Shown here one piece after another: positions 1 to 64,000 of a DNA stretch of 64,000 bases; positions within the stretch are counted from its first letter, which is position 1; the number at the start of each line of letters is the position of its first letter. A program made the translations under genes and the position numbers. A model generated the notes under the pieces. That model ran no database searches, had not been told where the DNA came from, and saw only the letters and a program-made list of their open reading frames with translations. This DNA comes from Acidimicrobiales bacterium (GTDB lineage: Bacteria > Actinomycetota > Acidimicrobiia > Acidimicrobiales > SHLQ01): the NCBI GenBank assembly GCA_020628865.1, contig JAHDEJ010000005.1, positions 62,001-126,000 of the forward strand, written 5' to 3'.

Positions 1-72
1 GGGCTCGCCGTCAGCGCCGACGGTGTCGGCAAAGGTCTCGTCGGAGAGAATCGTGACGTTTTCAGAAGCCAT
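1..72 (-). CDS. trxA: Thioredoxin, N-terminal fragment
   Basis: Only the first 24 codons are in the window; the gene continues past the left edge. The visible residues include VTILSDETFADTV, the usual opening of a bacterial thioredoxin before the CGPC active site, which lies outside the window. The ATG at 72 is preceded by an AAAGGTAGG ribosome binding site. It lies 76 bp downstream of trxB on the same strand, so the two form the standard thioredoxin/thioredoxin reductase pair seen near actinobacterial replication origins. Family assignment rests on this short stretch plus the trxB neighbour. Confidence 0.8.
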   Translation of the reverse strand, partial: MASENVTILSDETFADTVGADGEP

Positions 73-107
73 TGCGGCCTACCTTTCGTTGTCCAGAGCT
101 TGCAACA

Positions 108-124
108 CCTTCACGGGGTGAAGG
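108..124. other. Intercistronic hairpin between trxB and trxA
   Basis: Perfect 7-bp inverted repeat CCTTCAC/GTGAAGG with a GGG loop in the 76-bp trxB-trxA gap. It has no T-tract, so it is more likely an RNA processing or stabilising hairpin than a terminator. Function is inferred only. Confidence 0.35.
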
Positions 125-148
125 CATTCCCATCGGCGTCTGCGGGTG

Positions 149-1114
149 TCAGTGCTCGTCGTTCTCTTCGAGCCAGCGTTCGGCTTCGAGGGCGGCTGCA
201 CAGCCGGAACCGGCCGCGGTGATGGCCTGCCGATAGTAGTCGTCCTGCACGTCGCCTGACGCGAAGACGCCGGGGATGTTGGTGGCGGTGCGGCCGGGCT
301 GGGTGAGCAGGTAGCCGTTTTCCTTCATGTCCAGCTGACCCTCGAAGAGTGAGGTGTTCGGCCGGTGGCCGATGGCGATGAACAGGCCGGTCACATCGAG
401 CTGACCGGTGGAACCATCGGTAGTGCTGACGGTGGTGACGCCGGCGAGTTTGTCGTCGCCCAGGTACCCGGTGACTTCGGTGTTCCAGAGGAACTCGATC
501 TTCGGGTTCGCGAAGGCCCGTTCCTGCATGATCTTCGAGGCGCGGAGTTCGTCACGGCGGTGGATGATCGTGACCTTGGAAGCGAAACGGCTGAGGAAGC
601 TGGCCTCCTCGAGGGCGGAATCGCCGCCGCCGACCACGGCAATCTCGTGATCACGGAAGAAGAAGCCGTCGCAGGTGGCGCAGGTGGAGAGCCCGTGCCC
701 GATCAGCTCGTTCTCACGCGGCAGTTCGAGCATGATCGACTGCGCGCCGGTGGACACGATGACCGTCTTTGCGAGGTGGGTTGGCTCGGCGGCGTCCGGG
801 TCGCCGACCCAGATCTTGAAGGGACGCTCGCTGAGGTCCACTTTCGAGGCCTTCACGGTTTGGACCTCGGCGCCGAACCGCTGCGCCTGCGCCTTGAAGT
901 TCATCATTAGCTCGGGGCCCATGATGCCGTCGGGAAAACCCGGGAAGTTCTCCACATCGGTGGTCAGCATCAGCTGGCCGCCGGGCTGATCACTTGTCGA
1001 TGATGGTTCGCCTTCGAGCACGAGGGGATCGAGGGTGGCTCGGGAGGTGTAGATCGCGGCGGTGAGGCCGGCGGGACCGGAACCGATGATCACCACATTG
1101 CGGGCGTCAGACAT
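149..1114 (-). CDS. trxB: Thioredoxin reductase (NADPH)
   Basis: A 321-residue protein of the usual bacterial TrxB length. It has the N-terminal FAD dinucleotide-binding motif GSGPAG (residues 11-16), the redox-active CATC disulfide (Cys145, Cys148) followed by DG, a second nucleotide-binding motif GGGDSALEEA for NADPH, and the C-terminal ASGDVQD motif that contacts FAD. It reduces thioredoxin with NADPH in the cytoplasm. It is followed by trxA and preceded by a small membrane protein and a sigma/anti-sigma pair, the same order as sigM-rsmA-trxB2-trxC in Mycobacterium. That order suggests coupling of disulfide stress and the sigma factor, which is an inference. Confidence 0.96.
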   Translation of the reverse strand: MSDARNVVIIGSGPAGLTAAIYTSRATLDPLVLEGEPSSTSDQPGGQLMLTTDVENFPGFPDGIMGPELMMNFKAQAQRFGAEVQTVKASKVDLSERPFKIWVGDPDAAEPTHLAKTVIVSTGAQSIMLELPRENELIGHGLSTCATCDGFFFRDHEIAVVGGGDSALEEASFLSRFASKVTIIHRRDELRASKIMQERAFANPKIEFLWNTEVTGYLGDDKLAGVTTVSTTDGSTGQLDVTGLFIAIGHRPNTSLFEGQLDMKENGYLLTQPGRTATNIPGVFASGDVQDDYYRQAITAAGSGCAAALEAERWLEENDEH

Positions 1115-1138
1115 GGTTTCTCTCTTTTGATGATTGGA

Positions 1139-1435
1139 TCAGGCGGTGCGCTTGCGCCACAGGACCATTCCGGCGAGCGTGAAGATGCTGCCGAGAATGG
1201 CGTACACAATCCACACGTCGTTCGGAATGGCCTGATCGAGGAAGTGCACCAGACCGACCAGGAACATGATCACTGCGGGAACACCCAGAGCAAGGATCAC
1301 AATTCCATAGACCAGACCCCGTGTGGCCATGGTGGCCGGCCGGGTGGTCTTGTACTTGACGTTGTCGACCAGGCCGACGATCGTGCTCGTGGCCTGCGCC
1401 GGCCAGTCGGGTGTGTCGTCGGAAGGCGTGGACAT
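1139..1435 (-). CDS. Small two-helix membrane protein
   Basis: A 98-residue protein with a charged N-terminus and two hydrophobic helices, roughly residues 38-63 and 70-92, ending in a WRKRTA basic tail. The ATG at 1435 is chosen because the next upstream ATG (1453) would overlap the stop of the anti-sigma gene. It lies between that gene and trxB on the same strand. It resembles the short membrane proteins of unknown function found beside trxB in related actinobacteria, but no specific family could be named with confidence. A role in membrane stress responses would be guesswork. Confidence 0.7.
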   Translation of the reverse strand: MSTPSDDTPDWPAQATSTIVGLVDNVKYKTTRPATMATRGLVYGIVILALGVPAVIMFLVGLVHFLDQAIPNDVWIVYAILGSIFTLAGMVLWRKRTA

Positions 1436-1445
1436 GCGTCCAATC

Positions 1446-2366
1446 CTAGCCAACCGGCGTGCAGTCCTCCGCGTCGAAGATGAGGATCACCTGCGACGGG
1501 TCGAATGGGTCGAACTGGACGACCACGAGTTGCGGTGGGGGAGCGAACTCGCCCAATTCCGCGAAGGCGAACTGGTCGATGTCGGGGGGCAGTTCGGGAT
1601 TCAGACACTCGGGGTTGACCACACTGAGGAGCTCGGGATCGGTTGGTCGGAGCACGGGGACGACGACGCCCAGATCGATGGCTTCTTCGAGGAGTAGGAG
1701 GTTGTTGGTGGCAAAGGGCTCCGCCGACAACCGCTGTGTGGTTGTGGTGGTGGCGGCGGTTTCGCGATCGGAGTCTTCGGTTTCCATGGCGTCTTCTTCC
1801 ATCGCCTCCTCTTCCATGGCGTCGCCCTCCATGGCCTCCTCATCGTCCATGGCCTCTTCCATGGCTTCATCGGCGGTCGCGGACTCTGCCATGGTTGCGC
1901 TGTCGGCGCTGAGCGACTCTTCTGCGGCCTCGGCGACTTCCTCGACTGCGTCCGCCGCGTCGTCGGATGCATCGGCGGCGGTGTCAACGACGTCGGCGGA
2001 GTTCGAGCCCACGATGCCAGTGATGACCACGGCGGAAATCAGCACGAACGCGAACGCAGCGGCGACGGCAAGCCAGTTCACCTGGCGACGCCTCGGTGCG
2101 GCTGCTGCCGTCTTGCGTTCGCGGGCGACGCTGAGCGAGCTGACTTCCGGTGCGGGTTGTGCGGCAGCCAGCGCCGCAGCGATCGAGGCGGCGCGTCGTT
2201 CGGGGGTGGCGGGGGCCGGTGGGGTGGCGACGAGCGCTGATGCAGCTTCGAGAGCGGCGAGCCGGCGGGCGGCGTCGGGATCGGCTTGGACAGCCGCGAC
2301 GGTCTGCGGATCGGCTTCGCCGTCCAACACTGCCGAAAGCAGTTCGTCGTCAAACTCAGTGGTCAT
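1446..2366 (-). CDS. Membrane-anchored anti-sigma factor with Met/acid-rich stalk
   Basis: A 306-residue protein: a short cytoplasmic N-terminal region (residues 1-96, with the DDELLSAVLDGEADP opening typical of anti-sigma factors), one transmembrane helix at about 97-120, then an extracytoplasmic part. The stalk at 125-200 is almost wholly Ala/Glu/Asp with a repeating EAM/DAM pattern holding seven methionines between residues 159 and 194, followed by a Thr run and a compact C-terminal domain with two cysteines. No zinc-type HxxxCxxC motif is seen. Its start overlaps the end of the sigma gene by 11 nt and has an AAGGAACC ribosome binding site. Position matches mycobacterial rsmA beside sigM. 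Confidence 0.8.
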   Translation of the reverse strand: MTTEFDDELLSAVLDGEADPQTVAAVQADPDAARRLAALEAASALVATPPAPATPERRAASIAAALAAAQPAPEVSSLSVARERKTAAAAPRRRQVNWLAVAAAFAFVLISAVVITGIVGSNSADVVDTAADASDDAADAVEEVAEAAEESLSADSATMAESATADEAMEEAMDDEEAMEGDAMEEEAMEEDAMETEDSDRETAATTTTTQRLSAEPFATNNLLLLEEAIDLGVVVPVLRPTDPELLSVVNPECLNPELPPDIDQFAFAELGEFAPPPQLVVVQFDPFDPSQVILIFDAEDCTPVG

Positions 2367-2955
2367 GGTCGGTTCCTTGTACGCCGCCCGTGGCGTCCTG
2401 GTTCCCATCTGGCGAAATTGATCCGATCAGATCAGCGAGCTTTCCGCGCCCTCTCGCGATACGTGACCGTACGGTGCCGGGTGCAATCTCCAACACCTCG
2501 GCGATCTGGTCGTAGTCCAGGCCGCACAAATCGCGCAGAATGACTGGCATCCGAAATTCTTCCGGGAGCTGATCGAGCCCGTCGTTGACGTCCAGACGGG
2601 CGGCGGTCGCGTCCGCCATGTTGCCGAGCGCCACCGGTTCGAAGTGCTGGTCCTCGTCATCGAGCGAGGAGGTCGGCCGGCGTTTGTGCTTGCGGAGTTC
2701 GTCGATCGCGGCGTTCGTGGCGATCCGGTACGACCAGGTGGTGAACTTCGCCCGCCCGTCGTACCGCTCCAGGTTGCGAACGATGGAGATCAGCGCCATC
2801 TGGGCGGCGTCATCGGCGTCGGCGTGGTTCCCGACCACGCGTGCGCAGACGGCGCGAATGCGGTCGTGATGCCGGTCGAGGAGTATCTCCAGCGACGCCA
2901 TGTCGCCCGACTGCGCTGCCCGAATCAGGTCCTCGTCGTCGGACAGTGTCTGCAC
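2356..2955 (-). CDS. ECF-family RNA polymerase sigma factor (SigM-like)
   Basis: A 199-residue sigma-70 factor with only regions 2 and 4. Region 2 contains the DADDAAQ and YDGRAKFTTWSYRIATNAAID motifs (core binding and -10 recognition), and region 4 the helix-turn-helix GLDYDQIAEVLEIAPGTVRSRIARGR that reads the -35 box. The gene overlaps the following anti-sigma gene by 11 nt, indicating translational coupling and control by that protein. Upstream is a Ser/Thr kinase and downstream trxB/trxA, so it occupies the position of Mycobacterium sigM. The SigM label is from position and architecture, not from a sequence search. Confidence 0.9.
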   Translation of the reverse strand: MQTLSDDEDLIRAAQSGDMASLEILLDRHHDRIRAVCARVVGNHADADDAAQMALISIVRNLERYDGRAKFTTWSYRIATNAAIDELRKHKRRPTSSLDDEDQHFEPVALGNMADATAARLDVNDGLDQLPEEFRMPVILRDLCGLDYDQIAEVLEIAPGTVRSRIARGRGKLADLIGSISPDGNQDATGGVQGTDHDH

Positions 2956-3028
2956 GCCCGGAGCTTAGCGGACCGGTGCTTGGCCGGAATTCACACTCCG
3001 TTGGACCTGGTCGTGCGGACCGGGATGG

Positions 3029-4780
3029 CTAGTTCAGGGCCAGCTCGAAGACTTCGAGGCGGATCAGCTCGGTGTCTTCATTGGCCTCGACCGGTTCGCC
3101 CAAGTCGGTGAACCACAAGAGGACGGCGGAAGCCGTCATCTGGGGGACCTCGAGGGTGGCGGCCGCGTCGAGATCGCCGAAGGTGGCGATCGGTTCGCCC
3201 CAGTTCTCGAACACGGTCTGGATCTCGTCGGCTTCGTAGACGGTGACGGCCCAGCCGGTGGCGTTGGTCTGAATATCGATGGTGGAGACGGAGCGGCCTC
3301 CATCGAATTCGAGCACGTAGCCGACACCGGACTTGATTCGCCCGAAGTCCCGGCTTGCGTAGCCCTGCGTGTACCAGAACGTCTCCGGGTTGCCGTCGAG
3401 TGCCCGGCCGACCGCTTCGGGGTGTTCGACGCCGTCGTCGCCGAACGGATCGAACGAGATCGCGCGGACCCCATCGACGAAGTCCGGGATGGTGGTGGTC
3501 GTGGTCGTGGTGGTCGTCTCTTCGGCAGCGTCGGTTTCCACCGCATCATCGGTGGTGTCCGCGCCTTCCTCGGTTGGTGCGGCTTCCGTGTCGACGGCCT
3601 CCGTCGTGTCGGTCGACTCCTCACCGGTGGCGACGGTCGCTTCCGGTGCCGTCGTGTCGACCTCGGTGTCTGAGGTCTCGATGTTGGCGGTTGTCTCCGG
3701 TGCGTCGGTGGTGAGCTGATTGCCGATGTTCTCGCTGGCTGGGCGAAGCAGCATCCACACGGTGGCCAACGCTGCGATCATCAGCACGGCGGCGACGATC
3801 GGCCACAGCACCTCCAGCCGTGATCGCTTTCGTGTCTTGGTCGGCGCTGCCGGTTCCGGTTCCGGCGCCCGCATCGGGATGGACTTCGGGCGCGCAGCCT
3901 CGGGGCGGGGCGGCGTGACGATTGGCGCTGCGGGCACGTCGGCGGCGCGGGAGATCGTGGTGGCGTCGCCGCGGCGGACCGCTTGCAACGAAGCCACCCA
4001 CTGCGAGGCATCGAGCGGTCGGTCCTGCGGGTTGATGGCGAGTGCTCGAGCGAGAAATTCGTCCAATTCGGGAGGCAGATCGCGTCGATGGGTGCTGGCT
4101 CGAGGTGCCGGCGTTCGAACTCGGCTCATCGCGCCCGCCAGGTCCTGAGCAGGAAATGGCACCGTCCCGCACAACATCTCGTAGAGCACGGTCGAGAGCG
4201 AGTAGAGGTCGGTGCGGCCGTCGATGGGAGCGCCTTGGATCTGTTCGGGCGCCAGGTATTTCACGGTTCCGACGAGGGACCCTGTCTCGGTGAAGGTGGT
4301 GTCGTCGAGTGCCTTTGCAATGCCGAAGTCGGACAGCTTCACCCGACGATCCGGGCGAACCAGGATGTTTGCCGGCTTGATGTCTCGGTGGATGATCCCG
4401 TTCTGGTGGGCGTGCCCGAGTGCCTGGGCGACCTGAATGGCGACCTCGAGGCAGTCGTCGATGGCGATCGATCGTCGTTGGTCGAGAATCGACCGCAGGT
4501 CGCGGCCCTCGACGAGTTCCATGACGATCGCATCCGTGTCGCCCGTGGTCACGGTGTCGAAAATCGAGACGATTCCGGGGTGTGTCAGCCGCGCTGCAGA
4601 CTGGGCCTCGCTGCGGAATCGGGCAAGGATCGATGGATCCTGGGCCAGGTGTTTGTGCAGCAGTTTGACCGCAACCTGCCGGCCGAGGCTGTGATCGGTG
4701 GCTTCCCACACCTCGGCCATTCCACCCGCGCCGATTCGTCGCAGGAGCTGATAACGGTCGCCGAGGCGGGCACCGTCCAT
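3029..4780 (-). CDS. Transmembrane Ser/Thr protein kinase with MviN-like extracellular domain
   Basis: A 583-residue receptor kinase. The kinase domain (about 1-270) is complete: glycine loop RIGAGGMAEVW, VAVK lysine 39, HRDIKPANIL with Asp133, DFG with Asp151 and an APE-type motif, so it should be active. A Pro/Arg juxtamembrane segment leads to one transmembrane helix (about 325-345), a Thr/Glu-rich linker, and a discoidin-like C-terminal domain of about 140 residues starting SFDPFGDDGVEHPEA. That domain resembles, from memory, the C-terminal part of mycobacterial MviN (Rv3910), where it follows a pseudokinase. A GTG start at 4810 would add ten residues. The gene sits just upstream of the sigma factor. 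Confidence 0.85.
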   Translation of the reverse strand: MDGARLGDRYQLLRRIGAGGMAEVWEATDHSLGRQVAVKLLHKHLAQDPSILARFRSEAQSAARLTHPGIVSIFDTVTTGDTDAIVMELVEGRDLRSILDQRRSIAIDDCLEVAIQVAQALGHAHQNGIIHRDIKPANILVRPDRRVKLSDFGIAKALDDTTFTETGSLVGTVKYLAPEQIQGAPIDGRTDLYSLSTVLYEMLCGTVPFPAQDLAGAMSRVRTPAPRASTHRRDLPPELDEFLARALAINPQDRPLDASQWVASLQAVRRGDATTISRAADVPAAPIVTPPRPEAARPKSIPMRAPEPEPAAPTKTRKRSRLEVLWPIVAAVLMIAALATVWMLLRPASENIGNQLTTDAPETTANIETSDTEVDTTAPEATVATGEESTDTTEAVDTEAAPTEEGADTTDDAVETDAAEETTTTTTTTTIPDFVDGVRAISFDPFGDDGVEHPEAVGRALDGNPETFWYTQGYASRDFGRIKSGVGYVLEFDGGRSVSTIDIQTNATGWAVTVYEADEIQTVFENWGEPIATFGDLDAAATLEVPQMTASAVLLWFTDLGEPVEANEDTELIRLEVFELALN

Positions 4781-4863
4781 CTCACTGCTTCCCGTCGATG
4801 AGCTGATCACAACCAGTGGAATGTAGTTGTGGATCCGAGTGGAGGGACTTCATCCCCCGGCGC

Positions 4864-5703
4864 TCAGGCGGGAACCTGGTAGGTGATGCCGATCACGCCG
4901 GGCCCACCGTGGGTGCCGATCACGGCACCGATGACGTTCGTGCGTGCCTTCTGGGCATTCGGGAGATCGGCGACGGAAGCCAGGAACGCGTCGATGTCGT
5001 CGGCGTTCGAGTGGAGGATGGCGAGGTTCTCGACCTCGCCGGCCTGCTCGAGCTGTTCGCGGACCCAGTCGAGCGACCGCTTCCGGGTGCGCTGCTTGCC
5101 GGCGGCAACCACTTCGCCGGTGCTGAGGTCGAGGAGGGGCTTGATGGAGAGCATGGTGCCGAGGGCGGCTTGTGCTCCGCCGATTCGGCCGCCCTTCTTC
5201 AGGTTCTCGAGTGTGTTGAGCGTGGCGTAGACCCGGGTGCGGTCGCGCTGTTCTTCGACGAGTGCGACGATCTCATCTGCGCTGGCGCCGTTCTTCGCGG
5301 CTTCGGCGGCGGAGAGCACGATGGATCCGAGGCCACCGGTGACCGACTTGGAGTTCACGACGTGGACGTCGATTTCCACCTCTTCCGACGCAGCAGCGGT
5401 GCGGGCCGACTGGATCGTGGCGGAGAGCGCTTCGGACAGGTTGATGCACACGACGGCGGTGGCACCATCAGCAGCCATCGAGTTGAACATCTCCATGAAC
5501 GCGCCGGGGGACGGGGCAGCCGTCTCGGGCAGATCGGTCGACGAAGCCAGTCGACGGTAGAACTCATCGGTCGGGAGCTCGGTGCGGTCGACGAACTCGT
5601 CGTTGCCGAAACGAATCGACAAGGGAACCATCCCGATTCCCCATGTGGCGAGCTCGTCGTCGGAGAGGTCGCAGGCGCTGTCGGTGACGATGCGGACGGT
5701 CAT
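4864..5703 (-). CDS. DegV family fatty-acid-binding protein
   Basis: A 279-residue protein of standard DegV length. It opens with the family signature VRIVTDSACDLSDDEL, has the TAAPSPGAFMEMF segment corresponding to the TSqPSpgdF lipid-head contact, and the conserved GGRIGGAQAALGTMLSIKPLL stretch near the middle. Characterised DegV proteins bind fatty acids and, as FakB in Firmicutes, present them to a fatty acid kinase; no FakA-like gene is in this window, so the partner is unknown. It lies between the kinase and the DUF6049 gene on the same strand, with only 28 bp to the latter. Confidence 0.93.
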   Translation of the reverse strand: MTVRIVTDSACDLSDDELATWGIGMVPLSIRFGNDEFVDRTELPTDEFYRRLASSTDLPETAAPSPGAFMEMFNSMAADGATAVVCINLSEALSATIQSARTAAASEEVEIDVHVVNSKSVTGGLGSIVLSAAEAAKNGASADEIVALVEEQRDRTRVYATLNTLENLKKGGRIGGAQAALGTMLSIKPLLDLSTGEVVAAGKQRTRKRSLDWVREQLEQAGEVENLAILHSNADDIDAFLASVADLPNAQKARTNVIGAVIGTHGGPGVIGITYQVPA

Positions 5704-5731
5704 GAGGGCTCCCGAAGGTCGGCGTGAACGG

Positions 5732-7759
5732 TCAGGGTAGGGCGGGTTCGAGCGTAGCCCGCACGTCCCGTCGGTGGCGAAGCCACCACAGGACGAGGAT
5801 CAGCAGGGCACCCGACCCGATGATGATGCCGACGCCCGAGAACGCAAAGAGCCGCACCCGGAGCTGGGACGATCCGAGGAGGACCTCGCGATCCGGGCTG
5901 AGGATCTGCACGCGGATGGGAGAGTCACCGTTGGCTCGCGCTTCGATGGGGACCTCGATGCGGTTCTCGCCGGGTTGGAGGACGACGGCGACGTCCTGGC
6001 CGTCGGGGAAGGTGAGTTTCTCGCTGTCGAGTACGAGCGTGACGCTGATCGGCACGCTGAGCCGGTTCTCGACGAGGATCGGAACGTCGGCTTCACGGCC
6101 GGTGAGGGTGATCGTTGCCGTTTCGGGTGTGGTGACCGTGCGGTTTTTCTGTTCGTTGATGAGCTCGTAGACGCGGTCGATGTAGTCGGTTCGCGTGGCG
6201 GTCGAGTTTCGTTCGTCGGCGGAGACGAGCAGCAGTTCGCGCAGCCGTCGGACCGAGTCGGGGTCGCCTTCGATGACGGTCGACCAGCTCTGGATGGCGA
6301 GCGCCGCCTGGCTGAATTCGGTTCGGAACGAGCCGAGCGGTTCCGGCTCGATCGTGCGAAGCGAGCGCAGGAGGGGAGGGCTAATCGTGCCGTCGCCGGC
6401 CGAGTTGATGAGCTCGGTGCGGGCGAGGGCCTGCCGGGGCGTTGCCGACGTGAGGATCGGAATCCGTTCGAGTCCACTCAGCAGCACGTTGAGGAAGCTC
6501 GCGTTGGGCTGCCAGTCTTCCGGCGCCATCGCAACGGCGCTCCGTCGAAGCTCGGGCTGTTCGAGGGCGAGCAGGGTGAGGTCGGCGAGCATCCGATTCG
6601 CGTTCTGGACCGGGCTGCCCGTGTCGATGAAGTGGCGTTCGAGTCGAGCGTCGGCCTCGAGGGCGGGAACCCGGCGACCGGTGGCGGTGGAGAGCAGGAA
6701 CTGGCGATCGATCGACCGTCCGAACACGGCGCTGTCGAGTGGATCGAGTTGGGCGGTCGGGACGATGGCACCTTGTGCTCCCTGATCGATCAACCAGTCG
6801 AGTCCCTCATTGTTGAGGTCGGGGTCGAGGACGACGACGGATCCTTCGGATGCGACGCCGAGGGTCCGCTGGGTGGTGACGATGCCGGCGGCTTGGAGTT
6901 CGCCGAGGTCGGTTTCGAGTCCGGCGTTGAGCCACGCTTGTTCGCTCACGTTCACATACGGCGTCGGGAGCAGTTCGTCCGCTTCCACGGCGGCGCGGAG
7001 CTGTTCGGTGATGGCTTGGTGCCGGGGCGCGCTGGATCGTGCGAACGCGGCGAGGGATTCCGGTGCAACGTCGAGTGTGACTCGGCTGTCCGGGTGGATG
7101 GTCATCGCTTCGACGATCGTCTCGAGTCCGGGACCGGCGGCTTCATCGAGCGCATAGATGCCGTCGGTCCCGATGCCGTTCGGGAGATCGAGGGGGAGGA
7201 TCAGGACGACCTGCAGCTGGGGAAACGACTGGCTCCGGGGAAGCTCGATCAGGCTCGTGAGAATTCGGTCGGCCATCTCTCCGTTCTCGTCTTCGAGCAC
7301 GATTTCGAGTGGATAGACGCCGGCGCCACCCTCGGTGCGGAGGATGGGTACGGGAGGGGCGTCCTCTTCCGGGTCGTTCTCCGGCTCGAGGGTGTCGGGT
7401 CCGACGATCGCAATCTCCAGCGACAGCACCTCGTTGCTGGTTTCCTGCAGCGAATCGAGGGGGAGGGGCCCGATCTCGAGCAGGACGTCGTTGCCGGGAA
7501 GGGTCGCGGCCTGGTGCGCGGCCCGTGATGCCCAGGGTGCGTGGACGAGCACGCGCACGGTGGAGTTCGGATCCGCACCGGCGACGCGAACCTGAAGATC
7601 GAACAGGCCGCCATCGTCGGCCCACGCACTCTGGGCGACGAGTTCGAGCGACCCGTTGGCCTGTGCGGCGGCCGGCGTGACGGAGAGCAGCGGCGTGAGG
7701 AGTGCGACGAGGATCATCAGCCTCGGAACGGTGCGACCGATCCGAGCCGTGCCCGTCAT
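5732..7759 (-). CDS. DUF6049-type exported membrane protein
   Basis: A 675-residue protein with an N-terminal signal sequence (residues 1-32, hydrophobic core LMILVALLTPLLSVTPAAA), a large extracytoplasmic part of mixed alpha/beta appearance, and one C-terminal transmembrane helix followed by a short basic tail. This layout and its place between pcnA and the kinase/sigma block match mycobacterial Rv3909, a conserved protein of unknown function next to mviN. The ATG at 7759 is chosen because it forms an ATGA overlap with the GNAT gene and begins the signal peptide; the frame stays open upstream but that stretch is Arg-rich noise over the GNAT gene. Confidence 0.85.
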   Translation of the reverse strand: MTGTARIGRTVPRLMILVALLTPLLSVTPAAAQANGSLELVAQSAWADDGGLFDLQVRVAGADPNSTVRVLVHAPWASRAAHQAATLPGNDVLLEIGPLPLDSLQETSNEVLSLEIAIVGPDTLEPENDPEEDAPPVPILRTEGGAGVYPLEIVLEDENGEMADRILTSLIELPRSQSFPQLQVVLILPLDLPNGIGTDGIYALDEAAGPGLETIVEAMTIHPDSRVTLDVAPESLAAFARSSAPRHQAITEQLRAAVEADELLPTPYVNVSEQAWLNAGLETDLGELQAAGIVTTQRTLGVASEGSVVVLDPDLNNEGLDWLIDQGAQGAIVPTAQLDPLDSAVFGRSIDRQFLLSTATGRRVPALEADARLERHFIDTGSPVQNANRMLADLTLLALEQPELRRSAVAMAPEDWQPNASFLNVLLSGLERIPILTSATPRQALARTELINSAGDGTISPPLLRSLRTIEPEPLGSFRTEFSQAALAIQSWSTVIEGDPDSVRRLRELLLVSADERNSTATRTDYIDRVYELINEQKNRTVTTPETATITLTGREADVPILVENRLSVPISVTLVLDSEKLTFPDGQDVAVVLQPGENRIEVPIEARANGDSPIRVQILSPDREVLLGSSQLRVRLFAFSGVGIIIGSGALLILVLWWLRHRRDVRATLEPALP

Positions 7760-8445
7760 CGTGGGAGCTCCAAGACCATGAGTTGGTCGGTGTCCAGCAC
7801 GAAACCGAGCGACTGGTAGAGACGGGCGGCGCCCTCGTTCGACACCTGCGTGTTCACCATCATGTGAAGGGCGCGTCGTGCCATTGCCCAGGTGACGCCT
7901 TCGGTGACGAGGTGGCTGCCGATGCCTATCCCTTGAACGGTGGGATCGACAGCCAGTCGTTGGAGGAAGCTTGGTGCGCCGGCGTGGCCGGTGATCGCGT
8001 AGCCGACGACGTTTCCGTTCAGTTCGGCGACCACGTAGTGATGACTGGGTGTTGCCTTGCGGGCGGCGTCGATGCCGGCCCGGTCGAGTACCCAGAAGGA
8101 GTCGAAGCATTGGGCATCGATCTCGAGGACCCGTTTCAGATCGGATCGTCGAGCCGGACGGATGACCGCCGGGCTGGATCGGTTCGGTGCGGGGGCGAAG
8201 GCGTGGCGGAGCAGATGGAGGGCTTCGAAGTCGGTGAAGCCGTGGTCTCGGAACGGGACCTGCTCGACGGGGCTGAGCGCGCTGGTGACGACCGGACCGG
8301 TGGTTTCCGGCAGTCGCTCGATGAGGCGAGCGACTTCGTCGTGGCTGAGCCGACGCATTGGAACGATCTGCAACTCGAACGGTCCGCTGGCGCGCTGGAC
8401 CACACGAACTCCCCGGATGAGGCGAAGTCGGCGCTCCAACAGCAT
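7756..8445 (-). CDS. GNAT family N-acetyltransferase
   Basis: A 229-residue protein whose C-terminal half is a GNAT fold: the acetyl-CoA pyrophosphate-binding segment LAVDPTVQGIGIGSHLV and the terminal beta-bulge NEGAARLYQSLGFV are clear. The N-terminal 90 residues are family-specific and not recognised. Start ATG 8445 is preferred over an upstream ATG at 8496, which would run into the divergent pcnA. A -10-like TAACCT lies 7 nt before this ATG, so the mRNA may be leaderless. The stop overlaps the DUF6049 start (ATGA), implying one operon. The acetylated substrate is unknown. Confidence 0.88.
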   Translation of the reverse strand: MLLERRLRLIRGVRVVQRASGPFELQIVPMRRLSHDEVARLIERLPETTGPVVTSALSPVEQVPFRDHGFTDFEALHLLRHAFAPAPNRSSPAVIRPARRSDLKRVLEIDAQCFDSFWVLDRAGIDAARKATPSHHYVVAELNGNVVGYAITGHAGAPSFLQRLAVDPTVQGIGIGSHLVTEGVTWAMARRALHMMVNTQVSNEGAARLYQSLGFVLDTDQLMVLELPR

Positions 8446-8452
8446 GGACGTG

Positions 8453-8458
8453 AGGTTA
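8453..8458 (-). promoter_or_regulatory. -10 box of leaderless promoter for the GNAT operon
   Basis: On the minus strand TAACCT ends 7 nt before the ATG at 8445. The whole divergent gap to pcnA is only 38 bp, leaving no room for a conventional leader and ribosome binding site. The call is by spacing and consensus only. Confidence 0.4.
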
Positions 8459-8471
8459 CTGGCGTTTCCCC

Positions 8472-8477
8472 TACGCT
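8472..8477 (+). promoter_or_regulatory. -10 box of leaderless promoter for pcnA
   Basis: TACGCT ends 6 nt before the GTG start of pcnA at 8484, the spacing expected if transcription starts at the first base of the start codon. No Shine-Dalgarno motif precedes the GTG. Confidence 0.45.
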
Positions 8478-8483
8478 CCGGGG

Positions 8484-9716
8484 GTGGCCGAGACACGGGA
8501 TGCAGTGCTGGAAGAGGTCGGACCCCTGGCCGAGCGCTTCGCTTCGGCCGGCTTTCACCTCTACCTCGTCGGTGGCATCGTCCGTGATCTGCAGCTCGGC
8601 GCTGCGCTGGATGATCTGGATCTCGACCTGACGACGGATGCCCGCCCGGCGGACATCAAGCGGTTGGTGGGGCCGATCGCGTCGGCCGTATGGACGCAGG
8701 GCGAACGGTTCGGCACGATCGGCTGTCGAATCGAGGGCCGCCCGATCGAGATCACCACGCATCGGGCGGAGTGGTACGACGCCGAGTCTCGCAAGCCCGG
8801 GGTGGCGTTCGGCGACGACGTCGAGGTGGATCTGTCCCGGCGTGATTTCACGGTCAACGCGATGGCGATTGAAGTTCCGTCGGGTCGTCTTGTCGATCCG
8901 TTCGAGGGGCTGGTTGCGCTCGAGGCTCGATCGTTGGAGACGCCGATCGATCCGGAGGTCTCCTTCAGCGACGATCCGCTCCGCATTCTCCGCGCGGCCC
9001 GATTCATTGCCCGGTACTCGCTCGTTCCTGCGGAAGGCGTTCTTGCGGCGGCACGTTCGTTGATCGATCGACTGTCGATCGTGTCGGTCGAACGCATTCG
9101 CGAGGAGTACGACAAGTTGATGGCGGCGAGGTCACCATCGGCCGGGCTGCGATTCCTCGATGATGTCGGCGCGGTCGGCCACATGTTCTCGGAGATGCCT
9201 GGCGGAGTGCTCGATCGGTTGGGCGAGACCCTGGACCGCAGTCCGATCGACCTGCTGGTCCGGCGATTGGTGACCTTCAGTCATGTGCCGGCGGCTCGGC
9301 GAGAGGCGCAGTTGTCTTCGCTCCGGTACTCCAATCAGGAGCGGCGTCAGATGCTGGCCGTCCTTCCCGGGCTCGACGTTCTGACGGACGACGCTCCGAC
9401 CACGGACGAGATGATGCGCCGGTTGGTGCTGGCGGTCGGTCATGACGACATGGCCACGCTGTTCACCGTGGCGGAGCTCCTTGGGGTTGTGGGTACGCGG
9501 CAGGCCCGGATGGCGTTCGCCGACCTGGGGGCGCGCGAGGACCTGACCGACCTGACGCCGGCCATCACCGGCGGCGACATCATCCGCGAGCTCGGCGTTT
9601 CGCCCGGCCCCGCGGTGGGCGAGGCGATGGCGGCGCTGGGCGAACGCCGACTGACAGACGGCCCGGCGTCTGCGACGGAAGAGTTGGACTGGCTTCGCGG
9701 GCGGGGCGTGGGCTGA
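8484..9716 (+). CDS. pcnA: CCA tRNA nucleotidyltransferase / poly(A) polymerase family
   Basis: A 410-residue class II nucleotidyltransferase. It shows the LVGGIVRDLQL motif (residues 29-39), the catalytic DLDLDL aspartates just after, the RDFTVNAMA motif, and the RRDF and DPLRILRAARFIARY stretch that recognises tRNA. It completes or repairs the 3' CCA end of tRNAs. The protein is shorter than the mycobacterial PcnA, with no obvious C-terminal HD phosphohydrolase motif. Start is GTG 8484 with a -10 box 6 nt upstream. It is divergent from the GNAT-DUF6049 operon, the same arrangement as Rv3907c against Rv3908-Rv3914. Confidence 0.92.
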   Translation: MAETRDAVLEEVGPLAERFASAGFHLYLVGGIVRDLQLGAALDDLDLDLTTDARPADIKRLVGPIASAVWTQGERFGTIGCRIEGRPIEITTHRAEWYDAESRKPGVAFGDDVEVDLSRRDFTVNAMAIEVPSGRLVDPFEGLVALEARSLETPIDPEVSFSDDPLRILRAARFIARYSLVPAEGVLAAARSLIDRLSIVSVERIREEYDKLMAARSPSAGLRFLDDVGAVGHMFSEMPGGVLDRLGETLDRSPIDLLVRRLVTFSHVPAARREAQLSSLRYSNQERRQMLAVLPGLDVLTDDAPTTDEMMRRLVLAVGHDDMATLFTVAELLGVVGTRQARMAFADLGAREDLTDLTPAITGGDIIRELGVSPGPAVGEAMAALGERRLTDGPASATEELDWLRGRGVG

Positions 9717-9724
9717 GGGGCGTC

Positions 9725-10393
9725 TCAGGTGCCGAGCTTGCGGGCCCGCACGATCAGTGAGGCCGGGTGCGTGCCGTCGCCTTCGGGTTCGAGCAGCTGA
9801 TCCACACGGAAGTTGGATCGGTTCAGCTTCGTGAAGACATCGCTGACGCTGCGGCGATGCGTGAGGTTGTGGCCGACGCCGATGGTGCCTTGGTCTCCAT
9901 AGGCGGTGGTGACGCGGGTCGGATCCTCGTCGGTGACCATCAATGCGGCCGGGTGCGGAAACGTCATGAGCAGTGGACGGTCCGGCTTCAACACCCGATG
10001 GACCTGCCGGAAGACCCGGGCGAGGTCGTCGACCGCGGCGAGTGCGTGGATCGACAGCACGGCGTCGAACACGTCGGCCCGCAAGAAAGCGAGGTCGGCA
10101 TGATCGGCGTTGTGCAGCTCGACGTGCACTTCGGCCGTTTCGACGTTGGCGCGTGCACGCGTGATCTGTTCGGCGTCCGGGTCGCAGGCGACGACCTTCG
10201 CTCCGGCGCGGGCGAGGGCAATCGCGCTGTGGCCGGCACCGGTTCCGAGTTCGAGGATGCGGAGACCGTCGACATCGCCGAGCAGCTTGCGGTCGAGGCC
10301 CTGCACGTCACCCGGGCCGAGTTCGACGTGATCGGTGGGTCGGCGCTCGCCCCGAACACCGGCAGTCGTGTAGCGCATCCAGGTCTCGTCCAT
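9725..10393 (-). CDS. Class I SAM-dependent methyltransferase
   Basis: A 222-residue Rossmann-fold methyltransferase. Motif I is ILELGTGAGHSAIALA (about residues 45-60), motif II ends in VACDPD with the ribose-binding Asp, and motif IV FDAVLSIHALAAVDD is followed by RVFRQVHRVLKPDRPLLMTFPHP, the usual Methyltransf_11 pattern. Substrate cannot be read from the sequence; small-molecule acceptors are the most common in this group. The gene is convergent with pcnA, with 8 bp between the stops, and stands alone. Confidence 0.88.
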   Translation of the reverse strand: MDETWMRYTTAGVRGERRPTDHVELGPGDVQGLDRKLLGDVDGLRILELGTGAGHSAIALARAGAKVVACDPDAEQITRARANVETAEVHVELHNADHADLAFLRADVFDAVLSIHALAAVDDLARVFRQVHRVLKPDRPLLMTFPHPAALMVTDEDPTRVTTAYGDQGTIGVGHNLTHRRSVSDVFTKLNRSNFRVDQLLEPEGDGTHPASLIVRARKLGT

Positions 10394-10445
10394 GAGGGGC
10401 GAGTGTAGTTCTGGCCACTTCGTGGGTCGGGGGAGGACCCGTAGA

Positions 10446-11807
10446 TCAGTCGAGAAGGATGGCTCGACCGGTTATCTCGACGAGGTCCCGACGATCGATG
10501 CCGTCGAGGAGCGCGGCAACCGTGGCTCGATCCGCGATCTCGAGTGTCACCCCGATATCGAGGCCGAGGCCGACCGTTCCTTCGAGGCCGAGCGATCGAA
10601 ATCGTGCAGATACCTCGTTGAAGGTCTCCCGCAGTTCGGTGTCGGAGAAGGTCACGCGGATGACGCATGGCCGGAGGGTCTCGGTGGTGAGGAGATCACG
10701 AACAGCTTGAACTTCTTCCTCGGTGCCTTTCACCTGCAGGACGGGAAACCCCTGGGGGATCCGGCCAAGGGGGTCGTACGCATCCCTGGCGATCCAATAT
10801 CCGCCGAATCGGTCGGGATTGGCGGCCCGCCACTCACCCATCGCACCGCCGCGACGAACCGCGGTGTCGTCGGTGATGCCGTCGCAGGCTTCGGGGATGG
10901 TGGAACCGAACGAGGGCCGAGTCGACTGAAGTGAACCATGGTGCGAAGGACTGTTCGATTCGACAAAGGCAGCTCCATCGCGGGGAGGCCAATCCAAGAT
11001 CAGTAGTCGGTCGGCGCTGCGGAAGTCGTCGATCGGCACGGCCCAGTTCTGCCCCATGCCTTCGAGCAGTAGACCGTTGCAAACTGGCGGGCTGAACGCG
11101 AAGACGATTCCGAGCTGACACAGCCGAGGTCCTTCGCCGCGGTCGGTGACCAAGCCGGCAATGGCGACGTTCGTAGCGGCATCAGGCACCACCCCGTCGC
11201 GCGCTTTCACGACGACCGTCGTTCCGTCGATGACGGTCCGAGTGAGTCTGGCTTCAGACGCCGATCGCTCGCACGTGAGGTCGGCGACGTCGAAGCCGGA
11301 TCGACCGACGCAGCGGTCATGGCCTTCGCCACCGTTCAACAGGTCATTGCCAGCATCGCCGCGAACGTAGTCGGCGGCTCCGTCCGGCTGATCGTCCCAA
11401 CCATCACCGTTCACTTCGTCGCGACCGGGCCCACCGAAAACACGATCCCGTCCCGCGTCGCCGTACACGTAGTCCGGACCGGGGCCACCACGCACGATGT
11501 CGCGTCCCGGACCGCCAAAGGCTCCATCGGCGCCGGCACCAGCGCGTATGACGTCGTCACCGTCGCCGCCGCAGATGATGTCGTTGCCGCCGCGGCCGAG
11601 GATCACATCGTCGCCGTCCAATCCGACGATGACATCGTCGCCCGCGGTGCCGACCAGACGGTCCGATCCGTTCGTGCCGACGATCGATGCAGGCCAAGCC
11701 CCACACATCGGCTGGTCCGGCTGGGCTTGTGCGCTGGACTGCGGGATCACCGTGGCGATGAGCACGACCGCCATTGCCGCCGAACGCCTTCGCCACCTTC
11801 TTTCCAT
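10446..11807 (-). CDS. Secreted RTX (calcium-binding repeat) protein
   Basis: A 453-residue exported protein. A signal peptide (residues 1-28, ending SAQAQ) is followed by about eleven RTX nonapeptides of the type GGxGxDxhx between residues 45 and 165, for example GGNDIICGGDGDDVI, which fold into a calcium-binding beta-roll. The C-terminal 280 residues hold paired cysteines and no domain I can name. Proteins of this kind are released to the cell surface or medium. The repeat DNA produces long spurious frames on the opposite strand. It is divergent from the DUF5318 gene, with 79 bp between the starts. Confidence 0.85.
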   Translation of the reverse strand: MERRWRRRSAAMAVVLIATVIPQSSAQAQPDQPMCGAWPASIVGTNGSDRLVGTAGDDVIVGLDGDDVILGRGGNDIICGGDGDDVIRAGAGADGAFGGPGRDIVRGGPGPDYVYGDAGRDRVFGGPGRDEVNGDGWDDQPDGAADYVRGDAGNDLLNGGEGHDRCVGRSGFDVADLTCERSASEARLTRTVIDGTTVVVKARDGVVPDAATNVAIAGLVTDRGEGPRLCQLGIVFAFSPPVCNGLLLEGMGQNWAVPIDDFRSADRLLILDWPPRDGAAFVESNSPSHHGSLQSTRPSFGSTIPEACDGITDDTAVRRGGAMGEWRAANPDRFGGYWIARDAYDPLGRIPQGFPVLQVKGTEEEVQAVRDLLTTETLRPCVIRVTFSDTELRETFNEVSARFRSLGLEGTVGLGLDIGVTLEIADRATVAALLDGIDRRDLVEITGRAILLD

Positions 11808-11886
11808 CTGCCGAGGGTACCCGTTTCCGATGTACCGGTCCGGCGCGTCGGTCGCATGTCAGCGACAGTCGGTACTGTGGGTGGCG

Positions 11887-12270
11887 ATGAAGCAGGGTGT
11901 CACCCAGGCCGCGGCCAACAGCGCTGGCGGATCGATCGACTACCGGCTGGCGCGCGATCGAACCATTCGCTCGTACAAGACCGGCGAAGCCACCCGTTCC
12001 GAGGTGTGCGATGCGCAAAGCGAGCTCATGCGCAACGCTCGGGAATGCGGCGTGGAGGTCGATCGGGACTGCCCCATCTGTGGCGAGACGGAACTGGTCG
12101 AGGTCGTGTACGTGTTCGGGCCCCGCCTTCCTGCGGCCGGCCGCTGCATCGTGACCGAAGGGGACATGGAGCGCATCCGTCGCCGCTCGGGCGATTTCAC
12201 GGCCTACGACGTCGAGGTCTGTCGGTCGTGCAAGTGGAATCACCTGCTGCGCACGAACCCCGTCGTCTGA
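11887..12270 (+). CDS. DUF5318 zinc-ribbon-like protein
   Basis: A 127-residue protein with two cysteine pairs, CPIC and CRSC, about 55 residues apart, a zinc-ribbon arrangement. The pattern SEVCDAQSELMRNARECG...CPICGE..LVEVVYVFG...VEVCRSCKWNHL matches the actinobacterial DUF5318 family, of which mycobacterial Rv0049 is a member; function is unknown. The open frame extends far upstream, but that part overlaps the RTX gene and is compositionally different. ATG 11887 is chosen; an in-frame GTG at 11881 is possible. TACTGT at 11873-11878 could be a -10 box for a leaderless or near-leaderless transcript. Confidence 0.85.
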   Translation: MKQGVTQAAANSAGGSIDYRLARDRTIRSYKTGEATRSEVCDAQSELMRNARECGVEVDRDCPICGETELVEVVYVFGPRLPAAGRCIVTEGDMERIRRRSGDFTAYDVEVCRSCKWNHLLRTNPVV

Positions 12271-12313
12271 CATACCTCCTCAGGTCGCGCTGGTGCACGG
12301 TCGATCTCTTCCG

Positions 12314-12319
12314 TAGACT
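12314..12319 (+). promoter_or_regulatory. Possible -10 box for panB
   Basis: TAGACT lies 47 nt before the panB ATG, leaving a leader of about 40 nt that ends in the strong GGAAGGAG ribosome binding site. No clear -35 box was found, so this is tentative. Confidence 0.3.
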
Positions 12320-12366
12320 GAAGTCACCGCTGGCAGCCTTCGGGCGCTGGACGGAAGGAGAAACAG

Positions 12367-13224
12367 ATGGCCTCGGCCAAGATGACCGTTCCGAAGATTT
12401 CGGCGCGCAAGGTTCGCACGGGCGAACCCGCGCTGGCGATGGTGACCGCGTACGACGCGCCCGGTGCGCGTGCGGCGAGTGAAGCCGGGATCGACATGAT
12501 CCTGGTCGGTGACTCTGTGGCCATGGTCGTACTCGGGTACGACGACACGTTGCAGGTGACCATCGACGACATGGCGCATCACACTCGTGCCGTGGCTCGA
12601 GCGAAGCCGGATTGTCTGATCGTCGGCGACCTTCCGTGGATGAGCTACCACGTGTCGGTCGAGGAGACGGTGCGCAACGCGGCCGAGCTCATTCGGGCCG
12701 GAGCGCAGTGCGTGAAGCTCGAAGGTGGCCGGAAGCGGCTGCCGATGATCGAGGCGTTGATCGACGCAGAGATTCCGGTGATGGGCCACATCGGCTTGAC
12801 GCCGCAGTCGTTCCACACGATGGGCGGCTTCAAGGTCCAGGGTCGTCAGGCCGAGGCGGCCATGGAGCTGATCGAGGATGCCAAGGTGCTCCAGCACGCC
12901 GGCTGTTTCTCGATCGTGCTCGAAGGGATTCCGGTGAAGGTGGCGCAGGCGGTGACCGAGGCGATCGACATTCCGACGATCGGCATCGGCGCCGGGCCGC
13001 ACTGCGATGGTCAGGTCCTCGTGTATCACGATCTCCTTGGGATCGAGGATCGCTTCGCGCCGAAGTTCGTCCGTCGTTACACTGACCTCAAGGCGCAGAC
13101 GGTCGACGCGTTGTCGGCGTATGCGGCCGATGTTCGTTCGGGCGCATTCCCGAACGACGAGGAGAGCTATCACCTCTCCGACGACCAGGCGGAAGCCTTC
13201 GGTCTCTACGGCAGCGAGGGCTGA
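12367..13224 (+). CDS. panB: 3-methyl-2-oxobutanoate hydroxymethyltransferase
   Basis: A 285-residue PanB of standard length. It transfers a one-carbon unit from 5,10-methylene-tetrahydrofolate to alpha-ketoisovalerate to make ketopantoate, the first committed step of pantothenate and CoA synthesis. Signatures include VTAYDAPGARAASEAGID, the metal and substrate site LVGDSVAMVVLGYDDTL, VKLEGG, the GHIGLTPQS motif and IPTIGIGAGPHCDGQVLVYHDLLG. The ATG at 12367 has a near-ideal GGAAGGAG ribosome binding site. No other pantothenate gene is adjacent. Confidence 0.96.
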   Translation: MASAKMTVPKISARKVRTGEPALAMVTAYDAPGARAASEAGIDMILVGDSVAMVVLGYDDTLQVTIDDMAHHTRAVARAKPDCLIVGDLPWMSYHVSVEETVRNAAELIRAGAQCVKLEGGRKRLPMIEALIDAEIPVMGHIGLTPQSFHTMGGFKVQGRQAEAAMELIEDAKVLQHAGCFSIVLEGIPVKVAQAVTEAIDIPTIGIGAGPHCDGQVLVYHDLLGIEDRFAPKFVRRYTDLKAQTVDALSAYAADVRSGAFPNDEESYHLSDDQAEAFGLYGSEG

Positions 13225-13269
13225 CGACGCGAACCGTCGCCGGGCGCACCAATTCGTTACGGTTTCGTC

Positions 13270-13299
13270 TTGAGAAACTGTGTTTCTTCCATGTACGGT
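13270..13299 (+). promoter_or_regulatory. Leaderless promoter with overlapping palindromic operator
   Basis: TTGAGA (13270-13275) and TACGGT (13294-13299) are separated by 18 bp, and TACGGT ends 7 nt before the ATG at 13307. A perfect 15-bp palindrome AGAAACTGTGTTTCT (13273-13287) covers the -35 edge and spacer, and an extra GTTTC half-site lies at 13262-13266. The probable ligand is the XRE-cupin regulator encoded second in the operon. Confidence 0.5.
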
Positions 13300-13306
13300 G
13301 CCGGGC

Positions 13307-14485
13307 ATGGAGTTCGACACGGCATTTCTGAACACGGAGCTCACGACCGACGGCATCGTCGTTCGATGGTCCGACGGAGCCCGCTCGCGATTTCACGCAC
13401 TCTGGCTGCGTGACAACTGCCCGACCGGGGGAGACAAGCGGAAGGCGTTCCGGACCTTCTCGGTGACGGAACTCGATCCGGATCTCGCCGTCGTGGATGC
13501 GGCCCAGAACGAATACGGCGACCTGGAGATCGAGTTCTCCGACGGCCACCAGTCGACCTTCGACATCGACTGGCTCCGAGACAACTCGCCAGAACCCGCC
13601 GACCGAGTCCGTCGCGCCCGTCAGGTTTCGTACTTCCGAGCCGGCACCCCGCTTGCCCAGCTCCCGCTTCCGCAACCGGGGACCGCCGAACACTGCGACC
13701 TGCTCGATGCGGTCGCCGAATGGGGTGCCGCGATCGTCGACGACGTGCCCACGGGTGAAGCGGGTACCGAGGCGTTGGCGGCGTTGATCGGCCGGGTTCG
13801 CGAGACCGACTTCGGACGGCTATTCGACATCGTGGTCGAACCCGAGATGTGGGAGTTCTCGCAGACCGGCCTCGCCCTCGATCCGCACACGGACGACCCG
13901 TATCGGTACACGCCGAGTGGAACCTCGATCCTGCACTGCGTGGAGGTGAGCACGACCGGCGGCGACTCGATCCTCGTGGACGGTTTCGCCGTGGCGGAGT
14001 CGCTGCTCGACGACGATCCCGCCGCGTTCGACCTGCTGGCGGAGGTGTCGGTTCCGTTCATCCGGCATCGGACCGAGTCGGTCGATCAGGGGGAGGACGT
14101 GCACCTGCTTGCGCACGCTCCGATCATCACGCTCGATCGCGATCGGGAGATCGCCGGCATCCGCTTCCACGAACGGTCGATGGCGCCGTTCGACATCGAC
14201 CCGGCGATCATGGGCGACTACTACCGCGCCTACATCGAGTTCACCCGGCGCATCAACGACCCCGCAAACGCCATTCAGTTCAAGCTGCAGCCCGGCCAGG
14301 CGGTCGTCTACGACAACCAACGTGCACTGCATGGTCGAACGGCATTCGGTCCGGAAGGCGGGCGCCGGCACCTTCGGCTGTGCACGATCGATCGGGATCA
14401 GTTCCATTCGCGTCTGCGTCGGCTTCGGGAGGACCACGATCGGCCGGGCGTCCACGAGCGTTTGCCGATCGGCAGTCTGTCGTGA
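13307..14485 (+). CDS. Gamma-butyrobetaine hydroxylase-like 2-oxoglutarate/Fe(II) oxygenase
   Basis: A 392-residue TauD/BBOX-family dioxygenase. The N-terminal domain (1-105) is the DUF971-like module of gamma-butyrobetaine and trimethyllysine hydroxylases (HALWLRDNCP), though most of its zinc cysteines are missing. The catalytic domain has the iron ligands H194 and D196 in DPHTDDPYRY and the distal His342 in RALHGRTAF, with a downstream Arg for 2-oxoglutarate. The family makes L-carnitine from gamma-butyrobetaine or hydroxylates related quaternary amines. ATG 13307 fits the leaderless promoter. Its stop overlaps the XRE-cupin start (GTGA), so both are co-translated. Confidence 0.85.
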   Translation: MEFDTAFLNTELTTDGIVVRWSDGARSRFHALWLRDNCPTGGDKRKAFRTFSVTELDPDLAVVDAAQNEYGDLEIEFSDGHQSTFDIDWLRDNSPEPADRVRRARQVSYFRAGTPLAQLPLPQPGTAEHCDLLDAVAEWGAAIVDDVPTGEAGTEALAALIGRVRETDFGRLFDIVVEPEMWEFSQTGLALDPHTDDPYRYTPSGTSILHCVEVSTTGGDSILVDGFAVAESLLDDDPAAFDLLAEVSVPFIRHRTESVDQGEDVHLLAHAPIITLDRDREIAGIRFHERSMAPFDIDPAIMGDYYRAYIEFTRRINDPANAIQFKLQPGQAVVYDNQRALHGRTAFGPEGGRRHLRLCTIDRDQFHSRLRRLREDHDRPGVHERLPIGSLS

Positions 14486-15090
14486 GCGTGGACGACGCCG
14501 ATGTGGACGCTGCGCTCGCGGAGATCAGCGAGGCGGTGGCGGCGCGGGTCCGGGAGTACCGAACGACGCTCGGGTTGACCATCGGCGATCTGGCCGATCG
14601 GTCAGGTGTCTCGAAGGCCATGTTGTCGAAGATCGAGAACGCTCGCATCCAGCCGAGCCTCACCACGATGACTCGAATTGCGCAGGCGGTTCGGGTGCCG
14701 GTCACGTCGCTGCTGCGGGGCGTCGACGATGACGAGGAAGCCATCTTCGTGCCGGCAGGTGAGGGGCTGCGGTTGTCGACCAAGGCGGGAGATGCCGGGG
14801 ACATCCGATCCCTGGGGATGTTGCGGGGGTTGCATCAGCGGCTCGAGCCGGTGGTGATGCGCTTCGAGGAACCGCCGACCGATCTGCCGATCAACAAGCA
14901 TGGAGGCACCGAGTTGCTGCACGTGCTGCTCGGCGGGGTCGAGGTGGCGTTCGGGTCACGCCGATACGAGCTCGGGCCCGGCGATTCGTTGCAGTTCGCC
15001 GGGAGTGTGAGCCACGGCATCACCGCGGTCACGGAGTTCCCCACCGAGGTCCTGTCGGTCAAGGGCTGGGGCATCGTCGCCGCCACCTGA
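14482..15090 (+). CDS. XRE-type regulator with C-terminal cupin domain
   Basis: A 202-residue regulator of the PuuR/HipB-like XRE-cupin class. Residues about 18-75 form a helix-turn-helix (IGDLADRSGVSKAMLSKIEN), and the C-terminal 110 residues form a cupin beta-barrel (GGTELLHVLLGGVEVAFG, then YELGPGDSLQF) that would sense a small ligand. The GTG at 14482 overlaps the oxygenase stop. Such proteins commonly repress the catabolic operon they belong to, and the palindrome in the oxygenase promoter is a fitting target; that link is inferred. Confidence 0.9.
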   Translation: MSVDDADVDAALAEISEAVAARVREYRTTLGLTIGDLADRSGVSKAMLSKIENARIQPSLTTMTRIAQAVRVPVTSLLRGVDDDEEAIFVPAGEGLRLSTKAGDAGDIRSLGMLRGLHQRLEPVVMRFEEPPTDLPINKHGGTELLHVLLGGVEVAFGSRRYELGPGDSLQFAGSVSHGITAVTEFPTEVLSVKGWGIVAAT

Positions 15091-15157
15091 CCACCCACCG
15101 CGCGCCAACCACCACATCGGTACCAGGTACGGATGTGGTGGGGTGCGCGCGGAGCGT

Positions 15158-15200
15158 GAAAGGGGCCTGGCACCTTTTGGGGTGAAAGGTGCCAGGCACC
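15158..15200. repeat. Palindromic repeat family A, copy 1 (bidirectional hairpin)
   Basis: Two inverted arms, around GGGCCTGGCACCTTT (15163-15177) and AAAGGTGCCAGGCAC (15185-15199), separated by a 7-nt loop. The element lies between the convergent XRE-cupin and hydrate-epimerase genes, 3 bp past the latter's stop, so it can act as a terminator on both strands. Near-identical elements are at 56435-56470 and 55735-55775, with shorter copies at 51459-51566. Confidence 0.85.
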
Positions 15201-15202
15201 AT

Positions 15203-15901
15203 TCAGAGATGGAGGATGGGGCTTGCGCGAAAGTTGGGGGCGCCGCCGAGCGCCGCGGTGACGGAACGGGGGACCGAAATATCGGCCAGGAGAAGCTCGC
15301 CGACCGCAGGATGATCTCGAAGACCGGTCTTCGGCAGACACAGAGTCATCGTCACATCGGCCTGCACCGCCACCCCGGGCACCTCGCCCGTGGTGACGTT
15401 CACGCCGCTTGGATTGTCCAACGAGACCACCGGCCCGTTCGCGGCGACCGCCTCGATCAGCTCCGCCGATCGTCCACGGGGAGCCCCTCGCAACGAGTAG
15501 CCGATGATCGCGTCGATCGTGACGTCAGCTGCGGGCAGCTCCGGTCGGGCCTCGACGCCCATGCGGGTGAGCACGTCGAACTGATGCCGCGGAACCGGCG
15601 TCAATCGTTGGGGCGAGGTGACCACGACGGACACGTCGATGCCGGCATTCGCAAGGTGCCGGGCCGCGACGAGACCGCCGCCACCGTTCCCACCGGTACC
15701 GGCCGCCACGGCAACGGTCGTCGGAGCGAACACATCGATCACCACGCGGGCAAGATTGCGGCCGGCGTTCTCCATCATCTGGAACAGGGTGATGTCGAGG
15801 TCCTCGATCATCACTCGGTCGACCTCGATCATCTGCTCTTCAGAGATCCATCCGACGGAGGCACGATCGATTCGCGGGTAGGGACGTGCTGGATCGGTCA
15901 T
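15203..15901 (-). CDS. NAD(P)H-hydrate epimerase-like protein (YjeF N-terminal domain)
   Basis: A 232-residue stand-alone YjeF_N domain, without the C-terminal ADP-dependent dehydratase half of bifunctional Nnr. It carries the nucleotide-binding segment with GTGGNGGGGLVAARHL and the later DAIIGYSLRGAPRG and SLDNPSGVN motifs. Compared with classical epimerases (NNGGDG), the potassium-site Asn and Asp are replaced by Gly, a variation I recall from a common stand-alone subfamily; epimerase activity is therefore likely but not certain. Start ATG 15901 shares one base with the malic enzyme stop, so the two are co-transcribed. Confidence 0.8.
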   Translation of the reverse strand: MTDPARPYPRIDRASVGWISEEQMIEVDRVMIEDLDITLFQMMENAGRNLARVVIDVFAPTTVAVAAGTGGNGGGGLVAARHLANAGIDVSVVVTSPQRLTPVPRHQFDVLTRMGVEARPELPAADVTIDAIIGYSLRGAPRGRSAELIEAVAANGPVVSLDNPSGVNVTTGEVPGVAVQADVTMTLCLPKTGLRDHPAVGELLLADISVPRSVTAALGGAPNFRASPILHL

Positions 15902-17547
15902 CAGATCACCGGGCCGTAGTCGGGAGTCCATCGCAATTCGTCGATGCGTTCGTCGAGCTCGGCGTCGGTTCGGGCGGGCGCCAGCCCACTGTCCCGGGCC
16001 ACTCGTGCGACCGCTCGGGCGATGCGGAGGGACACGTCCGGGACATCGGTGAGTGGAGGGAGAACGCCGTCGTGGACCTCGCCGCCACCGTTGGGGTCAG
16101 CGACCGTCTGGGCGGCCACCATCAACATCTCGTCGGAGATCTCGGTGGCCTCGGCGGCCACCACACCCAACCCGAGACCGGGAAACACGTACACGTTGTT
16201 GGACTGCGAGATCGTGTGCGCTACGCCCGCGACCATGACGGGGTCGAATGGCGACCCGGTCGCCACGACAGCTCGGCCGTCCGTCCAGGCGAGCAGATCG
16301 GCGGGGACCGCTTCGGCGCGGCTCGTCGGATTCGAGAGCGGCATGATGATCGGTGCATCGCAGTTGGCGGCCATCGCTCGAACGGCGGCTTCGGTGAAGA
16401 GGCCGGGCACGCCGGACACGCCCACGAGGACGGTCGCCCGATGTTCGCGGACGGCGGTCTCGAGCACGTCGGTCGAAACGTCGGCCCATGAGGCGATTCG
16501 TTCGTATGGATGGGCGAGATCGACCTGATGTGCCCGCAGATCTGAACGACGATCGTGGACGATGCCGTCGGCATCGATCAGCACGATGTGGTCGAGCGGG
16601 TCGGCGACGCCTGCAGCGGCGAGTGCGTCGTGGAGCATCGAGGCGATACCCGTGCCGGCCGAGCCGGCGCCAAGGATGCAGATCCGTTGATCGGCGAGTG
16701 ATCCACCCGAGGCGTTGACTCCCGCCTGAATCGCGGCAAGCGAGACGGCGGCCGTCCCCTGGATGTCGTCGTTGAAACTCAGGATGCGGGAGCGGTGCCG
16801 CTCCAACAGTCGAGTGGCGTTGTGCTGGGCAAAGTCCTCCCATTGCAGAAGGACTCCCGGCCACCGACGTTTCACCTCGTCGACGAACTGATCCAGATAC
16901 GCGTCGTACTCCTCGGGTGAGATCCGTGGCTGGCGCATGCCGAGATAGGAGCTGCCGTTGAGCCGATCGGGGTTGTTCGTGCCCACGTCGAGCGTGATGG
17001 GCAGCGTGCGCGCTGGGTCGATCCCACCGAAGGCGGAGTAGAGACTGAGCTTGCCGATGGGAATGCCCATCCCTCCGGCCCCCTGGTCGCCGAGGCCCAG
17101 AATGCGTTCGCCGTCGGTCACCACGATCACGTCGATGTCCCGGTCGACCGACGAAAGCTGCTCGCGCATCCTCGAGCGGGAGTCCCACGAGAGGAACAGC
17201 CCGCGCGGTCGCCGGTAGATCCGACTGAACTCCTGCGTCGCTCGCCCGACCGTCGGTGTGTAGACGATGGGCAGTGTGTCGGCGAGGTTCTCGCGAACGA
17301 AGCGATGGAAGAGCACTTCGTTGCTGTCCTGCAGGGCGCGCAGATAGATGTGCTGTTCGAGCGGATCCTCGAAGCGGTCGAACTCATGCCGGGTTCGGTG
17401 GAGTTGCGCGTCGATCGTTTCGACGGCCGGTGGAAGGTGTCCCTCGATCCGCAGAATCCGGCGCTCCCGCAGCGTGAAGGCGGTGCCCTTGTTGCGCAAC
17501 GGGTCGTTGAGGATGTCCTGTCCCTCGTGCAGGGCGGAGCTGTTCAT
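15901..17547 (-). CDS. NAD-dependent malic enzyme
   Basis: A 548-residue long-form malic enzyme. It shows LPIVYTPTVGRATQEFS with the catalytic Tyr, GERILGLGDQGAGGMGIPIGK, the substrate lysine segment, the metal-binding WEDFAQHNA and FNDDIQGTAAV (Glu/Asp ligands), and the NAD-binding ILGAGSAGTGIASML. It oxidatively decarboxylates malate to pyruvate. The ATG has a GGAGG ribosome binding site 4 nt upstream. It is the first gene of a pair with the hydrate-epimerase-like gene, a sensible partner because both concern NAD(P)H pools (inference). Confidence 0.95.
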   Translation of the reverse strand: MNSSALHEGQDILNDPLRNKGTAFTLRERRILRIEGHLPPAVETIDAQLHRTRHEFDRFEDPLEQHIYLRALQDSNEVLFHRFVRENLADTLPIVYTPTVGRATQEFSRIYRRPRGLFLSWDSRSRMREQLSSVDRDIDVIVVTDGERILGLGDQGAGGMGIPIGKLSLYSAFGGIDPARTLPITLDVGTNNPDRLNGSSYLGMRQPRISPEEYDAYLDQFVDEVKRRWPGVLLQWEDFAQHNATRLLERHRSRILSFNDDIQGTAAVSLAAIQAGVNASGGSLADQRICILGAGSAGTGIASMLHDALAAAGVADPLDHIVLIDADGIVHDRRSDLRAHQVDLAHPYERIASWADVSTDVLETAVREHRATVLVGVSGVPGLFTEAAVRAMAANCDAPIIMPLSNPTSRAEAVPADLLAWTDGRAVVATGSPFDPVMVAGVAHTISQSNNVYVFPGLGLGVVAAEATEISDEMLMVAAQTVADPNGGGEVHDGVLPPLTDVPDVSLRIARAVARVARDSGLAPARTDAELDERIDELRWTPDYGPVI

Positions 17548-17565
17548 GTTTCCTCCATGGTTCGA

Positions 17566-19179
17566 TCAGGAGACCCCGACACCGCCGAAACGAATTCCCG
17601 TGAGATCGGCCATCTGGCGATCGAAAGTGGTGAGGTCGTCGGGGGTGAAGTCGCTGAGCGAGGTGTGGCCGCAGGCGCGGGCCAGGACCTCCATGAGTTC
17701 GGTCGATGCCTCGAAGTAGTTGCCGAGCCGTTGCGCCGCCTCGTCGATCATGAGGCGTGCTCGCAGGTCCTTCTTCTGGGTCGCGATGCCGACCGGACAG
17801 TTGTCGGTGTTGCAGGCTCGCATGCCGATGCAGCCGATGGCCTGCATGGGAGCGTTCGACAGGGCGATGGCGTCGGCGCCGAGGGCGAGGGCCTTGGCGA
17901 AGTCGGTGTGGGTTCGGAGTCCACCGGTGATGACGAGCGTGATGTCCTCGCGACCAATGCGGTTCAGATGGGTGCGCGCTCGCGCCAATGCGGGAATCGT
18001 CGGCACGCTGATGTGGTCTCGGAAGATGGTCGGCGCGGCACCGGTTCCGCCGCCCCGTCCGTCGAGGATGATGTAGTCGACACCGATGCGGAGGGCCGCG
18101 TCGATGTCGGCCTCGATGTGTTGGGCCGACAGCTTGGCGCCGATGGGGATTCCGCCCGAGGCTTCCCGAACCTCGGCCGCCACACGTCGGTAGTCGTCCT
18201 CGGTGGTGAGGTCGGGAAACGTGGCGGGGCTGATGGCGTCTTCGCCCTCGTTGAGTTCGCGGACCTCCGCGATCCGTCCCTGCACTTTGTTGCCGGGCAG
18301 GTGTCCGCCGGTTCCGGTCTTGGCGCCCTGGCCGAACTTGAAGTGGAAGGCCTGCACCTTGGTGACCTTGTCGAGCGACCATCCGAACCGTCCGGAGGCG
18401 AGTTCGTAGAAGTAGCGGGAGTTTGCGGCCTGTTCTTCGGGCAGCATGCCGCCTTCTCCCGAGCAAATCCCGGTTCCGGCGAGCTCTGCTCCCTTCGCCA
18501 GGGAGATCTTGGCTTCTTCGGACAGTGCGCCGAAGCTCATGTCCGACACGAACAGGGGGATGTCGAGCTGGAGGGGACGTTCGGCGTTGGGGCCGATGAC
18601 GACGTTGGTGCTGATTTCGACGTCGTCGAGGAGGGGTCGTCGAGCGAGCTGAGCGGTGACGAACTGGATGTCGTCCCACTTCGGCAGCTGGTCGCGGGGG
18701 ACGCCCATGGCCGTGACGGGGCCGTGGTGACCCATCTTCGACAGTCCGTCGTTGGCGAGTGTTCGGATGAGCCCGACGTGTGGTTCGTCCTCGGTGCCGT
18801 GGTGATCCTGCCAGGCACCCTGGTAGGAGGTTCGGTCGTAGGGCTGCGGGTTGTCCTTCTCCCATGTGAGGATCTCCTCGGCGTCGACCATGACGTTGCC
18901 GTCTTCGATCCACGATGCGAAGCGGTGGAGTCGTTCATCGTTGTTGTAGGCGGAGATGCCGGTGCGGAATCCGTAGTCCCAGCCGTGCAGACCGCAGATG
19001 AGGTCATCGCCACGCACATGTCCGTCCGCCATCATCGCGCCGCGATGCAGGCAGCGTCCGTAGAGCACCGAGTGGTTGTCGTCCCACCGGACGATCACGA
19101 GGTCGACGTTGCTGACGAGCGCTCCGACCGGTTCGCGATCGGGGACGTCATTCCAGGTGGCGATGGACAGTGGTTGCAT
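17566..19179 (-). CDS. Rieske domain fused to glutamate-synthase-like FMN oxidoreductase
   Basis: A 537-residue protein with two parts. Residues about 1-100 form a Rieske [2Fe-2S] domain with CLH and CGLH ligand pairs separated by 17 residues. The rest is the FMN-binding glutamate-synthase alpha-subunit barrel: FVSDMSFGALSEEAKISLA, GEGGMLPEE, the flavin segment AKLSAQHIEADID, the DGRGGGTGAAP phosphate loop and a cysteine cluster MRACNTDNCPVGIAT for an iron-sulfur centre. No amidotransferase domain is present, so free ammonia or another acceptor is likely. ATG 19179 has a GGAGGT ribosome binding site. The true substrate is unknown. Confidence 0.88.
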   Translation of the reverse strand: MQPLSIATWNDVPDREPVGALVSNVDLVIVRWDDNHSVLYGRCLHRGAMMADGHVRGDDLICGLHGWDYGFRTGISAYNNDERLHRFASWIEDGNVMVDAEEILTWEKDNPQPYDRTSYQGAWQDHHGTEDEPHVGLIRTLANDGLSKMGHHGPVTAMGVPRDQLPKWDDIQFVTAQLARRPLLDDVEISTNVVIGPNAERPLQLDIPLFVSDMSFGALSEEAKISLAKGAELAGTGICSGEGGMLPEEQAANSRYFYELASGRFGWSLDKVTKVQAFHFKFGQGAKTGTGGHLPGNKVQGRIAEVRELNEGEDAISPATFPDLTTEDDYRRVAAEVREASGGIPIGAKLSAQHIEADIDAALRIGVDYIILDGRGGGTGAAPTIFRDHISVPTIPALARARTHLNRIGREDITLVITGGLRTHTDFAKALALGADAIALSNAPMQAIGCIGMRACNTDNCPVGIATQKKDLRARLMIDEAAQRLGNYFEASTELMEVLARACGHTSLSDFTPDDLTTFDRQMADLTGIRFGGVGVS

Positions 19180-19198
19180 TGGTGACCTCCGGGTCGGT

Positions 19199-20461
19199 TC
19201 AGGTGCGCTCTCCGCGCATTCGACTTTCGTTGACGGTTTCGGCTTCGGGCATGTCGTCGTCCATGACACCGTGCTCCGAGAACCAGGCGCCGTAGCGGGT
19301 AGCCAGCGGCGCCGCCGTGATGCCGTGGAGCACGACGGAAGCGAGGATGACGAGCACGACGACGGAGAACAGGTCGTCGGCGGTGTCGACGCCGCCTTCG
19401 GTCACAACGAGCAGTCCGAACAGCATCGAGGCAAGGCCGCGTGGTCCGAACCATCCCATGAACGCAACGGTGGGTGCCTTCAATCCGGTGCCGATGAGCG
19501 AGATCGCCACCGGCATCATCCGGCCGAGTGTCAGCGTGCCGAGTGCGCACAGGATGACGCCGGGGCTGATGACCTCAATGGCAGGGATGACGAGCAGGGC
19601 TCCGAAGAGAATGAAGGTGATGGACGCGCCGATCTGGCCGATGTCTTCGGCAAGCTCCGTGCGTTTGGCTACGTCGGGTCCGAGCCGGTACCGAGCGAGA
19701 AGTCCGCACGCGAAGGCGGCGAGGAACCCGTTGCCACCGAGCACCTCGGCTCCGGAGAAGGCGGCGAGCCCACACCCGAGGGCGACGAGGCGAAGGCCTT
19801 CTCCGTCGGTCCATTCCAGCCGTTTCACGGTCGGGACGAGTTGGGCCAGCGCGAGGGCGGCGACGGCACCCACGCCGACGCCGATGGCGATCTCTCGGAG
19901 TGCTTCGCCGACGAGGGTGTCGACGCTCTCGATTTCGGAGCCGGCAACGACGGCGAGCAGCAGGGTGAAGACCGGGACGACCAGCCCGTCATTCAGGCCG
20001 GACTCCACGTTGAGCGCCTGTCGGATTCGCACCGGAACCGCAGGGTTGGTGACGACGGCCTCGCCGAGCGCGGCGTCCGTGGGGGCGAGGATCGTGGCGA
20101 CGAGCGCAGCCTGGGCCCAGGTCAGGTCGGGGAGGAGGAGTCGCGTCACCAGGGTTCCGAGCGCGATGGTCATCGGGAGGCCGAACGCAAGCAGGCGCGC
20201 GGGCAGGCCGAACGAGAGCCGGTCGGCGCGTGTGTCGATGCGCGCCGCGTCGGAGAACAACACGAGGGCCAGGGTGAGCTCGGCGATGAGGACGACGGTT
20301 TCATCCTCGAGGTTCAGGTCGACGAGGCCGAGGAGCTCGGGGCCGAGTACGAGGCCGGCGGCCACGTAGAGGATCGGCGGTGTGATCGGCAGGCGTTTGA
20401 TGCGCACCCGCACGAGCGAGACGAGCGCGAGGACGATGGCGAAGACGGCGAGGTCAGACAC
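19199..20461 (-). CDS. CPA1-type Na+(K+)/H+ antiporter
   Basis: A 420-residue polytopic membrane protein with about 11-12 hydrophobic helices. The CPA1 ion-site motifs are visible: LAPTDAALGEAVV (the TD pair) and ESGLNDGLVVPVF (the ND pair). It exchanges a monovalent cation for protons across the membrane and helps pH and salt balance. A short acidic cytoplasmic tail follows the last helix. The start overlaps the end of the upstream channel-like gene by 8 nt, so the two are translationally coupled. Confidence 0.92.
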   Translation of the reverse strand: MSDLAVFAIVLALVSLVRVRIKRLPITPPILYVAAGLVLGPELLGLVDLNLEDETVVLIAELTLALVLFSDAARIDTRADRLSFGLPARLLAFGLPMTIALGTLVTRLLLPDLTWAQAALVATILAPTDAALGEAVVTNPAVPVRIRQALNVESGLNDGLVVPVFTLLLAVVAGSEIESVDTLVGEALREIAIGVGVGAVAALALAQLVPTVKRLEWTDGEGLRLVALGCGLAAFSGAEVLGGNGFLAAFACGLLARYRLGPDVAKRTELAEDIGQIGASITFILFGALLVIPAIEVISPGVILCALGTLTLGRMMPVAISLIGTGLKAPTVAFMGWFGPRGLASMLFGLLVVTEGGVDTADDLFSVVVLVILASVVLHGITAAPLATRYGAWFSEHGVMDDDMPEAETVNESRMRGERT

Positions 20462-21512
20462 GTGGCACCTCGAGGTCGTCCCAATGGCTGCGCACGTCGC
20501 CCACCAGTGCCTGGAGGCCGGTGAGGGCGTTGTCGTAGTTGACGCGCCAGCCGACGAAGTGCTCCCAAGCGTCGTCGCGATCGACGTCGATCGAGACGCC
20601 GCCGTGTTCGATCCTCGCCCAGAGCGCGTCGAACTGCTGGCGGGAGATCGACACCTGATTGCGATCCCGTGGTGCTCCTTCGGGCTCGATGCCGTAGAAG
20701 TCGGCGATCGATCGAAGCGCCAGGTAGCCGGATCGGATCATCGTCTCCGCCTGACCGGTCCGGGGGAGGATGTGCGTGCAGGTGATGAACGACGCGGTGT
20801 CGAGCGCGGTTTCGGCGGCCGCGAGCCATGAACGGTCAGCGCGGGCCGACCGGAAGTAGATGAGTGCCGGAAAGCTGGTGTGGGTTTCGGCGAGCTCAAC
20901 GAACCACTCTTCCCACTCTTCCCAGCGGGCGCCGACCTGATCGAGACGTCCGATGAGGTGGAGCCGGGTGAGAAATTCGGTTGGCGTCGGGGGTTCGCCC
21001 GCTCGGATGGTCAGTTCTCCAACGGCGATCTCCCGGTGAGAGAACGTGGTGTAGAGCGTCGGCAGGAAGCTGATCACGAACGCGACGAGCGCAAGCCCGA
21101 GGAGCGCCTCGACGATGGCGATCATGCGCGTGAGGAACGTGGGTGCCTGGGTGAATCCGAGCGTCGTCAGCGATGAGCCGGACAGTTCCACGGCGTCGAG
21201 CCACGACCCGCCGATGATGCCCCAGTAGATGCCGGAGAAGGAGACGATCACGCCGATGGACCAGATGACCGGAAGGCAGATGAGCACGATGGGAGCGAAC
21301 GATCCGAGGATGCGGTGACGGGTGGCTGGGGACGAACTCCGTCTCGCCCGCCAGTGCGCAATCCGTCGTGCGATCCGAAAGGCCGTCGTCGTGATCCACA
21401 CGCGTTCGGGTCGGGGGATGACCATGGTGCGCACGGCCGATGCGAGAAACCATGCGGCAGCAATCGCCCCGACCACGACAGCGCAAACGCGTGCAGCGAT
21501 TTCGACCGTCAT
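20454..21512 (-). CDS. Ion-channel-like membrane protein
   Basis: A 352-residue protein with hydrophobic segments near residues 7-27, 70-98 and 130-155, followed by a soluble C-terminal half of about 190 residues rich in Trp and Glu. Between the last two helices lies GSSLTTLGFTQAP, which resembles a potassium-channel pore loop (TTxGYG) with Phe for Tyr, so a tetrameric cation channel is plausible but unproven. Coupling to the cation/proton antiporter gene supports a role in ion homeostasis. I do not know a named family for the soluble half. Confidence 0.75.
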   Translation of the reverse strand: MTVEIAARVCAVVVGAIAAAWFLASAVRTMVIPRPERVWITTTAFRIARRIAHWRARRSSSPATRHRILGSFAPIVLICLPVIWSIGVIVSFSGIYWGIIGGSWLDAVELSGSSLTTLGFTQAPTFLTRMIAIVEALLGLALVAFVISFLPTLYTTFSHREIAVGELTIRAGEPPTPTEFLTRLHLIGRLDQVGARWEEWEEWFVELAETHTSFPALIYFRSARADRSWLAAAETALDTASFITCTHILPRTGQAETMIRSGYLALRSIADFYGIEPEGAPRDRNQVSISRQQFDALWARIEHGGVSIDVDRDDAWEHFVGWRVNYDNALTGLQALVGDVRSHWDDLEVPRV

Positions 21513-21540
21513 GTGCGCTGCCCTCCCCCCGGATACCGCA

Positions 21541-22506
21541 TCAGGAGCGTAGGCGTGCGGCGAGGTCGGTCATGGAACCCGGTGTCGGAACCCCGGTGGC
21601 GTCGAGGATGCGGTTCATCATCTCGAAGTTGCCGACAGCGCCGGCCACCGCAGCGGCACCTGCGGCGCCCAGGGAGTCGGTCAGTTCGTTCCGCGCGTCG
21701 GGAAGTCGATCGGTGTGTTCGACCAGCGCCCGCGTGAAGCGAATGATCGCATCTGCTCCCGGCGCGCCCGCGGCCTGGGTGGCGTCGACGATGGCAGCGA
21801 GATGCAGGGGATGGTCGGTGTGTTCGATGCTCGCACGGAGCATGCCGGCATGGGCCGCCGTTCAATAGACGCAGTGGTTGATCCACGACGTGGTTGTGGC
21901 CGCCAGCTCCATCTGCCACCGCGGAATGTCCTTCACGATCGTGAGGTCGGCCATTTCCGCATAGTGGAGGTAGAGGGCTCCGTGAAGATCGGCTTGGGCA
22001 GCATCTTCGGCGGCGACTGCCGAGAGCGCGGTCGTCGCTCCGGCCGCGCCGATCATGGGAACGTGAGCGGACCGGCGCTTCGCCGCTGGCTCGACCAGTC
22101 GGGATGGCTGCCCCTCGATCGGGGATGGCAGCGGCGGGGCCGGCTCGGATCCGATGCCCCGGAGGGTCGTGTCCACGGCGACGAGCCGGGCCGTGATTCC
22201 GACCAGTTCGACGTACGCCTCGAGCTGAACCCCGTGTTCGACGAGTGCGTCGACGGCCGTTCGGTCGATTGCGTGTGGTGCCGTGGCGACGCGTGCAGCG
22301 ATGTCCGTGACCGCAGGGTGAAGCGCCGTGGTCGGGGCGTCGGACCCGTGGGTGGCGGCGCGCGCGACCGTGGCGATGGCCACCCGTTCGGCTCCCGTCC
22401 ACCAAGTGCCCGGCTGCGCCAGGCGGGTCCACTCCCGCTGCATTCCGCCCAGCATCGACGGACGCAGTGAACGTCCGGATTCGCTGATCGTGAAGCTGTC
22501 GGTCAC
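21541..22506 (-). CDS. AhpD/carboxymuconolactone-decarboxylase-like candidate selenoprotein (in-frame TGA)
   Basis: Read through a TGA at 21864-21862, the frame gives 321 residues with Sec at 215. Around it the sequence is INHCVY-U-TAAHAGM. Cys212, U215 and His219, plus Glu200 twelve residues before Cys212, reproduce the spacing of the AhpD active site (Glu118, Cys130, Cys133, His137 in the M. tuberculosis enzyme). The N-terminal half looks like a second, degenerate copy of the fold. The GTG start at 22506 has an AAAGGG ribosome binding site. A hairpin with a loop G lies at the right distance after the TGA. The alternative is a pseudogene cut by a nonsense mutation. Confidence 0.72.
21827..21843 (-). 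promoter_or_regulatory. SECIS-like hairpin after the in-frame TGA
   Basis: In the mRNA, AUGCUC and GAGCAU form a perfect 6-bp stem with the 5-nt loop CGUGC. The second loop base is G, 26 nt after the UGA, within the window usually required of bacterial SECIS elements, which need a G in the first two loop positions. The element is inside the reading frame, as in bacteria generally. Confidence 0.55.
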
Positions 22507-22666
22507 GCGGGAAGCCCTTTCGTTGCGGAGGCCGATTCTTGCAAAGGCAGCATCGACGTGCTGGAGAGAACCACATGACCGTCGGAGATTCATCCAACGG
22601 GACCCTGTGACATGTTTGCGGGATGGTTGAACTGCGCCCCGCGGTTGCACCGGACGGCGGGCTCGA

Positions 22667-23233
22667 TCAGTCGATCAGGCAGACGTCGCGTTCGAAGTCC
22701 GTGACGGCCGCTGCGCTGGTGCGGTACACGTCGGCGGTGAGAAGCTCGGCCAACGCCTTGTCCTTCTCTTCGACGGTGCGCTCGCCGTCGGCCAGCACGA
22801 TGACGACTGCGTCCGCTGTGGAGAGCGTGACCTGGAGCTCTTCTTCGATCGCAACCGGTGGCGTGAGCGCGCGCAACAGTCGTGAGCGCCGTTCGATCGA
22901 GCTGGCGATGGCGGAGACCTCACCGCGAATTCCGGTTGCCAGCACGTTGGTGACGAGTCCGGCGGCGAAGCAGTAGGCGAGCTCGTCGGGGTCTTCCGTT
23001 TGCAACACCGGTGCGACGGCGACGGTGGTGGAGGTCGACGTGGGCGCGACGGTCGTTGTGCTTGTTGGCGCCTCGCTGGTCGTGGTCGTGGTGGCGACAA
23101 CGGCGGCGGCCACCTCCGTCTCGTCCAGCGGCTCGTCATCGCTCGAGGTCGGCAACACGCCGCACCGGCTGAGGATCAGCGCGATACCGCCGACCATGAG
23201 TGCCGCCAAGATGTGTCCCATGTGCTGATGCAT
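22667..23233 (-). CDS. Hypothetical membrane-anchored or secreted protein with Thr-rich linker
   Basis: A 188-residue protein. An N-terminal hydrophobic helix (residues 5-24, HILAALMVGGIALILSRCG) is a signal anchor or a lipoprotein-type signal with Cys24. A low-complexity Thr/Ser/Val linker at about 47-75 leads to a helical C-terminal domain of about 110 residues with two cysteines that may pair. The linker and domain would lie outside the membrane. No family recognised. It stands alone between the selenoprotein candidate and the DUF1501 gene, with 96-160 bp gaps either side. Confidence 0.65.
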   Translation of the reverse strand: MHQHMGHILAALMVGGIALILSRCGVLPTSSDDEPLDETEVAAAVVATTTTTSEAPTSTTTVAPTSTSTTVAVAPVLQTEDPDELAYCFAAGLVTNVLATGIRGEVSAIASSIERRSRLLRALTPPVAIEEELQVTLSTADAVVIVLADGERTVEEKDKALAELLTADVYRTSAAAVTDFERDVCLID

Positions 23234-23329
23234 GGACCGCCCTCCGCCAAGATCGAGGCCGATGGTCCGGCCCGAGGTCCGCTTCAGGGATCGACCGGTT
23301 GAATGGCCTCCTTGAGCGGTCGGGATCGG

Positions 23330-24595
23330 TCAGATGATGCCCAGGTCCTCCCAGGGACCGGAGAGCACCTCGCCGGCCTCGGCCCCGAGATGGTGCAGGG
23401 CGGTCGCGTAGTGGCTCCGAGTGTCGATGTCGATGGGCAGGTCACCGTCGATCAGGTTGTCGAGCCCGTTCGACCCGTAGCGACCTCCGGCGACGGAGCT
23501 GCCGATGAGCAGGTGGGAGTTGGCGGTGCCGTGGTCGGTTCCGGAGCCGTTGTCCTGGGCTCGTCGGCCGAACTCGCTGGTGGTCATCAGGAGGACGTCG
23601 CGGTCCACCTGCGCCTCGGTCAGTTCGGTGAAGAAGCTGTCGATGCCGATCGCCAGATCGCTCAGCAGCTCGGCGTGAGTGTCCACTTGATTGGCGTGCG
23701 TGTCGTAGCCGCCGACGTCGACCATGATGACCTCGGTCGAGAGGTTGAGCTGAACGATTCGGCTGGCGACTGCCAGCAGCCCGCTCGCCGAATCGGCGCC
23801 CAACGACGCCACGGCGGCGTCATCGCCGATCTCATCAAGGATCTGCACGGCATTGACGGCCCGGGGAATGCCCTGTCGCACGAGACGCATCGCGTCGGTG
23901 TCGCCCGTGGCGGGCGCGGCCGTTTCCAGCAGCACGTCGGCCAATGCGTCGGCGTTCATGCCCGGTGTGGCCTGAAGGAGAAACTGATCGGGTCGGGCGA
24001 TCACCGTGCTGCTGGCCGTGTCTCCGGTGACGGCGCTGCGGCCACCGCCGAGGGCGACCGCCAGCAACGGATCGGTCCCGGCGAGTGGATGCAGGTCCAA
24101 CCAGCGTCCGAGCCAACCGTTGGGGATGATGTCCGGCTGTCCCGCGAACCACACGTCGGTTGCGGTGAAGTGCGATCGGGTCTGATCGGGAAGGCCAAGA
24201 CCATGCACGATGGCCATCTGGCCGGCCGCCCAGTGGTGATGAATCGGCTCGAGGGCCGGATGGAGCCCGAGACCAGCCCCGGTGTCCAGGAGTTCCTCCT
24301 CCGCCACTCCGATGGCGGGGCGGAGGTCGCGGTAGCGACCCTCCTCGGGCACGAAGGTGTTGAGGCCGTCGTTGCCACCGCCGAGGTTGACGACGACGAG
24401 CAGGGGTCGCCCGGTCGCGCGCAGCGGTGCAGCCGTGGTGGTGGTGGGCACAGTTGTTGTGGAGGCCGCAACGGACTCGCGCACGGCGTCATTCCAGGAG
24501 CAGGCGCCGAGGGCGAGAGCTCCGGCGGTTCCACTGGCGAGGTGGAGAAAGCGGCGCCGGGGGAGCGAGGATGGCGATGGGGTCGTCGTCATCAT
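23330..24595 (-). CDS. Tat-exported DUF1501 protein
   Basis: A 421-residue protein with a twin-arginine signal (RRRFLHLASGTAGALALGAC, residues 13-32), followed by a Thr-rich stretch and the alkaline-phosphatase-like DUF1501 fold: VVVNLGGGNDGLNTFVP at the start of the mature part, then VWFAGQP, TSEFGRRAQDNGSGTDHGTAN towards the end, which holds the likely metal ligands. The ATG overlaps the stop of the DUF1800 gene (ATGA). DUF1501 and DUF1800 genes are almost always paired in bacteria; proposed roles concern export or surface assembly, but the function is not established. Confidence 0.92.
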   Translation of the reverse strand: MMTTTPSPSSLPRRRFLHLASGTAGALALGACSWNDAVRESVAASTTTVPTTTTAAPLRATGRPLLVVVNLGGGNDGLNTFVPEEGRYRDLRPAIGVAEEELLDTGAGLGLHPALEPIHHHWAAGQMAIVHGLGLPDQTRSHFTATDVWFAGQPDIIPNGWLGRWLDLHPLAGTDPLLAVALGGGRSAVTGDTASSTVIARPDQFLLQATPGMNADALADVLLETAAPATGDTDAMRLVRQGIPRAVNAVQILDEIGDDAAVASLGADSASGLLAVASRIVQLNLSTEVIMVDVGGYDTHANQVDTHAELLSDLAIGIDSFFTELTEAQVDRDVLLMTTSEFGRRAQDNGSGTDHGTANSHLLIGSSVAGGRYGSNGLDNLIDGDLPIDIDTRSHYATALHHLGAEAGEVLSGPWEDLGII

Positions 24596-25833
24596 GCCAC
24601 CGCCAGTTCCGGGCTCATGAGCACGGCGGCAAGCGCTTCCCGTCCGTTCCGCCGGGTTGTATTTGCGTCGTCGAGGGCCCGGAGGGTCTCTGCGGAGAAG
24701 CCACCAGTCCTTCCGGTGAGCTCGGCGACCGCGGTCCAGTCCCGGCGGCGAGCTCGATCCAGAAGTTCTGCGTCATCGGAGGTGCGCCCGGCAATGAGAC
24801 TGGCCGCCCGAAACCGTCCGACGGTCGTTGAAGGCCCGGCCCAGGTGAGTGCGTCGGGGTAGCCGCCCACGTTGGGAGGAACGCCGGGCACCTGTCCCAT
24901 CTGGCGAAGGGCGAACAGTCGCTGACGTGGTTCGATCTCTGCAGCCGTGACGGCCTCGGCTTGCAGGAACCACTGGACCGGCGGCAGGACGACGGGTTCG
25001 GCGGCGCCGGCCAAGGCAAGGTCGAGCAGGTCGTTGCGGAGGACGGCGACGTTCAGCGCACTCGCGCGGAACCGGTCGGCAACGGTCCGGACATCGTCTT
25101 CCGGCAGGGCCGTTCCCAGCATTGCTTCGGCCATGTGGCGCGTGAGGTGCTCGGCGCATGCCGGATGGTTGGTGACCGCATCGATCATGGAATCGAGGTC
25201 GTTGACGGTGGATCCGAGCAGTTGCTGGGGGGTGTCGTCGTGACGTCGAGAGACGAAGCGGCTTCCGTCGAGTTCGGTGGTGAGCGTCCATCCGGTGAGG
25301 GCCACTGCGGCCGCTCGCACGTCGGCTTCGCCGTAGTTGCCGACGCCGAGGGCGTAGAGCTCGAGGAGCTCGCGGCCGTAGTTCTCGTTGACGGCGCCGA
25401 CGCGGTTCCGTCGGCCGTCGAGAAAGATGAGCATCGCCGGGTCGATCGTGACGGCACGGAGGAGCGGGGCGAAGCCATCCCCGCCGAGTTCGGTCAGCAG
25501 GTCGATGTGCCGAGTGAAGACGAAGAGGCTTCGGATCTGCGGAGCGGAGACGGCGAAGTGGTCGTGCCAGAACCAGGTCGTCCAGTCGGACAGTGGGGTC
25601 GAAGAGCCGGCGAGATGGTCGAGCCAAGCGTTGATCGTCAGGATCGAGTCGTCGAGGGTGATGTCATCGGGGATGTCCTCGCCTGCCCAGGGGCTGGTGG
25701 GTTCGTCGGCCGGGGCGAGGAGCGTCTCGAGCGCGGCGTCCCGCCCGTTTGCCACGAGCTCAGGGAGCGCTGCGAGCCCGGAGCCGAAGGTGAGTCGTCG
25801 AGCGATCCAGGCGATCTGTTCCGTGTCGTCCAT
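24592..25833 (-). CDS. DUF1800 protein
   Basis: A 413-residue protein of the DUF1800 family, recognised by IAWIARRLTFGSG near the start, WLDHLAGSSTPLSDWTTWFWHDHFAVS, the NENYGRELLELYALGVGNYGEADVRAAAVALTGW block (catalogued signature of the family) and the later NVGGYPDALTW motif. ATG 25833 is chosen because it begins the conserved region; an ATG at 25893 is possible but adds an unrelated stretch. It is translationally coupled to the DUF1501 gene downstream, and both products probably act together outside the cytoplasm. The biochemical role is unknown. Confidence 0.9.
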   Translation of the reverse strand: MDDTEQIAWIARRLTFGSGLAALPELVANGRDAALETLLAPADEPTSPWAGEDIPDDITLDDSILTINAWLDHLAGSSTPLSDWTTWFWHDHFAVSAPQIRSLFVFTRHIDLLTELGGDGFAPLLRAVTIDPAMLIFLDGRRNRVGAVNENYGRELLELYALGVGNYGEADVRAAAVALTGWTLTTELDGSRFVSRRHDDTPQQLLGSTVNDLDSMIDAVTNHPACAEHLTRHMAEAMLGTALPEDDVRTVADRFRASALNVAVLRNDLLDLALAGAAEPVVLPPVQWFLQAEAVTAAEIEPRQRLFALRQMGQVPGVPPNVGGYPDALTWAGPSTTVGRFRAASLIAGRTSDDAELLDRARRRDWTAVAELTGRTGGFSAETLRALDDANTTRRNGREALAAVLMSPELAVA

Positions 25834-25908
25834 GAAACAGAGTTCGGCGCTCGGGATCCGGAACTGGATGAAGGCAACCTGAAGCGTCGACAAGAACCAG
25901 ACGCATGG

Positions 25909-27444
25909 TCAACGCAATCGAAGGCCGATCGACTCGAGCTGCGTTTCGGGCGCATCGCTACGGAGGAGCGTTTCGGCTGCCTGCAACTCCGGTGAGAGAA
26001 AGCGGTCGGGCCCACGGCCGGGCACCTCGGTTCGAAGCAGGGCAACCAGCTGTCCGGTTGGCGCCGCAGGATCGAGCGGTGCTCGAAGCTCGATGGCGCG
26101 TGCGGCGATCACCCATTCGACCGCGAGGATGCGTCGGACGTTGTCGACGACTCGACGCAGCTTGCGCACGGCACCCCAGGCCATGGAGACGTGGTCTTCC
26201 TGCATTCCCGAAGTGGGAAGCGAGTCGGTGGATGCGGGGACAGCGAGGCGCTTGTTCTCCGATGCCATGGCGGCGGCCGTGTAGTGCCCGATCATGAGAC
26301 CGCTGTCGACACCCACTTCCTCCGCAAGGAACGGAGGGAGGCCGTGGCTGCGGGTCTTGTCGAGAAGCCGGTCCATTCGTCGTTCGGATATCGCCCCGAC
26401 TTCCGCGAGGGCGATGGCAAGGAAGTCGGCGGCGAAGCCGAGGGGAGCGCCGTGAAAGTTGCCGCACGACTCCACACGGCCGTCGCTCAGCACCATCGGA
26501 TTGTCGATGGCTGCCGCCAACTCGTTTTCTGCGACCCGACGGACATGGTCGAGTGTGTCCCGCGCTGCGCCGTTGACGGCGGGGGTGCATCGAATGGAGT
26601 ACGCGTCCTGGACGCGGGAGTCGCCGGTGGCGTGACTGGCGACGATTGGGGAGTCCGTCAGCATGGCGCGGAGGTTGGCTGCGCTGACGGCCTGGCCAGG
26701 TTGTGGTCGGAGCTGTTGGAGATCGTCGGCGAAGGGCGCGTCGGTTGCAAGGAGTCCCTCGACGGTCATGGCGGTGGTCATGTCGGCTTGGCTGAGCAGT
26801 TGTTGCGCATCGTGAATGGCGAGGCAGAGCATGCCGAGGATGGCGTCGGTGCCGTTGGTGACCGACAGGCCTTCCTTTTCCGCGAGTCGAATCGGCTCGA
26901 GCCCCGCAGCTGCGAGGGCATCTGCGGCGGGGCGGCGTTGTCCGAGGTGGAGCACATCGCCTTCCCCCATCAGGGCCATCGCGCCGTGGGCGAGCGGGGC
27001 GAGATCGCCGCTTGCGCCGAGCGACCCGTGCTCGGGGACGAGGGGGTGGATCTGGTGGTTGATGAGGTCGAGCATTCTCTGGGCGACGAGTGGCCGCGCC
27101 CCACTCGCGCCGATGGCGAGGGTGCGGGCGCGGAGAAAGATCATGGCTCGGACCACTTCCTCCTCGACGGGATCGCCCATGCCGGCCGCATGCGATCGGA
27201 CGAGGGCGGTCTGGAGGGCCTGTCGACGGTCTGCTGCGATGGAGACGTTGGCGAGTGCACCGAACCCGGTTGAGATGCCGTACCTGGGGTCGCCTTCGGC
27301 GAGACGTTCGACAACCTCGCGGGCCGTGGTCATCCGTGAGACGGCGTCTGGGGTCAGTGAGACTTTGGCCTTCTCGCGAGCGACTTGGCGGACGTCTTCG
27401 ATCGTGACGCCCGGTCCGTCGAGTTCGATCGATGTGTCGTTCAT
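25909..27444 (-). CDS. hutH: Histidine ammonia-lyase
   Basis: A 511-residue HutH of standard length. It deaminates L-histidine to urocanate, the first step of histidine degradation. The self-forming MIO cofactor triad Ala144-Ser145-Gly146 lies in GSLGASGDLAPLAHGAM; Tyr55 in RYGISTGFG, the VNGAARDTL region, QDAYSIRC with its Tyr and Arg, and GNFHGAPLGFAADF are all present, so it should be active. Its start overlaps the stop of the IclR regulator gene (ATGA), so regulator and hutH are one leftward transcript, divergent from hutU. Confidence 0.96.
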   Translation of the reverse strand: MNDTSIELDGPGVTIEDVRQVAREKAKVSLTPDAVSRMTTAREVVERLAEGDPRYGISTGFGALANVSIAADRRQALQTALVRSHAAGMGDPVEEEVVRAMIFLRARTLAIGASGARPLVAQRMLDLINHQIHPLVPEHGSLGASGDLAPLAHGAMALMGEGDVLHLGQRRPAADALAAAGLEPIRLAEKEGLSVTNGTDAILGMLCLAIHDAQQLLSQADMTTAMTVEGLLATDAPFADDLQQLRPQPGQAVSAANLRAMLTDSPIVASHATGDSRVQDAYSIRCTPAVNGAARDTLDHVRRVAENELAAAIDNPMVLSDGRVESCGNFHGAPLGFAADFLAIALAEVGAISERRMDRLLDKTRSHGLPPFLAEEVGVDSGLMIGHYTAAAMASENKRLAVPASTDSLPTSGMQEDHVSMAWGAVRKLRRVVDNVRRILAVEWVIAARAIELRAPLDPAAPTGQLVALLRTEVPGRGPDRFLSPELQAAETLLRSDAPETQLESIGLRLR

Positions 27445-28133
27445 GAGGCCACCTCGGCGTCCGGGGTCAAGCCCAGAGCGTCTTGGAGTTGGTGGGCGGC
27501 ATCGCTGAGCGCACGGCGTGCCGTTCGCTGCGTGGTTGCCGTCGACAGGCGTTGTTCCGGTCCGACGATCGAGATGGCCAGCCGACTGGAGTGAAGCTCA
27601 CCCAATCCGATCGAGATGGCGGTGATGTCCGGTTCGACGGCTCCCGTCCGCACGATCGGTGTGCCGGGACGCTCGAGCGCAGCACCCACTGCCGTCGCAG
27701 CCAGGGGTACGTTCTGGCCTACCCAACCGACGTGGCGGATGGCGCGTGTGCTTTCCGCCGTGGCGACGTAGGTCGCGGTTCGATCATCGGCGACAACGAG
27801 GTAGACGGATTCTCCGGTCGCGGCTGCGAGTGCGTCGAGGAGGGGTTGCGCGACGGCGGTCAGACGCTCGAGCGGGCCATGGTCGTGCAGTGCGGCCGAC
27901 ATGCGCAGCATCGTGGCGCCCGGGTGGTATCCGCCGTCCGGATCCCGGTCGAGGTACCCGCGGGCTTCGAGTGCCCGGAGGTAACGAAGCGCGGTGGTGG
28001 GTGTCAGCTGCGCGTTCGCAGCTGCGGCTGACAGGGTGCACCCCGGTTCGGCGATGGCGATCTCGAGCAGATCGAGTACTCGCTCGATCGACCGCGGAAT
28101 GGTCGTGTCGGCTGAGGGGGCGGATGGCGCCAT
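27441..28133 (-). CDS. IclR-family regulator of histidine utilisation
   Basis: A 230-residue IclR protein: N-terminal winged helix-turn-helix (residues about 17-75, with GCTLSAAAANAQLTPTTALR and a wing ending GYHPG) and a C-terminal effector-binding GAF-like domain. It precedes hutH with a 4-nt overlap and faces hutU across a 75-bp gap holding TGACA half-sites, so it very likely controls both arms of the hut locus. Streptomyces hut genes are likewise reported to be under an IclR-type repressor, as I recall. The effector is presumably urocanate or histidine, which is not visible in the sequence. The ATG has a GGAG motif 5 nt upstream. Confidence 0.9.
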   Translation of the reverse strand: MAPSAPSADTTIPRSIERVLDLLEIAIAEPGCTLSAAAANAQLTPTTALRYLRALEARGYLDRDPDGGYHPGATMLRMSAALHDHGPLERLTAVAQPLLDALAAATGESVYLVVADDRTATYVATAESTRAIRHVGWVGQNVPLAATAVGAALERPGTPIVRTGAVEPDITAISIGLGELHSSRLAISIVGPEQRLSTATTQRTARRALSDAAHQLQDALGLTPDAEVAS

Positions 28134-28143
28134 TCGATCTCCA

Positions 28144-28180
28144 TGTCATTCAGTGACAATTGATGTTGGTGGTTGACAAT
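28144..28180. promoter_or_regulatory. Probable hut operator/promoter region
   Basis: In the divergent gap, TGTCA-TTCAG-TGACA (28144-28158) is an inverted repeat and TGACAAT recurs at 28154-28160 and 28174-28180, exactly 20 bp apart. The last copy overlaps TTGACA (28173-28178), a good -35 for hutU; a weak -10 CACACT at 28197-28202 ends 6 nt before the hutU ATG. IclR binding here would block that promoter. Confidence 0.5.
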
Positions 28181-28208
28181 GTAGGGCACGGGTCCGCACA
28201 CTGCAACC

Positions 28209-29906
<1,698 letters not shown>

Positions 29907-29919
29907 AGGTGGTGCTGGC

Positions 29920-31398
29920 GTGACGGTGTCGTCGAGCATCGGATCTGAGCCGCTCACCTGCGAACGACTGGTGGCGCTGGCCGTCGATGCGGCCGAACCC
30001 ATCGAACTCGATGCCGACGCCATGGCCCGGGTGCGAAGCGGCCACGCAGCTGTCCGGCACCTGATCGAGTCGAACACTCCGGCCTATGGCGTCACCACCG
30101 GCGTGGGCTCCCAGAAGGACCACGCCGTCGATCCGGCCATGTTGCTCGACTACAACCGCCGGCTGGTGCGGGGGCATGCGACCCGCGTGCCGAGTGCCGC
30201 CGTGCGCCCCGAGGTTGTTCGAGCGGCGCTGCTCGTCGTGGCGCAGCAGTTCGCCTCAGGTGTCGCCGGAGTCTCGCCGGCGCTGGTCGAACACGTCTGT
30301 GCGGCGATTCGGTCCGGCGACCTTCCGGTCATCGACGCCGCAGGCACGGTCGGAGCGTCCGATCTCGTACCGCTGAGTCAGATTGCAGCGTGGCTGCTTC
30401 GCACGGCCGACACGGAGGAGCTGCCGGGACCGAAGGAAGCGCTGGCGCTCATCAATTCGAACGCGATCAGCTTGGCGACCGGCGCGTTTCGCATCGTCGA
30501 GGTGAACGAGGCGCTCAACCGCTTCGACCTGGCCGCGGCACTGACACTGGAAGGCTTCCGCGGGAACCTCGATGCGATTTCGCAGCCGGTGAATTCGGTC
30601 CACCAGCGTCCGGGTCAGGCCCGGTCTGCGGCCATGCTTCGATCATTGTTGGAAGGCAGCCGGTTGTGGGAGATCGACGAGGCCCGCAACCTGCAGGATC
30701 CGTTGAGCTTTCGAAATGTGTCGCAGATTCACGGAGCCGCCCGGGAGTTCGCCGCATGGCTGCGAGACGTCTGGAACACGGAACTCGCCTCGGTCAATGT
30801 GAACCCGCTCGTGAACGTGGGCCCGAAGGCCGTGTATTCGCACGGGAACATGGACACGACCCGGATGACATTGGCACTCGATGGCTGTCGGCAGGCACTT
30901 GCCAAGGTCGCCGACGTGTCGGGTGAGCGCATTCACAAGATCCAATGGCCGTCGTTCTCCGGACTGCCCATCGGCTTGGCCGAGAAGGGTGAACCCGCCG
31001 GAGGCGTCCAGTTCCTCAATCTTGGGCACATCGCTGCCTCGCTGATCACGTCGGTCAAGATCTGGGCGCAACCACACTTGCTGCACTCCGTTGGCCAACT
31101 CGCAGATGGTGTCGAGGACACGGCCAGCCACGCCCTCCACGCAGTGCACGACCTCGAGCGGCAACTCGATGCTGCCCGCACTATTGCGGCGATCGAGATC
31201 GTCATCGCGGTGTGGGCAATCGATCGGCGAGGACTCGAGCTCACCGAGCTCGGTGCTGGTGTTCGACCGGCCGTCGAAGCCGTCCGCCCGCTACTGCCGA
31301 TCGGTCGGGAAGGATCGGAAGTGTTCGACCTGGGACCTGTGATCGACACGATCGATCGACTGCCCGCCACGACAGGTCTGCTGGAGGTGTCCCAATGA
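29920..31398 (+). CDS. Histidine/aromatic ammonia-lyase family paralogue with altered MIO triad
   Basis: A 492-residue member of the MIO ammonia-lyase superfamily. The fold signatures are present: AYGVTTGVG with Tyr56, LALINSNA, and the HKIQWPSFSGLPIGLAEKG region. However the MIO loop reads GTVGASDLVPLSQ, giving Ala146-Ser147-Asp148 in place of Ala-Ser-Gly and one residue fewer than normal, and the second catalytic Tyr of QDPYSxR is Leu262 (QDPLSFR). It may therefore lack lyase activity or use other chemistry. GTG 29920 has a GAAGG ribosome binding site; the stop overlaps the deformylase-like start (ATGA). It sits inside the hut operon. Confidence 0.85.
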   Translation: MTVSSSIGSEPLTCERLVALAVDAAEPIELDADAMARVRSGHAAVRHLIESNTPAYGVTTGVGSQKDHAVDPAMLLDYNRRLVRGHATRVPSAAVRPEVVRAALLVVAQQFASGVAGVSPALVEHVCAAIRSGDLPVIDAAGTVGASDLVPLSQIAAWLLRTADTEELPGPKEALALINSNAISLATGAFRIVEVNEALNRFDLAAALTLEGFRGNLDAISQPVNSVHQRPGQARSAAMLRSLLEGSRLWEIDEARNLQDPLSFRNVSQIHGAAREFAAWLRDVWNTELASVNVNPLVNVGPKAVYSHGNMDTTRMTLALDGCRQALAKVADVSGERIHKIQWPSFSGLPIGLAEKGEPAGGVQFLNLGHIAASLITSVKIWAQPHLLHSVGQLADGVEDTASHALHAVHDLERQLDAARTIAAIEIVIAVWAIDRRGLELTELGAGVRPAVEAVRPLLPIGREGSEVFDLGPVIDTIDRLPATTGLLEVSQ

Positions 31399-31967
31399 CG
31401 GTTCGACCCATTCTCACCATTGGTCATCCGGAGCTTCGGATCGTTGCGGAGCCGGTGGATCCGTCGATCATCGCGGGACCGGAAGTGCAAGCGCTGATCG
31501 ACGATCTCATCGAGACGATGAGAGATGCCAACGGCGCCGGACTCGCCGCGACGCAGATCGGAGCTCATCTTCGAATCGCCGTCATGGAAGTCGGCGACAA
31601 TCCGAGATATCCGTACAAGCCGCGCATCCCGCTGACCATTGCGATCAATCCGATCATCGAACCGCTGGACGACGAGATGGTCGAGATCAACGAAGGATGT
31701 CTGTCGGTGCCCATGCGCGGCAACGTGCAACGTCACGTGAATGTGCGGGTGCGCTACCACGATCGTGCCGGCGTCGAGCACGTCGAGATCAAGCGCGGGC
31801 TGACCGCCGGTACCTGGCAGCACGAGTGTGATCACCTCGATGGCGTGCTCTTCATCGATCGGGTCGAGGACCCCACCACCCTGGCCACGTGGGAGGAGTT
31901 CAACGAACATCATCGTGCGGCCTTCGTTGAACGCATCACTGCGTTCGTGGAACGGGTTGGATCGTGA
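31395..31967 (+). CDS. Peptide-deformylase-family protein in the hut operon
   Basis: A 190-residue protein with all three deformylase motifs: GAGLAATQIG (47-56), EGCLSVP (100-106, metal ligand Cys102) and HECDH (143-147, ligands His143 and His147, catalytic Glu144). It is thus expected to be an active metal-dependent N-formyl hydrolase. Normal deformylases remove formyl groups from nascent proteins and usually neighbour fmt. Here the gene is wedged between the HAL-like gene and hutF with 4-nt overlaps on both sides, and no hutG is present, so hydrolysis of N-formylglutamate to glutamate and formate is the likely job. That substrate is inferred from context. Confidence 0.9.
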   Translation: MTVRPILTIGHPELRIVAEPVDPSIIAGPEVQALIDDLIETMRDANGAGLAATQIGAHLRIAVMEVGDNPRYPYKPRIPLTIAINPIIEPLDDEMVEINEGCLSVPMRGNVQRHVNVRVRYHDRAGVEHVEIKRGLTAGTWQHECDHLDGVLFIDRVEDPTTLATWEEFNEHHRAAFVERITAFVERVGS

Positions 31968-33301
31968 GCACGTGGTGGTGCGAGCACGCAATGCTCGAAG
32001 ACGAACTATGCGACGACGTCCTGGTGACCGTCCTCGATGGCCGGGTCGATCGTGTCGAGGTCGGCGTGCGCGCACCCGCTGGCGCCACGCACCTGCCGGG
32101 GCTCACCCTTCCAGGCTTTGCAAACGCTCACAGTCATGCATTTCACCGGGCGCTCCGGAGCCGCGTGCAGGCCGAACGCGGCACATTCTGGACGTGGCGC
32201 AACGTCATGTACCGCGCCGCGGAGCAGCTTGATCCGGGTTCTTATCACCGGCTGGCACGGGCCGTCTTCGCCGAGATGGCGTGCGCGGGAATGACGGCGG
32301 TGGGTGAGTTCCACTACGTCCATCACGCGACTGACGGGACTCCGTATGCGGACCCCAACGCCATGGGTCTGGCCTTGCTCGCGGCTGCGGAAGATGCAGG
32401 AATACGAATCACCCTGCTGGACGCGGTGTATCTCCACTCGGGCCTGGATGGGGCCGGGCATCGGGCTCCCGAGGGAGTGCAACACCGGTTCACCGACGGA
32501 ACCGCCGACGCATGGCGGGCTCGGGTTGATGAGCTCGTGGTGAACGACCGACAGCTGGTCGGTGCGGCCATCCACTCGGTGCGGGCTGTCGATCCCGAAG
32601 CGATGAGCCACGTCGCCGACTGGGCCCGACGCAACTCGGCGCCGATCCATGCGCACGTGTCGGAGCAACAAGCGGAGAACGAGCAGTGTCAGGCTGCGTT
32701 CGGCTGCACGCCGACGGAACTGCTCGACGAACGCGGCGTGCTCGACACGAACTTCACCGCCGTGCACGCCACCCATCTCAGCGCTTCGGACATCGAGCGG
32801 CTCGGCTCGTGTCAATGCACCGTGTGCATGTGTCCGACAACCGAACGCGACCTGGGCGATGGCATCGGACCGACAGCCGAACTCGTTGCCGCCGGCGCGG
32901 CGCTCTGCTTGGGAAGTGACTCGCACGCCGTCATCGACCAGATGGAGGAGGCGCGCGCCGTTGAACTCGACGAACGGTTGCGCACCGAGTCGCGAGGCAT
33001 TCACAGCGCCCGCGAGTTGGTGCACATGGCGACGCTGGCCGGCCATCGGAGCCTCGGTTGGGATGATGCCGGCTCGATCACCGTGGGCAGTCGGGCCGAT
33101 CTCGTGACCATCGACCTGCGCAGCGTGCGGACCGCCGGCACCCCACCCGATCAGAGCGTCGAGGCGGCCGTCTTTGCGTCGACGAGCGCCGATGTCCGTT
33201 CCGTCGTGATCGATGGCAAGCCCATCGTCGTCGACGGTCACCACACCGAAATCGACACGGCCAGTGAACTGGCGGCGAGCATCGAGGAGCTTTTTGCATG
33301 A
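31964..33301 (+). CDS. hutF: Formimidoylglutamate deiminase
   Basis: A 445-residue amidohydrolase. It removes ammonia from N-formimidoyl-L-glutamate to give N-formyl-L-glutamate. Metal ligands are visible in [14 protein letters not shown] (His56, His58), [15 protein letters not shown] (His) and [10 protein letters not shown] (Asp). The NAHSHAFHR and FWTWRNVMY motifs are characteristic of HutF and separate it from other amidohydrolases. GTG 31964 overlaps the deformylase-like stop and its own stop overlaps hutI, so it is centrally placed in a tightly coupled operon. Its presence defines the five-step route that needs a formylglutamate hydrolase next. Confidence 0.94.
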
Positions 33302-34464
33302 CCCGCGCCCGGACGACGGTCGTCGACAACATCGGCAGTCTGATCACCAACGATCCGGCACTGGGCCGGGGACCGCTCGGGATCCTCGAGAACGCGTCGT
33401 TGGTGCTCGGCGACACGTCGGTGCTTCATGTCGGTCCGGCTGGCGCCGTGGCGGATGATCGGATCGACGCCGATGGGGCCGCCGTCCTTCCCGGTTTCGT
33501 GGATTCGCATACACACCTTGTCTTCGCCGGCGACCGTTCGGAGGAATTCACCAGCCGCATGGCCGGCCAGCCGTATGACGGCGGAGGAATCCGAGTCACG
33601 ACCGATGCGACACGGTCGGCAGCCACGGAAGAACTGGATCGTCTCGTCCGCCTGCGCCTTGCAGAGGCGCATCGCGCCGGCACCACGACGATCGAGATCA
33701 AGTCCGGCTACGGGCTCAACGTCGATGATGAGGCGAGAGCGCTGCAGATCGCCGAAGCGCACACATCGGAGACGACATTCCTCGGCGCACACCTGCTGCC
33801 GCGGGAGTTCGAGGGCCGCGCCGATGACTACATCGACCTGGTCTGTGGGGAGATGCTTGCCGCGGCCGCGCCGCACGCGAAGTGGATCGACGCCTTCTGT
33901 GAGGTGGGGGCGTTCGATGTCGACCAATGCCGGACGGTCCTCCACGCAGGTCGTGATGCAGGCCTCGGTCTGCGTTTGCACGGCAACCAACTCGGAACGA
34001 GTGGTGGGGTGGAGCTCGCGGTCGAATGTGGTTGTGCGTCGGTGGACCACTGCACGCATCTCACCGATGGAGACATCGAGGCACTCGCCGGAAGCGACAC
34101 GGTGGCGACGTTCCTGCCCGCCGCCGACTTTTCGACGCGGCAACCGTACGTTGACGCTCGGCGGGTGATCGATGCTGGGGTGACGGTCGCCATCGCCTCC
34201 AACTGCAATCCTGGCTCGAGCTACACGACGTCGATCTCGTTCTGCATTGCGATTGCGGTTCGCGAGATGGGCATGACGATCGACGAGGCGGTGCAGGCGG
34301 TGACGGTCGGGGGTGCGGCAGCGTTGCGACGCAACGATGTGGGTCGACTCACTCCCGGGTCACTCGGTCATGCGGTGATCCTCGATGCTCCGAGTCATCA
34401 TCACCTGGCCTATCGGCCGGGGGTGCCATTGGTTCGACAGACGATCGGTCCGCTCGGCGGCTGA
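33298..34464 (+). CDS. hutI: Imidazolonepropionase
   Basis: A 388-residue amidohydrolase opening the imidazolone ring to formimidoylglutamate, the third step of histidine degradation. It has the metal-binding [15 protein letters not shown] (His71, His73), the family signature [39 protein letters not shown] and [14 protein letters not shown]. It is the last gene of the rightward hut operon, with an ATGA overlap to hutF and only 3 bp before the convergent SDR gene. No terminator hairpin was recognised in that gap. Confidence 0.96.
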
Positions 34465-34467
34465 TGT

Positions 34468-35304
34468 TCAGAGACCCAGCCGGCGGCGCGCCACGCCGGT
34501 GAGGATTCGCTGGGACACGACAGCGGGGAGACGAGCGACGAGATCGAACGCGATGGCGTCGGGCCCGATCAGGGCTCGTCGACGGTTCTTCTGCACGGCA
34601 TCGAGAATCTGTGCCGCGGCCTTTTCCGGGGTGGTGCGAGCGACCGCATCGAACGAGCGCTCGCTCTCCAACCGGAGCTCGGGGTCGTCGTCGTTGCTGC
34701 GTGCATCCCTGGCGATGTTGGTCTTGATGCCACCGGGGTGAATCGTCGTTGCGGACACGTTCGTCTCCCGATCGACATCGAGTTCGATGCGGAGGGCGTC
34801 GGTGAATCCTCGAACCGCGAACTTCGCTGCGTTGTAGGCCGACTGCGACGGGATCGCCATGAGCCCGAAGACGCTCGAGATGTTGACGACGTGTCCGACG
34901 TCGGCCGCCTTCAGGTGGGGGAGGAAGGCCTGCGTGCCGTGGACGACACCCCAGAAGTTGATCTGCATCAGCCATTCGAAATCGGTGATGCTCAACTCGG
35001 CCACGGGCGCCATCAGCGCAACTCCCGCATTGTTGATGATCACATTGACCTGGCCGTGTTCGGCGGCGACCGTGTCGGCCCACGAGAACACGGCGCTGCG
35101 ATCAGCAACGTCGAGCGCGTGCACGGTCACGGTGGTTCCGGGCGTGGTGATCATGGCCGCTGTCGCTTCGGCTCGCGCAATGTCGATGTCCGAGAGGGCC
35201 AGATGCGCGCCTCGGGCCGCGGCTTCGAGCGCAAGACCGCGCCCAATGCCGGAACCTGCGCCCGTGATGGCGACGACCAGTCCGCTGAAGGTCTCGATGG
35301 TCAT
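34468..35304 (-). CDS. Short-chain dehydrogenase/reductase
   Basis: A 278-residue classical SDR. Cofactor motif ITGAGSGIGRG (about 14-24), NNAG, catalytic Ser in ISSVFGLMAIPSQSAYNAAK with the Tyr-x-x-x-Lys pair, and IHPGGIKTN after the active site. The 60-residue C-terminal extension with RRRALIGPDAIAFDLVARL and a basic end is typical of the membrane-associated actinobacterial SDRs similar to acyl-CoA or steroid-type reductases. Substrate is unknown. It overlaps the end of the MFS gene (ATGA), so transporter and enzyme form a two-gene operon. Confidence 0.9.
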   Translation of the reverse strand: MTIETFSGLVVAITGAGSGIGRGLALEAAARGAHLALSDIDIARAEATAAMITTPGTTVTVHALDVADRSAVFSWADTVAAEHGQVNVIINNAGVALMAPVAELSITDFEWLMQINFWGVVHGTQAFLPHLKAADVGHVVNISSVFGLMAIPSQSAYNAAKFAVRGFTDALRIELDVDRETNVSATTIHPGGIKTNIARDARSNDDDPELRLESERSFDAVARTTPEKAAAQILDAVQKNRRRALIGPDAIAFDLVARLPAVVSQRILTGVARRRLGL

Positions 35305-36539
35305 GCGTCGACCCTTGGTCGTTCACCGCTCGAGAGCATCGCCACCAAGGTGAGGCTTGTGAAGATTAGGAAGCCGATCCCGAACGGGGTGACCGTGTCG
35401 ATGATGGCGCGGTCGACCAGCGAGGCGAGCAGCGCGCTTGCGATGAAGATGATTGCGCCGGTGACGGAGGAGGCCATGCCGGCGACGGCACCCATCGGCT
35501 CCATGGCAAGGGTTTGGAGCAGCGGGGTGGTGGCCGCGTTCAGCATCGTGAGCACGCTGGCCAGCCCGAACCATACCCAGAATGAGGGACGTCCATCGCT
35601 GGCCAGTGCGGCGGCGATGTAGGTGAGCGAGATGCCGATGGCGAGGGCCGTCGCCCCGTACGCCACGGGTTGAGTGGCCCACCGCTTCACCATTCGTTCG
35701 GTGGCGATGATGGCGATCGACATCGCGGCGGCGTTGAGGCCGAAGAGCAGCGCGAACTGGCCCGGACGGTCGTAGATCTCGTTGATGATCTGCGGGGAGC
35801 TGCCGAGCCAGGGAAAGAAGGCGGCGTAGCCGAAGGTGGTGGCGAGCGTGAGAGTGGCGGTGACGCGATTGGTGACGACGATGCGGGCCGCAGCGATCAG
35901 CGGCCGGGCGCTGAGGGGGACGACGTTGGCGGGATCGAGCGTCTCCGGAAGCCGGAACAGCCAGAACACGACGACGAGCGCCAGCGCAATGGCCACCGCA
36001 GTGGTGAGCCGCCACGAGCCGAACAACAGCACGACTTCCCCGACGCCCGGCGCGAGGATCGGGACGATCAGGAAGACGGCCGCGGTGAGAGACATGATGC
36101 GGGCCATGAGATCGCCCGAGTAGCAGTCCCGAATGATTGCGAGTCCGACCACACGCGGGCCGGCGGCCGCCGCTCCCCAGATGACCCGACCGACGAGAAA
36201 CATGGTGAACGAGGTGGCGAATGTGGAGAGCAGCGCGCCGGCGATGAATATGCCGAGCGACAGCTGAATGATCGGTTTGCGGCCATAGCGGTCGGCCAGC
36301 GGCCCCCAGATGAGCGTGCCCAACCCCATGGCTGCGAGGAAGACCGTGATGGTGAGCGACGCCGAGCCGGCTTCGAGCTCCAGGGATTCCTCGATCTCGT
36401 CGAATGCAGGGAGGATCGTGTCGATCGAAATGGCGATCGTGGCGCTGATCATCGAGCTCAGGGCGATGAATTCTGCCCGCCGGAGTCCGTGACGAGCTTC
36501 GGCGTCGTCGAGGTCGGTTCCGTCGTCGGGTCGTGGCAC
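35301..36539 (-). CDS. MFS transporter, Bcr/CflA-like
   Basis: A 412-residue major facilitator protein with about 12 hydrophobic helices. The loop 2-3 motif GPLADRYGRKPIIQ is the MFS signature, and AIIRDCYSGDLMARIMSLTAAVFLIVPILAPGVG resembles the Bcr/CflA drug-export subfamily. The open frame runs back another 84 codons, but the upstream part is Arg/His-rich and lacks a start signal; GTG 36539 gives VPRPDDG and a normal short cytoplasmic N-terminus. It probably exports a small molecule, perhaps linked to the coupled SDR; that link is inference. Confidence 0.85.
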   Translation of the reverse strand: MPRPDDGTDLDDAEARHGLRRAEFIALSSMISATIAISIDTILPAFDEIEESLELEAGSASLTITVFLAAMGLGTLIWGPLADRYGRKPIIQLSLGIFIAGALLSTFATSFTMFLVGRVIWGAAAAGPRVVGLAIIRDCYSGDLMARIMSLTAAVFLIVPILAPGVGEVVLLFGSWRLTTAVAIALALVVVFWLFRLPETLDPANVVPLSARPLIAAARIVVTNRVTATLTLATTFGYAAFFPWLGSSPQIINEIYDRPGQFALLFGLNAAAMSIAIIATERMVKRWATQPVAYGATALAIGISLTYIAAALASDGRPSFWVWFGLASVLTMLNAATTPLLQTLAMEPMGAVAGMASSVTGAIIFIASALLASLVDRAIIDTVTPFGIGFLIFTSLTLVAMLSSGERPRVDA

Positions 36540-36619
36540 CGCGTCAGTCTTGCAGTGGGTTGGACCAGTTCCTCTGCCCGGCCGGTGGCCCGGTGTGTGA
36601 TCGGGCAGACTCGAACTGG

Positions 36620-37663
36620 ATGACGATCTTCTGCCTTCGATTGCTGTTCGCCCTCGGCTGCGCCGTTGGGGTTGCGGGCTGTGGGAACGACCTGACCGTG
36701 CCCGCTCTCGAGTCTGTCTCGGATGATGGTCTCTCCATCCGTGATGGTCTGGCCGTCGAGTTGGTTGTGGATGGGCTGCGGGGGCCGACACAGTTCGTCA
36801 TCGACGAGGATGGGAACGTCATCGTTGCGGAGATCAACGGGGGAGAGAACGACAGGACGGGCCGGGTCGTTCGAGTGGATCCAGCGACGGCCGCAGTGGA
36901 GGTGTTGCTCGACGGGCTCGACAAGCCGACCGGGATCGCACTTGATGGCGGTGAGCTCTGGGTGATGGAGCGGGATCGGTTGACTCGTGGTCCGATCGGT
37001 GGCGACCGACGCATCGTGGCCGACGGGTTGCCGAACAACGGCCGGTCTCAGGGAACGTTGACCGTGTTGCCCAATGGACGGATCCTCTTCGACACCTCCG
37101 GTTCGAAGCGAGGGTCGAACGTCGTCGAAGGTTCTGGCCGGCTGTTCACGGTTGCCTCAACCGATCCGAACGCGCCTCCCGTCGAGTACGCATCGGGGTT
37201 CAAGCATGCGTATGCCCATGCGATGGATTCGGACGGTGTCCTCTGGTCGGCGGAAATGACCGACGGGAGCTTCGACGGTCTTCCTGCCGCAGATGAAGTC
37301 GTCGCTGTGGAGGAAGGCGTGGATCACGGGTGGCCGCACTGCGTCGGCGACAATCGCCCGGTCGCCGAATTCGGAGGTGACGCCAGCCGGTGCCTCGCCG
37401 TGCCGGTGTCTCAGGCCGTGTTCGCCCCGTCGGCAACGCCCACCTCGCTGGCGGTGTCGCCGTTCGCGGACGCGGTGCTGTGGGTGGTCTTGTGGAACGA
37501 GCGCCGGGTCGTCGCGATCAGCACCGACCCGACGTTGCGTCCCGCTCCGGTCGTCGAGGTGCTGACCGGGCTGGACCGACCACAACATTTGCTGTCGATC
37601 GATGGGAGCATGTACCTATCCGACTTCGGTACCGGCCGGATTCATCGGATCACGGAGGGCTGA
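36620..37663 (+). CDS. Lipoprotein with six-bladed beta-propeller (sugar-dehydrogenase-like)
   Basis: A 347-residue lipoprotein: signal peptide of about 19 residues ending in the lipobox VAGC, then a beta-propeller of the soluble glucose/sorbosone dehydrogenase or NHL kind, with repeats such as LRGPTQFVIDEDGNVIVAE, LDKPTGIALDGGELWVME and LDRPQHLLSIDGSMYLSDFGTGRI. The VDHGWPHC segment resembles the PQQ-dependent sugar dehydrogenase motif, but whether PQQ is bound cannot be judged. ATG 36620 begins the signal peptide. It is divergent from the MFS gene and convergent with the GGDEF gene. Confidence 0.82.
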   Translation: MTIFCLRLLFALGCAVGVAGCGNDLTVPALESVSDDGLSIRDGLAVELVVDGLRGPTQFVIDEDGNVIVAEINGGENDRTGRVVRVDPATAAVEVLLDGLDKPTGIALDGGELWVMERDRLTRGPIGGDRRIVADGLPNNGRSQGTLTVLPNGRILFDTSGSKRGSNVVEGSGRLFTVASTDPNAPPVEYASGFKHAYAHAMDSDGVLWSAEMTDGSFDGLPAADEVVAVEEGVDHGWPHCVGDNRPVAEFGGDASRCLAVPVSQAVFAPSATPTSLAVSPFADAVLWVVLWNERRVVAISTDPTLRPAPVVEVLTGLDRPQHLLSIDGSMYLSDFGTGRIHRITEG

Positions 37664-37685
37664 GGTCGTCCGATGCTGGCCGGAC

Positions 37686-39296
37686 TCAGGCTGCGGGGCG
37701 CTCCACATTTGCAGGGTGCTCGTCGACCGGCTGACGCAGGTCGGTGACCGGTTCGTCGATCCGTCGGTCCGCTTTGTCTTCGTATGCGGCCAGGTCGGCG
37801 GAGCGGATGATGGAAGCCATGTCTGGATTTCCGGTTGCGGTCACCACGCCGTAGCTGAAGGAGAGCGCAAGCGATTCACCGTGCGCAAGTGCCACGTGAG
37901 ATGAGCGAAGGTCGTCGAGTCGATCACCCAGCGCGGAGCGGTCGATCGGAGAATTCGAGTGCAGCGAGAGCAGAAACTCGTCGCCACCCTGGCGCAAGAC
38001 GGTCGATTCGTCGCAGGTCGAGTCATCGGCGATCTGCTGGAGACCCTGGGCGACGAGCACGAGCAACTCGTCGCCGACGGCGTGACCGTGCGTGTCGTTG
38101 ACGAGTTTGAATCGATCGAGATCGATGACGGCAACGAGGTGATGGTGGTGGTGGGGATCGTCGAGATTGCGTTGCGTGAGCTCGAGCGTTCGCCGGTTGC
38201 CGATTCCGGTGAGCGGGTCGATCGACATCTGACGGGTTGCAGTCTGACCACGGCGGATCATTCCGACGAGGCTCGCCAGACAGGCGATCGCAAGCAGACC
38301 GATGCCGACGTTTCGGAGCCAGGCGACCAGCGTGGCGCGGCCGTCGACCGACGAGCGGTCTGCGAGGACGGCTTCGGACTGTGTTGCGAGGTCCGTGTCG
38401 ATTCGTTCGCGGATCCCGTCGATCAGGCTGAGGAGTTCGGTGGCATACGCGTCGAACTCGGCCGGTGTGTGGACGGATCCGGTGGCCAGCGCCATCTCGA
38501 GGTGGCGGTAGTAGTCGGCCACCGCAGTTGCCTCGATCATCGCGACGAGTTCGGTATGCAGTGTGCTTGCCGCCGGTGTTGCCGGTAGCTCCCATCCGTA
38601 GAAGTCCAGGTCGGCCTCCAGCGCGGGGCCGCCGAATTCGGAGGTGGCGTTCGGGTCGGCAAAGTCTGCGGCGAATGCGTTCGGAGAAATCGAGTCGATG
38701 AGATCGGCGAGCAGCGGATCGTCGGTGCCGACCGCCTCCAGCTGCAAGGCCGCCATTTCGTGGAGTACCTCCGCCACGTCAGCGTCGTAGAACACGATCT
38801 GCTCGATGGTCTCGGCCGGCGCCGGCTGAACACCCTCGTAGCGAGCCATGTCCGTGAAGAACATGAGATCCCAGAGCTCGTCCTCGGCGATCGTGGGGAA
38901 GTCGGTCCATTCCGTGAGCACGGCCCGAAGCGACCCAGCCGCGAATCCGGTCGCATTCGCGTCGGCCGCGAGCGACTCGAGCTCGGCAATCGACGTGTCG
39001 ACCACCTCGGCGATCCGGTCCGGTCCGGGAGCCGTTGGCGGCACATCGATCAGCGGTGAGAGGATGTTGTGGGTGAGCTGGTCCCGGTGGACCCGGGCGA
39101 GCTCGGTGCGGATGCGGAGCAGTTCGAGCTCGTTCACGCGGGCGTCGACGTCTGTTCGACGTTCGGTGAGCGGATCTGCCATCACCGCCGAAACTCCCAG
39201 CAGCACCAGACCAGCCACCAGGGCAACGACGAGCGACAGCGTCCGGAAGGAGATTCGGGCCGACCCAGCCATTACAACTGTGATCGGAACAAACAT
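37686..39296 (-). CDS. Membrane-bound diguanylate cyclase (GGDEF)
   Basis: A 536-residue protein. A transmembrane helix near residues 18-40, a large helical extracytoplasmic sensor region (about 45-330, resembling nitrate/nitrite-sensing or four-helix-bundle domains), a second helix near 335-355, and a cytoplasmic GGDEF domain with DPLTGIGNRR, DLDRFKLVNDTHGHAVGDELL and the intact active site RQGGDEFLLS. It should make c-di-GMP in response to an external signal. No EAL domain. An internal ATG at 39269 is an alternative start. It stands alone on the minus strand. Confidence 0.9.
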   Translation of the reverse strand: MFVPITVVMAGSARISFRTLSLVVALVAGLVLLGVSAVMADPLTERRTDVDARVNELELLRIRTELARVHRDQLTHNILSPLIDVPPTAPGPDRIAEVVDTSIAELESLAADANATGFAAGSLRAVLTEWTDFPTIAEDELWDLMFFTDMARYEGVQPAPAETIEQIVFYDADVAEVLHEMAALQLEAVGTDDPLLADLIDSISPNAFAADFADPNATSEFGGPALEADLDFYGWELPATPAASTLHTELVAMIEATAVADYYRHLEMALATGSVHTPAEFDAYATELLSLIDGIRERIDTDLATQSEAVLADRSSVDGRATLVAWLRNVGIGLLAIACLASLVGMIRRGQTATRQMSIDPLTGIGNRRTLELTQRNLDDPHHHHHLVAVIDLDRFKLVNDTHGHAVGDELLVLVAQGLQQIADDSTCDESTVLRQGGDEFLLSLHSNSPIDRSALGDRLDDLRSSHVALAHGESLALSFSYGVVTATGNPDMASIIRSADLAAYEDKADRRIDEPVTDLRQPVDEHPANVERPAA

Positions 39297-39632
39297 CGTG
39301 GTGTTGAGCCTTTTGGATCATGTCGTGGTGCATTCGACCCAGCCGAGCTTCGGCGAGATGTGACGGACGCGCGCTTGATGAACGTGGGTCTGCTCCCTAC
39401 CGTTGGTCGGTCGATGCGCATCCGCGCGTCGAGACCGAACGGACATCCCACCGAATGCATGAAGAACGCCAACACCACGGAGGTGGTCGAGCCGCCCGTT
39501 GAGGGTGGCCATCCGACGGTCCTCCCATCGCGCGCCGAGCGCGATGAACGCAATGTCACTGCCGATTCGACCACACCGGTCGGGTCGGCTGAATCGACCG
39601 CGCCCGAGGACCAACGGAAAGGAGGTGCTGCG
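39297..39632. other. Gene-free stretch of 336 bp
   Basis: Between the diguanylate cyclase start and the small plus-strand gene I see no credible coding sequence: frames here are open on both strands but lack ribosome binding sites and are rich in unlike residues. The right-hand end holds the strong Shine-Dalgarno sequence of the next gene. A divergent promoter region is the likely content. Confidence 0.5.
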
Positions 39633-39866
39633 ATGAGCGACGTGACGACCAGGACGGCCGAGACGACCGGCGCAGCACGAGCGCGCCCGCGATGGGCTCG
39701 TGTCGTGCACAACTTCGGTGACGACCTGCGCTGGGCATGCAGCGGCTGGTGCGGTTTTCCGCGCCCGGTCCGTCGGACGTTTGCAGCGATGGTCACCGCC
39801 GCAGGTGGCTGGCTGGTGGGCGCCGATGAGCTGATCGCCGGCATCGTGACCGTGCTCTCGGAGTGA
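39633..39866 (+). CDS. Small hypothetical protein with one hydrophobic helix
   Basis: A 77-residue protein. The start is picked because AAAGGAGGT, an essentially perfect Shine-Dalgarno sequence, lies 6 nt before the ATG; the same frame is open for 188 codons upstream without such a signal. The N-terminal half is basic and contains a Trp/Cys-rich segment (RWACSGWCGFPRPVRR), and the C-terminal 30 residues form one hydrophobic helix with internal acidic residues. It is convergent with dinB, 5 bp from its stop. No family recognised; existence rests on the ribosome binding site. Confidence 0.55.
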   Translation: MSDVTTRTAETTGAARARPRWARVVHNFGDDLRWACSGWCGFPRPVRRTFAAMVTAAGGWLVGADELIAGIVTVLSE

Positions 39867-39871
39867 CGGGT

Positions 39872-41071
39872 TCAGTCCGGGAGCATGGGCACGCTGGTGC
39901 CGGTGTCCCGACCGACGTTGGTGGCTCGGCCGATCGACGCGGAGCCGAACTTGTCGCGCACGCCGTCGAGGGCCGTGTCGAGTGCGGTGCCATCGGCGAA
40001 TGGGAGCGCCAGCTGGACGGCCCGTGCGTCGGACAGGTTCGTGACCGAGAGTCCGATCATCGTGATGCCGCTCTGCTTGATGGTCGGACGCATGTCGGAG
40101 AGCAGGGTGTCGGCGGCGTGCAGAATCCGTTCCGTGTCGGCCGTGGCCATCGGCAGCGTGTGACTTCGAGTGGCTCGGCTGAAGTCGTCGAACCGGAAAC
40201 GAACGACCACGGTCCGGCCAACCCGGTCCGCCTGGCGCATCCGGTGGGTGACTCGGTCGACGATGTCTCGGAGGATGGCGTCGAGCTCGCTCCAGGTCTT
40301 CTTCCGCCGGCCGAGTGCGCGTTGCGAGCCGATGGACGACCGACGCTTTCGGGTTTCGACCGGGCGGGGATCTTGATTGTGCGCAAGCGAGTGCAGTTTG
40401 CGGCCTGCGGCCACGCCGACGAGACCGACGAGCGTGTCGAGTGGAAGGTCGGCGATCTCCCCGACGGTCTGGAGGCCCACGCTGTTCAGCTTCTCTTCGG
40501 TCTTCGTTCCGACTCCCCAGAGCTTGCCGACGGGCAGCGGTCGAAGGAAGTCGAGTTCCTTGTGCGGGTCGACGACGAGCAAGCCGTCGGGTTTCGCCAC
40601 GCCACTCGCGACCTTTGCGAGAAACTTCGTTCGGGCGACGCCGACGGTGATCGGTAGCCCCACCTCGGCGAGGACACGCGTGCGCAGTGTCGTGGCGATG
40701 GTGTGGGGGCTTCCGGCGATACGGCCGAGCCCGCCCACATCGAGGAAGGCTTCGTCGATCGAGAGGCCTTCGACGAGGGGCGTGGTGTCTTCGAACACCT
40801 CGAAGACGCGCTTGCTTGCTTCGGAGTAGGCGTCCATTCGTGGCCCCACGACGATGGCGTTCGGGCAGAGCTCGCGGGCCTGGCGGATGTTCATCGGTGT
40901 GCGAACCCCGTGTGCCTTGGCCTCGTAGCTCGCCGCCAGCACGACTCCGCCGCCGACGAGCACCGGCTTTCCGCGCAGATGAGGCGCGTCGCGCTGTTCC
41001 ACCGAGGCGTAGAAGGAGTCGAGGTCGGCGTGCAGGATGCACGCACCACCGGAGGAGCGGGATCCGGGCAT
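39872..41071 (-). CDS. dinB: DNA polymerase IV (Y-family translesion polymerase)
   Basis: A 399-residue Y-family polymerase. Palm-domain motifs HADLDSFYASVEQ and the catalytic SIDEAFLDV are present, with YEAKAHGVRTPM, TVGVARTKFLAKVAS and a helix-hairpin-helix segment LWGVGTKTEEKLNSVGL. The C-terminal little-finger domain is complete; no clear beta-clamp motif beyond a possible VQLALPF near residue 358, which fits the QLxLF consensus. It copies damaged DNA at the cost of fidelity. A perfect LexA box ends on the first base of its ATG, so it is under SOS control. Confidence 0.95.
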   Translation of the reverse strand: MPGSRSSGGACILHADLDSFYASVEQRDAPHLRGKPVLVGGGVVLAASYEAKAHGVRTPMNIRQARELCPNAIVVGPRMDAYSEASKRVFEVFEDTTPLVEGLSIDEAFLDVGGLGRIAGSPHTIATTLRTRVLAEVGLPITVGVARTKFLAKVASGVAKPDGLLVVDPHKELDFLRPLPVGKLWGVGTKTEEKLNSVGLQTVGEIADLPLDTLVGLVGVAAGRKLHSLAHNQDPRPVETRKRRSSIGSQRALGRRKKTWSELDAILRDIVDRVTHRMRQADRVGRTVVVRFRFDDFSRATRSHTLPMATADTERILHAADTLLSDMRPTIKQSGITMIGLSVTNLSDARAVQLALPFADGTALDTALDGVRDKFGSASIGRATNVGRDTGTSVPMLPD

Positions 41072-41088
41072 ACGAACATATGTTCGTA
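41071..41088. promoter_or_regulatory. LexA (SOS) box of dinB
   Basis: TACGAACATATGTTCGTA is an 18-bp perfect palindrome containing CGAACATATGTTCG, an exact fit to the actinobacterial/Gram-positive LexA consensus CGAACRNNYGTTCG. Its last base is the A of the dinB ATG. The divergent ferritin-like gene starts 99 bp away and could also be affected. Confidence 0.88.
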
Positions 41089-41186
41089 CAGACGCACGGC
41101 GACGTCAACCTTCGACATCGGGTGCAGGAGTCAATTCTGGTCAGGGTGCGGCCGACGGAGTCGTGGTGGCGGGAGAATGGAACGGG

Positions 41187-42995
41187 ATGGACACGCTCAC
41201 CGATCGTCTCCTCGAAGACACCGAATGCGAGCTGGCGCGACTCGGCGACATGAGCCGAGAGGAGATGTTGCCCGCACTCCTGTTGCTCTCGTTGGAACGC
41301 GAGCAGGTCGCGGCGATCGCCTACTCGGAGGATCTCCTCATCCATCGGCTCGATGCGCTCGACGTTCCGGACGAGATTCGTGAACTGCTTCGCCGTGTCA
41401 TTCTCTGGGTTCAGCGAGATGAGGAGCTGCACGCGCAGTATCTGCGTGGTCTGTTGGTTCGGACGCAACGAACGGTGCCGATCGCCTTCGTCTTCATGCG
41501 TCAGCTGTTCGGTGGTGTGAGCGGTTGGGTGTCGGCGATCCGACATCATCGTCCGCCCGCTCGCTTCGGCCTTCGCAATGCGATTGCCGCCGTGGCGCTC
41601 TGGGGTGGCCGCCTGCTGGGCCGAATCCCCGATGGTCTCGAGCATGAACTCCGCTACACGAGCTTCCATCACTACTGCGAGGTGAACATCGCGCTGGAGC
41701 AGTCTGCGGTCCTGTCGTACGAGTACCTGCTGCCGTTTCTGGACGATGCTGCGGAGGTCGAAGCGTTCACTCGGCTGCTGGCCGACGAGGTGCGCCACGC
41801 CGACGTCTTCACGGTGCTGACGGAAGCGTTCGACGAGAACGACCGGCTTCGAGACGGCGTCGACCATGGATGGTTGGCGGAACGACTTGGTGAGATCAGC
41901 CCGTGGTTCCTGCCGGGTGACATGCGGGACGACCCTCCGACAGGTCGGCTCGGAGCTGGTTCGACCGTGCACGTGTCGAACGGGCCGGACGATCCGCTCG
42001 TTGCGTTGGACGAGGCGCTCGAGGCAACCGATCTGAAGTCGATCGTGCGGGCAGCGCCCCAGTCCGTGGTGATCCAGGGCGCCTTCATGCTCGGCTACCA
42101 CCACGAGGATCAAAGCACCGTTCTCCATCCGGAGCTGGTCGACCACCTTGCGGTGCGGCTCCGCGAGTGGGGTGCGCAGGAGGTCCTTCTGCTCGAGATG
42201 CCGAACGTGTACGACCGCTTCTACGGCAACCGGTCGGTGGTGGAGGTGGCTGAGTATTTCGGCTTCACCTCGCCGAACTACCGGGTGGTCGACGGCTCGA
42301 TCGATCCGGCTCGTGTCGTCTTCGACCGCGGTCTGGTCGCGTCCAGCATGTGTCGGGCCTGGTACGAGGCCTCCGTTCGGATCGTGTTCGCCCGCCTGCT
42401 CGGTGACCCGTCCGAGATCGCGCACGGGTGTATGGCAACGCTGTGCAACATCGGCGACCGGACCGACGACCGGCTCTTCACGAACAAGATGATCGACCAC
42501 CGAACCGCCGGCCTGATGGCGCTCGACATTGCGCCCCCGGACTACGCCCTCATCGACGCATGGTCGCCGGTTGCCGACGGGCCGTTGGGCGTGATGGGAT
42601 CGTGCCGCCCCTCTGGCATGCAGCGCATCTATGCCGGGGCCGACCCACTGTCGGTCGACGCCACCCTGTTCGCTGACCTCGGATTCGACGACCCGCACGT
42701 GGCCGAGATTCATCGGCGGGCCGACGCCTGGTTCGGTCGTTCCGAAGCACCGGTGCTGGTCACGGGCAACCCGGGTCCGGTCGAGGGCTATCGCACTCCG
42801 GCTCAGAACGTCTGGACGTGGTTCATCTCCGCAACGGCGAACCCCATCTACTTTCACCTGTCGGACAACGGCCGCTGGTTCACACCAGAGTTCGACACCG
42901 CAGCGTTCCCGGAGATCGACAACCCGTCGCGGCCGATCCGGTGGTGCCGCCGGTGGGCCCGCCGAACGTTCGGACTCCATCCGCCCCGTCGGTGA
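41187..42995 (+). CDS. Ferritin-like diiron domain fused to a DUF362 domain
   Basis: A 602-residue two-domain protein. Residues 1-220 form a four-helix diiron carboxylate domain: Glu near 37-39, ExxH at 79-82 (RDEELHAQY), Glu in CEVNIALEQSAVLSYEYL (165-179) and ExxH at 201-204 (DEVRHADVF). From about residue 255 a DUF362 domain follows (STVHVSNGPDDPLVALDEAL, VVIQGAFMLGYHHEDQ, MATLCNIGD), ending in an Arg-rich tail. Some DUF362 proteins carry iron-sulfur clusters, but no ferredoxin CxxCxxCxxxC motif is visible here. The long frame opens upstream, but ATG 41187 starts the helical domain. Function unknown; an oxygen-dependent oxidation is plausible. Confidence 0.82.
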   Translation: MDTLTDRLLEDTECELARLGDMSREEMLPALLLLSLEREQVAAIAYSEDLLIHRLDALDVPDEIRELLRRVILWVQRDEELHAQYLRGLLVRTQRTVPIAFVFMRQLFGGVSGWVSAIRHHRPPARFGLRNAIAAVALWGGRLLGRIPDGLEHELRYTSFHHYCEVNIALEQSAVLSYEYLLPFLDDAAEVEAFTRLLADEVRHADVFTVLTEAFDENDRLRDGVDHGWLAERLGEISPWFLPGDMRDDPPTGRLGAGSTVHVSNGPDDPLVALDEALEATDLKSIVRAAPQSVVIQGAFMLGYHHEDQSTVLHPELVDHLAVRLREWGAQEVLLLEMPNVYDRFYGNRSVVEVAEYFGFTSPNYRVVDGSIDPARVVFDRGLVASSMCRAWYEASVRIVFARLLGDPSEIAHGCMATLCNIGDRTDDRLFTNKMIDHRTAGLMALDIAPPDYALIDAWSPVADGPLGVMGSCRPSGMQRIYAGADPLSVDATLFADLGFDDPHVAEIHRRADAWFGRSEAPVLVTGNPGPVEGYRTPAQNVWTWFISATANPIYFHLSDNGRWFTPEFDTAAFPEIDNPSRPIRWCRRWARRTFGLHPPRR

Positions 42996-43051
42996 GACGA
43001 CCCGCGTGACAGTGTGGGAAGTGTCCGTTGTCGATGAAGGGTTCAATCAGC

Positions 43052-44086
43052 ATGGCAAAGACGGAAGGCGCGTTCGAACGGGACGCCAGCTACATCACCG
43101 ACCGAATTCTCGATGATCCGTCGGCGGACTGGCCGGTCGAACCCGGCCGCTACCGGCTCGTCGCCGCGGCAGCCTGTCCGTGGGCGAACCGAACGACGAT
43201 CGTCCGGAGGTTGCTCGGTCTCGAAGACGTGATCTCGCTCGGGTTTGCCGGGCCGACGCACGATTGGCGGAGCTGGCAGTTCGACCTGGACGAGGGTCAT
43301 CTCGATCCGGTCTTGCAGATCGAGCGCCTGCGCGACGCCTACCTCGAACGGGATCCCGAGTACCCGAAGGGAATCACGGTGCCAGCGGTGGTCGACGTCC
43401 CGTCCGGCAAAGTGGCGACGAACGACTTCCCACAGATCACGATCGACTTCTCCACCCAGTGGACGGCCCATCATCGTGTCGGAGCACCGGAGCTCTACCC
43501 CGACCACTTGCGGGACGAGATCGACGACGTGGCGGAGGGCATCTATCACGACGTGAACAATGGGGTGTACCGAACCGGTTTCTCGAGCAGCCAACTCGCC
43601 TACGAGGAGGCGTACACGATCCTGTTCCGCCGGCTGGACGAGTTGGAGGAACGCCTGACCACCCGGCGCTATCTCGTCGGCAATCAGATCACCGAGGTCG
43701 ATGTCCGCCTGTTCACCACGTTGGTGCGGTTCGATGCCGTCTACCACGGCCACTTCAAGTGCAATCGCAACAAGATCAGCGAGATGCCGGCACTGTGGGG
43801 CTACCTGCGCGACCTGTTCCAAACCCCGGGCTTCGGCGACACCGTGCACTTCGATCAGGTGAAGGAGCACTACTACCACGTGCACACCACCATCAATCCG
43901 ACGCAGGTCGTCCCGGTGGGCCCGGACCTGCGAGGCCTGCTGACCGCGCACGGTCGCCAGGAGCTCGGCGGCCGCCCCTTCGGCGATGGAACCCCGCCGG
44001 CACCACCCAAGCCCGAGGAGGATTTCGGCATCGTGCCCGACGGCATGACCGTCCCCGAACTCACCACCCTCGATCGAGGACTCTGA
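43052..44086 (+). CDS. Glutathionyl-hydroquinone reductase-like (Xi-class GST family)
   Basis: A 344-residue protein of the Xi-class glutathione transferase family (YqjG/EcmB type). The thioredoxin-like N-domain has the catalytic Cys42 in AACPWANR, followed by the family motifs ITVPAVVD and NDFPQI; the helical C-domain has RYLVGNQITEVDVRLFTTLVRFDAVYHGHFKCN, a strong Xi-class signature. In actinobacteria, which generally use mycothiol, it presumably reduces mycothiolated hydroquinones. ATG 43052 has a GAAGG motif. Its stop codon lies within a palindromic repeat that also acts as terminator. Confidence 0.92.
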   Translation: MAKTEGAFERDASYITDRILDDPSADWPVEPGRYRLVAAAACPWANRTTIVRRLLGLEDVISLGFAGPTHDWRSWQFDLDEGHLDPVLQIERLRDAYLERDPEYPKGITVPAVVDVPSGKVATNDFPQITIDFSTQWTAHHRVGAPELYPDHLRDEIDDVAEGIYHDVNNGVYRTGFSSSQLAYEEAYTILFRRLDELEERLTTRRYLVGNQITEVDVRLFTTLVRFDAVYHGHFKCNRNKISEMPALWGYLRDLFQTPGFGDTVHFDQVKEHYYHVHTTINPTQVVPVGPDLRGLLTAHGRQELGGRPFGDGTPPAPPKPEEDFGIVPDGMTVPELTTLDRGL

Positions 44087-44118
44087 CCCCTGGAGCGCTT
44101 CAGGGTCAGAGCCCTTTT
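44078..44118 (+). terminator. Palindromic repeat family B, copy 1 (terminator)
   Basis: GGACTCTGACCCCT and AGGGTCAGAGCCC arms around GGAGCGCTTC, followed by TTTT at 44115-44118, giving a rho-independent terminator for the plus strand. The stop TGA of the preceding gene is the TGA inside CTCTGACCCC. A second copy is at 44533-44570. Confidence 0.75.
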
Positions 44119-44215
44119 GTGCATTGGACGATCCAAGTAGCCGTTCTCACCCCCATCAGAGAGTGAGGGCAACCCCCCATGACGTCACCGTCGACTGCTC
44201 CATACGGTCGAGGAG

Positions 44216-44548
44216 ATGGACATCATTCTCGAACACATCGTGCTTGCGATCGCGAGTTGCCTTCCCGTCGCAGTCGGCACGTTGTGGATTTCGATGACCG
44301 CCAAACGACCAGGGAATGGATCGCCGCTGTCGGCTCGTTGCCTCCTCGTCGGGTCGTGGATGATCGGTGTCGCTGGGGCGGGTTGGGCGAGTGTTGTGGC
44401 CTGGTTCTCCGTTGCCTTTGGGTGCACGGCCAAAGGGGAGTTTCAGTGCGGTGGGTGGTGGCTGGCAGTCACCTGCGTGGTGTGCGCCGGCGCACTCGCT
44501 TGGATGATCGGACTTGGTCGGAGTTTGCTGACGGGCTCTGACCCCTAG
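44216..44548 (+). CDS. Small three-helix membrane protein
   Basis: A 110-residue protein with three hydrophobic segments at about residues 6-28, 42-65 and 82-104 and two cysteine-containing stretches (FGCTAKGEFQCGGWW) between the last two. No family recognised. Its final residues LTGSDP and the TAG stop are encoded by the left arm of a family B palindrome, so the repeat has set the present C-terminus. No strong Shine-Dalgarno motif precedes the ATG (GAGGAG lies 8 nt upstream). It lies between two copies of the repeat, 103 bp before the DUF805 gene. Confidence 0.6.
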   Translation: MDIILEHIVLAIASCLPVAVGTLWISMTAKRPGNGSPLSARCLLVGSWMIGVAGAGWASVVAWFSVAFGCTAKGEFQCGGWWLAVTCVVCAGALAWMIGLGRSLLTGSDP

Positions 44549-44570
44549 AGCGCTCCAGGGGTCAGAGCCC
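44533..44570. repeat. Palindromic repeat family B, copy 2
   Basis: Perfect 14-bp arms GGGCTCTGACCCCT (44533-44546) and AGGGGTCAGAGCCC (44557-44570) around AGAGCGCTCC, which itself contains the palindrome AGCGCT. Only 7 bp further is a fragment GAGCTCTGACTC of the same motif. There is no T-tract on the plus strand. It overlaps the 3' end of the small membrane protein gene. Confidence 0.85.
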
Positions 44571-44651
44571 CACGCCGGGAGCTCTGACTCAAGCAGTCGG
44601 TTTTGCGCTCCGATCATCGGAGCGAGGCGGAATGGTGGAAGAGAGAGTGCA

Positions 44652-45224
44652 ATGACTACGGAGACGACAGCACCAGGTTGGTATCACGCCCAGGGTGATC
44701 CACCGAACACGCATCGTTACTGGGACGGAGCTCGCTGGAGCGACCGTCCGGTTCCGGTCCATTCGACCGGATTCCCCATGGCTCCGCCGGAGCTTGCCGG
44801 CGATGCGAACACGGACCGCAAGCCTTGGGAGTGGTGGTGGCACGTCGTCGCCCACAACTACGCGAACTTCTCGGGTCGGGCGACCCGAGCCGAGTTCTGG
44901 TGGTTCGGCTTCTGCAACCTGCTGGCCATGGCTGCCCTGCTTATCCCGTTGTTCGCTCTCGGTTCGGTGAACGAGTCGGGGTTCGGGGGAGTGGAGACGG
45001 CGTTCCTCATCGGGATCGTGGTGTTCGCGCTTTTGCTCGCGATTCCCAATCTCGCCGTGACCGTTCGACGGCTCCACGACACCGACCGATCCGGCTGGTG
45101 GTATCTGCTGACGGTGATTCCGATCGTCAGCTACGTGGGGAGCATCGTGCTGCTCGTGTTCACGCTGATGGACGGGACGCCGCGACAGAACCGCTACGGC
45201 CCCGATCCCAAGCGTCGAGGCTGA
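44652..45224 (+). CDS. DUF2510-DUF805 membrane protein
   Basis: A 190-residue protein. The N-terminus is a DUF2510 module (APGWYHAQGDPPNTHRYWDG), a short Trp-rich domain common on actinobacterial membrane proteins. The rest is DUF805: NFSGRATRAEFWWFGFCNLL, four hydrophobic helices, and VTVRRLHDTDRSGWWYLL. Such proteins are of unknown function and sit in the cytoplasmic membrane. ATG 44652 follows a GGAAGAGAG purine-rich site. It stands alone between a family B repeat and the convergent ProX-like gene. Confidence 0.9.
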   Translation: MTTETTAPGWYHAQGDPPNTHRYWDGARWSDRPVPVHSTGFPMAPPELAGDANTDRKPWEWWWHVVAHNYANFSGRATRAEFWWFGFCNLLAMAALLIPLFALGSVNESGFGGVETAFLIGIVVFALLLAIPNLAVTVRRLHDTDRSGWWYLLTVIPIVSYVGSIVLLVFTLMDGTPRQNRYGPDPKRRG

Positions 45225-45311
45225 TCCCAACCTGAGGAGACGGTTTTCCGGTCGATGCGTCAGTCAATGTCGGATCGTTCGGCCCTACGCAGGGTGGTGT
45301 CGACGCTCTGA

Positions 45312-46532
45312 TCACCTGCTCATCCACGCGTCGACCCGCTCCCGGTTGTCCTCGATCCAGGCCTCGGCGATGGTGTCGCTCGCCGCGAGCTTCGCTGCTC
45401 GGTCGGTGAGTTCGAGGGACTCGATGGTGCGTACGAAGTCCGAGATCTCCGTGGAGGTGAAGGTCATGCTGTCGAGCACGCGAGCAGCGTCGGGGTGTTC
45501 ATCGATCCAATCGAGGCGTCCGGCGATGTTGATGTCCGACGCCTCCGGCCAACCCGTCTGGCATCCGTCAGGGCCCTGCGTGCAGTCCTCCGGCAAGAGC
45601 GCGGTGAAGCCGAGCGTGCCGTCATCTCGAACGATGTCGCGCCAGGGTTCTCCCTCCCACGGGTCTCGTGCGCCTGTGTGGATGGCGCGATGTGAGACGG
45701 AAAGCCACATCGTGGTCGTGCCGACGTCGGCGTTCGCGTGATGGCTCGTGGGGGTCCAGACGTAAGCGATGCCGGGCTCCCCGTTCCGGGCGCGCTCGAG
45801 GAACGTGTCGAATTGCTGAGCGAACTCTTCCCGATCGCGGGCTTCGTGCTCAGGATCCCATGGGCCGCCGTTGACCTCAGCCCACTGGGGAAGGTGTTCG
45901 AGAAGACTCCAGTCGTTGAAATTGAGGTAGCTGTTTGCGATGTCGAAGCATCGCCACTCCTGCGGGCATCCGAAGATCTCGCCCCGCCCGTTGCCGTCGG
46001 TGTCGAGCGCCAGGGCAAGCTCAGGGTCGTCGGCGACCTGGTCGAGTGAAGTGATGTCGTGCTCGTCAGCCCAGGCCTTCGAAATGAGCCAACCCTCGAA
46101 GCCGCCTGCCGGGACGACGGTGCTCACGATCGCGGCGTCTTCGGCCGCTCCCCACTGCTCGACCATATGGTCTCCGTGCCACAGGCCGAAGAAGAGATCC
46201 GCGTCGTCCTCGACGAGACTCTGCAGGCCATCGTGGGGACCGACGCGGTCGAGGCTCTCCGGTTCGAAGCCGAGTTCCTCGAGGACCGACATGGCGATCG
46301 AGGTGTAGACGAGCGCAGAATCCCACGAGGGTCGAGCCACGCGAACTGGACCGCGGTCCATCGGCTGATTGTCCTCAACCGTTGGTGGGGTTGGCTCGTT
46401 GCTCGTCGATGAGTTCGATGTCACCGCGGTGGATGTCGGTGCATCGCTTGATGGGCTGATCGTCGCGGCTGGCGCGGAGGAACACGCCGCGGTCAGGACC
46501 ATGGCAAGTGCGGCGGAGCGACATGTGCCCAT
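45312..46532 (-). CDS. ProX/OpuAC-like betaine-binding lipoprotein
   Basis: A 406-residue lipoprotein. The signal peptide ends in the lipobox TAAC (Cys17), then a Ser/Thr/Pro linker to about residue 60, then a periplasmic-binding-protein fold of the glycine betaine/proline (OpuAC) family: VRVARPSWDSALVYTSIAMSVLEELGF at the start, DLFFGLWHGDHM, and GIAYVWTPTSHHANAD with the aromatic residues that cage quaternary amines. No permease or ATPase gene is adjacent in the window. It precedes the methyltransferase and demethylating genes, which fits uptake of betaine-like substrates. Confidence 0.85.
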   Translation of the reverse strand: MGTCRSAALAMVLTAACSSAPAATISPSSDAPTSTAVTSNSSTSNEPTPPTVEDNQPMDRGPVRVARPSWDSALVYTSIAMSVLEELGFEPESLDRVGPHDGLQSLVEDDADLFFGLWHGDHMVEQWGAAEDAAIVSTVVPAGGFEGWLISKAWADEHDITSLDQVADDPELALALDTDGNGRGEIFGCPQEWRCFDIANSYLNFNDWSLLEHLPQWAEVNGGPWDPEHEARDREEFAQQFDTFLERARNGEPGIAYVWTPTSHHANADVGTTTMWLSVSHRAIHTGARDPWEGEPWRDIVRDDGTLGFTALLPEDCTQGPDGCQTGWPEASDINIAGRLDWIDEHPDAARVLDSMTFTSTEISDFVRTIESLELTDRAAKLAASDTIAEAWIEDNRERVDAWMSR

Positions 46533-46592
46533 GAAGCAAGGTTGGCACCCGAGGGGAGGCGCCGCCCGTCAACGCTTGTAGTTGGAGCGCCG

Positions 46593-48140
46593 CTAGTCGA
46601 TGCCGGGGCGTTCGAGGACGATGGGGAGCTTGTCGCGGATGGCCTTGTCTCGGTCGGCGGGGATGTGTGTCGGGTGGCGTTCGAGGAGGGTCTGCACCCG
46701 TTCCTGCGCGACTTCGAGCTGGTCCTTGCCGCCCGCATCCTTCCAGTTGTCCGGCGATTCACGGTCGCCGATCGTCGGATAGATGTACTCGCGCTGCATC
46801 AGATCGAGCGTCTGTTGGGAGCCGAGGAAATGACCGGCGCCGTGCACGACCTCTTTGATCGTGTCGACCGAGAGGGTCTCTTCGCTCACCTCGATGCCAC
46901 GGACGGTCCGGTTGATGGAGCCGAGCATGTCATTGTCGATCACGAGTGCCTCGAGTGAACAGGACATGAGTGACCCGAGCATCCCAGCCGACTCGTACAC
47001 CAGGTTCGTTCCGGCCTGCCCGGCGAGGGTGACGTTCACGCCCTTCTCGTAGCCGGCCTGCGCGTCGGGGACCTTGGAGTCGGTCATTCCGGCGGCGCAG
47101 CCCGACGGCAGGCCGAGGAAGTTGGATACCTGGCCGGCGGCGGCGTTGAGCACACCTTCCTCGCCGGACCCGCCACTCATGGCGCCGGTGCGAAGGTCGG
47201 ACACGAATGGCCAGAGCCCCATGACGGCCGGGTGGCCCGGGCTCATCAGGTTCACCGCAGTGAGTGCGGCGAGGCACTCGGCGAGTGCCTGCGCCAACGA
47301 TCCGGCGAGCGCAGCCGGCGACGTCGCGCCGGCCTGGCCGGCGGACAACAGGTTGATCGGCATGCCGGTCTCGACCTGGGCGACCATGCAGTTGGTCGAC
47401 TCTTCGGCGAACCGCAGCGGCGGCACGACGAACGTGTTCTGGGCACAGACGAAGGGACGCTTGCGGAACTCACCTTCACCGCCGAGCGCCATGTCGTACA
47501 TCTCGACCGTCTCGTACACGTGCGGCCGTTCGAACCAGGAGGTGCCCTGCGGCTTCGACGTGCCGACCATCGTGGCGAACGCGGTGTTCAGGTCGAGTTC
47601 GCGGCTGTCCTCGCGGTCGCGGGCGACGACGGTCCGGGCAAAGAAGTGGATGTTGTCGCACGTGTCGACGATGCGGGCCGTGTCGTAGCAGTCCTGCGTC
47701 GACGAATGCCGGAACGTGTTCGTGACCGGGTCGTACATGAGGACCGCCGCGCCACCGGTGCCGAAGTGCACCTTGTCGCCGCCGACCTCGATCGACTTGT
47801 CCTCGTCGAAACCGTGCCAGATCCACTCCTTGGCGGCGAGCTCGATGCCTCGCTCGACGACGCCACGCGGATACCGGAGGCGACCGTGCTCGTCCATCCA
47901 CCCGCCTGCCTCGGTGACGACCTGCACGAACTCCGGCACGGGAGTGCCCATGCCGACGTCTTCGAGGAGCTCAAAGGCGGTGTCGACGACCTGTTGGAGT
48001 TGCGCGTCGGTGAGTGGCTTGAATCGTCCGCCGGGCAGACCCGGACGGACCGGTCGATCATCCTTGGCCAGTGGTTTGCTGCGGGTGGCGATGCGGCCGG
48101 CTCGGCCTCCGCTGCGCCGACGGGGTGCTTCTTCGCTCAT
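46593..48140 (-). CDS. Trimethylamine methyltransferase (MttB) superfamily, non-pyrrolysine type
   Basis: A 515-residue MttB homologue with no in-frame amber codon, so it belongs to the pyrrolysine-free branch exemplified by glycine betaine methyltransferase MtgB. Recognisable stretches are PLTDAQLQQVVDTAFELLEDVGM near the N-terminus, SAGQAGATSPAALAGSLAQALAE in the barrel and MQREYIYPTIGDRESPDNW at the end. Members move a methyl group from a quaternary amine to a corrinoid protein, but no corrinoid protein gene is present nearby. The gene follows the flavoprotein gene at 48172 on the same strand with 31 bp between; substrate is probably a betaine (inference). Confidence 0.88.
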   Translation of the reverse strand: MSEEAPRRRSGGRAGRIATRSKPLAKDDRPVRPGLPGGRFKPLTDAQLQQVVDTAFELLEDVGMGTPVPEFVQVVTEAGGWMDEHGRLRYPRGVVERGIELAAKEWIWHGFDEDKSIEVGGDKVHFGTGGAAVLMYDPVTNTFRHSSTQDCYDTARIVDTCDNIHFFARTVVARDREDSRELDLNTAFATMVGTSKPQGTSWFERPHVYETVEMYDMALGGEGEFRKRPFVCAQNTFVVPPLRFAEESTNCMVAQVETGMPINLLSAGQAGATSPAALAGSLAQALAECLAALTAVNLMSPGHPAVMGLWPFVSDLRTGAMSGGSGEEGVLNAAAGQVSNFLGLPSGCAAGMTDSKVPDAQAGYEKGVNVTLAGQAGTNLVYESAGMLGSLMSCSLEALVIDNDMLGSINRTVRGIEVSEETLSVDTIKEVVHGAGHFLGSQQTLDLMQREYIYPTIGDRESPDNWKDAGGKDQLEVAQERVQTLLERHPTHIPADRDKAIRDKLPIVLERPGID

Positions 48141-48171
48141 GTGCGTGTTCTGCTTTCGGTCGGTTGGCGGA

Positions 48172-50598
48172 TCAGGCGCGCAGTGCTGCGTTGGCCGGGT
48201 CGTAGGCAGGTTCAGCGAGCACGGTGGCGGTGCGGCGGACGCCGAGCATCTCGAGTTCGAACGTGGAGCCGGGGGCTTCGTAGTCCGGCCCGACATAGAC
48301 GAAGCCGAGGCTCTTGCCGACGGCGTGGCCGTAGGCGCCTGAGGTGCCGATGCCCATGACGGCACCGTCGGATCCGTAGGCGGGTTCATTGCCGAGCAGG
48401 TCGCTTTCGCCGTCCTCGATCTCGCAGTACACGAGGACCATGGAGAGCGGGTCGTCCTGGTCACGCCGGGCGACCGTGGCGTCCTTGCCGACGAATTCGC
48501 CGTCAAAGTCGACGAAGCGTTCGAGCCGCGCCTCGATCGGGGTGATCTCGGTGGTGAGCTCCGATCCCCAGGCCTTGTAGCCCTTCTCGATCCGCATGAC
48601 GTTCATGGCGTAGGCGCCGAAGTGCACCATGCCGTGCGGTTCTCCGGCGGCGACGATGGCGTCGTAGACCTCGCCCATCTGGTCGATCGGCATGTGGAGT
48701 TCCCAGCCGAGTTCGCCGACATAGCTGACTCGAAGGGCCTTCATCGGCACGCCGGCGACGGTGATCTCCTGAGCGGTCAGCCAGCGGAACGACTCGTTGG
48801 TGAGATCGGCGTCGGTCAATCCCGCGAGGACGTCGCGTGATCGGGGGCCGGTGACGGCGAGGATGCCGTGGGCGTCGGTCACGTCGGTCACGGTGACGTC
48901 TTCGCCCTCGAGGATGTGCTGGTTGAGCCAGTCCTCGTCGTGGGTGGTGCCCATGATCGCCGAGTTCAGGTAGTACCGGCCCTCGCCGAGGCGGGTGATG
49001 GTCATCTCGCATTCGATGCCGCCGAGCGAGGTGAGCATGTGCACCAAGCGCATGCCACCGTCCTTGCCCGGGATCTTGTTGGCGCTCACTCGGTTGAGCA
49101 GGGTGGCGGCGTCGGCCCCGGTCACTTCGAACTTCGCGAAGGCGGTGAGGTCGGCGATGCCGACCCGCTCACGAGTGCCCTTCACTTCTTCGGCGACGAT
49201 CGGGAAGGCGTTGGAACGCTTGAAGCTGTGCTTCTCCGGTTCACCGAAGTACTGCGGCCGCTCCCACCCGTAGACCTCCTGCCACTGGGCATCGAGGGCG
49301 TCGAGCTTGTCGTAGATGGGGTTGGTCTTCTGCTTGCGCGCGGCGGGATGGAATTCGCCCGGCGGTCGGGACTGGTACATGAGGTGGTATTCCTCGATCG
49401 CCTTCTCGTAGGCGAACTCGCCCTTGGCGCCGGTGTGATCGCCGAAGCGACGGGGGTCCATGCCGCGCACGTTGATCTCGGTCTGGCCGTGCACCATCCA
49501 CTGCGCCAGGTACTTGCCGGCGCCGGGGCCCTGGGTGATGCCGATCGAGGCACCATTGCAGTGCCAGTAGTTCCGGAAGCCGGGCGCCGGGCCCATGAGG
49601 TAACCCGAGTCGGGCGTGTGCGTGATCGGGCCCGAGACCGTCTGCTTGATGCCGGCTTCCGACCAGGAGGGCACCCGGTCGAGTGCGTCCATCAGGCAGT
49701 CGGCGATGACGTCGTGGTCGGGCGGCGTCAGGTAGAAGTGCAGGTCCCAGTCGATGCCGTCGACGCCGTAGGCCTGGGCGTTGGCCATCTCGTACGGGCC
49801 GATGAGGATGCCGTCGATCTCGCGGCGGTAGTACGAGGAGCTGCGCGGGTCACGGGTGACCGGCGGCTCGAAGTCGAGCGCCATCATCGATTCGAGCGGC
49901 TCGGTGATGATGTACTGATGGATCACCGAGACGATCGGCACCTCGAGGCCGATCATCTCGCCGAGCTGCGGGGCGTAGCAGCCGGCGGCGTTGACGACGT
50001 GTTCGGCGACGACGCGGCCCTTCTCGGTGATGACCTCCCAGCGGCCGTCGGGCAGCTGGTTCATGTCGGTCACGGGGTTGTTGCGGCTGATCTCGACGCC
50101 GAGCTGGCGGGCACCCTTGGCCATGGCGTTCGTTGAACCGGTCGGGTCACTCCAGCCGTCGTTCGGTGTGTAGAAGCCGAGCTGGACGTCGTCGATGTTC
50201 TCGAACAGCGGGTTGAGGCGCTTGATCTCTTCGCGGTCGATCAGGTGGCTCTCGATACCGAGCTGGTTGAGCTGGGCGTGCACCTGCTTGTGCCAGAGAA
50301 CGTCCTCGTCGCTGATCGCGAAGCGGATGGCGCCACACCCGTGCCAGCCGGCGGAGAGACCGGTCTCTTCCTCGATCTTCGGGTAGAGCTGGATCGCCTC
50401 TTCGTGGACCTTGGCCATGTTGAGGTCGCCGATGAAGTTCGGCACGAGGCCGGCGGCATGCCACGTGGAACCGGAGGTGAGCTCGCCCTTCTCGACGAGG
50501 ATGGTGTCGGGCCCCCAGCCCTCGTGGGCCAGGAAGTAGGCGAGGCCGACGCCCATTGCGCCACCTCCGATGATGACGACGCGTGCTTCTTCTCGCAT
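48172..50598 (-). CDS. Dimethylglycine/sarcosine dehydrogenase-like flavoprotein with GcvT domains
   Basis: An 808-residue protein: N-terminal DAO-type FAD oxidoreductase (VVIIGGGAMGVGLAYFLAHEG; the GSTWHAAGL motif includes the His that binds FAD covalently in dimethylglycine dehydrogenase), a linking FAO_M domain, then GcvT aminomethyltransferase N- and C-domains (RVSANKIPGKDGG; VSYVGELGWELHMP) that accept the released one-carbon unit on tetrahydrofolate. It oxidatively demethylates N-methylated glycines. ATG 50598 starts the FAD motif. It is divergent from an IclR gene over a 112-bp region with repeated TTTCACTGA half-sites, and is followed by the MttB homologue. Confidence 0.92.
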   Translation of the reverse strand: MREEARVVIIGGGAMGVGLAYFLAHEGWGPDTILVEKGELTSGSTWHAAGLVPNFIGDLNMAKVHEEAIQLYPKIEEETGLSAGWHGCGAIRFAISDEDVLWHKQVHAQLNQLGIESHLIDREEIKRLNPLFENIDDVQLGFYTPNDGWSDPTGSTNAMAKGARQLGVEISRNNPVTDMNQLPDGRWEVITEKGRVVAEHVVNAAGCYAPQLGEMIGLEVPIVSVIHQYIITEPLESMMALDFEPPVTRDPRSSSYYRREIDGILIGPYEMANAQAYGVDGIDWDLHFYLTPPDHDVIADCLMDALDRVPSWSEAGIKQTVSGPITHTPDSGYLMGPAPGFRNYWHCNGASIGITQGPGAGKYLAQWMVHGQTEINVRGMDPRRFGDHTGAKGEFAYEKAIEEYHLMYQSRPPGEFHPAARKQKTNPIYDKLDALDAQWQEVYGWERPQYFGEPEKHSFKRSNAFPIVAEEVKGTRERVGIADLTAFAKFEVTGADAATLLNRVSANKIPGKDGGMRLVHMLTSLGGIECEMTITRLGEGRYYLNSAIMGTTHDEDWLNQHILEGEDVTVTDVTDAHGILAVTGPRSRDVLAGLTDADLTNESFRWLTAQEITVAGVPMKALRVSYVGELGWELHMPIDQMGEVYDAIVAAGEPHGMVHFGAYAMNVMRIEKGYKAWGSELTTEITPIEARLERFVDFDGEFVGKDATVARRDQDDPLSMVLVYCEIEDGESDLLGNEPAYGSDGAVMGIGTSGAYGHAVGKSLGFVYVGPDYEAPGSTFELEMLGVRRTATVLAEPAYDPANAALRA

Positions 50599-50645
50599 GA
50601 GCGAAGAACCCCCATTGGTTCCCTGGTTGCACTGCTGGACTCGGG

Positions 50646-50676
50646 GTTTCACTGACCCCGTTTCACTGAGTGGAAC
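50646..50676. promoter_or_regulatory. Probable IclR operator between the flavoprotein and iclR genes
   Basis: GTTTCACTGA occurs at 50646-50655 and 50660-50669, 14 bp apart; the second copy is the left half of GTTTCACTGAGTGGAAC (50660-50676), a palindrome with one mismatch per arm. It lies in the divergent region, placed to control both genes. Confidence 0.5.
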
Positions 50677-50710
50677 GTTTCAACAACTGGCAGATAGTGT
50701 AGACCACAAC

Positions 50711-51445
50711 ATGCAGGCGATCGAGCGAGCTTTCACGGTTCTTCGAGCACTCGCAGGGCGGCCCGGCACGAGTTCTCTCGCCGAGGTGACGCGGGCGAGC
50801 GAGCTCCCGAAGTCGACGGTGCTGCGAATCCTTGCCGCACTCGAAGAACAGGGCGCCGTGCAAAGCCTGGCCGGCCGCTATTCGATCGGCCCCGGCCTCG
50901 CAGCCATGTCGCACCACGGGGCTCCGTTGAGTGCGTTGCGTGACGTGGCCCGGCCGTACATGGTCGAGGTCGCGGAGACGCTCGAAGAGAACGTGTCGCT
51001 CACGATCGAGGATGGCGACGCCACGTTGTACCTCGACACAGCGGTCGCCGAGAGCTCGGTCCAGGTGCGGGACTGGACGGGCGAGCGGCTTCCATATCAC
51101 GCATCATCCGGCGGGTTGGCGCTGCTCTCGACCTGGCCGGACGAAGACGTTCAGGCGCTGGTCGATGGCGGGCTGGAGGCATTCACGGCCACGACGGTGC
51201 TCACGAAGTCCGGTCTCGATGAGAAGTTCCGACACATGCAGGACACCGGCATCGTCTGGACCCTTCAGGAGTTCTCTGACGATGTCACGGGCGTGGCGGC
51301 CGTCATCCGCACGAACGCAGGCGAAGCAGTGGCCGCCCTCAACGTGTACGGCCCCGACTACCGCTTCCCCGGAGCCCGCAGCGAGGACGAGGTCGCCACG
51401 GTCCTGCTCGACGCCTGCGCCAGAATCGGCGACCGCCTCGCCTAA
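50711..51445 (+). CDS. IclR-family transcriptional regulator
   Basis: A 244-residue IclR protein. N-terminal winged helix (residues 1-60: MQAIERAFTVLRALAGRPG, TRASELPKSTVLRILAALEEQG) and a C-terminal ligand-binding domain with LPYHASSGGLALLS and AVIRTNAGEAVAALNVYGP. The open frame extends upstream, but ATG 50711 is the natural IclR start. It is divergent from the dimethylglycine-dehydrogenase-like gene and probably responds to a methylated amine or its product. A cluster of family A palindromes starts at its TAA stop codon. Confidence 0.9.
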   Translation: MQAIERAFTVLRALAGRPGTSSLAEVTRASELPKSTVLRILAALEEQGAVQSLAGRYSIGPGLAAMSHHGAPLSALRDVARPYMVEVAETLEENVSLTIEDGDATLYLDTAVAESSVQVRDWTGERLPYHASSGGLALLSTWPDEDVQALVDGGLEAFTATTVLTKSGLDEKFRHMQDTGIVWTLQEFSDDVTGVAAVIRTNAGEAVAALNVYGPDYRFPGARSEDEVATVLLDACARIGDRLA

Positions 51446-51566
51446 GTGCCTTCTCGCCTAGGTGCCTGGCACCTAACGGACAGTTCCAACTCACGAACCA
51501 CTGATTTTTCAACAATTCGTCCCTCAGGTGCCTGGCACCTAACGGGGGCTTAGGTGCCAGGCACCT
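51443..51566. repeat. Palindromic repeat family A, copy 2 (three units)
   Basis: Perfect palindromes at 51459-51475, 51526-51540 and 51552-51566, all with core GGTGCCTGGCACC or its complement GGTGCCAGGCACC; the first two share 20 identical bases ending TAACGG. A partial unit AAGTGCC starts at the stop codon of the IclR gene. The block fills most of the gap to the next, co-directional gene. Confidence 0.85.
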
Positions 51567-51613
51567 GATCGGTGGATCCGTTCGTGGTGGAGCGCCGATG
51601 CGATCATGGGTGC

Positions 51614-52333
51614 ATGCACATCGCTGCGGTTCCGGGCAACGGCGGAAGTCCGGCAAGGTGGGAGCTCCTGCCCGACCCACTCGCTGCCGGTACCACCCTG
51701 CATGCCATCACGCTGCCCGGGTTCGACGGCACGCCGCTACCGTCGGCGACCCCGACGCTCGACGTCTTCGTCGACGCGATGATCGCCGCCGTCGAAGCAC
51801 TCCCGAGACCCCGGGTCGTGTTCGGCACCGGGATCGGGGGGTCGATCGCACTGCAGGCGGCGCAGCGCCCGGGGTGGGCCGACGGCTTCATCCTCCACGC
51901 ACCCGTCGGTCCGTCGCTCGACACTCGGCTGCTCCCGAAGCTCATGCGCCCGAACCTGGTCCGGTCGTTTGCGAAGGCGGCCATCTCGAGCCCGGTCGGT
52001 CGGGCACTCGGTCGCCGTCGCTACGCCGATGTTCCAGCCGACACCATCGACCGCGTGTTGGGCGACTACGCCCGCTGCGATGCGTTCGGACCCATGTGGG
52101 ACATCCTCAACGCCGACTGGTGGAACGCGCTCGAACCGTTGACGGATCCGGCAATCGTGCTGTGGGGGGCGGGGGATGGCGTCCTCGATGCCGGTCACGC
52201 CGAGGAGTTCCGACGGGTCGTGCCAGACGCAGAGATTCGAACCGAGCAGGACTGGGCCCACTACCCGATGCTCGAACAGCCAGAGCACTTCGCAGCAACG
52301 ATCGATCGGATCGCCCGCGAGCTCGTCGGATGA
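51614..52333 (+). CDS. Alpha/beta-hydrolase fold protein lacking the nucleophile
   Basis: A 239-residue protein with the alpha/beta-hydrolase pattern: an oxyanion-loop-like PGNGGSP near residue 7, strand-loop AITLPGFDGTP, the elbow position FGTGIGGSIALQAA (71-84), an acid in WGAGDGVLDAGH and a late His in DWAHYPMLEQPEHF. The elbow consensus G-x-S-x-G is G-T-G-I-G, so Gly73 replaces the catalytic Ser; His and Asp remain. It may be a non-hydrolytic fold member. ATG 51614 starts the first strand. The stop overlaps the start of the PEP-utilising enzyme (ATGA), so they are co-translated. Confidence 0.82.
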   Translation: MHIAAVPGNGGSPARWELLPDPLAAGTTLHAITLPGFDGTPLPSATPTLDVFVDAMIAAVEALPRPRVVFGTGIGGSIALQAAQRPGWADGFILHAPVGPSLDTRLLPKLMRPNLVRSFAKAAISSPVGRALGRRRYADVPADTIDRVLGDYARCDAFGPMWDILNADWWNALEPLTDPAIVLWGAGDGVLDAGHAEEFRRVVPDAEIRTEQDWAHYPMLEQPEHFAATIDRIARELVG

Positions 52334-54465
52334 ACTCCGGCGTCCTCACCCTCGGTTCCGGCACGCTCGCCGGAGCAGGGGTCGCGCCGAAGGCGGCCCG
52401 TCTCGACGACGCGAAGGTGGCCGGGCTCCCTGTCCCCGAAGGCGCTGTGGTCATCGACGGCGCAGACGCGGCATCGGCTGCCCGGCAGCTGGCCGCGATG
52501 TTCACAACTCCCGTTGCCGTGCGATCGGCGTTCAGTGCGGAGGACACGGCCGGCCGCAGCATGGCCGGGCACTTCCACACGGCGCTCGGCGTGCCGTCGA
52601 CCGCCGACGCGATTCGTGCCGCCATCGACGCCGTGCGTTCCTCGGGTGATGCCCGCATGCGCCGCGACGTGCTGGTCATGCCGATGGTCGAAGCCGTGCA
52701 CGCAGGTGTCGCGTTCACCGAGCCGGGCTGGCAGGACGACCTCGTGAACGTCGTCTCCGGCCAGGGTGAGCAACTCGTGTCCGGTGCCGAGACCGGTGAA
52801 CGAGTTGAGCTGCCGCGGCTCGGACGCTGGGAACGATCGACGGCCGACGAGCCGTGGGCCGGTCGGCTGCAGATCATGTTGCGGGACGCCCGCCTCGTCG
52901 AGGGCGACGAGCCATGGGACATCGAATGGGCCGACGACGGCACCACGTGCTGGTTTCTGCAGATCCGTCCGATCACGGCGCCGATCACCCGTGACGAGAC
53001 CTTCACGCTCGCGAATCACCGCGAGATCCTGCCGGACCCACCGTCGGTCTTCATGAGCAGCATCATCATGTCGAACGGCCGGCGCCTCGCCGGTCCGGGC
53101 GGGATGCTCACCGAGGCCACCGCGAACCGCGGCTACTTCGAGATGTTCGACGGCCGGCCGTACATCAATCAGTCGATCACGACCGACCTCGTTCGGTCAC
53201 TCGGCCTGCCGAGTGCGTTGGTCAACGCATCGCTCGGCGGCGACGATGTCGAGCAGATTCCGATCCAGCCTGCGCGCGTCGTCTTGTCGTTGCCGAAGCT
53301 GCTGCGGCTCGGGGCCGATCAGGGGCGTGCGGTTCGTCGAGCCCGACGGGTGGCCAGCCGCCTGCTGCGTCCGGCAAACCACCAGCCGTCCTTCGCTGCG
53401 GCCGGGAAGGCATTCGCTGACGATCATCTTGCGCTCGTCGAGGAGATGGGCAACCTCGTGAGTGCCATGGCCGTGCCCCTTGCTCTTCTCCGCAAGGCCG
53501 GTGTCCTCTCGGATCACTTTGCTCACCTCGACACGCCGGGCACCCGCATCATGGGTGACCTCCGCACGGTCGCCTCACTCGCAGCAGCGAGTGAGGGCGG
53601 TGTGGCCGCCCTGGCCGCTGGGGAAGTTCCCGGCGATCCGGCAACGGCGGCGGCGTGGAAGCAGTGGTTGTCCGACCATGGTCACCGCGGACGGTTCGAG
53701 AGCGACCTCTCGCAGCCTCGCTTCGCCGACACACCAGCGGAGACACTCCGGCTCGCCGCGTCATTGGCCCGGACGCCGGCCGCCGCTGACGAGCCGTCGG
53801 GCCGGTCGCTGCGTCAGACGCTCTCGCTCCCGCTCTGGCTGGTCGGCCGTCGGGCGCTCGTGGCACGCGAGGAGCTTCGGACCCGAGCGATGCGCGGCTT
53901 CCACGTGCATCGGGAGGTCTTCCTCGAGCTCAGTCATCGCGCTGTTGCCGATGGTCGGCTTCCGGAAGCAGAAGCGGTCTGGGATTTGTCGATTGAAGAA
54001 CTCACGGAGGTCGATGGCGGACGCGTCATCACTGCGGACGAGTTGGCCGAACGTCGCGCCGAGATCGCAGCGTTTGCGGCCATGGACGTACCGGAGGTCC
54101 GCAGTCGGTTCGGTGCGATCGAAGCCGGGGCCGAGCCCGATGGCCGCGGGATCCCGTTGCACCCCGGCCGTGTCGAAGGACGAGCCTGGGTACTCGATGC
54201 GCCGTCTCTCGATCGTCCCGAAGGCTTCGATACGGAGACGACGGTTCTCGTCGCTCGAAGCGTGGACGCCGGCTGGGTTCCGACCTTCGGTCTCGTCGCC
54301 GGCGTCGCGGTCGACATCGGCGGCGACCTGTCGCACGGCTCGATCATCCTCCGAGAGCTCGCCCTTCCGTCGATCACCAACACGCGGGGTATGACCAGAC
54401 AGATCCAGACAGGCGACCACGTCATCCTCGACGCGACGAACGCCCGCATCGAACGCTCGATCTGA
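52330..54465 (+). CDS. PEP-synthase/rifampicin-phosphotransferase-like enzyme
   Basis: A 711-residue protein. The N-terminal about 290 residues are a PPDK-type ATP-grasp half (PVAVRSAFSAEDTAGRSMAGH, VMPMVEAVHAGVAFT, WFLQIRPIT), the middle about 290 residues are helical and family-specific, and the C-terminal domain is the swivelling phosphohistidine domain with GGDLSHGSIILRELALPSI, its His taking the phosphate. The order ATP-binding, middle, His domain is that of rifampicin phosphotransferase, somewhat shorter than the usual 860 or so residues, so the phosphate acceptor is probably a small molecule. It is coupled to the hydrolase-fold gene. Confidence 0.88.
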   Translation: MNSGVLTLGSGTLAGAGVAPKAARLDDAKVAGLPVPEGAVVIDGADAASAARQLAAMFTTPVAVRSAFSAEDTAGRSMAGHFHTALGVPSTADAIRAAIDAVRSSGDARMRRDVLVMPMVEAVHAGVAFTEPGWQDDLVNVVSGQGEQLVSGAETGERVELPRLGRWERSTADEPWAGRLQIMLRDARLVEGDEPWDIEWADDGTTCWFLQIRPITAPITRDETFTLANHREILPDPPSVFMSSIIMSNGRRLAGPGGMLTEATANRGYFEMFDGRPYINQSITTDLVRSLGLPSALVNASLGGDDVEQIPIQPARVVLSLPKLLRLGADQGRAVRRARRVASRLLRPANHQPSFAAAGKAFADDHLALVEEMGNLVSAMAVPLALLRKAGVLSDHFAHLDTPGTRIMGDLRTVASLAAASEGGVAALAAGEVPGDPATAAAWKQWLSDHGHRGRFESDLSQPRFADTPAETLRLAASLARTPAAADEPSGRSLRQTLSLPLWLVGRRALVAREELRTRAMRGFHVHREVFLELSHRAVADGRLPEAEAVWDLSIEELTEVDGGRVITADELAERRAEIAAFAAMDVPEVRSRFGAIEAGAEPDGRGIPLHPGRVEGRAWVLDAPSLDRPEGFDTETTVLVARSVDAGWVPTFGLVAGVAVDIGGDLSHGSIILRELALPSITNTRGMTRQIQTGDHVILDATNARIERSI

Positions 54466-54529
54466 AGCGTTCAGGCGCCGATCGCCGTCTCGGGCAGTCG
54501 AGTGATGAAGAGCTGCTTGACTTGATGCC

Positions 54530-55723
54530 ATGACCGCGATCGCACCACTCACCCCAACCCAACGAGTTGTCGCAGCGTCGGGGCTGTCCAATCTGGCCGA
54601 TGGCATTCGGATCGTGGCGCTCCCCCTGGTCGCACTCGAAGTCACATCGAGTCCGTTGTGGGTGGCCGCTGTATTCGCGGCATCGCAGGCTCCGTGGTTG
54701 CTGGTCAGCCCGTGGGCTGGAGCCCTCAGCGACCGGACCGATCGGATACGACTCGCACGGCGGACGGCGCTGCTTCGGTCGGTCTTGCTCACCGGTCTGG
54801 CCGCACTGCTCCTGTTCGACCTGGTGCCCATCCCGTTGTTGGTCGTCATGGCGTTCGTGCTCGGTACGAGTGAAGTGCTCGCCGACACGGTCTCCGGCGT
54901 GCTCATCCCGCTGCTGGTACCCGCAGAGAAGTTGGAGCGAGCCAACAGCCGCATGGTGCTGGCTGAGGTACTCGGCAACGAACTCGTCGGGCCGGCGATC
55001 GGTGGGCTCTTGTTCGCGTTCGCGGCATTCCTTCCCTTTGTCACGAACGCTGGGTTGCTTGGGGTGGTGTTCCTGTTGCTCACCGGGTTGCGGCCGTTTG
55101 CGGCGCCGGAGGACGACGAACTGGCCGAGGTTCCGACAGACGCTTCCACGGGCGGGCTGTCGATCATTCGCTCATCGCCTCAGCTACGGACGATCACGAT
55201 GTCCACCGCTGCTCTGGCCGCAGTCGATGGAACGTGGTTCAGTCTGCTGGCACTCGTCGTGACGATCGAGCTCGGGTTGCCGGCGGCCGCGCTCGGCATC
55301 GTGCTTGCCGTCGGTGCAGTGGGCGGGCTGGTTGGTGCGGCCGTCGCTGATCGTCTCGCCGGTATTCCGTTGTCCACGGTGGCGGGTCTGACCTTCGCTG
55401 CCATGGCGGGCCCGCTCGCCGTGCTGGGGTGGTTGCCGAACCGGTTCTCGCTCGTCGTCGCTTTGGTGGTGACGAGCGCTGCGTTCGCTGTCTGGAACGT
55501 CGTGATGGTGTCCGCTCGCCAGCGAGGAACCAAGTCGTCCGAGCTGGGACGGGTGGGAGCGACGCATCGAATGGTCGTCATGACGGCAGCGCTTGTCGGC
55601 ACGTTGGTGGGTGGGTTCATCGCCGAGGTGACGTCGCTGCGGCTCACGCTCGTGGTCTGCGGCGTTGCGACGGCCCTCGCTGTTCCCGTGGTCCGTCGTT
55701 CCTTCCGCGTGCACGCCAGCTGA
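54530..55723 (+). CDS. MFS transporter
   Basis: A 397-residue protein with about 12 hydrophobic helices in two halves. The loop 2-3 motif is SPWAGALSDRTDRIRLARRT, a variant of the MFS signature, and helices around PWLLVSP, FVLGTSEVLADTVSGVLIPLLV resemble the DitE/enterobactin-exporter-like subfamily. It probably exports a small molecule, possibly one handled by the upstream phosphotransferase-like enzyme 64 bp away, though they are not clearly one operon. It is convergent with a small membrane protein gene across a family A repeat. Confidence 0.9.
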   Translation: MTAIAPLTPTQRVVAASGLSNLADGIRIVALPLVALEVTSSPLWVAAVFAASQAPWLLVSPWAGALSDRTDRIRLARRTALLRSVLLTGLAALLLFDLVPIPLLVVMAFVLGTSEVLADTVSGVLIPLLVPAEKLERANSRMVLAEVLGNELVGPAIGGLLFAFAAFLPFVTNAGLLGVVFLLLTGLRPFAAPEDDELAEVPTDASTGGLSIIRSSPQLRTITMSTAALAAVDGTWFSLLALVVTIELGLPAAALGIVLAVGAVGGLVGAAVADRLAGIPLSTVAGLTFAAMAGPLAVLGWLPNRFSLVVALVVTSAAFAVWNVVMVSARQRGTKSSELGRVGATHRMVVMTAALVGTLVGGFIAEVTSLRLTLVVCGVATALAVPVVRRSFRVHAS

Positions 55724-55734
55724 TCAACTCCCGG

Positions 55735-55775
55735 AAGGTGCCTGGCACCTTTCGCCACAAAAAGTGCCAGGCTCC
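55735..55775. repeat. Palindromic repeat family A, copy 3
   Basis: Perfect 17-bp palindrome AAGGTGCCTGGCACCTT (55735-55751) and, 9 bp further, a decayed inverted partner AAAGTGCCAGGC (55761-55772), giving the same large hairpin as copy 1. It lies between convergent genes, 11 bp past the MFS stop. Confidence 0.85.
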
Positions 55776-55800
55776 TACCGTTCCGCCGACGTCCGCACCG

Positions 55801-56367
55801 TCATTGGACCAGATCATCCTGAGATCGAGCTGAGACTTCCGGCGCTGCCGCGGCGGGCGACGTAGACGCATTTGGAGGCCGGGCCAGTGCCAGCACGACT
55901 CGCCCCGCAATCACGGTGAGGACACCCACCACGCCGAAGAAGAGCAGCATGTGTGCGCCGATGGCGTCCGAATCGTGAAGTTCGAGGCGGACCTGAATCA
56001 AGCCATCGTCCACGTTCTCATCCACGATCCAGATGACGTCGGCGTCCATCCCGTCAGAGCGAGTCTGCTGCTCGTTCACCCCCCGGCCAGCTCTGCGCAA
56101 CGCCCGTTCCAGGTTTCTCGCTGGACTCGAGCTTGATGGTCTCGTCTGCTGCACCGTGAGGTCAGCGAGTGTGACTTGCCCCACTCCGCTCGTGCGAAGC
56201 AGCGAGAGTGTTCGATCGTCGTAGTCGACGATCTCGAAGTGGTCGAGGGCGCGGATCTCGTTCGCGAGCACCCGACCGTGCCACCAGAGGCCGGCCGGAT
56301 ACACAAGTGTGCACGCCACGCCGAGCGCGACGATCGCCCACCCGAAGATGATCGTGAGTCGCCGCAT
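55801..56367 (-). CDS. Hypothetical protein with two transmembrane helices
   Basis: A 188-residue protein: a helix at residues 4-27 (LTIIFGWAIVALGVACTLVY), an extracytoplasmic region of about 100 residues with a predicted amphipathic beta/alpha mix and an Asp-rich end (DENVDDG), a second helix at about 140-160 (HMLLFFGVVGVLTVIAGRVV) and a Pro/Ala/Ser cytoplasmic tail. The frame continues upstream across family A repeats, but ATG 56367 is the natural start of the first helix. No family recognised. Confidence 0.7.
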   Translation of the reverse strand: MRRLTIIFGWAIVALGVACTLVYPAGLWWHGRVLANEIRALDHFEIVDYDDRTLSLLRTSGVGQVTLADLTVQQTRPSSSSPARNLERALRRAGRGVNEQQTRSDGMDADVIWIVDENVDDGLIQVRLELHDSDAIGAHMLLFFGVVGVLTVIAGRVVLALARPPNASTSPAAAAPEVSARSQDDLVQ

Positions 56368-56402
56368 GATCCGAGGATCGCACACCGCAACGAAACCAGA
56401 AC

Positions 56403-56470
56403 GAAAGGTGCCTGGCACCGTTCGATGGCCAACAGGCCTGGCACCTTCTGGGGCGAATGGTGCCAGGCAC
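56403..56470. repeat. Palindromic repeat family A, copy 4
   Basis: GGTGCCTGGCACC at 56407-56419, then a full hairpin from GCCTGGCACC (56437-56446) to GGTGCCAGGC (56459-56468) with loop TTCTGGGGCGAAT. The second part matches copy 1 base for base except three positions. It lies between two minus-strand genes, downstream of the second dimethylglycine-dehydrogenase-like gene. Confidence 0.85.
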
Positions 56471-56509
56471 GTTTTGTGTGCCGGCTCCGATGGCCGGCCG
56501 CGATCTCGA

Positions 56510-58978
56510 TCAGTCCTCGAGGTGGGGGCGCTGGTTCTGGGGGTCGTACCAGGAACGGATCGACACCGAGAGGGGCACCTTGCGGCCGCCGATGTTGGTC
56601 TCCCATGACGCGTCGTCCAGCCAAGCCTTCGTGACGGCCTCGCCGTCGGGATGTTCGACGTAGCCCATCGCACAGCAGCGGTCCTTCGTGGCCGACCACA
56701 TCGCCGATGACGTGCGGCCGACCATGACGCCGTTCCGATAGAGCGGTTCGTCGTGGTAGGCGAGCAGGTCGGGGTCCTCGATGCGGAACTGGATCAGTCG
56801 CTTACTGCGGGGCGCATCCTTCTGGGCGAGGAGCGCGTCGCGGCCGAGGAAGTCGCCCTTGTCCCAGTCGATGGCGAACCCGAGCCCGGCCTCGATGGGC
56901 GTGTCCTCGTCGGTGATGTCGTGGCCCCAGTGGCGCATCCCGGCTTCGAGGCGCAGTGAGTTCATGGCGTGGTAGCCGGCGTGCACCAGACCGTGTCCGG
57001 CACCCGCCGAAACGATGGCGTCGAACACTGCGCCCGCCGAGTCGTTCATCACGTAGAGCTCCCAGCCGAGCTCGCCCACATAGCTCATCCGCAACGCCAG
57101 CACGGTTTGGCCGGCAACCTGGATGCGCTTGCTCCACCCGAACGGGAAGCCACCGCTCTCGATGTCACGGTTCGACAGGTCGGCGTCGGTGAGCTCGCTC
57201 AGCAGCTTCCGGCTGTTCGGGCCCATCAGCCCGAGCATCACGAAGTTGTCCGTGACGTTGGTGATTGTGACGTCCTTGCCCGCGCACGCACGCCGCAGCC
57301 AGGTGAAGTCCCGGTTCTCGGCGGCGGCGGCGGTCACGACGAAGAAGGCGTCCTCGCTCATGCGGGTGATGGTGAGGTCGGCTTCGATCCCGCCCTTGTG
57401 GTTGCACCATTGGGTGTAGACGGCCTTGCCGGTCGGTGCGTCGATCTGGGCGACCGAGATGTGGTTCAGCACGGCGAGGGCGTCGGGCCCCTCGACCCGG
57501 GCCTTGGCGAACGAGGTCTGGTCGAACAGGCCGACGGCGTTCCGCACGCCCTCGCACTCCCGCGCCATGTTCTCGTGCCAGTTCTGCTTGCCGTAGGAGT
57601 AGACGTACTCCTTGGCCTGGCCCTCATCGGCGAACCAATTCGGCCGCTCCCAGCCGGCGGTCTCGCCGAACACGGCCCCGGCCGCCTCGATCCGATCGTG
57701 CAGCGGGGACATGCGAATGCCGCGGGCCGACTCGTACTGGCGGAACGGCCAGTGCATGGCGTAGAGCAGGCCGAGGCTTTCGGAGATGCGGTCGCGCAGG
57801 TAGTTCTCGTCGGTCTGGAACGGCTGGGCGCGACGGATGTCCACCGAGTTGAGGTCCATTGGCGGGTGCTTGTCGGCGATCCAGTCGGCGAGCGCCCAGC
57901 CGACACCACCGGCCGTCTGGATGCCGACCGAGTTGAATCCGGCGGCGACGTAGCAGCCGTCGACCTCGGGGGTCTCGCCCATGTAGTAGACGCCGTCGGG
58001 AGTGAACGCCTCCGGTCCGTTGAAGAACAGCTGCAGGCCGACCTCGCCCAGTGCGGGCACCCGATGCATGGCCTTCTCGAAGATCGGACCGACGTGTTCC
58101 CAGTCCTCGGGCAGCGTGCCGAAGCTGAAGTCCCGCGGGATCTCGTCCATGCGCCAGACCTTGCCCCTGGGCTCGAAGAAGCCGGCCATGATCTTGCCGG
58201 TCTCCTCCTTGAAGTACGTGTAGTTCTCGGGGTCGCGCAGCGTTGGCGTGCCGAGCTCCATCCCGTCGAGCTGCTCGGTCACGATGTAGAAGTGCTCGCA
58301 TGCCTGGAGCGGCACGTTGACGCCGATCTTTGCGGCAAGGTGGCGCGTCCACATACCGGTGGCCAGGACGACCACATCGGCCTCGATCGTTCCCTGCTCG
58401 GTCACGACGCCGGTGATCGCGCCGTCCTTCGTCGTCAGGTCGGTGACCGACACGCCTTCGATGACGGTGGCGCCACGGGCTCGCGCCCCCTTGGCCAGCG
58501 CAACGGTGGTGTCCACCGGTGAGGCCACACCGTCGTGCGGGATGTAGAGCGCGCCGACCAGGTCGTCGGTCCGCATGAGCGGCCAGCGCTCCGTCGCTTC
58601 GTCGAGGTCGATGACCCGCGTCTCGACGCCGACACCCTCGGCCATGGTGGCGCCGCGGAGGATCTCCTCCCAGCGCTCCTTGTTGTCCGCGACCGAGATC
58701 GACCCGGGCGTGCGGTAGCCGGTCGCCTGCCCGGTCTCGTCCTCGAGCTCTTCGAACAGCCGGGCGGAGTAGGTGGCGAGCTTCGTGAGCGAGTGCGACG
58801 ACTTGAGCTGGCTCACCAGCCCGGCGGCGTGCCACGTCGTGCCACACGTGAGCGTGCCCTGTTCCAGCACGGTGACGTCGGTGATGCCCCGACGGGTCAG
58901 GTGGTAGGCGATGCTGCAGCCGATGATGCCGCCACCGACGACGACGACTTCGGCACGATCTGGAATGCTCGGGGCCAT
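56510..58978 (-). CDS. Second dimethylglycine/sarcosine dehydrogenase-like flavoprotein
   Basis: An 822-residue paralogue of the protein at 48172-50598, with the same order: FAD-binding VVVVGGGIIGCSIAYHLTRRG, GTTWHAAGLVSQ with the covalent-FAD His, FAO_M linker, GcvT domains (LNHISVAQIDAP; MSYVGELGWELYVM; GFAIDWDKGDFLGRDAL). It oxidises an N-methyl amino acid and passes the methyl carbon to tetrahydrofolate. ATG 58978 is chosen over 58990 because GGAG lies 6 nt before it. It is not flanked by regulator or methyltransferase genes, and sequence divergence from the first copy suggests a different substrate. Confidence 0.92.
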   Translation of the reverse strand: MAPSIPDRAEVVVVGGGIIGCSIAYHLTRRGITDVTVLEQGTLTCGTTWHAAGLVSQLKSSHSLTKLATYSARLFEELEDETGQATGYRTPGSISVADNKERWEEILRGATMAEGVGVETRVIDLDEATERWPLMRTDDLVGALYIPHDGVASPVDTTVALAKGARARGATVIEGVSVTDLTTKDGAITGVVTEQGTIEADVVVLATGMWTRHLAAKIGVNVPLQACEHFYIVTEQLDGMELGTPTLRDPENYTYFKEETGKIMAGFFEPRGKVWRMDEIPRDFSFGTLPEDWEHVGPIFEKAMHRVPALGEVGLQLFFNGPEAFTPDGVYYMGETPEVDGCYVAAGFNSVGIQTAGGVGWALADWIADKHPPMDLNSVDIRRAQPFQTDENYLRDRISESLGLLYAMHWPFRQYESARGIRMSPLHDRIEAAGAVFGETAGWERPNWFADEGQAKEYVYSYGKQNWHENMARECEGVRNAVGLFDQTSFAKARVEGPDALAVLNHISVAQIDAPTGKAVYTQWCNHKGGIEADLTITRMSEDAFFVVTAAAAENRDFTWLRRACAGKDVTITNVTDNFVMLGLMGPNSRKLLSELTDADLSNRDIESGGFPFGWSKRIQVAGQTVLALRMSYVGELGWELYVMNDSAGAVFDAIVSAGAGHGLVHAGYHAMNSLRLEAGMRHWGHDITDEDTPIEAGLGFAIDWDKGDFLGRDALLAQKDAPRSKRLIQFRIEDPDLLAYHDEPLYRNGVMVGRTSSAMWSATKDRCCAMGYVEHPDGEAVTKAWLDDASWETNIGGRKVPLSVSIRSWYDPQNQRPHLED

Positions 58979-59229
58979 GGGATTCTCCATGCTCGGCTCA
59001 GTCGAGCCGATGGGGGTCGGGTTTCGATCTCCGGACACTAGTTGCCGGGACGGCCGGCGCAATCACCATGTGTGTGCACCCGTACGCAGACGAGCGGATT
59101 GGCCTCGGTGATCATGCTCGTAGGGCCCCGGACCGTAAACCCACCACGGTTCGGGGCCGTCCAGACCTGGCGGAGATCTCGGCGGAGATCGGCAAAAGGC
59201 GGCGGTCGGAGGGCGGTAGGGTCGGAATT
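58979..59229. other. Divergent intergenic region
   Basis: A 251-bp gap between the second flavoprotein gene and the thioesterase gene. The right end carries the thioesterase -10 box. The frame of the thioesterase stays open upstream to 59068 but that stretch is Arg-rich and has no start signal. No repeat or hairpin was noted. Confidence 0.5.
59217..59222 (+). promoter_or_regulatory. -10 box of leaderless promoter for the thioesterase
   Basis: TAGGGT ends 7 nt before the GTG start at 59230; no ribosome binding site precedes that codon. Spacing fits transcription starting at the GTG itself. Confidence 0.45.
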
Positions 59230-60048
59230 GTGGCTTCCGACCCTCACTCCGGCCTGTCCGCGTTCTCGATCGACCGGATCTTCGAACTCGAGCCGCACGG
59301 CGGCGACGTCTGGGTTGGCGACAGCCCGGCCTATCCATGGGGCCGGATCTTCGGCGGCCTGGTGATCGCTCAGGCCCTGCTCGCGGCCACGAAGACCGTT
59401 GCTGCGGAGCACATCGTGCATTCGTTGCACGGCTACTTCATTCTCGGCGGGGACCCACGGGAACCCGTTCGCTACGAGGTGACGCGGCTGCGCAACGGCC
59501 GGTCGTTCACGACCCGGCAGGTGACGGCTCGGCAGAGCGGCGGCGCGATCTTCACGATGTCGTGCTCGTATCAGGGCGGGGAATCGGGAGCGGAGACGCA
59601 GACCGCAACCGTGCCCGCCGGTGTTCCGGCCCCGGCGGAGTGTCCGAGCCGGGACGATGGTTCCGGCGTTCGTATCGCTGAAGCCTCACCGACCGAGGAA
59701 CCGGTCTCCCGGTTGTGGGCACGAATGACCGTCGACCTCCCCGACGATCCGGCCGTGCACGCGTGCGCGCTCGCCTACATGACCGACGTGAACGCGATGG
59801 AAGCCGTGGCGGCGTCGCATCCCGAAGGACCCGCCGGCGACGACTGGGACCAACGCTTCATGATGGCGAGCCTCGATCACGCGATGTGGTTCCATCGCCC
59901 GGTGCGAGCCGACGATTGGGTGCTCATGGACGTGCGCGGCCACGGCGTGACCGGCACGCGTGGGCTGGCCACCGGCAACGTGTTCGATGCGTCAGGCACC
60001 CACCTTGCGACCGTGGCGCAGGAGGGACTGATCCGCCGACGTCGCTGA
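59230..60048 (+). CDS. tesB: Acyl-CoA thioesterase II
   Basis: A 272-residue TesB with tandem hotdog folds. Matching stretches are FGGLVIAQALLAATKTV, HSLHGYFILGGDPREPVRYEV, GRSFTTRQVTARQSG in the first fold and SLDHAMWFHRPVRADDWVLMD, RGLATGNVFDASGTHLATVAQEGLIR in the second, which holds the catalytic Asp-Gln-Thr type residues. It hydrolyses medium- to long-chain acyl-CoA. The upstream open frame is ignored in favour of GTG 59230, which starts the conserved region and has the leaderless promoter. It is convergent with the DsbA-like gene, 9 bp between stops. Confidence 0.93.
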   Translation: MASDPHSGLSAFSIDRIFELEPHGGDVWVGDSPAYPWGRIFGGLVIAQALLAATKTVAAEHIVHSLHGYFILGGDPREPVRYEVTRLRNGRSFTTRQVTARQSGGAIFTMSCSYQGGESGAETQTATVPAGVPAPAECPSRDDGSGVRIAEASPTEEPVSRLWARMTVDLPDDPAVHACALAYMTDVNAMEAVAASHPEGPAGDDWDQRFMMASLDHAMWFHRPVRADDWVLMDVRGHGVTGTRGLATGNVFDASGTHLATVAQEGLIRRRR

Positions 60049-60057
60049 GGCGAGCCG

Positions 60058-60783
60058 TCAGTTGTTCTCGGGCAGGTGGGCGGCGCGGGCGCCACCCTGC
60101 CAATCCTCGAACTCCGGGTTTTCGGTGAGCTCGCCGAAAACCCGCAGCTGCGGCGTCTCGCGCAGCGAACGCTTCATCTCGGCGAAGCCGGGGTAGGCGG
60201 CGAGCGTGGTCACCGCGTTCCACAGTGGGACGGCGTCGGCGTCGTCCGGGATCCGGCTGATGACCGGACCGAAGAACGACAGACCGTTCGGCGGCTGGAA
60301 CGTGATGATCGGCGTGCCGACGTCGCGGCCGGTACGCGTGAGGGCGAGCTCCGTCTCCTCCTCGATCACGGCATCCCACGACGCGTCGTCGACGGCGTCG
60401 GCGTAGGAGGTGGGAAGCCCGGCCCGTTCAAGTGCGGCCGAGACCATGGGGACGGTGCCGAGGGACAGTCGGTAGCTCTCGTTGGGTTCCTGGTCGAACG
60501 ATGCGCTGCTGAGCTCGGTGTAGAGGGGGCCCATGGCGTCGCGGCCGAGGTCTGCTCGTACGGCTGCGGCCGTGCGGAGCATCCGAAGACCGGCGGTGTG
60601 GCCGTGCTCGTATTCGGGCGGGAAGTCCGTGGCGTAGTTCTTGTCCTTGTTGAGGAGGCGAAGCGAAATGAAGCGCCAGTCGACCGAGTAGTCGGTCTGT
60701 TCCTGGACCTTCACGATCCAGCGGGAGGTGATCCAGGCGAAGGGGCAGACGGGGTCCCAGAAGAACTCGATGTCTGCGTTCAC
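60058..60783 (-). CDS. DsbA-family thioredoxin-fold protein
   Basis: A 241-residue protein with the DsbA fold (thioredoxin strand, helical insertion, second half). The active-site position reads DPVCPFAWITSRW, a single-Cys CPFA in place of the CPWC or CPYC usual for oxidoreductases; GTPIITFQPPNGLSFFGPVISRIP is the cis-Pro region. It resembles mycobacterial Rv2466c-type mycothiol-dependent proteins, where one thiol is enough for mycothiol chemistry (inference). GTG 60783 has a GGAAAGGG ribosome binding site. It lies 52 bp after the PIG-L deacetylase gene on the same strand. Confidence 0.85.
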   Translation of the reverse strand: MNADIEFFWDPVCPFAWITSRWIVKVQEQTDYSVDWRFISLRLLNKDKNYATDFPPEYEHGHTAGLRMLRTAAAVRADLGRDAMGPLYTELSSASFDQEPNESYRLSLGTVPMVSAALERAGLPTSYADAVDDASWDAVIEEETELALTRTGRDVGTPIITFQPPNGLSFFGPVISRIPDDADAVPLWNAVTTLAAYPGFAEMKRSLRETPQLRVFGELTENPEFEDWQGGARAAHLPENN

Positions 60784-60835
60784 CGGAGCGCCCTTTCCGT
60801 TCGTCCACTCGTGGGTGGTGTGCGTGGTTCCGTAG

Positions 60836-61642
60836 TCATGAAGCCTCCAAACCCGGCAGCATGTCGATCGATTCCGGGCCACCGGTGTCGGTCCGGCCGG
60901 GGATGTTGAACGACTCGGTGCCGAACGCCATCGCGAACATGGCGTCGTCCATCGTCAGGAAGAAGCTGTCGGGACCGATCTGACTGCGGTGGGCGAGCAT
61001 CGACGCCCGCTTCTGTGCGACGAACTCGGCGACGTCGATGGAGTAGCTGATGTCCTTCTCCGCGGTTCCGAACGTCTCGGTGTCGGGACCGTCGCCGTCC
61101 TCGTCGTCGAACTCGCCGCTGGCTCGGGCGGCCTCGACCATGACGCGCATGGCGTCGCGGTTCACGGTCGCTTCGTAGACGTGCTCGATCCCGACCTCCT
61201 CGGCGGCCGCTCGCCCGACCGTGTGCACCCGGATGTGATCGGGATGTCCGTACCCGCCGTGGTCGTCGTAGATGGTGAGGACGTCGGCTTCGACGTCTTG
61301 CAGGATGGTCGCCAATCGCTGAACGGCCTCGTCGTGGTCAGCCTGCCAGAAGCACGCCGGGTTCTCGTTGGCCGGTTCGTCCATCATCCCGGAATCCTCG
61401 TAGCCGAGCAGGATCGGCTCGTCGGCGCCGAGCGCGGCGGCCGAAACCTTCAACTCCTCGATGCGGCGCTGCCAGAGCTCCTCGCCCGGTTCGAGCACGC
61501 CCTCGACCGGTTCGCCCTGTTCACCCCGCGTTGCGCACACGAGCACGACCCGATGTCCGGCGGCTGCGGCTTTCGCCATCAACCCGCCGGTTTGGATCGC
61601 TTCGTCGTCGGGATGGGCATGGAAGCAGACGAGCGTCGACAT
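60836..61642 (-). CDS. PIG-L/mycothiol-conjugate-amidase-like deacetylase
   Basis: A 268-residue zinc deacetylase of the LmbE/PIG-L family. Zinc ligands are visible in HAHPDDEAIQTGG (residues 8-20) and in YDDHGGYGHPDHIRVH. The VLVCATRGEQGEP and SYSIDVAEFVAQKRASMLAHRSQI stretches match the mycothiol branch (MshB/Mca). MshB makes the mycothiol precursor GlcN-Ins; Mca cleaves mycothiol conjugates. The sequence here does not decide between them. The DsbA-like gene downstream also suggests low-molecular-weight thiol chemistry. Confidence 0.88.
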   Translation of the reverse strand: MSTLVCFHAHPDDEAIQTGGLMAKAAAAGHRVVLVCATRGEQGEPVEGVLEPGEELWQRRIEELKVSAAALGADEPILLGYEDSGMMDEPANENPACFWQADHDEAVQRLATILQDVEADVLTIYDDHGGYGHPDHIRVHTVGRAAAEEVGIEHVYEATVNRDAMRVMVEAARASGEFDDEDGDGPDTETFGTAEKDISYSIDVAEFVAQKRASMLAHRSQIGPDSFFLTMDDAMFAMAFGTESFNIPGRTDTGGPESIDMLPGLEAS

Positions 61643-61676
61643 GCCCAGAGGCTAGCGGCGGGTGGTGATGGCGTCG

Positions 61677-62516
61677 TCAGCGTTGGCTGGGGAACACGAA
61701 GCGGTCGGCGTCGGCTGCCGACGTCCGCACGAACGCGTTCCGCTTGGTGAGCTGCGCTGGGGTGAATCCGACCGTCGAACCGCCACCGAGCTGACGTTTC
61801 TGATCGGACTCCGGTGCTCGCCGGTAGCGGCCGTCACTGCGGTCGAACACCGCGCTGGCCACGCCGCGACGGGTCGCATCGGCGATGAGCTCCTCCCGAC
61901 CGATTCGCTCCGGGTCGTACCGAACGACGGTGACTTCGGCGGTGTCGAGGAATCCGGCTTCGGTCGTCACGACGCCATCGATCTGACCGAGCTGGGACTC
62001 GCCGACCCAGAAGCAGCCTTGCGCGACGACGAGCTCCTCGAGCCGATCGCTGTGCTCCTGTTCGAGCAGCAGGAGATGGTCGGGCACGGCCCGTCCGGCG
62101 GCGTGCAGGGCGGTGACCATCCGCGTCAGCAGAGGCCCGGTCTCCCACACCCGATCGCGGCGCGGGATGAGGTCGACCCCGACGGCATCGAGGAACCGAA
62201 CGACCTGATAGTTCCACGCCGGCTCGCCGTAGCGCGCGAGCACATCAGCGTCGGGGCCTTCGGCGTTGTTGTGGATGAGGAGCGGGATGAACTCCGTCTC
62301 GATCACCTCGACGACCAGCGGATCCGAGAGCACGTCGGCGCCGAACTGTTGGCAACCGGCACAGCCGGGCACCTCCTGGAAGAGCGCGAACACGGGTCGA
62401 CCCTGCGCTTCGGACTCGGCCAGTGCCGCGTCGAGATCCCGCTGCCAGCGCACCGTGCCGGTCTCGATCGACTGGGTCAGGGGTGGCCGGCGGGAGACGA
62501 ACGACGGGAGCTTCAT
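61677..62516 (-). CDS. VPGU-type thioredoxin-like protein (Cys form) with MsrA-like segment
   Basis: A 279-residue protein. Residues about 20-140 form a thioredoxin-like domain with VPGCAGCQQFG (49-59), where relatives known as VPGUxxT (seleno)proteins have Sec at the position of Cys52, and EVIETEFIPLLIHNN after it. From 160 a second segment, QGCFWVGESQLGQIDGVVTTEAGF, matches the start of peptide-methionine sulfoxide reductase A, including GCFW (167-170), and VRYDPERIGREEL follows. A redox role in handling oxidised methionine or disulfides is likely (inference). ATG 62516 begins the protein; the frame opens further upstream without a start signal. Confidence 0.75.
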   Translation of the reverse strand: MKLPSFVSRRPPLTQSIETGTVRWQRDLDAALAESEAQGRPVFALFQEVPGCAGCQQFGADVLSDPLVVEVIETEFIPLLIHNNAEGPDADVLARYGEPAWNYQVVRFLDAVGVDLIPRRDRVWETGPLLTRMVTALHAAGRAVPDHLLLLEQEHSDRLEELVVAQGCFWVGESQLGQIDGVVTTEAGFLDTAEVTVVRYDPERIGREELIADATRRGVASAVFDRSDGRYRRAPESDQKRQLGGGSTVGFTPAQLTKRNAFVRTSAADADRFVFPSQR

Positions 62517-62579
62517 GGTGTGGAGAACCGCCGGCGATCGTCGGCTATTTCCTGGGACTGCGGAACCCCTCGTGAACAC

Positions 62580-63776
62580 TCAGGCGGAGGCCTCGGCGAG
62601 TTGGGCGCGCAGTCGAAGCTCATCCGCCGGGTCCGGCGGCGTCGGATGGTCGTAGAGAGCCGCGAGCCGATGCAGGGCGGCGGCTCGGGCGTCGAACCGT
62701 TTGCGGTCGGCCTTCTGCATGGTCCGACGCGCCTGTCGTCGGGCCGGCCATGTGGACAGTGCTGCGAGTTCGTCGGGCGGCAGCCCGTAGCGCTGACCGA
62801 GGAACGGCAGGAGCTCGGTGAACCGCTTCTGGTCCCGACCGCGCAGGACCACCACCGCCACACCCGTTCCGAGGAAGAGGGCCACGAAGCCGAGAAGCAC
62901 GATGAGGGTGAAGACCATGCCGGTTTCGTCCTCGGCAACGCTGAGTGACCCGTTCCAGGCTGCATGGCTGGCGATGGCCAACGCGAGACCCCACCATGCG
63001 GTGATGAGCGGTGCCTGCCGCCGGACGGCGAGGCCGATGGCCAGACCGGTCCACGCAGTGAAGAGCGGGTGGGCGAAGGGCGTGAGCAGCGCGCGTCCGA
63101 CGAACGTCTGCAGCAGGAGCCCTTCGCCGTCGGCGTTGAAGAAGTAGAGGAAGTCCTCGATCACGGCGAAGCCGATTCCGGCGAAGCCGGCGTAGACGAG
63201 ACCGTCCATCACGCCGTCGACTTCCTTTCGCCGGACCGCCCACACGATGGCGAGGCCCTTCATGATCTCCTCGATGATCGGAGCGGAGACGACGGCGGCG
63301 ATCGTTTCGGTCGTCGCGATGGCCGTGATCGTGTTGACGACCACGGAGACGGCTCCGGCGACGAACGACCCCCACAGGAAGGCGTGGAGGCGGGCCGACC
63401 AGGGCTCGGGTTCGAGTCGGTCCATCCACAACAGCACCGGGACGACGAGCAGGAGTGGAACGAAGCCGAGCAGGATCGCCAGGGGCACGAGTACGGCGCC
63501 GACGCCGATGAGCACCGTCCCGGGGAGGGCGGTGACGATGACGGGAACGCTCAGGAACGAGGGAAGGCGTGGCTTGCGAGCCTCGGCCTGGCCCGGCGGT
63601 GTGGCCACGGTGTGACCGGTCCAGGAGACACCGTCGTACCAACGCCACGGCGCGGCGTTCCACGGGTCGCCGTACCAGCCGGCCGTCATGCCGGTGGGCG
63701 GGGGCGGTGGTGCGGGCGGCGGGGGTTGGGACGCCCAGTCGGGGATGGGTGGTGGGGACGCCGCGGGAGAGGACAC
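62580..63776 (-). CDS. PrsW-family intramembrane metalloprotease with DUF2510 domain
   Basis: A 398-residue membrane protein. A Pro-rich start leads to a DUF2510 module (TAGWYGDPWNAAPWRWYDGVSWT, residues 31-53) and then 8-9 hydrophobic helices. PrsW active-site elements are seen: IIEEIMKGLAIVW (EExxK), FAVIEDFLYF, AHPLFTAWTGL and SHAAWNGS, giving the Glu and His metal ligands. The Bacillus enzyme cleaves an anti-sigma factor within the membrane; the substrate here is unknown, and the anti-sigma factor at 1446-2366 is too distant to assume a link. GTG start at 63776. Confidence 0.9.
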   Translation of the reverse strand: MSSPAASPPPIPDWASQPPPPAPPPPPTGMTAGWYGDPWNAAPWRWYDGVSWTGHTVATPPGQAEARKPRLPSFLSVPVIVTALPGTVLIGVGAVLVPLAILLGFVPLLLVVPVLLWMDRLEPEPWSARLHAFLWGSFVAGAVSVVVNTITAIATTETIAAVVSAPIIEEIMKGLAIVWAVRRKEVDGVMDGLVYAGFAGIGFAVIEDFLYFFNADGEGLLLQTFVGRALLTPFAHPLFTAWTGLAIGLAVRRQAPLITAWWGLALAIASHAAWNGSLSVAEDETGMVFTLIVLLGFVALFLGTGVAVVVLRGRDQKRFTELLPFLGQRYGLPPDELAALSTWPARRQARRTMQKADRKRFDARAAALHRLAALYDHPTPPDPADELRLRAQLAEASA

Positions 63777-63912
63777 GCCCCAATTCTGCGGGACTGCCCC
63801 GAGTTCCTGCGAATTCAGCCCGCCACGAGTGGCTCCCGGGTTGCGTGTCAGACACCCCGGCTAGTGTCGAAAGCAGAATTCGATTCGGATTCGCGTCTCG
63901 GCGTTTGTAGGC

Positions 63913-64000
63913 TTGAGCGTTGGTCCTTGGGGCGCCGTCACGGCAACCCGGAGGCCATGCACAACTGCAAACCCTGCTCCGAAGTCCGGGGCCCCGGCCA
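63913..64000 (+). ncRNA. Possible SAM-type riboswitch, cut by the window edge
   Basis: After a -10-like TAGGCT (63908-63913), the sequence contains CACGGCAACCCGG and, 21 nt later, CTGCAAACCCTGCTCCG. These resemble the GGCAACC and GUGCCAAUUCCUGC blocks of SAM-I/SAM-IV riboswitches, and a CGGAG/CTCCG helix with a TGCA-loop hairpin can form between them. The downstream gene lies outside the window. The call rests on these short matches only. Confidence 0.38.

Follow-up and report, generated by a model that had tools for sequence, protein, structure and literature searches.

The 64,000-nucleotide window analysed here, from a member of the Acidimicrobiales, contains on its minus strand a gene whose reading frame runs from a GTG at 22506 to a TGA at 21541 and is open apart from a single in-frame TGA at 21864-21862 (codon 215). 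There are 214 codons upstream of this TGA and 106 downstream, and when the two parts are joined by reading the codon as selenocysteine (Sec), the product has 321 residues, followed by the stop. The features discussed below are the following.

21541..22506, minus strand: predicted coding sequence of an AhpD-related selenoprotein of the NF041238 family, 321 residues, with TGA read at codon 215 and the final TGA stop included
21862..21864, minus strand: in-frame UGA, predicted selenocysteine 215, in the motif N-H-C212-V-Y-U215-T-A-A-H219; TGA in 42 of 43 homologues, TGC in one
21827..21843, minus strand: putative bSECIS hairpin AUGCUC / CGUGC / GAGCAU, +19 to +35 after the UGA, with the loop G at 21836 (+26)
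21628..21951, minus strand: AhpD-like (CMD/peroxidase-related) catalytic domain, approximately residues 186-293, assigned by Pfam CMD at 186-242 and by a profile comparison with solved AhpD-like structures
20454..21512, minus strand: next gene downstream, 352 aa, unmatched in Pfam and NCBIfam, 28 bases past the selenoprotein stop; it also adjoins the orthologue in L020

The original prediction had placed the interrupting TGA and counted the codons on either side of it correctly, as is confirmed on the minus strand. It had also expected that standard annotation would yield two broken genes. A plain ORF caller does split the gene, into a 262-codon ORF that stops at the TGA and a 100-codon ORF beyond it; however, this outcome is not inevitable, as the Sec-read product passes the NCBI model NF041238 with 219.2 bits (cut-off 175) in a full-length match covering model positions 4-347 of 357. 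Within the protein, the Pfam CMD domain scores at the Pfam cut-off, and nothing in Pfam matches the N-terminal half. Scanning the composition of the window for further genes with in-frame TGA codons returned only a gene boundary at 17568; the scan is insensitive, having missed the selenoprotein itself.

Conservation around the in-frame TGA

Homologues were drawn from a species-genome collection and from a sample of 395 genomes belonging to the same class, giving an alignment of 43 proteins including the window's own; they were picked by search score, belong mostly to one class and come mostly from draft assemblies. In the column of residue 215, 42 of the 43 genes carry TGA and one carries TGC (Cys), with no other residue present, while all 43 proteins share Glu200, Cys212 and His219. 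The nearest orthologue, L020, is 83% identical and comes from a separate assembly, the record of which is titled uncultured Acidimicrobiales bacterium; it has the TGA in the same place, and the gene order around it matches that around the window gene. Compared with this orthologue, dN/dS is 0.135 before the TGA and 0.283 after it, the latter value arguing that the downstream part is kept as protein. The two ratios indicate that purifying selection acts on both sides of UGA-215, somewhat more weakly after it than before.

A pseudogene, that is, an ordinary Cys-type AhpD-like gene broken by a nonsense mutation or an assembly error, would account for the stop codon in the frame and for the slightly faster evolution of the 106 downstream codons, but its probability is negligible: it is effectively refuted by the TGA, which is conserved in the same column in many families of the class as well as in a separate assembly, and the downstream dN/dS, the conserved SECIS bases and the Sec machinery of the genome all speak against it as well.

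The sole Cys member found, L058 (G247:C4:32179-33117), has lost the hairpin bases that the TGA members share, though its genome has selA. Across the class sample, NF041238 is found above its cut-off in 74 of the 395 genomes and selA in 259; among the NF041238-positive genomes, selA is present in 66 of 74 (Fisher p 6e-7 against the overall frequency). The eight positive genomes without selA are all listed as at most 90% complete, so that a missing gene is unsurprising there. Shorter AhpD-like matches, with frames of about 190 residues, were seen in G005, G011, G017 and others (family f34, genus g88), whose genomes measure about 1 Mb. Where in-frame TGA codons are listed for these frames, nearly all have one, and the genomes mostly contain selA.

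The SECIS hairpin and the decoding machinery

Bacterial SECIS elements are modelled with a loop of 3-9 nt, a stem of 4-16 bp and a UGA-to-loop distance of 16-37 nt, with a G within the first two loop positions that is often followed by G or U (PMC13188914). The window hairpin has a 6 bp stem and a 5-nt loop that starts at +25, with G as loop position 2. Stem, loop and the G at +26 are all present as the original prediction had described them, but the weight placed on them was too great for one sequence. The local fold has a z of +0.42, meaning that its single-sequence stability is no better than that of shuffles, and when the same peptide was recoded synonymously 20000 times, an equivalent hairpin arose in 1969 cases (about 10%). 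Taken alone, the hairpin of the window sequence is weak evidence and proves little.

The argument holds at the level of the family. All 42 TGA members have CUC at +22 to +24, G at +26 and GA at +30 and +31, and 39 of them have U at +27, although T makes up 12.5% of the third codon positions in the downstream parts of these genes. Meanwhile, the codon holding the loop GU encodes R, S or G in the TGA members, and the next one A, E, W, L, S or V; the SECIS bases are fixed while the encoded residues vary, so that conservation here lies in the RNA and not in the protein. The three innermost stem pairs are near-invariant and therefore give no covariation signal. The outer pair, +19/+35, can form in 22 of 42 members compared with 12 by shuffling, a comparison in which the shuffles ignore relatedness. 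It is thus family conservation that makes the hairpin convincing across the 42 TGA genes, which are related and do not amount to 42 independent cases. A pattern search of the genome for the SECIS core found, besides the three AhpD genes, one site on contig C74, which we regard as a chance match, as the backward control gave three matches.

The window's own genome (5.36 Mb, a draft of 113 contigs) was searched for the Sec decoding genes, and selA, selB, selC and selD were all found. The tRNA-Sec scores 65 bits, above the Rfam cut-off, and ARAGORN confirms it as tRNA-SeC(tca); selA (436 aa) and selB (574 aa) have frames that overlap by 4 nt. The selD gene (L018:1501-2424; G000:C106:117069-117992) has an in-frame TGA of its own in the motif GAG-U-GCK, at the position of the catalytic Cys17 in E. 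coli SelD, and the SelD of this genome is probably itself a selenoprotein. Downstream of the selD TGA, a GC-rich hairpin begins within a few bases. Selenoprotein genes that contain TGA thus number at least four in this genome with its full Sec machinery: three related to AhpD, and selD. The original prediction had pointed to the decoding genes and to the homologous residue as the places where a selenoprotein reading could be checked, and both support it.

The DNA taken alone would also be compatible with a UGA that is read without Sec, either by a near-cognate tRNA (e.g. for Trp or Cys) or under a reassigned code. Such decoding is very improbable here given the tRNA-Sec with anticodon UCA and a hairpin that has, like bSECIS elements, a G at a fixed distance and GU in its loop; moreover, the selenoprotein gene itself terminates in TGA.

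The AhpD-like domain and its predicted activity

The order and spacing of the catalytic residues had likewise been predicted correctly: read from the translation, Glu200, Cys212, the TGA at 215 and His219 follow the 12-3-4 spacing of the AhpD-type set of Glu, Cys-x-x-Cys/Sec and His. In M. tuberculosis AhpD (PDB 1gu9, 1knc), we take the corresponding residues to be Glu118-Cys130-Cys133-His137, in the numbering of the original prediction. That enzyme shares the Glu-Cys-x-x-Cys/U-His arrangement with the window protein, whereas it has Cys in place of Sec and only 177 residues. Against solved AhpD-like structures, the family profile matches 6k40 best (6.7e-14) and 1gu9 weakly (0.005, residues 193-227). 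TIGR00777, the AhpD equivalog model, does not match the window protein at E up to 1 and weakly matches only 3 of 26 family members. An AlphaFold model, computed with three sequences as input, has a mean pLDDT of 50, too low to judge the fold.

Read together, the data make it very probable that the product of the gene is a bacterial selenoprotein belonging to NF041238. The hairpin starting 19 nt past UGA-215 would recruit SelB-GTP with Sec-tRNA(Sec), and the codon would be decoded as selenocysteine to yield the 321-residue protein. In the AhpD-like domain of its C-terminal half, Cys212 and Sec215 would then make up a redox-active CxxU pair and Glu200 and His219 a proton relay as in AhpD, and the protein would reduce peroxides or act as a thiol/selenol oxidoreductase. 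That Sec is inserted in vivo and that the protein is catalytically active we infer from sequence, and the residues Cys212-x-x-Sec215, Glu200 and His219 suggest peroxide reduction as the most likely reaction.

But what if the selenoprotein mainly does something else? A Se-dependent thiol-disulfide reductase, or an enzyme of the CMD/AhpD fold with another substrate, would differ from our preferred reading in function only. The CMD superfamily is varied in its activities, which leaves room for such a role. The activity of the NF041238 family itself appears to be uncharacterised, as no paper assaying it was found in a collection of open-licence articles. In addition, the genome contains two further full-length NF041238 members with the TGA at the same site (L052, G000:C92:674-1666; L053, G000:C44:216560-217453). 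In the family tree, each of the three copies sits on an old branch of its own, which suggests different roles. On the other hand, the AhpD set of Glu, Cys, U and His is complete and invariant in the TGA members. We consider a mainly non-peroxidase function a serious possibility, though the less probable one.

A divergent member of a known family

Within the family, the window copy groups with L020 as a separate pair, with CVYU in place of the usual CFYU and His in place of Glu/Asp ahead of the Cys, departures that weigh against our preferred reading. It would be enticing to see in this divergent subgroup, with its operon-like neighbourhood, a selenoenzyme with a new activity other than peroxidase, and in the three paralogues enzymes with distinct substrates, but we judge this unlikely. 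The gene at 20454..21512 is a possible operon partner of the selenoprotein gene; its 352-aa product looks membrane-bound. Elsewhere in the window, the gene at 17566-19269 combines a Rieske domain with a glutamate-synthase-type domain in one fusion, and a malic enzyme gene (15901-17547) comes immediately after it.

The family is already known, and the protein is not new as a kind. Four sequences with a CXXU motif were described as "hypothetical protein 1" in a Sargasso Sea study of 2005 (PMC1088965), and a 2026 review lists this group as "AhpD-related protein", NF041238, CxxU (PMC13188914, Table 1). A literature search by model and domain names found no paper dedicated to NF041238. With the definition of that model, AhpD_rel_CFYUT, "alkylhydroperoxidase-related (seleno)protein", the window protein shares the full-length match over the cut-off, the CxxU motif and the bSECIS after the UGA; it departs from it in reading CVYUT, in the His before the Cys, and in being one of three divergent paralogues. 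A second group, the AhpD-like CxxU selenoproteins, is listed under TIGR01926 (PMC13188914; see also PMC1088965, PMC2398784). Its members likewise have CxxU in an AhpD-like domain with Sec at the second Cys position, whereas the window protein has an extra N-terminal half compared with the 178 positions of TIGR01926 and scores 53 bits against a cut-off of 81.8.

The window gene is thus a further member of NF041238, from an Acidimicrobiia-like genome, and its analysis confirms as one selenoprotein gene what a plain gene caller would report in two pieces.
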